DNA of 26,531 nt from a virus. The notes under the pieces were generated by a model. The model made no database searches, was not told the origin of the DNA, and saw only the letters and a program-made list of their open reading frames with translations. Shown piece after piece: positions 1-26,531 of this stretch (position 1 is its first letter; the number at the start of each line of letters is the position of its first letter). The stretch spans positions 1-26,531 of IMG/VR virus record IMGVR_UViG_3300047564_004116, one strand, 5' to 3'. A program made the position numbers and the translations under genes.

Positions 1-196
1 GCTCAGTGCTTGGATCTTGATCTAAACGTGCAAGGAACTTACTTTTTGGTCCGTAAGCAAGTGCTACTTTTTCTTGACGAATGATTGCTCCTGTATCTGG
101 ATCTTTTCTTTCAATTTGAATATTATTAAAAATTGTTCCAAATGCTTTTACATTCTTTTTGATAATTTCGTGATAAAAATGTGAATTGCCTAACAT
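1..196 (-). CDS. gp15: Tail sheath terminator/stabiliser gp15, N-terminal part (cut by window edge)
   Basis: Only the first 65 codons are in the window; the gene continues beyond base 1. The protein starts MLGNSHFYHEIIKKNVKAFG and continues with a GTIFNNIQIERKD stretch. This matches the start of T4 gp15 (MFGYFYNSS... then DLFSNIQIKR), including the FxNIQI core and the later residues leading to a K-x-K/F segment. In T4, gp15 caps the tail tube and sheath as a hexamer and joins the tail to the gp13/gp14 neck. The ATG lies at 196-194 and shares one base with the TAA stop of gene 14 (TAATG), so translation is probably coupled. A good Shine-Dalgarno GGAGGA lies at 211-206, nine bases upstream. Gene order 13-14-15 supports the call. 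The fold assignment comes from remembered family similarity, not a search. Confidence 0.85.
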   Translation of the reverse strand, partial: MLGNSHFYHEIIKKNVKAFGTIFNNIQIERKDPDTGAIIRQEKVALAYGPKSKFLARLDQDPSTE

Positions 197-1098
197 TAGA
201 ATGAATCCTCCATATCTCCATATTCACCAAATGGATTTGTTTCTGTGAAATCTAGTATCTCGTCTGCTGTTTCTTCAAAAATTTTATTTTGTGCATTATC
301 ATAATTATCAATATCAAAATCAATTGTAGAGAATGTATCCACTATCCACTCAGCACCACTATCTTCTCCTATTATAGGATTGTTCGGTGATAATACTCCA
401 TTTATATATGTCAATCTCAACTTGCGTGTAGCAGGATCCCAGTCTGCAACAGTAGCAGTTACAGTAACAGGATCGCCATCAACATTATAAGTTTGTTCTA
501 CAATCTCTCCTGGTTCATAAACACCAGAACCACCTGTCTTCATGTATACTGGGAAGACATGAGATTCCTGAGTGAGATCATCAATGAGAGGATCTCCCGT
601 ATTAAAGTAGTTGTCTGCGTTCTCAATGAGTTCGCAAGTCAATGAAAAAATATAGTTTTTTCCTAACTGATAAAATGGAACTTCCCTTTCAACAAACTTA
701 ATCTCGTATAGATTTTTTGTCATTGGAACATAAAGAAGATCACCTTCGTTTGGTCTGTTGGGAACTCTTGTGTCAATCTCTGTCTCTACGTAGTTGATCC
801 ATCTTCTTTTGGATACAGCATATGTAATCTCATCGCTTAGTCTTAGACCAAACTTAGACATCGCCACGGCACCAGAACCACCAAATCCCTCAACATTAAT
901 AAGCATCATTTCGATGGTTACCTTGTCTTCAAACTTTGAAAGAATTACATCGTTTAAAGTCTTATCAATTAACATTGTTTTTGGAACATACATCACATCC
1001 TGCCCAAACAGTTTGATCTGCTCGTCAACAAGATCTTGAACTAATGTTTGTTCTGCTGTGTTTCCGCCATACTGGGGAAAGTATTGACTCTTTGCCAT
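196..1098 (-). CDS. gp14: Neck protein gp14 (T4-like)
   Basis: This 300-residue protein begins MAKSQYFPQYGGNTAEQTLV and contains DLVDEQIKLFGQDVMYVPKT. These are hallmarks of the gp14 neck family in T4-like phages, which are about 256 residues in T4 and somewhat longer in cyanophages. With gp13 it forms the neck that closes the packaged head and gives the tail a docking site. Visible segments are the N-terminal GQDVMYVP strand (about 33-40), a glycine-rich EGFGGSGAVAMSKFG loop (about 70-84), and RVPNRPNEGDLLYVP (about 111-125). The acidic C-terminus ends FGEYGDMEDSF. The ATG at 1098 overlaps the gene 13 TAA by one base and the stop overlaps the gene 15 ATG in the same way, so 13-14-15 is one translational block. 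The middle (about 165-255) has a beta-rich insert that T4 gp14 may lack. Confidence 0.9.
   Translation of the reverse strand: MAKSQYFPQYGGNTAEQTLVQDLVDEQIKLFGQDVMYVPKTMLIDKTLNDVILSKFEDKVTIEMMLINVEGFGGSGAVAMSKFGLRLSDEITYAVSKRRWINYVETEIDTRVPNRPNEGDLLYVPMTKNLYEIKFVEREVPFYQLGKNYIFSLTCELIENADNYFNTGDPLIDDLTQESHVFPVYMKTGGSGVYEPGEIVEQTYNVDGDPVTVTATVADWDPATRKLRLTYINGVLSPNNPIIGEDSGAEWIVDTFSTIDFDIDNYDNAQNKIFEETADEILDFTETNPFGEYGDMEDSF
206..211 (-). promoter_or_regulatory. Ribosome binding site of gene 15
   Basis: GGAGGA on the minus strand, nine bases before the ATG at 196. It lies inside the last codons of gene 14 and supports the TAATG start for gene 15. It is the strongest Shine-Dalgarno sequence I saw in the window. 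Confidence 0.7.
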
Positions 1099-1910
1099 TA
1101 TCCGATTACATCAAGTGGTGGTAGTTCGTAATCAGAAATCATCTTATCTTCGATCTCTGCAATCTCTCTGAGAGCATCCTCATAGATCTGGCGACCGTTG
1201 AGTGATACACCGCCAGGTAGTTGAACGTTATTAAACTTGATGAGGTTCTGCCCCCACTGACGCTTGAATAACGCCGTAGTATAACGCTTCAACCAGAAGT
1301 CATTCCAGATCTTCGTGAGATTTGTGGGATCAAGTGCTCTGTAGCAATCGATAATAAGAATCTTATCTTTTGTTAGCATCGCAGGATCATAGTCAATATA
1401 GAGTTTACCGTTACGCTTGGTGAACCTATACTGAATCAATGAACCAGTATTCAGAACCATATCGAGCGTTTCGATATACTGTTTGACCATATAGTAGTTT
1501 AGAATGTCAATTGATCCAAACGCATAAAGGTCGTTGAGGAAGATCTGATATTCAATACCAAACAAGTCACCACGAATGCTGCTTGACGTAACACCAAAAA
1601 TTCTTTCGATGCCAATAATATAATCTGGTAATTCTAAATAATTTCCTCTTTCTGTCCACGTATCGCCATTAGGTGCAGTGTGAGTAATGTTATTAGATTT
1701 GAAACGAGTTACCTCTGTTTGTGTCAGAGTATGTTTCAGATACATTCTCTCAGCACCGTCGAAATGACGCTCTTGGAAGAACTGCAGAGCTTCATCGATA
1801 CGGTCTTCTAACTGCTGACTATCTACGTTGATTTCTAAAACTGGTGCGCCCAACTCTCGGAGGCAGTATTGCTTTAACTCCTCTCTGGTTGCTGGCTTTG
1901 ATGCTGACAT
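1098..1910 (-). CDS. gp13: Neck protein gp13 (T4-like)
   Basis: This 270-residue protein starts MSASKPATREELKQYCLREL and then runs GAPVLEINVDSQQLEDRIDEALQFFQERH. This is the characteristic N-terminus of cyanophage/T4 gp13, a helix followed by INVDxxQLEDRIDEAL. It continues with the YLELPDYIIGIERIFG and LKRYTTALFKRQWGQNLIKF segments typical of the family. T4 gp13 is about 309 residues, so this is a compact version. It acts as the head-completion/connector protein at the portal side of the neck and works with gp14. The start at 1910 has an AGGG Shine-Dalgarno-like sequence at 1920-1917, six bases upstream. Upstream are a hairpin (1928-1956) and a late promoter box (1966-1973), so this is probably the first gene of the 13-14-15 transcript. 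Identification rests on motif memory and gene order. Confidence 0.9.
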   Translation of the reverse strand: MSASKPATREELKQYCLRELGAPVLEINVDSQQLEDRIDEALQFFQERHFDGAERMYLKHTLTQTEVTRFKSNNITHTAPNGDTWTERGNYLELPDYIIGIERIFGVTSSSIRGDLFGIEYQIFLNDLYAFGSIDILNYYMVKQYIETLDMVLNTGSLIQYRFTKRNGKLYIDYDPAMLTKDKILIIDCYRALDPTNLTKIWNDFWLKRYTTALFKRQWGQNLIKFNNVQLPGGVSLNGRQIYEDALREIAEIEDKMISDYELPPLDVIG

Positions 1911-1922
1911 GTAAAGCCCTAT

Positions 1923-1956
1923 AAAAAATCCCTACATGTATTTAGCATGTAGGGAT
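1923..1956 (-). terminator. Hairpin terminator between the 64-residue gene and gene 13
   Basis: An 11-bp perfect inverted repeat (ATCCCTACATG at 1928-1938, CATGTAGGGAT at 1946-1956) has a 7-base loop. On the minus strand it is followed at once by TTTTTT (1928-1923), the form of an intrinsic terminator. It would end transcripts reading down from the 64-residue gene. On the plus strand no T-run follows the stem, so it acts in one direction. It lies just downstream of a late promoter box (1966-1973), so it would also fall at the very 5' end of the gene 13 message. Confidence 0.8.
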
Positions 1957-1965
1957 ATTGGTGCC

Positions 1966-1973
1966 TATTTATA
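1966..1973 (-). promoter_or_regulatory. T4-type late promoter box for genes 13-14-15
   Basis: An exact TATAAATA on the minus strand (1973 to 1966) begins right after the TGA stop of the 64-residue gene (1976-1974). T4 late promoters consist of this box alone, recognised by the phage sigma factor gp55. With T4 spacing, transcription would begin near 1960, a few bases before the hairpin at 1956-1928 and about 50 bases before the gene 13 ATG. Confidence 0.75.
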
Positions 1974-2168
1974 TCACTCAGCAGGTGCTTCTTCTGCTGG
2001 TGCTTCTTCTGCCGCTGGTGGATTTAGAATAGCCAAAGTCTCTAAACCACCTTGCAGTTTAATTTTATACTCTTTTGCTTTAGCAAGATTTGCTTCTAAT
2101 TCAGCAATTTGCTTTTCTGCAGATGCTAGTTGATCTTCAAAATTTTTCTTCAGTTCTTCAGTGTTCAT
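1974..2168 (-). CDS. Small coiled-coil protein with Pro/Ala/Glu tail, unknown function
   Basis: This 64-residue protein is not one I can name. Residues 1-45 are strongly helical and charged with heptad-like spacing (EDQLASAEKQIAELEANLAK), suggesting a short coiled coil that could oligomerise. Residues 50-64 form a flexible acidic tail with a repeated EEAPA unit (NPPAAEEAPAEEAPAE); the DNA shows a 15-base repeat there. There is no signal peptide or membrane segment. The gene has its own exact late promoter box (2198-2205) and is followed by a strong terminator, so it can be made alone as a short late mRNA. Its place next to neck genes suggests a small virion or assembly protein, but that is inference. 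Consistent reading frame, promoter and start make it a credible gene despite its size. Confidence 0.75.
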   Translation of the reverse strand: MNTEELKKNFEDQLASAEKQIAELEANLAKAKEYKIKLQGGLETLAILNPPAAEEAPAEEAPAE

Positions 2169-2196
2169 TGTCTCTATATTGATGAATAATGACTTT

Positions 2197-2859
2197 TTAT
2201 TTATACGTTAAAAAATGAACCATACTATGACGGATATCACTAATCCATCTCTTTCCTACTTTAGCAGCATGATATACATCTCCATCATAGATTACTAATC
2301 TATTTGGTTTTGCTTGTATAACGTCAACCAAAGTGTCATTAGGAATCCATGGGCTTTGTTTAGAATATAACGAAGGTTTTGCATATATTCCAGTTCCATC
2401 TTCTTCATCATATTCTTCATTCATATACCATAAACAAGCTACAATATTTTCTCCATCACTATGGGGAGAATAACCATTATTTTTGTTGTTATCATAACAT
2501 GTTTGATTCCAAGTAAAAATGTTATTACCTAGATTAAGTGTTTGTTCAGTTAAATTTTTTACATTATATACTTTTTCTATGATATCTTTTACAACATCGT
2601 GAAATAAAACAGTTTTATGAAAATAGAAATAAGATCTACCATCAAAATAATCTTGACCATTTTCTTTAACATCATACATTCCATGTAATCTTGTGCATGG
2701 CATAGTAAGTGCTATTTCATGAATTTTTTTAAAATTTACAAAAAAATTATCTACCTCTATGTAATTTCCCCACGAAGGTGTTTTTACATTGATGTGAATA
2801 TTTTTGTTGACATCAAATAGAGAATCTTCTATTAATATAGGTAAATTTTTCATTTCCAT
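2197..2859 (-). CDS. 2-oxoglutarate/Fe(II) dioxygenase-like protein (fourth of four)
   Basis: This 220-residue protein has a double-stranded beta-helix dioxygenase signature. The iron-binding H133-x-D135 lies in YSPHSDGEN and a distal H197 in VIYDGDVYHAAKV. R204 or R210 follows as a candidate to bind the 2-oxoglutarate carboxylate. The layout (PHxD, LWYMN strand, GTGIY, DGDVYHAA) resembles DUF6445-type oxygenases more than the prolyl hydroxylases next door. The substrate is unknown. The N-terminal 60 residues lack obvious motifs. It overlaps the preceding oxygenase gene by 10 bases from the first ATG (2859), which has an AAGGA five bases upstream. An in-frame ATG two codons later would give an ATGA overlap. 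The C-terminal codons contain the late promoter of the next gene. The iron ligands look intact, so an active enzyme is plausible. Confidence 0.75.
   Translation of the reverse strand: MEMKNLPILIEDSLFDVNKNIHINVKTPSWGNYIEVDNFFVNFKKIHEIALTMPCTRLHGMYDVKENGQDYFDGRSYFYFHKTVLFHDVVKDIIEKVYNVKNLTEQTLNLGNNIFTWNQTCYDNNKNNGYSPHSDGENIVACLWYMNEEYDEEDGTGIYAKPSLYSKQSPWIPNDTLVDVIQAKPNRLVIYDGDVYHAAKVGKRWISDIRHSMVHFLTYK
2198..2205 (-). promoter_or_regulatory. T4-type late promoter box for the 64-residue gene
   Basis: An exact TATAAATA on the minus strand (2205 to 2198) is formed by the last codons and TAA stop of the preceding oxygenase gene (...TAT AAA TAA). The ATG of the 64-residue gene (2168) is 30 bases downstream of the box, the usual distance for a late gene leader. 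Confidence 0.75.
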
Positions 2860-3443
2860 CTAGGTCCTTCAATCCATCCAACTATAGATTTTCTTTTTCC
2901 TTTTTTGATTTTTTTTACTCTATGTTTTATTCTGCTATCAAATATAATTAATGTTCCTCTTTCTTTTGGAGCAAAAAACATACTGTTTTGTTCAACATCC
3001 AAAAACTGCAAATCTCCTCCTTCGTATTCTGATGGATCTGATAATTGTAGGGAGAACGATAATTTCCTTTGTTTTCCAGTGGGAGAAATAACAGATCCAT
3101 CTACATGCCAATTATAATATTCTCCTTCTTCATATGAAGTATATTGCAAACAGTTATCTTGAAAAGATGTTATATCATAATTAAAATTTTCTTCATTAGA
3201 TTTCATTATATAAAAATGAATGAAAGCAGCAACCCAATGATTATCATCAAAAAAACAAATTTTATTTTTTCGTATTTTTTCATTTAATACGTTATCAGAT
3301 CCAACTGTTCCGTATCTTAATGAATCTTCTGAAATATACTTATTCAAATCATTTTCTATAGAATTACAAAATTCTTCTGGTAATTTGGTAAAATGCCAAA
3401 CGCACTCATATTTTTGAGTTATTGTGTTTAATTTTAAAGTCAT
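2850..3443 (-). CDS. 2-oxoglutarate/Fe(II) dioxygenase, PKHD/prolyl-4-hydroxylase type (third of four)
   Basis: This 197-residue protein has all landmarks of the 2OG-Fe(II) oxygenase superfamily. The first iron ligands are H113-x-D115 in YYNWHVDGS, then SFSLQLSDPSEYEGGDLQF. The distal H174 is in FDSRIKHRVKKI and a basic residue (R184, in GKRKSIVGW) is placed to bind 2-oxoglutarate. The H-R-V-x-x-(8)-R-x-S-(3)-W-(2)-G-P ending is typical of PKHD-type hydroxylases (YbiX/PiuC relatives) and of many cyanophage oxygenases. It probably hydroxylates a protein or small molecule in the infected cell; the substrate cannot be read from sequence. The gene overlaps its upstream neighbour by four bases (ATGA at 3443-3440) and the next gene by ten, so the three are translated together. 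The DNA is notably AT-rich, with many lysine and asparagine codons. Confidence 0.85.
   Translation of the reverse strand: MTLKLNTITQKYECVWHFTKLPEEFCNSIENDLNKYISEDSLRYGTVGSDNVLNEKIRKNKICFFDDNHWVAAFIHFYIMKSNEENFNYDITSFQDNCLQYTSYEEGEYYNWHVDGSVISPTGKQRKLSFSLQLSDPSEYEGGDLQFLDVEQNSMFFAPKERGTLIIFDSRIKHRVKKIKKGKRKSIVGWIEGPRWK
2865..2869 (-). promoter_or_regulatory. Ribosome binding site deciding the start of the fourth oxygenase
   Basis: AAGGA on the minus strand (2869-2865), five bases before the ATG at 2859. The spacing favours this ATG over the one at 2853. Confidence 0.55.
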
Positions 3444-4024
3444 AATAATTTCAAATTTTGTTTATTTTTTTCATACCATTTTTCTGAGATATCGGAAGAA
3501 GATTGAAATGCCATCGTAATTCTTCCCTTGCACCTTATAAATTGTGAAGGTGCTCTACTTCCATGATGTATATATGATGGAGATATTACTACTCTTCCTG
3601 GTTTTGGTAAAATAGATGTTGCATAAATGTAATCTTTTTCTGCTGAAAAATATGTTTCTCCCGACCAATGATTATGCCATTCTTTATTACAGTAAAGTAA
3701 AAAAGTAACTCCATGCATATCTGGATCGTCTACATGCATATCACAAAAATCATTTATACCAAAACAATTAGTTATAACTCTATTAAATTTTGGTAATTTT
3801 AAATTCAATCGATCTTCAATTTTATTTAAAATATTTTTTTGATGATCATCAAAATTTTCTAGTAAATCTGTAGCAGCAAATGTGTATATTCGTTGAGAAG
3901 CATCTCCACAAATAGAATAGTTATTTTTATTTTCTGCGTAATTTTGTATATCAGATACTTCTTTGTGCGAAAAAATATTATCTATAATGTGAATATCATC
4001 ATCTACATTAGTATATGTAATCAT
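3440..4024 (-). CDS. 2-oxoglutarate/Fe(II) dioxygenase-like protein (second of four)
   Basis: I place the start at ATG 4024 (MITYTNVDDDIHIIDNIFSH), giving 194 residues. The longer frame back to 4063 begins with TTG and would overlap the preceding gene by 38 bases. In the 194-residue numbering, the iron ligands are H97-x-D99 in CDMHVDDPD and H153 or H154 in SPSYIHHGSR. A basic residue (R164 or R168) follows as a candidate 2-oxoglutarate contact. The segment PKPGRVVISPSYIHHG is the usual strand leading to the distal histidine. The N-terminal IHIIDNIFSHKEVSDI resembles the helix that opens prolyl-4-hydroxylase-like domains. The ATG lies one base after the TAA of the first oxygenase and the gene overlaps the next by four bases. 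Substrate unknown. Confidence 0.78.
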   Translation of the reverse strand: MITYTNVDDDIHIIDNIFSHKEVSDIQNYAENKNNYSICGDASQRIYTFAATDLLENFDDHQKNILNKIEDRLNLKLPKFNRVITNCFGINDFCDMHVDDPDMHGVTFLLYCNKEWHNHWSGETYFSAEKDYIYATSILPKPGRVVISPSYIHHGSRAPSQFIRCKGRITMAFQSSSDISEKWYEKNKQNLKLL

Positions 4025-4025
4025 A

Positions 4026-4661
4026 TTAATCTTGTGGTTGCGTGCAGAACCATCCAGTAACAACGTACTTGTTTTGCGAGAATACTATATTTCCCCTATG
4101 AACATGTGTATATGCAGCTGGCCATAATACCACTGTTCCTGCTTTTGGTGTTATTCTCAATTTTTGGTAATAAAATTCAGTCTCTGCTTCTCCCTCGGGC
4201 ATATCATTTAAATATATCATCCAAACTACTTGACGATGATCAACACCCCATTGACATCTTTCGTCATGCCAAACATGATATCCTCCGCCAGGAGGAGTTT
4301 TTTGCATCTTTAAATCATACGTAGCAATTTTTGCATCTGTTAGAGTTGGATATTCTCTCACATATTCGTTAAATGTTGACTGCAAAACAGAATATAACTC
4401 TCCAGCAAATCTACCATCTAGTAAATTTAAGAAAATAGATTCATCTAACCTACCCAATCTCATTTTACTGAATTGTTCAGTTCCATCAGAATAAGCACCT
4501 TCTCTTAAAATTTGTTGTGCTTCTGTCAAAGGTTCTTCTGGATTTTCTGATGTAAAGATAGATTTTGATGAAATAAGTTCTTCAAAATAATCAATTAATT
4601 TATCACAAAATTCTCTATCAACATAGTCTTCAAAAATTCCTATATGTTCAATCAGTTTCAT
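4026..4661 (-). CDS. 2-oxoglutarate/Fe(II) dioxygenase (2OG-FeII_Oxy type; first of four)
   Basis: This 211-residue protein belongs to the family often seen in marine T4-like phages. It starts with an IEHIGIFEDYVDREFCDKLI helix. The iron site is H132-x-E134 in GGGYHVWHDERC, with Glu in place of the more common Asp. It is followed by RQVVWMIYLNDMPEGEAETEF and TPKAGTVVLWPAAYTHVHRG, holding the distal H186 (or H188). K198 or nearby basic residues before VVTGWF would hold 2-oxoglutarate. It may hydroxylate proline or another side chain; the substrate is unknown. It is the first gene after the adhesin (27-base gap) and has its own late promoter-like box at 4690-4683, so it may lead an oxygenase operon. 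No strong Shine-Dalgarno is visible. Confidence 0.88.
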   Translation of the reverse strand: MKLIEHIGIFEDYVDREFCDKLIDYFEELISSKSIFTSENPEEPLTEAQQILREGAYSDGTEQFSKMRLGRLDESIFLNLLDGRFAGELYSVLQSTFNEYVREYPTLTDAKIATYDLKMQKTPPGGGYHVWHDERCQWGVDHRQVVWMIYLNDMPEGEAETEFYYQKLRITPKAGTVVLWPAAYTHVHRGNIVFSQNKYVVTGWFCTQPQD

Positions 4662-4682
4662 ATTTTTTATGCTTTGTAATAT

Positions 4683-4690
4683 TATTTATC
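4683..4690 (-). promoter_or_regulatory. Late promoter box for the oxygenase cluster
   Basis: GATAAATA on the minus strand (4690 to 4683) overlaps the TGA stop of the adhesin gene. It matches the late box at seven of eight positions and differs only at the first base. The oxygenase ATG (4661) is 22 bases downstream of the box. It would let the four oxygenases be expressed with the virion genes. Confidence 0.55.
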
Positions 4691-6212
4691 ATGCAGTAGT
4701 TGATCCAGATGTAGTTCCGTTAAATGAGAGAGTATAATTAATGTTAGTTGTATTTGATCTTTTTATTGCTGCTCCAGCATTACCAGAAGCAGCAGTTCCC
4801 CAATCTCCACCACTTCCACCGCTGTTTCCATCTTGACCTGTTTGCCCCGCAGTTCCAGCATTACCTCTTCCGCCAGATTGACCTGTTTGCCCTGTTTGCC
4901 CTGCAGTTCCAGCATTACCTCTTCCTCCAGCTGCTCCAGTTCCTCCAGTAGCAGTAAATGTTTGGTTTCTAGCAACTCTTACGCAGTTTGCTGAGTTGTT
5001 ATTTCTTCTTCCACCGACTCTATAATTAATATTTAAGTTTCTACTTTCTGTTTGACCAGCTGCACCATTTTGACTTGGCCAAGTATTTGGAGCAGCACCG
5101 CCAGGGTTGCCAGCTTGCCCAGGTTGCCCAGCAGACCCTGGCCAAGTATTTGGAGCAGCACCGCCAGGGTTGCCAGCACCACCAGCACCACCAGCATTAC
5201 CTGTTAAAACGCCAATTAAATATCCATAACCTCTACCTCTTCCTCCATTCCCTCCAGCGCCTCCAGCACCGCCTTGACCAGCAGCTCCTCCAGGACCACC
5301 GACGCCACCAGAACCACCAGGACCACCTTGACCAGCAGCTCCTCCAGGACCACCGACGCCACCAGGACCACCGACGCCACGAACAGTTCCAATATTTCTG
5401 TTTCTATTTGCAATTCCTCGGGCATTTGCATTACCAATTGGAGTATTGGCAGCACAGTTTCGGTTCCATGTTTCATCTCCTTGCCCAAACCACGTAACAT
5501 TGTTAGTTGCTCCAGCTCCTCCAGCAGTTCCTGTTTGACCTGCCTGCCCTTGACCCCCAGCACCTCCAGGTTGACCAGCAATTCCTGTTTGACCTGCTTG
5601 ACCTTGACCTCCAGCTTGCCCAGGATTACCGCCTGCACCACCGCCGCCACCTCCCCTTATTTCTCCAGCAGTTCCTTCTACAGTAACTCCATTCTGAGAT
5701 ATTAAAATAGCATTTCCACCAGGATTCCCTGCTCCGCCAGGGGTTGCTCCACCAGTTCCCCCCTGACCATATATTTTACCATTAGAAGACAATGATACTT
5801 TTAATTTTCCAGAAAGATTTGAATTAACTGTTAGTGCTGCATTTGCCGTGGATGTTGCACCACAAGTTCCAGTAACTTCAAATTTTTTGGGAATTACTTT
5901 ACCGAAATTACTATTCCATTGAGTTGTAAAAGAATCTACACTTACATCTTCATTAGTATCTGATTGTGTTAAAACAATCTCTTTTACAGTATCTCTATAC
6001 TTACTAAATGCTAGATTTGAGTCTGATGTAGGAACATTAGCATTTTCAGTAGCATCATAAATGTATGGTGCCGATGTTGTATCTGTTGTTTTTCTTTTAA
6101 ATTCACTAAGAGATACTGCTCCAGTATTTCCTCTGAATGTATCTCTCAGTTGAGATAAACTAATCGATACATTTCCACTAAAGTATTTGGTAGTGTTATT
6201 ATTTACTGCCAT
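4689..6212 (-). CDS. Glycine-rich collagen-like tip adhesin (gp38-type candidate receptor-binding protein)
   Basis: This 507-residue protein has three parts. Residues 1-75 form an attachment-type N-terminus (SISLSQLRDTFRG, then VSLSEFKRKT). Residues 76-145 form a beta-rich segment. From about 148 the protein is dominated by glycine every third residue (such as GGQGQAGQTGIAGQPGGAGG), interrupted by unique segments at about 235-275, 328-340, 352-380 and 388-420. Glycine-rich motifs separated by variable loops are the layout of the polyglycine-II sandwich adhesins (gp38) at the fibre tip of T2/S16-like phages, where the loops bind receptor. It starts one base after the giant fibre gene, the same fibre-then-adhesin order as T2/S16 genes 37-38. 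Long in-frame repeats suggest expansion by recombination. Collagen-like virion protein is the alternative name; the role is inferred. Confidence 0.75.
   Translation of the reverse strand: MAVNNNTTKYFSGNVSISLSQLRDTFRGNTGAVSLSEFKRKTTDTTSAPYIYDATENANVPTSDSNLAFSKYRDTVKEIVLTQSDTNEDVSVDSFTTQWNSNFGKVIPKKFEVTGTCGATSTANAALTVNSNLSGKLKVSLSSNGKIYGQGGTGGATPGGAGNPGGNAILISQNGVTVEGTAGEIRGGGGGGAGGNPGQAGGQGQAGQTGIAGQPGGAGGQGQAGQTGTAGGAGATNNVTWFGQGDETWNRNCAANTPIGNANARGIANRNRNIGTVRGVGGPGGVGGPGGAAGQGGPGGSGGVGGPGGAAGQGGAGGAGGNGGRGRGYGYLIGVLTGNAGGAGGAGNPGGAAPNTWPGSAGQPGQAGNPGGAAPNTWPSQNGAAGQTESRNLNINYRVGGRRNNNSANCVRVARNQTFTATGGTGAAGGRGNAGTAGQTGQTGQSGGRGNAGTAGQTGQDGNSGGSGGDWGTAASGNAGAAIKRSNTTNINYTLSFNGTTSGSTTA
4849..4926 (-). 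repeat. In-frame direct repeat in adhesin gene (54-base spacing)
   Basis: The sequence GCAGTTCCAGCATTACCTC (plus strand) and its flanks occur at about 4849 and again at 4903, 54 bases (18 codons) apart. They encode repeated GGRGNAGTAGQTGQ units. Confidence 0.75.
5077..5177 (-). repeat. 38-base perfect direct repeat in adhesin gene
   Basis: Bases 5077-5114 and 5140-5177 are identical (38 bases, 63-base spacing, 21 codons). Each encodes AGNPGGAAPNTWP. The repeat carries a non-glycine-rich NTWP element, so a candidate surface loop has been duplicated. Confidence 0.85.
5272..5365 (-). repeat. 40-base perfect direct repeat in adhesin gene
   Basis: Bases 5272-5311 and 5326-5365 are identical with a 54-base (18-codon) spacing. 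They encode repeated GGVGGPGGAAGQGG units. The spacing is a multiple of three, so the frame and the Gly-every-third pattern are kept. Confidence 0.85.
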
Positions 6213-6213
6213 A

Positions 6214-6507
6214 TTACTTACTTGCCTTTAGAGTTTCTACTTCTTGTTTTAATTCTTTAATAGCTTCGATAAGTAGAGGAATCAAACGTTCATATTGAAC
6301 TGCTAGGTAACCATTATCTCTTTCAACAACGACCTCTGGCAATACCTCAAGAATTTCTTGAGCAATTACACCAGATTCTCTCTTTGTTTGATCTTTATCT
6401 TCCGCTTTCTCATTCCAATTATAGGTTACACCAGAGATCTTACCAACTTTATTTAGAGCATTTTCAATTGGTTCGATATTAGTTTTTAATCTATTATCTG
6501 ACGATGA
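6214..6507 (-). other. Peptidase S74 intramolecular chaperone domain (C-terminus of giant fibre)
   Basis: The last ~97 residues hold SDNRLKTNI, then SGVTYNWNEKAED, GVIAQEILEVLPEVV, YLAVQYERLIPLLIEAIKEL and a terminal heptad helix. This is the standard S74 arrangement. In known members (endosialidase type) the serine of SDxRLK, helped by the lysine five residues on, cleaves the chaperone off the folded trimer. Here the cut would fall just before S3286. Confidence 0.85.
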
Positions 6508-9500
6508 GAATGCTGTAATATCACCGCCAGCGGTAATAGCACCATTACAATTAAATGCTCCTCCTGTTCCGATCCAAGCAACATCAGTAGTTCCAGCTCT
6601 AAATCTTACAACTTCAGCACCACTTGATCCTACATTTACATACCAACGGTTGCTATGATATTGAATGAGACCTTCAGATGCACCAACTGATCCTAAGGTA
6701 GCATTAGATGTTTGACGTAATGATGCAGCATCACCAAGACGAACAATAGAATGTGTTGCACTTTCAAACTTAAATTGAGCAGAAGCAGCTAAAGCACCAT
6801 TGTTATTATACTGAATTTCTTGATTGCTTCCTCCAATTGGGAAAGCGGTCCATTCGGGAGCAGTTGATCCTTGCTTGAGGAAATAACCTGCAGTTCCTGC
6901 AGCCAAGAACGAAGTGGAATCAGTTCCACTCTGGTATACCAAATTATTAGAAGCACCGCCAGCAATATTTGTTGCTTTAGTTGCAGTTGAAGCATTTCCA
7001 GATAATGTAGCAGTGATAGTTCCTGCTGAGAAGTTACCACTTGCATCTCTGGCTACCAAGTTAGTATTACCACTTGTGGAAGCAATTACGTTGATAGTTC
7101 TTGCTGCACCACCATTAAATGATTGAGTTCCAGATCCATCACCAAACTGTAAATATGTTCCAACTGATAGAGAGTTTGGAGTATTTGATGTGATAGTTAT
7201 GTTTGCAGAACCATCAAAAGATGTTCCATTGATTAGTCTTGCAGTTTGAAGTTTCGTTGCAGTTGAAGCATTACCACTTAATGCAGCAGTGATAGTTCCA
7301 GCAGCAAAGTCTCCATTACTATCTCTCTTAACAAGAGTATTTGCTGTATTTGTGGTTGCTGGTAGGTTGTTTCCAGTATGTAGAATAGTATACTTAGTGG
7401 AAGATCCAACACTCCAACCACCCCAGAAGAGATCATTAGTTGAACCATCTAATCCAAAGTAACCAGCATAGTCACCAGAAACATGGAAGGTTAGATAAGC
7501 ATCAGCACCGCCAGTTTCATTAAGAATAGTTAGATTTCTGTTACCAGTTCCAGTTGCCAGTGAATTTGCTGATGTATTAATTACAATACCATTTCCTGCT
7601 GAGAATGTCAGGTTGCCTGACATAGTATCTCCAGACTTCAATACGTTTAGAGAAGCAGCACCTGTTAGAGAAGCAGTGATAGTTCCTGCCGAGAAGTCTC
7701 CATTTGAATCTCTCTGAACTGCTGTGCTTGCTGTATTTGCAGAAGCAAACTGAATATTGCCAGAGTTCCAAATAGTGCTATTGTTTATTGTTACTGCATT
7801 GGCATTATTTGCGACAATATTTAAAAGACCACTACCTTCTGTTCCTGTTCCGCCAGATGCTTCTAACTTAACGTTAAAAGTTGCTGGAGAAGAAGCAGAA
7901 TTAAAATAAATTGCTGGGCTAGATGCAGTTCCATCAGTTCTTCCCAATTTGAGAAGAGGTTTAGAAGCAAAATTACCCAATTCTGCAACAGTATACGTAG
8001 AATTGCTTATAATATCTGTGATATTATAATCAGCAATAAACACATTATTTGATGGTGTTCCAATCTTGGCAGCACTATTAAAACTTCCTGCAGTTAATCT
8101 TCCAGTTAAAATAGTATAATCTAAAGCATCATCCAAACTGTTATTAGTAACAATTGATGTAATTACAAATTCACCTACTTCAATACCAGAGGTATCATAT
8201 AAATTAATGGTTGCATTTTCTACATAGGGAGCTTCTGAAAGAACTTGTCCAGTAACATATACATCATAGAAAACTTGACCAACAAAAGAAGAAACTTTTA
8301 GAGTATTATTAAATCCAGTTGATCTTAGATACGTCGCAATATGACTAGAACCTATATTTCCTTTGTTGATGTTAAATGCATTTTGATAGAAAACACCTTG
8401 CCTTCCGTCTAATTTGTCAGCATCCAATCCACTATCAGCACCTTGGTTGATTGAAGACCATAGTTTTGCCCAAGTGCTAAATGCACCAGTAACGCCAGAA
8501 CCAGATCCACGAATCCAAAGATTGTTATTATCAGTGAAAGCAAGTTGTCTTACACCACCACCAGAAGAATCAGATCCAGTTCCAAATTGTCTGTAAGTGA
8601 TTACACCGTGCTTTGTTCCTCCATCGGATAATCCATCTGCAGTATTGTTTCTGGTATCTGCTGTGATACCTTCGTTGAAAGTAGATGGCGAAGGAGATGA
8701 TGATGCGTTTCCTACGCTAGTTGTTAATCTTAAAGTATTACCCGACTGACCAGAAATGTCAATACCATAAGTTCCGCTAGCAAGTTTGTCTGGAGTGATT
8801 GATAGGTTAGCAAAGTTTTGACCATTTAGGTAGTAGTTGCCTTGCTGACCATCTAGTAAGTCAGCATCCAATCCACTATCAGCACCAGTCTTTAGTTTGA
8901 CTGAACCGTTGCCCGCTAGACCAATTTCAAATTGTGATTTGAAGAATCTAGCAACACCAACATTACCAAATTCTTGAGCAGCAAGCGTCTTGTCGTCTAC
9001 ACGTAAAATGTCAACCCCAACATTAGAGAAGTTTTTAACAGTAGTATTTACTTTTGCTTCTAAAACTCCACCTGTTCCAGGACCAACTGCAGCAGGAATT
9101 GAAGTGATTGAAAAGTCACTGGTATAACCAGTTCCACCACTTGTTACAATTACTTCTTGAAGTTGACCACTTGATACTACAATATTTCCTTTCAATCCAG
9201 TTCCAACACCACCAGTTAGAGCAACATCATAATAAGTTCCATCTGTATATCCTGTTCCTCTACCAGAAACATATACTGTATCAATGAAACCAGAAAGAGT
9301 AAATGTAGAACTAATAACAACAGGAGAAGCTGGTCTTACAAATTCTATTAAAGTATCTATAGGTATGATTTGAGTAATAGCAGTAGATAATGTTATTACT
9401 GTTTTTCCTTCTTGAACAAATGTATTTTGAACAGTAGTATCTGCTGGAATACCATCTGCTACTACAACATGACCTAATAGTATAGCAGAATTTAGTGGAA

Positions 9501-12500
9501 CTTGTATAATATTTTGATTTGCAGCAGCTTGATCGGCAGTATAAGCAAAATATCTATTTTCGGATGCCTTGATGGATTGAACAGCAGGAGCAAAAGTAGA
9601 ATCACCTCGTAAGAAAGTAGTTGAGTTTGCACTTCCACTGCTGCCTAGAAGGTTCGGAGAAATAGTTCCAGGACCAGTTAAGTTTGTTACTGGAGTTGTG
9701 GTTGATGAAAGAGATACCCAGTTATTTGGATCACTTGCTGAAGTATTTACTGTTCTTATTACTGCAACATTATTTGTTGGAGTAGCATAATCAGAAATAT
9801 TGTCAGTATCTGTAATTTTAATATTATTAACAATATTTGTGTAAACTCTAGATTCAATCAGAGCAGTTGCTTCTGCTTGTGTTCCACCAGCTCCAGGAGC
9901 AGAAATTGTTACAGTGGGAGCAGAAGTATAACCTTTACCACCAACAAGATTATCATATTCAACGATTGTTATAGCGACTAATTTGCTATTTGCAATAGTT
10001 GCCGACGCAGCAACAGTAACTCCACCTGCTTGTTGAGGAGCACTGAAACTAACTGATGGTGGATTTTGAGCATCATAACCATCACCTTGATCAGTAATAC
10101 TAATTTGATATACAACACCAAATCTATATTCTGTAATTTCACCTTGACCTGTAGAAATACTACCAGCAACTAATTCTCCAACTGGGAAATCATAATCTTC
10201 ATTTACAGTAATACCTAAAAATTGACTATCTAAATCATTATTTAAGATAAATGATTGTGAAGTGTCTTGTTGAATTGCAATGTCTCCAGCAAGAGGTCCT
10301 TCTAGAGCAAGTCTAGCATCTTCATCGGCAATAGTATAAACACTAAATGGTCTTAATGCTGGAATTTGATCAAGAGAAATCTTACCAGAGTCTGTTAATT
10401 CTACAAGGTTTCTTGGAACAGCATTGGTTGAATATGGTTTATTAATATATTGACCAAGGTTGTTTGAGATATAATCTTTAACTGCTTTTTGTGTAGGAAT
10501 CTTGCTATCTGTCGAGAAGTTTCCTCCTAAAGTATTAGAAGCATCAAATCCCGTAACAACAACATCTCCACCTTTTAGTTTGAGGAATTCAACTTCCGAG
10601 ATAGAAACCGTTCCAGTAAATGTAATATTACCAGTTCTGTTCTCAATCTTAGCGAAGTAACCTACTTTAAAGTCACCAAGTTCGTCAGTTCCTGAAGTGT
10701 ATACTCTACCATATGCTTGAGATACCTGCTCTAGTGCTTCGTTTTTAACTCCACCATTTTCAGGTAGAGCATTGTAATCATTTCCAGAACCAGCATATTC
10801 CCAAGTATGCGATGAAGAGTTAACAATAGATGGTCTGTGTAAACGAATCTGCTTACCGACTAGTTCTGCGTTGTTTACAACTACTGGTTGACCATCTGAT
10901 TTTCTTTGAATCAAGATAGCGTCATTTAAATCGATAGTAGAAGTAATGTCAGTAGCACCAGCAGAAGTCTGTCTTACATTTTCAACAAAGTATTCAATTT
11001 CGGAATCTTGATTTTCATAATCAGCAAACTTAACAATATAGTGCTCGAGAGGTTCTCTGCCAAGACCACCAACTGTAAATACAGTTCTACCTGTAGCAGT
11101 GGTAGTTACGTTAGAAATTGTTCCAATATCAAAGACATATGGATCTTTTCTGAATCCTCTTGCTCTTAAAGCATAAGTTCCAAAGTTTGTAGCTGAGTTG
11201 GTAATGGAAGCATAACCACCAGTATCAGCATAAACACCATCTTGAGCGAATAGAACGAATACCGAAACTAACTGAGTATAACCATCATTTACAATTTTGT
11301 ATCCAATTCCCCCAAAAGAAATAATGGTAAACTGAGCAGCAACCATCGACTTACCCTGATTTGGATAAGTTGCTTTAGGAGCATTGTTACCAACAGCTGG
11401 ATTTAATCCTGGTCTTGGGCAGTTTGGTTGACGGATCTTATCACCATCAATTTCACAACCACCACCACCAAGGAATGAAATTACAGAAGCGTTTTGGATG
11501 TAAGGAGATGCTTCGATGAATGGAAGATCTGCCCAGATAGACTCAATAGTTATTCTCTTATTGTCGGCATCATAAATTGTGTTTTCTGGATAAGTTACCG
11601 TTGGTTCGTATAAAGTTCCATATGTTTTTGTTTGAGTTGATCCGTCAGCAAGAATACTATCTAAAATACCAAATGAAGTTGTAATTGCTGATGCAACGTT
11701 AGCACAAGTTGGAGTTGAAGTATCTTCAATTACTGTAGGATCAATAAACTGAATAGTTGTTGCATATTCTGGAACATAATCTGGTTGAGAATACGCACCA
11801 TTTCCAGTATTCCAATTTCTCATAGCAAGGATTGCTAAATCTCTTGCTTTTACGAATGCTTCTCTTGTTGGAGTTAATTCATTTGATGGAATACCAGTTA
11901 AAGCAGTTCCAGTATAATATGATTCGCCAGCAGTTACTATTCCAGCGTTACCGCCGAGAATTAAATCTCTTCTTAAAGCTCCTAGGATATAACCAATATC
12001 TCTACGGCATTTAATTGAAGTGGTAGTTAAGAAATCACCTGTATTTTCAGTTGGTAGTGAATTTAAATTGCCAGCAGAAATTGCAGTTGTGATAACACTA
12101 ATTAATGTAGAAATACTAGTCTGAACATCTGTGCAAGAAAGTTCATTTGTATTGTTTGTAGTAACCCCTTCTGTTCCGTATGGAGGTGGGGTGTTTCCTG
12201 GATCTGGATCTCCAGTGATTGTGAGATCTTTAGAGTAGAGCTGGTTAGTAACAGCTCTCTTCATGATATCTCTTGCTTTATTGAAAGCAGTTACAGACTG
12301 AGACGTTTCTCCAACTAAACCATTTGATAGTGGAGTAGTATTCGCTAAGAAATATCTCTTTGTAGCTCTAATGATATTAACATTACTTCCATCATACAAG
12401 TCTGAAGCAACCGCATCTACAATATAACCAATATCACGCTTACACTTTGCTTCGCCAGCAGGAACAGTTCCTGTTGTTTCTGCTGGCAGACCTGTTAAGT

Positions 12501-15500
12501 TACCAGCAGTAATTCTATCAGTGATTAAAGTTGTTAGACTTGATACTGCACTTTGAACATCTGTGCAAGAAGCAGCATTTCCAGATGGAAGAACAGCAAT
12601 ATTACCACCACCACCACCATAAGTAGCAGGACCAGCACTGATTGTTAAATCTTTAGTGTATAGTTGATTGGTGAGAGCTTTGTTCATCATGTCTCTCGCC
12701 ATATTGAAGGCAGTTACACTCTGAGCTTCTTCTCCGACCAAACCATTGGAAATTGGTGTAGTTGCATTAACAAAATACTGCTGAATAAATTTACGAGAAT
12801 ATCTGTTTCCTCCTCCCTGAACAATATCTAGAGAAACAGCATCAATGAAATGACCAATATCACGCTTACACTTTGCTTCGCCAGCAGGATCAGTTCCTGT
12901 TGTTTCTGCGGGAAGACCTGTTAAGTTGCCAGCAGTAATTCTTGCAGTAATAATAGCAGTTAAGGTATCGATTGCTGATTGTACATCTGCACAAGATGAA
13001 GTGCTTGTATTGGAACCAGTAGCAGGATCTGCAGTAATAGTTAAATCTTTAACTCCTAGTTGATTTGTAATTGCTTTCTTCATCTCATCACGAGCTGAAT
13101 TAAAAGCTAAATTAGATTGAATTTCTTCACCTTGCAATCCATTTGAAATCCAAGCAGTTCCTGCTTGATTGAAATATTGTTGAATAAATTTGCGTGAATA
13201 TCTATTTCCTGCACCTTGAGCGATATCTAGAGAAACCGCATCAATAAAATATCCAATGTCTCGCTTACACTTTTCTCCATTAGTATCCCCAGGGATTGAA
13301 CCGCCAGATGCAGCATAAGCAGTATCAATAATTGCTGCTCTGTTTAATTGAATTAAACGATATGAATCCTTGAATCTAGAAATACTAGTTGTTTGGGCAT
13401 CTCCAGGATAATAAAAATCAGGATGCTGAACAGCAATTTCAGCAGCTGCTCTATCGATAATTTCTTGTCTATTAAGTTGAATTAAGCGATAAGAATCTTT
13501 ATATCTCGATGTATTAGTAGTCTGAGCGTCTCCAGGATAATAAAAATCAGGATGCTGAATTGCAATTTCTGCTGCAGCTCTATCAATAATTTCTTGTCTA
13601 TTATTTCTAATCAAATTGGTAGAATCTTTATATCTAGCAGCAGATGCATTTTCACTCAAGAAAAGTTCTGGATATTGATCTTCAATATATCTTGAAGTTT
13701 CTTGGATAATAAAATCTTGATTTCGAGCAATCAAATATCCAGCTTCAACATAACGATCTATTTGATTGTTGGTAATAATAGCAATGAATAAATCAGTAAG
13801 AGTATTAATTGCTGCCTCAACATTAGCACAATATGGCCAAGATGAATCTATAGTTACATCTGGATCAAAAAATCTATCAATAGTTGAGAATTGAGGGTTG
13901 TATAAATCTCCTGCTTGATTAATTCTCCAACCTCTCATAGCAAGAACTGCTAGATCTCTAGCAATATCAAACGCTCTAACAGTCTCCGATAATTCAGTTG
14001 CAATATATCCAATACCAGTTCCAATAACATAATATTTTGCTGCTTCTACGGTGTGATAGTTCCCACCATATTCCATATCTCTAATGATAGCATTGACAAA
14101 ATGCCCAATGTCTCTACGGCATTTTGATTCACTAGGATTAATAAAATGAGTAAACTCAGCAATAATTTGTTTATATGTTTCGTCTTTAATAAACTCTAAA
14201 TTGTTTCTAATTAAATTACGAGCATCTTGATACCTTCTAGAAACATATGGAGTTTCTTCAAATTTATTTGGTGAGTTTAATAACGAAAGAGTAACATAAT
14301 GCGATACTGCGGAAGCAGTAGCGTCTACTATAATATTAGAATCTGTTAAACTTGGTAAATTATCTTTCGGAATAACAAATCTTCTAGATCTGCTATCATC
14401 ATCAATTGGAACACCAGTTTTATCTAAATCATAAATTCTTTGATATCCATTCAAGAACGATAAATCTGGGTCTCCTGGAACAGATCCATCTGGCATTCCA
14501 GATATAAAAATTTCCATTCCTTCATGGAAATCGTGAATATTATCTATTCCTACTAGTTCATTTGTATATAAAATGAGACCACCATAAGTTGCCTGTTGTG
14601 AAGCATCAACTCTTATAATAGGAACAGTAGTAGTTACATCAGTTCCATGCTCTACTACTTCTCCTTCTGGTCTAATTGATATCAGTGTCGTGGCAGTAAA
14701 TTGAAACTCTTGTGCCCAATCAGTTCCATTCCATATGTAAGTAACACCATCAGTAGGGTGAGTATAAGGATCTCCAATAGAAGGAGATGATGGCCATCCA
14801 GTATATTCTACAGGTGCTTCGATATAATATCTTACTGTTTCTCCTTTAGCAAAGTTTCCTGATACGATATCAAAATCTACAGTTCCCTTTTGGTATGCTT
14901 GTGGTCCGGTTGTTGATGTATAATTAACAGCAATTACAGTTCCAATTGCTGTGCTGTTTACACCGATAATTGTTTCTCCAATAGAAAGCGATGATAATCC
15001 TGTATTAAAGTCAAAATCTGCTCTGAATTTATTCTTTCCAAAAATTTGGTGACCAACTGGGAATCTTCTTTTGAAGTCTCCGCCAGTAGTAGAGTCATAA
15101 TAAATTCTTTGTTTATCATCAAATACACAAGCAAACTGCCATGTTGATAGTGGATTTCCTTGAGAATCTAATTTATCTCTAAATGTGAGACCAGAAATAT
15201 AGTTTTTATCGGCAAACTTAAACATGTGTTTGCCAGGATTGTTTGGTCTAACCAAAACAATACGCAACGAGTCACCTACAACAGCACAATCTGGTGGAAT
15301 TGAAATTGGATTATCTTCCGTATAATCTCCACCAGCAACTATAACGGTTTCTTTTACGTTCCTAGATTCAGTTGCAATTTGGCAACCACGCTTAATAGTT
15401 CTTACTGGAGAAGCGGGTGATCTACCGTCATTTTCATCATCACCAATTTGTTGAGAAACATAAACACGACCACCAACGTCATTTGTTGCTAAGTTTAGAA

Positions 15501-16356
15501 CATATTCTGTAGTAGCAATTTTACTTGAATTATCTCCTAATGGAGGTGTAATACTTTCAGGCCAACTAAATGAATCATATCCAGGAAGTAAAGCATCGTC
15601 TGCTCTATAACCAACATGCTCAAGTTGAAGATTACCGTTTGTTACGGAACCAGTTAAATGTAGAGGTGGATTGGTTCCAGTGATACCAGATTGTTTTGCT
15701 CTGTAAACATTTTGTTCGTAATATCTAAAATCGCCTTTAGATAAAGATGTATTTGCTGTCCATTGCTGACCAAAACTATTATCCCAAACTTTTAATCTTG
15801 GTGAACGAAGATCAAAATTAGGAGTAACAACATTTTGGAAATCTAGATTTAAAATTCTAGCAGTATCGGAAATGATAGATGTGGATGTTCTAATAGCACC
15901 ATTTACATCAATTTCATATTCAATAGTATCTAATACTGTTGTACCTTGAGCTCCACCACCTGTAGTATCGCCAGCAGCATTTTGGAAAGTAATTGATGGA
16001 GCAGTGGTATATCCACCACCACCATTTGTAATTTGTACTCCAATCACTCTTCCGTTGGAAAGTAGAGCACTGCCAGTTGCTTGAACGGGATTTGTTGAAG
16101 AATCTGGAGGTCCTATAATAACTGTTGGAGCTGCTGTATAACCAGATCCTTGATTTACTATATTAACTTTATCTACTCGATCTCCAGTTCTATTAACACC
16201 TAATCTTGGTAGATTTGTGGCAGGATCAAGTTTTGCACGAAAAATTTCTTTTTCCGATGCACCTGCGCCAGATCTAAAGATAATATTTTCGCTTCCAATT
16301 AATTGTGGATTATCTGATTTTAGATATTCCTTATCGGCATTAAATTCTAGACCCAT
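6214..16356 (-). CDS. Giant tail fibre protein with C-terminal S74 intramolecular chaperone
   Basis: At 3380 residues this is the largest gene here. Order of parts: a cyanophage-type N-terminus (MGLEFNADKEYLKSDNPQLI) with two GxGYxxAP repeats (about 65-125); a beta-helix-like start at about 293-415 (SQQIGDDENDGRSPASP, then GDSLRIVLVRPNNPGKH); helical modules with paired cysteines at about 690-1560; more beta-helix-like sequence at about 1600-1740 (NASVISFLGGGGCEIDG). Fibre-shaft repeats follow (GLDADLLDGQQGNYY; RDSNGDFAAGTITAALSGNA). Residues 3284-3380 are a peptidase S74 domain with the SDNRLK motif (candidate catalytic S3286 and K3291), GVIAQE and a C-terminal coiled coil. Such domains trimerise fibres and then cut themselves off. 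The ATG at 16356 is clear. It probably forms the long side fibre, tipped by the glycine-rich protein encoded next. Confidence 0.85.
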   Translation of the reverse strand: MGLEFNADKEYLKSDNPQLIGSENIIFRSGAGASEKEIFRAKLDPATNLPRLGVNRTGDRVDKVNIVNQGSGYTAAPTVIIGPPDSSTNPVQATGSALLSNGRVIGVQITNGGGGYTTAPSITFQNAAGDTTGGGAQGTTVLDTIEYEIDVNGAIRTSTSIISDTARILNLDFQNVVTPNFDLRSPRLKVWDNSFGQQWTANTSLSKGDFRYYEQNVYRAKQSGITGTNPPLHLTGSVTNGNLQLEHVGYRADDALLPGYDSFSWPESITPPLGDNSSKIATTEYVLNLATNDVGGRVYVSQQIGDDENDGRSPASPVRTIKRGCQIATESRNVKETVIVAGGDYTEDNPISIPPDCAVVGDSLRIVLVRPNNPGKHMFKFADKNYISGLTFRDKLDSQGNPLSTWQFACVFDDKQRIYYDSTTGGDFKRRFPVGHQIFGKNKFRADFDFNTGLSSLSIGETIIGVNSTAIGTVIAVNYTSTTGPQAYQKGTVDFDIVSGNFAKGETVRYYIEAPVEYTGWPSSPSIGDPYTHPTDGVTYIWNGTDWAQEFQFTATTLISIRPEGEVVEHGTDVTTTVPIIRVDASQQATYGGLILYTNELVGIDNIHDFHEGMEIFISGMPDGSVPGDPDLSFLNGYQRIYDLDKTGVPIDDDSRSRRFVIPKDNLPSLTDSNIIVDATASAVSHYVTLSLLNSPNKFEETPYVSRRYQDARNLIRNNLEFIKDETYKQIIAEFTHFINPSESKCRRDIGHFVNAIIRDMEYGGNYHTVEAAKYYVIGTGIGYIATELSETVRAFDIARDLAVLAMRGWRINQAGDLYNPQFSTIDRFFDPDVTIDSSWPYCANVEAAINTLTDLFIAIITNNQIDRYVEAGYLIARNQDFIIQETSRYIEDQYPELFLSENASAARYKDSTNLIRNNRQEIIDRAAAEIAIQHPDFYYPGDAQTTNTSRYKDSYRLIQLNRQEIIDRAAAEIAVQHPDFYYPGDAQTTSISRFKDSYRLIQLNRAAIIDTAYAASGGSIPGDTNGEKCKRDIGYFIDAVSLDIAQGAGNRYSRKFIQQYFNQAGTAWISNGLQGEEIQSNLAFNSARDEMKKAITNQLGVKDLTITADPATGSNTSTSSCADVQSAIDTLTAIITARITAGNLTGLPAETTGTDPAGEAKCKRDIGHFIDAVSLDIVQGGGNRYSRKFIQQYFVNATTPISNGLVGEEAQSVTAFNMARDMMNKALTNQLYTKDLTISAGPATYGGGGGNIAVLPSGNAASCTDVQSAVSSLTTLITDRITAGNLTGLPAETTGTVPAGEAKCKRDIGYIVDAVASDLYDGSNVNIIRATKRYFLANTTPLSNGLVGETSQSVTAFNKARDIMKRAVTNQLYSKDLTITGDPDPGNTPPPYGTEGVTTNNTNELSCTDVQTSISTLISVITTAISAGNLNSLPTENTGDFLTTTSIKCRRDIGYILGALRRDLILGGNAGIVTAGESYYTGTALTGIPSNELTPTREAFVKARDLAILAMRNWNTGNGAYSQPDYVPEYATTIQFIDPTVIEDTSTPTCANVASAITTSFGILDSILADGSTQTKTYGTLYEPTVTYPENTIYDADNKRITIESIWADLPFIEASPYIQNASVISFLGGGGCEIDGDKIRQPNCPRPGLNPAVGNNAPKATYPNQGKSMVAAQFTIISFGGIGYKIVNDGYTQLVSVFVLFAQDGVYADTGGYASITNSATNFGTYALRARGFRKDPYVFDIGTISNVTTTATGRTVFTVGGLGREPLEHYIVKFADYENQDSEIEYFVENVRQTSAGATDITSTIDLNDAILIQRKSDGQPVVVNNAELVGKQIRLHRPSIVNSSSHTWEYAGSGNDYNALPENGGVKNEALEQVSQAYGRVYTSGTDELGDFKVGYFAKIENRTGNITFTGTVSISEVEFLKLKGGDVVVTGFDASNTLGGNFSTDSKIPTQKAVKDYISNNLGQYINKPYSTNAVPRNLVELTDSGKISLDQIPALRPFSVYTIADEDARLALEGPLAGDIAIQQDTSQSFILNNDLDSQFLGITVNEDYDFPVGELVAGSISTGQGEITEYRFGVVYQISITDQGDGYDAQNPPSVSFSAPQQAGGVTVAASATIANSKLVAITIVEYDNLVGGKGYTSAPTVTISAPGAGGTQAEATALIESRVYTNIVNNIKITDTDNISDYATPTNNVAVIRTVNTSASDPNNWVSLSSTTTPVTNLTGPGTISPNLLGSSGSANSTTFLRGDSTFAPAVQSIKASENRYFAYTADQAAANQNIIQVPLNSAILLGHVVVADGIPADTTVQNTFVQEGKTVITLSTAITQIIPIDTLIEFVRPASPVVISSTFTLSGFIDTVYVSGRGTGYTDGTYYDVALTGGVGTGLKGNIVVSSGQLQEVIVTSGGTGYTSDFSITSIPAAVGPGTGGVLEAKVNTTVKNFSNVGVDILRVDDKTLAAQEFGNVGVARFFKSQFEIGLAGNGSVKLKTGADSGLDADLLDGQQGNYYLNGQNFANLSITPDKLASGTYGIDISGQSGNTLRLTTSVGNASSSPSPSTFNEGITADTRNNTADGLSDGGTKHGVITYRQFGTGSDSSGGGVRQLAFTDNNNLWIRGSGSGVTGAFSTWAKLWSSINQGADSGLDADKLDGRQGVFYQNAFNINKGNIGSSHIATYLRSTGFNNTLKVSSFVGQVFYDVYVTGQVLSEAPYVENATINLYDTSGIEVGEFVITSIVTNNSLDDALDYTILTGRLTAGSFNSAAKIGTPSNNVFIADYNITDIISNSTYTVAELGNFASKPLLKLGRTDGTASSPAIYFNSASSPATFNVKLEASGGTGTEGSGLLNIVANNANAVTINNSTIWNSGNIQFASANTASTAVQRDSNGDFSAGTITASLTGAASLNVLKSGDTMSGNLTFSAGNGIVINTSANSLATGTGNRNLTILNETGGADAYLTFHVSGDYAGYFGLDGSTNDLFWGGWSVGSSTKYTILHTGNNLPATTNTANTLVKRDSNGDFAAGTITAALSGNASTATKLQTARLINGTSFDGSANITITSNTPNSLSVGTYLQFGDGSGTQSFNGGAARTINVIASTSGNTNLVARDASGNFSAGTITATLSGNASTATKATNIAGGASNNLVYQSGTDSTSFLAAGTAGYFLKQGSTAPEWTAFPIGGSNQEIQYNNNGALAASAQFKFESATHSIVRLGDAASLRQTSNATLGSVGASEGLIQYHSNRWYVNVGSSGAEVVRFRAGTTDVAWIGTGGAFNCNGAITAGGDITAFSSSDNRLKTNIEPIENALNKVGKISGVTYNWNEKAEDKDQTKRESGVIAQEILEVLPEVVVERDNGYLAVQYERLIPLLIEAIKELKQEVETLKASK
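12427..12942 (-). repeat. 90-base near-identical direct repeat in fibre modules
   Basis: Bases 12427-12516 and 12853-12942 differ at about four positions over 90 bases, with a 426-base (142-codon) spacing. The repeat encodes the C-K-R-D-I-G start of modules 3 and 4 and the sequence just before it (NLTGLPAETTGT). It points to recent duplication or gene conversion between modules. Confidence 0.85.
13281..13635 (-). repeat. 43-residue tandem helical repeats in giant fibre
   Basis: Two full 129-base units (13507-13635 and 13378-13506) encode RYKDS..LI..NRQEIIDRAA followed by a HPDFYYPGDAQTT turn. A third, decayed unit (about 13281-13377) runs into the second two-cysteine module. They lie at residues about 908-1026. 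Confidence 0.85.
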
Positions 16357-16397
16357 GGTATCTATCCAAAATTAGGTAAATGAGTTTATTTTATTAG

Positions 16398-16405
16398 TAT
16401 TTAGT
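16398..16405 (-). promoter_or_regulatory. Weak late-promoter-like box before the giant fibre gene
   Basis: ACTAAATA followed by CTA on the minus strand overlaps the stop codon of the 169-residue gene, about 41 bases before the fibre ATG in a 44-base gap. The TAAATA part is exact but the first two positions deviate from TATAAATA. The placement resembles the exact boxes elsewhere in the window. Confidence 0.3.
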
Positions 16406-16910
16406 AAGCAACTGTAACGATTTCTACGTTTGAAATCCATTTAATAATAGATGAATTACCACCAACAACAGAAGATAAACTTAATTCATCAACGTTTCCA
16501 GAAGTATATACTGAAATTTCCCAAGATTCTCCAAAAGGAATGTTATCAGCAATAACTGTTTTTAAAAAAGATAATAATGAAATATCTCCACTGGCATCAG
16601 ATTGAACTGAAGCTTCTATTTTTACAGCATATTGACCACTATTTGTTTCATTGGTGGCAACTACATGTGCAGTAATAAAAGCTATAGATTCTCTCTCTAT
16701 GGGAATGTAAAGATTTTGCTGCTGAGACCTAGACAATATAGAGGTGTTGAATCCCTTTAAAATATATGTAGATCTTTTGCAATCAGTATACTCAGAATTT
16801 TGTAATTGTATAGAATTTACATTTAATAAATCATAAGAATCACTGATAATTGTTTTTTGTTTAACTCCAAATCCTCCTTCAGAATTAAACGTTGAAGTAG
16901 TTACTGCCAT
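16401..16910 (-). CDS. Small virion-type protein resembling the C-terminal domain of its upstream neighbour
   Basis: This 169-residue protein has no named domain I recognise. It is beta-rich, with no signal peptide or membrane segment and one cysteine (in YTDCKRST). By eye its layout follows the last ~144 residues of the preceding 1376-residue protein. FGVKQKTIISDSYDLLNVN parallels FGSGSESYVNILDKNLNNFD. SEYTDCKRSTYIL parallels SKYTLVKDTNNFNSYIL. ITAHVVATNET parallels VTVIAVNATTG, and both end in a hydrophobic strand (NVEIVTVAY; FTIVNTIIKK). It may be a stand-alone tip or collar subunit of the same fibre system. The ATG at 16910 is three bases after the upstream stop. No Shine-Dalgarno is visible, and the ORF length and MAVTT start support it. 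Confidence 0.7.
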   Translation of the reverse strand: MAVTTSTFNSEGGFGVKQKTIISDSYDLLNVNSIQLQNSEYTDCKRSTYILKGFNTSILSRSQQQNLYIPIERESIAFITAHVVATNETNSGQYAVKIEASVQSDASGDISLLSFLKTVIADNIPFGESWEISVYTSGNVDELSLSSVVGGNSSIIKWISNVEIVTVAY

Positions 16911-16913
16911 GAG

Positions 16914-19900
16914 TTATTTTTTGATGATAGTATTTACGATCGTAAAATTAACAGTGTTTCCTGAAGTAACATTGTTAAGTAATGTAGTTGTTATTCTTGC
17001 TTCTCCAGAAGCAGAAAAATCAAATGATGCATCGTATAGAAGATCTCCAGATGTTAAAGATTCGTATTCAATATTATATATATCACTGCCTTCTGCGATA
17101 ACATTATAATCAACCATATGTTTATCGCCAGTAGTAGCATTTACAGCAATAACAGTAACCTTACATGACTCTGCTAAAGATGGATCAAATAAAATATAAG
17201 AATTAAAATTATTTGTATCTTTAACTAGAGTATATTTTGATGTTTTAATATTTAAATGTGCTAGATCAAAGTTATTTAAATTTTTATCTAAAATATTTAC
17301 ATAAGATTCTGATCCAGAACCAAAAGAAGTATTAACTGCTAACTGACCAGATCCAGAAAGTCTGAGTAAAGTATCATTTGATAATCCACTTGATAATGCA
17401 AGATCTAAATTATTTTGTGTAGTGTATAATTTAGATCTTGTTGAAACTGAAGTATCTATGTTAAATAATCCACTATTAAATTCAACTAGATTAGAATTGA
17501 TATCTAAGACATTGCTATTAGATGTAATAGTATCAATATTTTGGAAAATTAATTCAGTCGGAGATAATCTAAGAGTATTGATATCATCATTATAGAAATA
17601 TAAAATATTTTCATTTGATCCAGGAGAAGTTTCTGGAATAATATAAGTATTGCCATCAACGTCACGAACACCCCCTAAACTAGTCCAAGCAGTTCCACTA
17701 TATCCCTCAAATTGAGATACTGTAGTATTGTAACGTATGGAACCCGCATCGGGAGTTCCTCGTTCTAAACTAGTACCAGCAGGAATTACAAGAGATGTGA
17801 GTGAATCAATTTTTACTTTTTTTGAAGTAAATGGTTGTATGTTAATATCTTCTGATACCGAAAAAATATTTGAATTAGTAATCTTTAATTGATTACTAAT
17901 ATCTAAAGTGGTATTAATAATAAAATTCTTTACGTTACTATCTATTGTTATATTTCCGTAAATAGTTCTAATCCAAGTTAAATTACTTGTAGTTCCTGAT
18001 GTATGAGAAGGCGGTGTTCCTCCAGAAGTAAAATTAGTTGATACTTGATATACATTAGTTCCATAATAAACAAAAGTTCCTGTAGTATAAGCAGTAACAG
18101 ACTGCCATTCTGATATTCCAGTTAGATTAACAGAATTTAAAGTGCTTGCTCCTTCTAATCTGAGTTCAGCAGATGTTATTCTGGCAGCATGTATTCCATT
18201 TGATACAAAATACAATACGTTATCATTTGCACCTGGAAAACTTTCTGGAACTACATATGTGTTGCCGTCAACATCACGAACACCTCCTAAACTAGTCCAA
18301 TTGGTTCCATTATATCCTTCAAATTGAGATATTGAAGTATTATAACGTATTCCACCAGCAACAGATGTTCCTCTTTGTGCAGAAGTTCCAACAGGAATTG
18401 CTAATGATGCAATACCAGAAATCACTACATTTGTTCCAGTAGCAGGTTCAATTGTTAATGATGAACTTGTTGTAGAGATTTTATTTGAAGAAATTTTTAA
18501 ATTATTGCTAAAAGAAACGTCAGTAGAATTTATGTTAAGTGTTCCACTTAAGGCAGATATATTACTTAGATTGTAAAATTGGAGTTGTGATTCGGAAAGA
18601 CGAATGGTATTTACCGAGTTGTTGAAGAAATATAAAATATTGTCATTAGATCCAGAATTTAATTCTGGAATAATATAAGTATTACCATCAGAATCTCGAA
18701 CTCCACCTAAACTAGACCATAAATTAGTTGATGCGTTATAACCCTCATATTGCTGAATATCACTATTAAATCTAATTGCACCAGTCTCTGCATTTGATAG
18801 TGGTCTTTGATTTGTTGCTCCAACTGGAATTACTAACGCACTGGTGCTGTCTACTTTTGTTATTTTATTATTGGAAGGAACTAATAATAATGGATTATCT
18901 GCCAAAGTAGAAATTGAATTATCGTTGATATTAATTTTGTTATCAACTATTATTTCAGTTGCTTCTAATCTTCCATCACTAAAAATATTTCCTGTAGAAG
19001 ATTCTAGAGTTAAGTTTGAACCAATATTTAAATTTGGCGAAGAAATATTTACGTCATCTGTTGATGTGATATTTAATGTGCTAGATGATAGAATAGAAGG
19101 AGATGTTATAGAAACAGACGAAGAAATAGTATTTGTTGATAAATTGGTAATAGTTCCAGTATCAGATAATAAAGTATCGATATATCCTATTAAAGAAGAA
19201 ATACTTCCATCAGATAGATCTGCTGTTATGGGAGAACTTAATGAAATATTATTTACGCTTAAAGTAAATCCAGAACCATCAAATGTTTCTGATACTGTAA
19301 TTTCTCCTGTTCCTCCTCCACCAGATACTTGTAGAACATCTCCAATATTATAATCTTGCCCAGGATCTACAACCGTAACGCCAGTAATTTCTCCTGCTGT
19401 TACTGAAGTTACAGTTATAGATGCATTAGCATCTCCCCCAGTAAATGTAATAGTTTCATTTTGAACAAATCCAGAAGAATTATTAGTGTTAATAGATACT
19501 TGAGTTACAGCACCACCACTAATATCTGTTACAGTATAAGATGCATTGTTGTCTCCACCACTAATTGTAATAGTATCTCCTACCTCATAATTAGTTCCTT
19601 TATCTACTATTGTTACACTGCTTATAACTCCCCCAGTAACATCTGTTACTGTAACTGTTCCTGACGAAGAACTTGGTGTGCTAACGGTTAATACATCATT
19701 TACTGTATATCCACTACCACCATTGTTTATAGAAACCGTTAATAAATCTCCACCTGGAGTAACACTCGCTACTTGGAATATTGCATTGTCATTTCCTCCA
19801 ATTAAATAATACTGTTCTCCGACAGTGAATCCAGTTCCAGCTGCTGTTACCGTTCCTCCAGTTACAAGACCACCAGAAGCAGTTACGGTAATTTGAGCAC

Positions 19901-21044
19901 CCGTTCCAGGTTCCGTGATATTTTCGTCTACAATTTGAATATTACACAATTCTCCATCAGTATATCCAGTTCCTTCTTCAACTATATTAAATGTTAATAA
20001 ACTATCTGTTGGGGAAGCAGTAAAATTAACTGTTCCGCCACTTCCAGTTCCTCCAGTTAACGAAGCATCAGTTCCTGATGATGGATATCCAGATCCATCG
20101 TTAGTTATTGATATAGCATTTAATATTCCGCCAACAGATGCTGAATAATTAACTGTTAATCCTGTTCCTATGCCATCAGTAGTAGTAGCAACACTAGATC
20201 CTGTCGTTGAGTATCCCGTTCCATAATCAACTGGTGATAAAATTTCAACTAATCCATTTACTGCAGCAATAATATTTAATGTTAATCCTGTTCCACTGCC
20301 ATTTGTAGTAAATGGAGCGTTTGTTGTAGTTGTATAATTAGAACCACCATTTAAAAACCCAAGTTCTAAAACTTTTCCTACTAGTTCTGTAGTAACGCTT
20401 ACTGTTAATCCAGAACCAAGACCAGAACCAGAGATATTATTTGTTGAATATGTTGTTCCATTTACATAATTAAAACCTTCTTCAGTTACACTTAATGTTT
20501 TTACATCCCCACTTATTCCATCACCATCTGATATTTCTTTATCGTTTACATACAAAGAATCTCCAACTGCATATCCATATCCGTCATTAACAATTGTAAC
20601 TCCACTTACATTTCCAGAAGCATTTACTACAATATTTGCAGTTGCACCTAAACCACTGCCGCCAAGTAAAGAAATATTAGTATAAGATCCTTCTTCGTAA
20701 TCAGTTCCACTATCGGAAATACTTAATCCTGCAGTAGTTAAACTTCTTCTTTGCCCATAAAAATTTCTCGTGAAATATGTTCCACTAGCAGCAATACTTA
20801 CAACCTGTTTACCATTTGAACTAATACCCAAAGTTGAAGTTGCTTCTTTAAAAAATCCTAATGTAACATCACTAGAAAATCTTAAAGAAGGATTAGAAGC
20901 AGAACCATCACCAAATTCTCCAGCTAAGATAGAGACATTTTGACTGCCATTAGTGTATCCATAAAGATCACTAGCTATTAAATTGATGACTTGCCTTTGG
21001 GATTCTAAAGTATCTTGTTTGGATACATTTCTAAGTATTGCCAT
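16914..21044 (-). CDS. Large repeat-rich fibre-like structural protein
   Basis: This 1376-residue protein starts MAILRNVSKQDTLESQRQVI. Residues 40-80 carry SNPSLRFSSDVTLGFFKEAT and GISSNGKQV, a motif common in phage fibre/baseplate proteins (NPxLxFxxDxxxGFF). Residues about 103-590 are roughly a dozen beta repeats of the form G-x-G/D-Y-x-x-G-(D/E). Three copies of a longer unit follow (IPVGTSAQRG... IRYNTSISQFEGYNGTNW... VRDVDGNTY). A beta-rich C-terminal domain (about 1233-1376) resembles the next gene's product. No signal peptide. Its N-terminus overlaps the 72-residue gene by 14 bases, and an exact TATAAATA lies inside that gene. It is probably a virion fibre or baseplate-rim protein in place of T4 gp10/gp12; the exact role is not readable. 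Confidence 0.8.
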   Translation of the reverse strand: MAILRNVSKQDTLESQRQVINLIASDLYGYTNGSQNVSILAGEFGDGSASNPSLRFSSDVTLGFFKEATSTLGISSNGKQVVSIAASGTYFTRNFYGQRRSLTTAGLSISDSGTDYEEGSYTNISLLGGSGLGATANIVVNASGNVSGVTIVNDGYGYAVGDSLYVNDKEISDGDGISGDVKTLSVTEEGFNYVNGTTYSTNNISGSGLGSGLTVSVTTELVGKVLELGFLNGGSNYTTTTNAPFTTNGSGTGLTLNIIAAVNGLVEILSPVDYGTGYSTTGSSVATTTDGIGTGLTVNYSASVGGILNAISITNDGSGYPSSGTDASLTGGTGSGGTVNFTASPTDSLLTFNIVEEGTGYTDGELCNIQIVDENITEPGTGAQITVTASGGLVTGGTVTAAGTGFTVGEQYYLIGGNDNAIFQVASVTPGGDLLTVSINNGGSGYTVNDVLTVSTPSSSSGTVTVTDVTGGVISSVTIVDKGTNYEVGDTITISGGDNNASYTVTDISGGAVTQVSINTNNSSGFVQNETITFTGGDANASITVTSVTAGEITGVTVVDPGQDYNIGDVLQVSGGGGTGEITVSETFDGSGFTLSVNNISLSSPITADLSDGSISSLIGYIDTLLSDTGTITNLSTNTISSSVSITSPSILSSSTLNITSTDDVNISSPNLNIGSNLTLESSTGNIFSDGRLEATEIIVDNKININDNSISTLADNPLLLVPSNNKITKVDSTSALVIPVGATNQRPLSNAETGAIRFNSDIQQYEGYNASTNLWSSLGGVRDSDGNTYIIPELNSGSNDNILYFFNNSVNTIRLSESQLQFYNLSNISALSGTLNINSTDVSFSNNLKISSNKISTTSSSLTIEPATGTNVVISGIASLAIPVGTSAQRGTSVAGGIRYNTSISQFEGYNGTNWTSLGGVRDVDGNTYVVPESFPGANDNVLYFVSNGIHAARITSAELRLEGASTLNSVNLTGISEWQSVTAYTTGTFVYYGTNVYQVSTNFTSGGTPPSHTSGTTSNLTWIRTIYGNITIDSNVKNFIINTTLDISNQLKITNSNIFSVSEDINIQPFTSKKVKIDSLTSLVIPAGTSLERGTPDAGSIRYNTTVSQFEGYSGTAWTSLGGVRDVDGNTYIIPETSPGSNENILYFYNDDINTLRLSPTELIFQNIDTITSNSNVLDINSNLVEFNSGLFNIDTSVSTRSKLYTTQNNLDLALSSGLSNDTLLRLSGSGQLAVNTSFGSGSESYVNILDKNLNNFDLAHLNIKTSKYTLVKDTNNFNSYILFDPSLAESCKVTVIAVNATTGDKHMVDYNVIAEGSDIYNIEYESLTSGDLLYDASFDFSASGEARITTTLLNNVTSGNTVNFTIVNTIIKK
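16931..16938 (-). promoter_or_regulatory. Weak late-promoter-like box before the 169-residue gene
   Basis: CGTAAATA followed by CTAT on the minus strand (16938-16931), 20 bases before the ATG at 16910. It is inside the last codons of the 1376-residue gene. Positions 3-8 match the late box and the first two do not. Confidence 0.25.
17540..18837 (-). repeat. Three copies of an ~85-residue unit in the 1376-residue protein
   Basis: Copies span about 18572-18837, 18150-18403 and 17540-17793. Each encodes (L/A)xIPxGTxxxRG, IRYNTxxSQFEGY, WxSLGGVRDxDGNTY, then PG(S/A)N(D/E)N(I/V)LYF. DNA identity is high around the VRDVDGNTY part, most of all between copies 2 and 3. The intervals between copies differ (about 430 and 610 bases), so other sequence lies between. 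Confidence 0.8.
19300..20735 (-). repeat. GxGY beta-repeat array in the 1376-residue protein
   Basis: About 12 degenerate units of 30-50 residues occur, such as DYGTGYSTTGSSV, EEGTGYTDGELCN, NGGSGYTVNDVLTV and DKGTNYEVGDTITI. Each has a turn G-x-G/N-Y/F then a glycine-rich strand. They are rich in Gly, Thr, Ser and Val and almost free of cysteine. Confidence 0.75.
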
Positions 21045-21249
21045 TTCTTATGAGCTCTTTTAAAAGATTTTTTATTTCACAAAGTTCGCTTTTTAAGTTT
21101 TCTACATCACTTTGTATATTTTTTATAGTAGAACTTGCAGTACGAAGTTTTTTTATATCCTCAAGCGAGGTTTTATCAGTATTTATAATGGCACCAGTAG
21201 AAGGATCTCTTACTAAGTAATCGTGATCTAATACTTTAATATAATTCAT
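21031..21249 (-). CDS. Small coiled-coil protein, cyanophage structural-cluster type
   Basis: This 72-residue protein has a short N-terminal unit (YIKVLDHDYLVRDPSTGAII then NTDKT). A helical, heptad-like stretch follows from about 28 to 68 (IKNIQSDVENLKSEL, then EIKNLLKELI). I recall similar D-x-x-L-V-R-D-P-x-T-G-A-I-x-N-T-D proteins among cyanophage structural genes; their function is unknown to me. It could be a fibre chaperone or a trimerising linker. Its ATG overlaps the TGA of the DUF4815-like gene (ATGA) and its own end overlaps the next gene by 14 bases, so all three are probably translationally coupled. One cysteine sits in LCEIK. Confidence 0.78.
   Translation of the reverse strand: MNYIKVLDHDYLVRDPSTGAIINTDKTSLEDIKKLRTASSTIKNIQSDVENLKSELCEIKNLLKELIRNGNT
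21180..21187 (-). promoter_or_regulatory. Exact late promoter box inside the 72-residue gene
   Basis: TATAAATA followed by CTGA on the minus strand (21187-21180), within the codons for IINTD. The next gene's ATG (21044) is 136 bases downstream. It could drive the 1376-residue gene independently. Because it lies in coding sequence, chance occurrence is a real alternative. Confidence 0.4.
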
Positions 21250-24200
21250 CCGAACGAAGCAACTACGCGAATATCTTGAATTTTTGGAACAAATACTGGA
21301 TTAGAACTTCTCATCACAATTTTAATTGCGAATGAAGTAAAATCAGAAAGATTAGAAATGCTATACTTATATTCTTTGTATGATGCTTGTTCTTCTATGT
21401 AACCAGCAATAGTATTATTGCTAGAAGGAATTACTCTTACATCTGGAATCCCTGTTTCATTAAAATATTGCCAACCCAAATCATCAAAATTAAATTGGGA
21501 ACTTGCTGGTTTTATCTTGTATAATACAAGAATATCGTCTTCTTCAAATACATTGGCAGTTAATTTTACATCTAATCCAGTGGAAGGAGTTTCTAAACTA
21601 ATTTCTTTAGTTATATATTTTGCAATAGAAGAACTATTTTTAGAAATTTCTGGAACAAACAAAATACCAGAGGAATAATCAACGCTCTTGATTTCAAGAT
21701 AATTTTTGGTATCAGATGGTTGGTTTTCGTATGTAATGAAATCTCCTACTCTAAAAATATCTGGAACTTGATCTAAATCACTGGTGAATGGAGATCTTGC
21801 ATAATCAGAACCAGTGGTTGCCGCTGCAGTGTAGTTATTATTAATTGGATTTTTATTATTTGAAATACGAAGCTCTCTCTTTTCTGCATCCCAAAGAACT
21901 ACTCTTCCACTGATAACGTTTGTGTATGACTTAGTTACATCAGTTTTATCGATAGCGGAGATGACAGAATTGTATGGGAAATTAATTAAAACATCTTCAA
22001 TTCCAGAAGAACTTACGAACAATTCTGTTAGACTTCCCTGAGAAACAAATACTAAATTTTCACTTGGAACAAATAAAGTATCTGTTAACATCTTCACATA
22101 AATTTCTCCAGTTGCTTGATCTAACTTTAATAATATTGCTTGTGCTTTTGAAGTATTTCCAGTCACAATCTTTGGATTTGCGGCATCTCCAAAATTAATA
22201 GTATTTGCTCCAGTTCCAGTTACAGTGAATTTATATATTGGGTAGAATTTAATTATTTGATCTCTTCTTCCAAAGCGTTTTTCATCTCCCTTTGATTTTT
22301 CTACATAGTTATTCACTAACTTAACAGAACAAGATCTTAAATCAATTACGGGAGATAAATACGAAACTGAAGAAGATAATGATAACTTATAAATTAAAGA
22401 TCTTTGATTTATAGTATCTGAATTTACCAATTCATTAATTCTTGATGCTAACACTTTTTGATTATTGAAATAATGATCTTCATTTAAAAATGTTTTTTCG
22501 AACCCAGTTTGAGAATATGTATTGTAATTTGTAACTCCAGAATCAAAAGGAATAATGTTAACAGTCTTAACTTCAGCATCTAGTTGAGTATCGCTGAAAT
22601 TTAAATATGCAACTTGAGCAAAAAGTTTTTCGTATTTTCTATTGTATGTTGATAAAACTTTAGATCCTCCACCAACATCATTAGAAGATGCTCTAACTTC
22701 TGGATTGATAGTGTAAAAATCTGAACCACAATTATCAATTTTAAATAGAGTGGTATTTAAAGTCTCCGAAGATATTCCTCCTACATCAGCACAATTTTTG
22801 AAGCTAACGTAAGATTTACCACTATCTTCAAAACCATTATTCTTGTGAATAACTTTAATAATTTTATTATTGTTCTTGAATAATGTTGAAGTTGAAGTAG
22901 TGTCGGAAAGAGAATCGGTTTCAAATGGAGTTGAATCCAATAACTCATATCCTAATGTTTCGTTAGTTAATTCTACGATACCAGTTCTAGAAATATCAAA
23001 CTCTGCTCTATATAAAGTGAATTTAATATCTTCAAACAAATCTTCTGACCACGTATCAACGTTTTGTGATTTAAATACTGATCCTAGTAAAGGTTGTGAT
23101 GTTACTACAGAATTAGTAGAAATTTCATTCTCTCCTAGTTTAGATGCCCAAATTACATAATCTGTTGAATCAGATTCAACTGCGAACGCATATTCTGTAT
23201 TATTTTGTAGGTAAACAGGATATTCAAAATTAAATCTTGTTGGAGTAGTGGAATCAGTTACTGCAGTGGTTCCAGGATCGACTGCAACACCCATACGAAC
23301 CGCTGGTGTATCAATCGTTAGGATTGCTTTAATAGACGCATTCGCTGCCTGTAAACCAGTTCCTTTGATGATAACTGATGGCGCTTCGGTGTATCCAGAT
23401 CCTTTAACGTTTAATGAAACATCATATATTTTTCCACTAGATACAAGACATGATGCAGTAGCATTAATTCCTCCAATTAACTGGGGGCTTTCTATGGTTA
23501 ATTGGGCACTCTCGTATCCTGTTCCACAATTACTAATTTCTAAAGCAGTAATTCTTCCAGAATTCTTTGCTATGGTTACATTTAATTGAGTTGCATTTGC
23601 TGCATTATATGTAACTAGAGAAGGAATAGATAGAGTTTCATTTTGTATGAATGTTTTGCCATTGTGATTATCTAATACTAAAGTGTAGACTTGATCATTA
23701 GTAAGAGTGAATACTCCTGTTACTGATGGAACAATTTCTACGTTGTTTTTATCAATGATTGATTTTATAGGACCAGAAGCACCTGAAGATGTTCCAGTGA
23801 CAGTTTCTCCTTTGGTAACATATAAAGTTCCGTTGGTATATACTCTTAGATATGTGTTGGGATTTAATACACACTCACTACCAGGAACAATATATTTGCC
23901 TGGTTTTCCACTTTCTATATTGGTTAAATATACTTTAATTGGAATAGTAGAACTCTTTTTACTAAAATAAAGATCCAAACCTGTCAAGAAAACACCACCT
24001 GGATATTTTTCGATCAAGAATGATTGTGATAATGGATTTGGAGTAGTGGTTGCTTTTGTGTTGTCAACATATTGTATACCCTCTTCTCCTTTGAAGATAG
24101 CTGGCGATGTTGAAATTATAGTTGACGGTTGGTTTGGTAGTGAACCAGTAACAAAGAAAGTAGTTTGTGTAAATGAATCTACTGTGCTGTCTGTCAATCC

Positions 24201-26531
24201 ATTACTGTCGGAAGTAAATCTAACAGTTTTGTTTCCTGCTATAAATGATAGTGGTGATGCAGTAGTATCATATTGAACTGTTTTCACATCTCCAGTCCAT
24301 TCTGTGTTTACTTGTGGTGGAACTCCAGATGGGAATATAAGCAATCCACTAGCATTTCCGTTTTCGTCTGTCGTTAATCCTTGACCAAAAGTTGACAGTG
24401 AGTTTCCAGCAATACCTGTAAATCTAAAATCTTGTGCAATCCATCTATCTACATTTTTACCATCAATAAAAGCAAAGAGTTTACTCTTTGGTTTCATACG
24501 AGTAACAGTAAAAAATACTGGAACAGATCTACAGAACAGTTGTAGAGATGATACTACAGTGTTTGAACCTTGAGTCTTTGTTGGAACAGATTGTGCAAGT
24601 TGATTGTTTTGTGGGCTTATATTAGAACTACTTGCTGTTGATGCTAAACTAGTCGTAGCAGAAGAAGAAATAGAAGATATATCTGTTAATGTATTAATAT
24701 TAAAGAAAACTCTATTTGTTCCGATCCAATTTACAATATAGTTATTGTGTAAACTAGAGAAACCTTCTCTACTGTCATTTTTTGCATAAAATACTGAGAA
24801 TACTTTACTATCGTTATCTAATATTAAAGGTTTTTCGGTATCATCAAACCACTGGTCGATGTTTGGAGATAACTTAATTTCACCAACATATTGACCAACA
24901 ACAAATGGATTTACGCTGAGAGTTTTTGTTGCAAAATTATTTGATATAGCAGAAATACTCGTATATGGTAATGTAATAATATCACCAGTTTTTTTATAAG
25001 CATTTAGTGTTCTCTGCTCATCTCTTTCTTGGATCTCTCTTAGAATAAACGAAGATTCTGATGATCTTGGTCTTAATGTAGATTGTTGAGTATCAATAGC
25101 ACACTTATAATCAATTGATCCTAGATTACCAACTGCATGATTTTCAAAATTATCGACAATAAAACCACTCTTAAATCTATCAATACCAATATCATCTTTT
25201 ACTTGCATATTTAATGCTTGTTGTTCTAGAACACTTAGCAACGTGTATTGTTCAAGACGTTCGATACGTTTTTCTAATTTTCCAATATCTCTCATCGTGT
25301 ATCTACGATTATCAACTGGAATAATTTTTACATCATTCGGCGTGGTTGTGTATGCTGGAATATACATGTAGTATAATGCCAGAGAATCATCTACATCTGT
25401 TGGTTTTGTTGGGTTTAATGAAGCATTTCCTTCTTTTACAAAAAATTCTCCTTTCTTGTTTAAGAATACTCCATCAATTCTATCTAGATATTGTTTTGAA
25501 GTAAATGAAACGGTGAATTCTAAATTTTGTTCTGTAGCTGGAGTGCTAGAAGTAATACCTGCAGATCCAGTGAAACTATTAAAATCAGTTACCGATAGTA
25601 AAGAGGTATCTTGATAACCAGTGATGATAGATTTTGAATCAACTTTTGGTCTGAAATCAAATACATCTCTTAAAGAAGTATTTCCATAAACTACTGAATT
25701 GAAAGATGGAATCTCGTCAATCTCTACCCCTGCTTCATGTAGGTAAGAATCTACCGTGCAGAAATCACCCTGAGAGTGTTCGAAATAATCAAAACACACA
25801 ATTAATTGACCTACAGGAGGAGTAAATCCTGGTTTTAGAATAAGTCTAGAGACATCATAGAATGTATCTCTTTGACCATCATCAAAAGAAAATCTTTCTG
25901 TTACATCTGTTCCTGTAACTAGTTCTCCTGAAGCCGATACTACTGGAGGTGTTTGCAGCGTGCCTTCGTAAATATAACGAATTTTAAATACATCAGAATA
26001 TGATAAGATATCAGTGCTATTGCTATCATAATCCAAACCTCTCAATGCAACAACTCTGTCGCCAGGAGAGACAATCAGAATACGCTTATTTCTATTGACA
26101 GTTTTTAGTCTTGGTCTTGCCTTGCTTACTTCAACTGTTGCAGATAATTTTAAAATAGGAAAATCAGTATCAGTTCCGAAGAATGTGGATGGTAGATTAA
26201 TACTAACACTACCAGCAGTCAACCCACTAGCACTATCTATAGAATTACTGATTTGAACTTGATCAGATTTTAAATAAATTATATCACCAGAATTGACAGG
26301 AACACCCCCAGATAATCCATTATAAGTAGTTGCAGATCTTTTACTTAGGACAGTAAGTAAAAAATTAGACTCAGTAAAAGAAACAAACCTTTGTGTTCCG
26401 TATGGAAGTTGAGCAGCAAAAGTAATACTACCTCCACTAGTAGAAGCTACAGTAACAAAATCTCTTCTAAAATTATATTTGATTCCAGAATCATCAGGAT
26501 CTTGAACAATAGTTTCTACATATTTTGCTCC
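21246..26531 (-). CDS. Large DUF4815-like virion structural protein, 5' end outside window
   Basis: The frame is open from the window edge through 1761 codons to TGA at 21248-21246. The TTG at 26222 is internal; upstream codons (PYGTQRFVSFTESNFL and others) are coding. From the window edge, about residues 205-305 hold RFSFDDGQRDTFYDVSRL, CFDYFEHSQGDFCTVDSY and YGNTSLRDVFDFRPK, which I associate with DUF4815 in phage structural proteins. Next come a coiled coil (GKLEKRIERLEQYTLL, about 410), a segment NPLSQSFLIEKYPGGVFLTG with a jelly-roll-like follow-on (IPIKVYLTN), two GxGY repeats, and a beta-rich C-terminus with FVPKIQDIRVVASFG. It is likely a baseplate-to-fibre or virion protein in a position comparable to T4 gp9/gp10. 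No domain search was run. Confidence 0.8.
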   Translation of the reverse strand, partial: GAKYVETIVQDPDDSGIKYNFRRDFVTVASTSGGSITFAAQLPYGTQRFVSFTESNFLLTVLSKRSATTYNGLSGGVPVNSGDIIYLKSDQVQISNSIDSASGLTAGSVSINLPSTFFGTDTDFPILKLSATVEVSKARPRLKTVNRNKRILIVSPGDRVVALRGLDYDSNSTDILSYSDVFKIRYIYEGTLQTPPVVSASGELVTGTDVTERFSFDDGQRDTFYDVSRLILKPGFTPPVGQLIVCFDYFEHSQGDFCTVDSYLHEAGVEIDEIPSFNSVVYGNTSLRDVFDFRPKVDSKSIITGYQDTSLLSVTDFNSFTGSAGITSSTPATEQNLEFTVSFTSKQYLDRIDGVFLNKKGEFFVKEGNASLNPTKPTDVDDSLALYYMYIPAYTTTPNDVKIIPVDNRRYTMRDIGKLEKRIERLEQYTLLSVLEQQALNMQVKDDIGIDRFKSGFIVDNFENHAVGNLGSIDYKCAIDTQQSTLRPRSSESSFILREIQERDEQRTLNAYKKTGDIITLPYTSISAISNNFATKTLSVNPFVVGQYVGEIKLSPNIDQWFDDTEKPLILDNDSKVFSVFYAKNDSREGFSSLHNNYIVNWIGTNRVFFNINTLTDISSISSSATTSLASTASSSNISPQNNQLAQSVPTKTQGSNTVVSSLQLFCRSVPVFFTVTRMKPKSKLFAFIDGKNVDRWIAQDFRFTGIAGNSLSTFGQGLTTDENGNASGLLIFPSGVPPQVNTEWTGDVKTVQYDTTASPLSFIAGNKTVRFTSDSNGLTDSTVDSFTQTTFFVTGSLPNQPSTIISTSPAIFKGEEGIQYVDNTKATTTPNPLSQSFLIEKYPGGVFLTGLDLYFSKKSSTIPIKVYLTNIESGKPGKYIVPGSECVLNPNTYLRVYTNGTLYVTKGETVTGTSSGASGPIKSIIDKNNVEIVPSVTGVFTLTNDQVYTLVLDNHNGKTFIQNETLSIPSLVTYNAANATQLNVTIAKNSGRITALEISNCGTGYESAQLTIESPQLIGGINATASCLVSSGKIYDVSLNVKGSGYTEAPSVIIKGTGLQAANASIKAILTIDTPAVRMGVAVDPGTTAVTDSTTPTRFNFEYPVYLQNNTEYAFAVESDSTDYVIWASKLGENEISTNSVVTSQPLLGSVFKSQNVDTWSEDLFEDIKFTLYRAEFDISRTGIVELTNETLGYELLDSTPFETDSLSDTTSTSTLFKNNNKIIKVIHKNNGFEDSGKSYVSFKNCADVGGISSETLNTTLFKIDNCGSDFYTINPEVRASSNDVGGGSKVLSTYNRKYEKLFAQVAYLNFSDTQLDAEVKTVNIIPFDSGVTNYNTYSQTGFEKTFLNEDHYFNNQKVLASRINELVNSDTINQRSLIYKLSLSSSVSYLSPVIDLRSCSVKLVNNYVEKSKGDEKRFGRRDQIIKFYPIYKFTVTGTGANTINFGDAANPKIVTGNTSKAQAILLKLDQATGEIYVKMLTDTLFVPSENLVFVSQGSLTELFVSSSGIEDVLINFPYNSVISAIDKTDVTKSYTNVISGRVVLWDAEKRELRISNNKNPINNNYTAAATTGSDYARSPFTSDLDQVPDIFRVGDFITYENQPSDTKNYLEIKSVDYSSGILFVPEISKNSSSIAKYITKEISLETPSTGLDVKLTANVFEEDDILVLYKIKPASSQFNFDDLGWQYFNETGIPDVRVIPSSNNTIAGYIEEQASYKEYKYSISNLSDFTSFAIKIVMRSSNPVFVPKIQDIRVVASFG

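Follow-up and report, generated by a model that had tools for sequence, protein, structure and literature searches.

Organization of the fiber locus

The window (the whole 26,531-nucleotide stretch of viral DNA analyzed here) carries on its minus strand a gp37-like fiber gene, followed by an adhesin gene, four oxygenase genes (oxy1 to oxy4), and neck genes. The gp37-like long tail fiber (3,380 amino acids; positions 6214 to 16356) was assigned by PF13884 (E value, 3.4e-18) and phrog_5342 (tail fiber), and its C-terminal end is the Peptidase_S74 chaperone domain of that Pfam family. One base away lies the gene for a glycine-rich protein of 507 amino acids (4689 to 6212), and 27 bases separate it from the overlapping genes oxy1 (4026 to 4661), oxy2 (3440 to 4024), oxy3 (2850 to 3443), and oxy4 (2197 to 2859). 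The first-pass annotation had described an adhesin gene with four oxygenase genes behind it, and its coordinates and the 27-base gap were confirmed from the open reading frames (ORFs) and Pfam matches. The listed ORF of oxy2 (3440 to 4063) begins at a TTG inside oxy1, and an internal ATG at 4024 is the likelier start. A 64-amino-acid protein matching phrog_580 (1974 to 2168) closes the slot, beyond which lie two backbone genes, encoding a gp13-like neck protein (head-tail adaptor Ad2; 1098 to 1910; phrog_211, E value of 2.5e-47) and a gp14-like neck protein (Hc2; 196 to 1098; PF11649, E value of 9.3e-20), the latter being the anchor of our locus scan.

A gp38-type adhesin with long glycine-rich arms

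The predicted model of the glycine-rich protein resembled gp38 of the T2-like phages S16 and PP01, with a VIA Z of 17.8 to S16 gp38 (6f45_D; 220 aligned residues; rmsd, 5.9) and of 16.6 to PP01 gp38 (183 aligned; rmsd, 3.0). The VIA row after these two matches had a Z of 6.6, and the first three Foldseek rows were all gp38. As in gp38 of both phages, a beta-helix and a polyglycine-II sandwich are present in the model, which is a prediction and not a solved structure, and the gene lies behind gp37, in the order found in S16. Variable loops between glycine-rich motifs are another common feature, as described in an excerpt of PMC12892980. The protein also matched phrog_2056 (tail fiber protein; host specificity) with an E value of 1.3e-7. 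At the sequence level, only chance matches were obtained against PDB sequences and nothing convincing against S16 gp38 by BLASTP, and tblastn with the low-complexity filter on recovered relatives among phage records in S-SRM01 only (two records). On the predicted fold, the PHROG match, and the gene order, we conclude that the protein is a gp38-type tip adhesin, encoded, like gp38, directly after its gp37-like fiber. It differs from S16 gp38 in its length (507 versus 249 amino acids), in its G-x-y runs (16 versus at most 4 triplets), and in what follows the gene, four oxygenase genes here and a holin gene in S16.

Residues 1 to 188 (5649 to 6212; pLDDT of 67 to 94 in blocks of ten) form the N-terminal part and the beta-helix. 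Three uninterrupted G-x-y runs of exactly 16 triplets each follow, namely, arm 1 (residues 189 to 236; 5505 to 5648), arm 2 (279 to 326; 5235 to 5378), and arm 3 (423 to 470; 4803 to 4946). Alignment revealed two variable regions with pLDDT below 50, the loop joining arms 1 and 2 (237 to 278; 5379 to 5504) and the stretch ahead of arm 3 (374 to 422; 4947 to 5093), and the arms themselves are largely of low confidence in the model (pLDDT below 50 at residues 216 to 303 and 351 to 445). Arm 1 carries a conserved core motif where it begins, arms 2 and 3 where they end, and this placement argues that the arms run antiparallel within one chain.

The long G-x-y runs noted earlier are far above the shuffled expectation: when the glycine-rich part (35% Gly) was shuffled, the mean longest run was 5.2, and 16 was reached in 1 of 20,000 shuffles. 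Seven other adhesins accompanied by the four oxygenase genes (the cassette) had arms of 19/19/19 triplets, with at most one exception within runs. Arms of 5 to 7, 4 to 6, and 4 to 10 triplets (about 6/5/4) were found in 16 of the 17 scored adhesins without the cassette; the remaining one, L140, had arms of 14/14/6, and no oxygenases were found within 2.5 kb downstream or 1.4 kb upstream of its adhesin. The arms are thus much longer than those of nearly all scored relatives lacking the cassette. Proline occupied 43 Y positions (13% of Y) and 14 X positions (4% of X), asparagine was plentiful at X, and G-N-P units were present. Lysine was absent from all 333 arm triplets, which rules out the lysyl hydroxylation of the arms that had been suggested. 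Nor was the label "collagen-like" well supported, given the gp38-type fold, a Pfam Collagen score under the cutoff (14.9 versus 27.2 bits; E value, 0.024), and an arm composition whose proline content is unlike that of the collagens tabulated in PMC3368898 (excerpt).

Four putative 2OG oxygenases

The PF13640 cutoff was passed by oxy1 (E value, 8.1e-10), oxy2 (1.7e-6; also assigned by alignment), and oxy3 (2.1e-16). The divergent 2OG oxygenase/DUF6445 protein oxy4, assigned by Pfam, alignment, and family scan, scored 23.1 bits against PF13640, under the cutoff of 27, and passed DUF6445 (24.9 versus 24); despite the subthreshold score, it keeps H-x-D...H...R. This motif was invariant in 6/6 aligned sequences for each of oxy2, oxy3, and oxy4, and the ligand residues assigned by it are H97, D99, H154, and R168 in oxy2, H113, D115, H174, and R184 in oxy3, and H133, D135, H197, and R210 in oxy4. 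Prolyl 4-hydroxylases (P4Hs) carry an H-x-D motif. In oxy1, glutamate replaces the aspartate (H132, E134, H186/H188, and K198, likewise assigned by motif), and H-x-E...H...K was invariant in all 12 aligned sequences. For the pairs L044-L046, L049-L050, and L050-L135, the dN/dS of the four enzymes was 0.01 to 0.19; L049-L050 and L050-L135 amount to nearly one comparison.

The predicted fold of oxy1 is a P4H/PHD-type double-stranded beta-helix (model pLDDT, 76), with Z values of 13.8 to PHD2, 13.7 to Pseudomonas putida P4H, and 12.7 to PBCV-1 vCPH. Its best match among PDB sequences (profile E value, 4.4e-5) and its top Foldseek row were both vCPH (5c5t, titled viral collagen prolyl hydroxylase). 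Identity to vCPH and bacterial P4Hs is 17 to 20%, and oxy1 differs from them in having H-x-E instead of H-x-D, in lying in a phage fiber operon with three further oxygenases, and in that its activity is predicted only. Of the claim that at least two of the enzymes are of prolyl-hydroxylase type, the part concerning oxy1 is borne out; oxy3 is nearest to PKHD/PiuC-type hydroxylases (PDB 3dkq; E value, 1e-7), none of which, to our knowledge, is a collagen enzyme.

Recurrence of the module

The module recurred in the same order in nine contigs beyond the window's phage. The complete order from fiber through adhesin and oxy1 to oxy4 to neck was found in L044, L046, L047, L048, L050, L051, and L135, and contig ends cut L045 within oxy4 and L049 within the adhesin. 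By our own grouping, the cassette contigs make up about five lineages, with oxy1 proteins 48 to 52% identical to that of the window. The IMG/VR scans rely on short patterns and cannot be taken as exhaustive (L044's cassette contig escaped the adhesin scan); in them, all 10 loci returned for oxy2 and all 10 for oxy4 belonged to cassette contigs, with the window's phage among these, and most cassette contigs were absent among the matches listed for oxy3. We saw oxy4 only within the four-oxygenase module, and tblastn against 50,697 phage records gave no match to it; outside the cassette, many loci encode weak oxy2-like and oxy3-like proteins. The PF13640 matches in seven cassette records, 24 in number, all fell inside the cassette; these records sum to 508,812 bases, the longest is 190 kb, and one is the window's phage. 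The cassette records G001 and G005 also carry a tryptophan halogenase and a weak 2OG-FeII_Oxy_5 match, both far from the cassette. Among the 28 of 41 neck-anchored loci with at least 2.5 kb upstream of gp13, all five genes were present in one, the window's own phage, and none (at 60 bits or more) in the other 27. Other cargo fills the same slot in near relatives.

These sequence comparisons support a genetic tie between the oxygenases and the tip adhesin. The cassette adhesins look like one clade, and the association of arms with oxygenases may be one event. The cassette showed fewer synonymous differences than gp13 for L044-L047, L048-L050, and L050-L135 and more for L044-L046; because the pairs conflict, there is only a hint that the module moves independently of the backbone. 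A late promoter of the oxygenases' own is unsupported, ATAAATA being found ahead of oxy1 in just 2 of 8 cassettes and being rarer than chance in the window (5 versus 14.35 expected).

Relatives of oxy1 lay directly behind a fiber-type gene at 74 of 75 loci, and outside the cassette a gene with the shared fiber-type end directly preceded the oxy1-family gene at 65 of 66 scored loci. They include S-PM2p225 (T4-LIKE GC 240), which is among the conserved cyanophage genes in an excerpt of PMC2984593. In 3 of the 10 isolates inspected, relatives were found away from fiber genes, beside CP12/cpeT or DNA-replication genes, and in S-RSM4 a Phage_tail_APC gene follows the oxy1 relative. The expected companionship of glycine-rich adhesin and oxygenases among relatives was borne out by the nine further contigs and by the joint absence of all five genes at 27 of the 28 neck-anchored loci. 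It was not general, and the pattern named beforehand as counterevidence was found in part: the gene directly upstream of oxy1 relatives had a Gly run of at least five triplets at 21 of 75 loci and lacked one at 54, and some related adhesins were accompanied by a halogenase, others by no enzyme of this kind that we noticed.

Proposed function of the cassette

We see about an even chance that the module is a cassette with which a T4-like cyanophage tailors its tail tip, the four oxygenases probably hydroxylating the adhesin. Over long divergence, four intact oxygenase genes have been kept together with the tip gene, suggesting chemical modification of the fiber tip by the virus itself. The arms would lengthen the polyglycine-II sandwich of gp38, giving an antiparallel stalk of some 15 to 18 nm that bears the variable receptor loops, and the oxygenases would hydroxylate the fiber tip posttranslationally. 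The P4H-like oxy1 would be the best candidate for proline at Y of G-N-P units, and oxy2 to oxy4 would be candidates for asparagine or other residues of the arms, loops, or fiber end; the stalk might thereby be stiffened or protected, or receptor contact tuned. Several observations weigh against this reading: the link of arms and oxygenases may go back to a single event, oxy1 relatives also lie behind genes lacking Gly runs or away from fiber genes, L140 has a 14-triplet run and no oxygenases in the flanks covered, G001 and G005 carry a tryptophan halogenase and a weak 2OG-FeII_Oxy_5 match far from the cassette, weak oxy2-like and oxy3-like proteins are encoded elsewhere, halogenase-linked adhesins are not cleanly rich in tryptophan, and the arm models are largely of low confidence. 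Of the original proposal that these enzymes modify the fiber tip, we retain the modification, in view of the genetic tie and the invariant active sites, and abandon the collagen analogy.

It is somewhat unlikely, in our judgment, that the oxygenases act on host substrates (a cell-surface glycan or protein, small metabolites, or 2OG or oxygen status) and that the fiber operon is merely a late, gene-rich insertion slot. Cyanophages carry many 2OG oxygenases, which are as a rule classed as auxiliary metabolic genes (AMGs); they occur in 76 of 153 genomes according to an excerpt of PMC10452541 and have the highest copy number among AMGs of one genome (PMC10436341, excerpt); the relatives beside CP12/cpeT or replication genes and the other cargo in the same slot fit such a role as well. 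However, the all-or-none occurrence of the adhesin with the four enzymes, the return of cassette contigs only by the oxy2 and oxy4 scans, the confinement of PF13640 matches to the cassette, and the fiber-type gene directly preceding the oxy1-family gene at 74 of 75 loci all speak against it. The 2OG oxygenases and tryptophan halogenases annotated as AMGs in cyanomyoviruses belong to the same superfamilies, whereas here a fixed four-gene set is bound to one adhesin type.

A collagen mechanism, in which the G-x-y runs trimerize into a triple helix stabilized by prolyl 4-hydroxylation, would accommodate the uninterrupted runs of 16 and 19 triplets, the G-N-P units with proline mainly at Y, and the resemblance of oxy1 to a viral collagen P4H. 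It is nevertheless improbable, and a triple helix is rejected as the main reading, in view of the predicted gp38 fold, the arm composition and subthreshold Collagen score, and the core motif placement, which implies antiparallel arms in one chain. Mimivirus collagens similarly pair a virus-encoded repeat protein with the virus's own hydroxylase (PMC8968730, excerpt), but the present case concerns a bacteriophage, a gp38 fold rather than collagen, arms without lysine, and genes side by side. Separately, the oxy1 relatives behind genes without Gly runs and those away from fiber genes count against a collagen-specific role. We consider it just as doubtful that the oxygenase-fold proteins are fiber-tip assembly factors (chaperones) with catalysis secondary: oxy1 occupies what we take to be the place of fiber chaperones in T4-like phages, and S-RSM4 has its Phage_tail_APC gene, yet the metal and 2OG ligands are invariant in all four enzymes.

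In cyanophages, 2OG oxygenase genes rank with the most frequent genes that lack an explanation. Should the ones encoded behind fiber genes modify the virion tip, routine proteomics of cultured isolates could test what they act on, and phage adhesins could be added to the list of hydroxylated proteins. Among the literature matches listed (titles and abstract openings), no link of a phage fiber to a 2OG oxygenase was found.

Fiber-tip tailoring may extend beyond this cassette. Of the 31 adhesin loci without the cassette, 10 had a tryptophan-halogenase gene directly upstream of the related adhesin; several of these 10 are close relatives. This suggests more than one arrival of oxidative enzymes beside this adhesin type. 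We tentatively propose that cyanophages and their relatives oxidatively tailor receptor-binding tips by means of exchangeable enzyme sets encoded beside the adhesin, possibly comprising 2OG oxygenases, DUF6445 and JmjC-like proteins, and flavin halogenases, currently filed as AMGs; here, the modification would permit or decorate unusually long polyglycine-II arms. As to whether halogenase-linked adhesins are rich in tryptophan, the pattern was not clean: of 11 halogenase-labeled loci (one of them represented by a halogenase fragment only), 9 had 7 tryptophans in the tip region and two had 2, and five loci not linked to a halogenase had 5.

Gene layout and adhesin fold

The window, a 26,531-base virus record, appears by its genes to derive from a T4-like cyanophage. 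On the minus strand, a 3,380-aa fibre with a Peptidase_S74 end (6214-16356) precedes a Gly-rich protein of 507 aa (4689-6212), four 2OG/Fe(II) oxygenases (oxy1, 4026-4661; oxy2, 3440-4024; oxy3, 2850-3443; oxy4, 2197-2859), a 64-aa protein (phrog_580), and the two neck proteins, in that order. This layout and the Pfam and PHROG matches confirmed the first-pass observation of a Gly-rich protein followed by four oxygenases. A terminator-like hairpin lies at 1928-1956, between the 64-aa gene and the neck gene gp13, and a similar one was seen by eye at the same position in other cassettes (adhesin plus oxy1-oxy4). Three PHROG names on the 2OG-oxygenase-like proteins at 2197-4661, DNA endonuclease V (phrog_274), ferrochelatase (phrog_3531), and minor coat protein (phrog_1644), look like mislabels. 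Besides, fibre residues 903-950 match the Pfam phycobilisome profile (E 3e-8), coinciding with a 129-base tandem repeat (13323-13635); this match may reflect chance or mimicry.

The Gly-rich protein had been read as collagen-like, and the fold matches replace this reading with a gp38-type adhesin. The AlphaFold2 model, built from a 16-row alignment, has a mean pLDDT of 60.9, with block values of 64-94 at residues 1-210, 65-84 at 311-340, and 68-82 at 451-500, and values below 50 at 216-303 and 351-445. The top three PDB rows in Foldseek were gp38 of PP01 and S16, and VIA-align gave Z 17.8 against S16 gp38 (220 residues aligned, rmsd 5.9) and Z 16.6 against PP01 gp38 (183 residues, rmsd 3.0), versus Z 6.6 for the best row after these; the model is thus of the gp38 type. 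According to PMC12892980, solved gp38 structures combine a beta-helix with a polyglycine-II sandwich and variable receptor loops.

The three G-x-y runs (arms 1 to 3) were counted from core motifs (a GGGGG stretch, G[RQ]GY, and GG[DEN]W) as Gly at each third residue in the best of three registers, with one exception permitted; left out of the count were four of 29 unique adhesins, in which a core motif was missing, and the adhesin-type frames at least 700 aa long (L155 and L156). The window adhesin has arms of 16/16/16 triplets with zero exceptions. In the seven further cassette adhesins that were scored, the count is uniformly 19/19/19, reached with one exception in arm 1 of each and also in arm 2 of L047. 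Noncassette adhesins have arms of 5-7/4-6/4-10 in 16 of the 17 scored, and L140 has 14/14/6, arms 1 and 2 forming a single run. That the arms are equal in length and change length in concert suggests strands lying next to one another, and the core-motif order would have arm 1 leading outwards, with arms 2 and 3 returning; because of these features, an antiparallel polyglycine-II stalk would fit better than collagen. At 3.1 Å per residue, the stalk would be about 15 nm long in the window and 18 nm in relatives. Among 333 triplets pooled from six representative cassette adhesins, Asn occupies 37% of X positions and Pro 13% of Y and 4% of X, with no Lys or Glu.

Oxygenases and their linkage to the adhesin

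Ligand residues are invariant in all aligned copies (12 sequences for oxy1 and six each for oxy2, oxy3, and oxy4). The dN/dS values of the four enzymes were 0.01-0.19 in three pairs of cassette contigs (L044-L046, L049-L050, and L050-L135), and the enzymes therefore appear to be under purifying selection in these pairs. The oxy1 model (pLDDT 76) matched PHD2 (Z 13.8), Pseudomonas P4H (13.7), and the PBCV-1 viral collagen prolyl hydroxylase (12.7); oxy1 is predicted to be P4H/PHD-like, with fold scores singling out none of the three. By sequence, its best match is the PBCV-1 enzyme (E 4.4e-5), and its motif is H-x-E where H-x-D is expected. The nearest proteins are a putative hydroxylase for oxy2 (E 6.4e-6) and PKHD/PiuC proteins for oxy3, and no solved relative was found for oxy4 (best E 0.79).

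The adhesin-oxygenase linkage is strong. Among the best 80 of 179 oxy1 relatives in IMG/VR, nine loci (L043-L051) have the cassette; of these, L043 represents the phage of the window itself, L045 and L049 end within oxy4 and within the adhesin, respectively, and L050 and L051 possibly derive from a single phage. One further contig, L135, came from the adhesin scan. The ten loci found with oxy4 and the ten found with oxy2 were all on cassette contigs, and each set included the window's phage; many loci elsewhere encode weakly oxy2-like proteins, at tens of bits. Among the oxy3 matches listed, two of ten loci belonged to the cassette and eight did not; four of the eight immediately follow genes that resemble tail genes by eye, and in two of those four a nearby fibre carries 87-98 G-x-y triplets. 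Furthermore, all PF13640 hits in seven cassette records (24/24) fell inside the cassette, and two of these records carry a Trp halogenase and a weak 2OG-FeII_Oxy_5 match outside it. Of 41 neck-anchored loci, 28 extend at least 2.5 kb upstream; one, the window's phage, has all five genes, and the other 27 have no cassette gene at 60 bits or more. The slot region between fibre and gp13 holds relatives of the 2OG-FeII_Oxy_5 genes of locus L005 in eight of these 27, with tryptophan halogenases as well in two. L001, the same phage as the window (99.98% over 11,098 bases), was not counted as independent.

In L039 (2110-5236), two adjacent tryptophan-halogenase genes (PF04820, E 1.4e-109 and 1.2e-97) lie among 2OG-FeII_Oxy_5-type genes in the equivalent slot. 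In L194 (1-7271) and L195, a fibre with a G-x-y run of 98 and 87 triplets, respectively, and, by eye, an S74-like end precedes a Gly-rich protein of 271 aa, which is followed by a relative of oxy3 and a gene that PHROGs names ferrochelatase. These are truer collagen-like fibres with an oxygenase than the window's.

Beyond the cassette, the gene upstream of oxy1 (the longest frame of at least 150 aa ending directly there) was scored in 75 of the best 80 of 179 loci (nine cassette, 66 other; five unscored). It overlaps the oxy1 relative or lies within 34 bases in 74 of 75 (132 bases in L078), and in 65 of the 66 noncassette loci its product ends, as read from the listing, in a shared [KR]-Y-x-I-[KR]-A-[YF] tail; proteins with this tail are mostly annotated as fibre or structural in isolates. 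Since upstream Gly runs of at least five triplets occur in just 21 of 75 loci, nine of them cassette, the coupling of oxy1 is to fibre-type genes at large rather than to Gly-rich tips. Phage records matching oxy1 number 386, and in ten isolates inspected, a nonrandom choice, the relative follows a fibre or structural tail gene in seven (ACG-2014i, Sf-CH1b, S-RSM4, S-PM2, S-H9-2, S-H9-1, and Syn1) and not in S-SSM5, P-RSM4, and S-CAM8. S-H9-2 was placed by its PF13640 hit and gene order, and the upstream gene of ACG-2014i is annotated as hypothetical yet has the shared tail. In the S-RSM4 slot, from fibre to gp13, PF13640 or PF13759 matched eight genes, which are flanked on both sides by a Gly-rich protein.

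Candidate substrate

The tip adhesin, or the fibre end carrying it, is a candidate oxygenase substrate because this would be the simplest account of the linkage. X-P-G is the canonical P4H site, and oxy1 acting on Pro at Y would be the first candidate reaction; Asn, abundant at X, would be the second target. Around a stalk with few side chains, hydroxylation could lead to ordered water; alternatively, it could change receptor contact. As for parallels, passages of PMC8968730 state that mimivirus hydroxylates its own collagen and that a Bacillus anthracis P4H is active on synthetic peptides, and for collagen-like proteins from E. coli prophages PMC3368898 describes a lack of prolyl hydroxylation. 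Cyanophage 2OG oxygenases are generally classed as auxiliary metabolic genes in portions of PMC10452541 and PMC10436341.

Other oxidative enzymes also accompany related adhesins: a flavin halogenase lies directly upstream in 10 of 31 noncassette loci, S-SRM01 included, and other loci have 2OG, JmjC-like, or DUF6445 genes nearby, no such enzyme being noticed near still others. In S-SRM01 (L123, 10445-13026), the halogenase gene directly precedes a gp38-like adhesin with a Trp/Tyr/Cys-rich insert.
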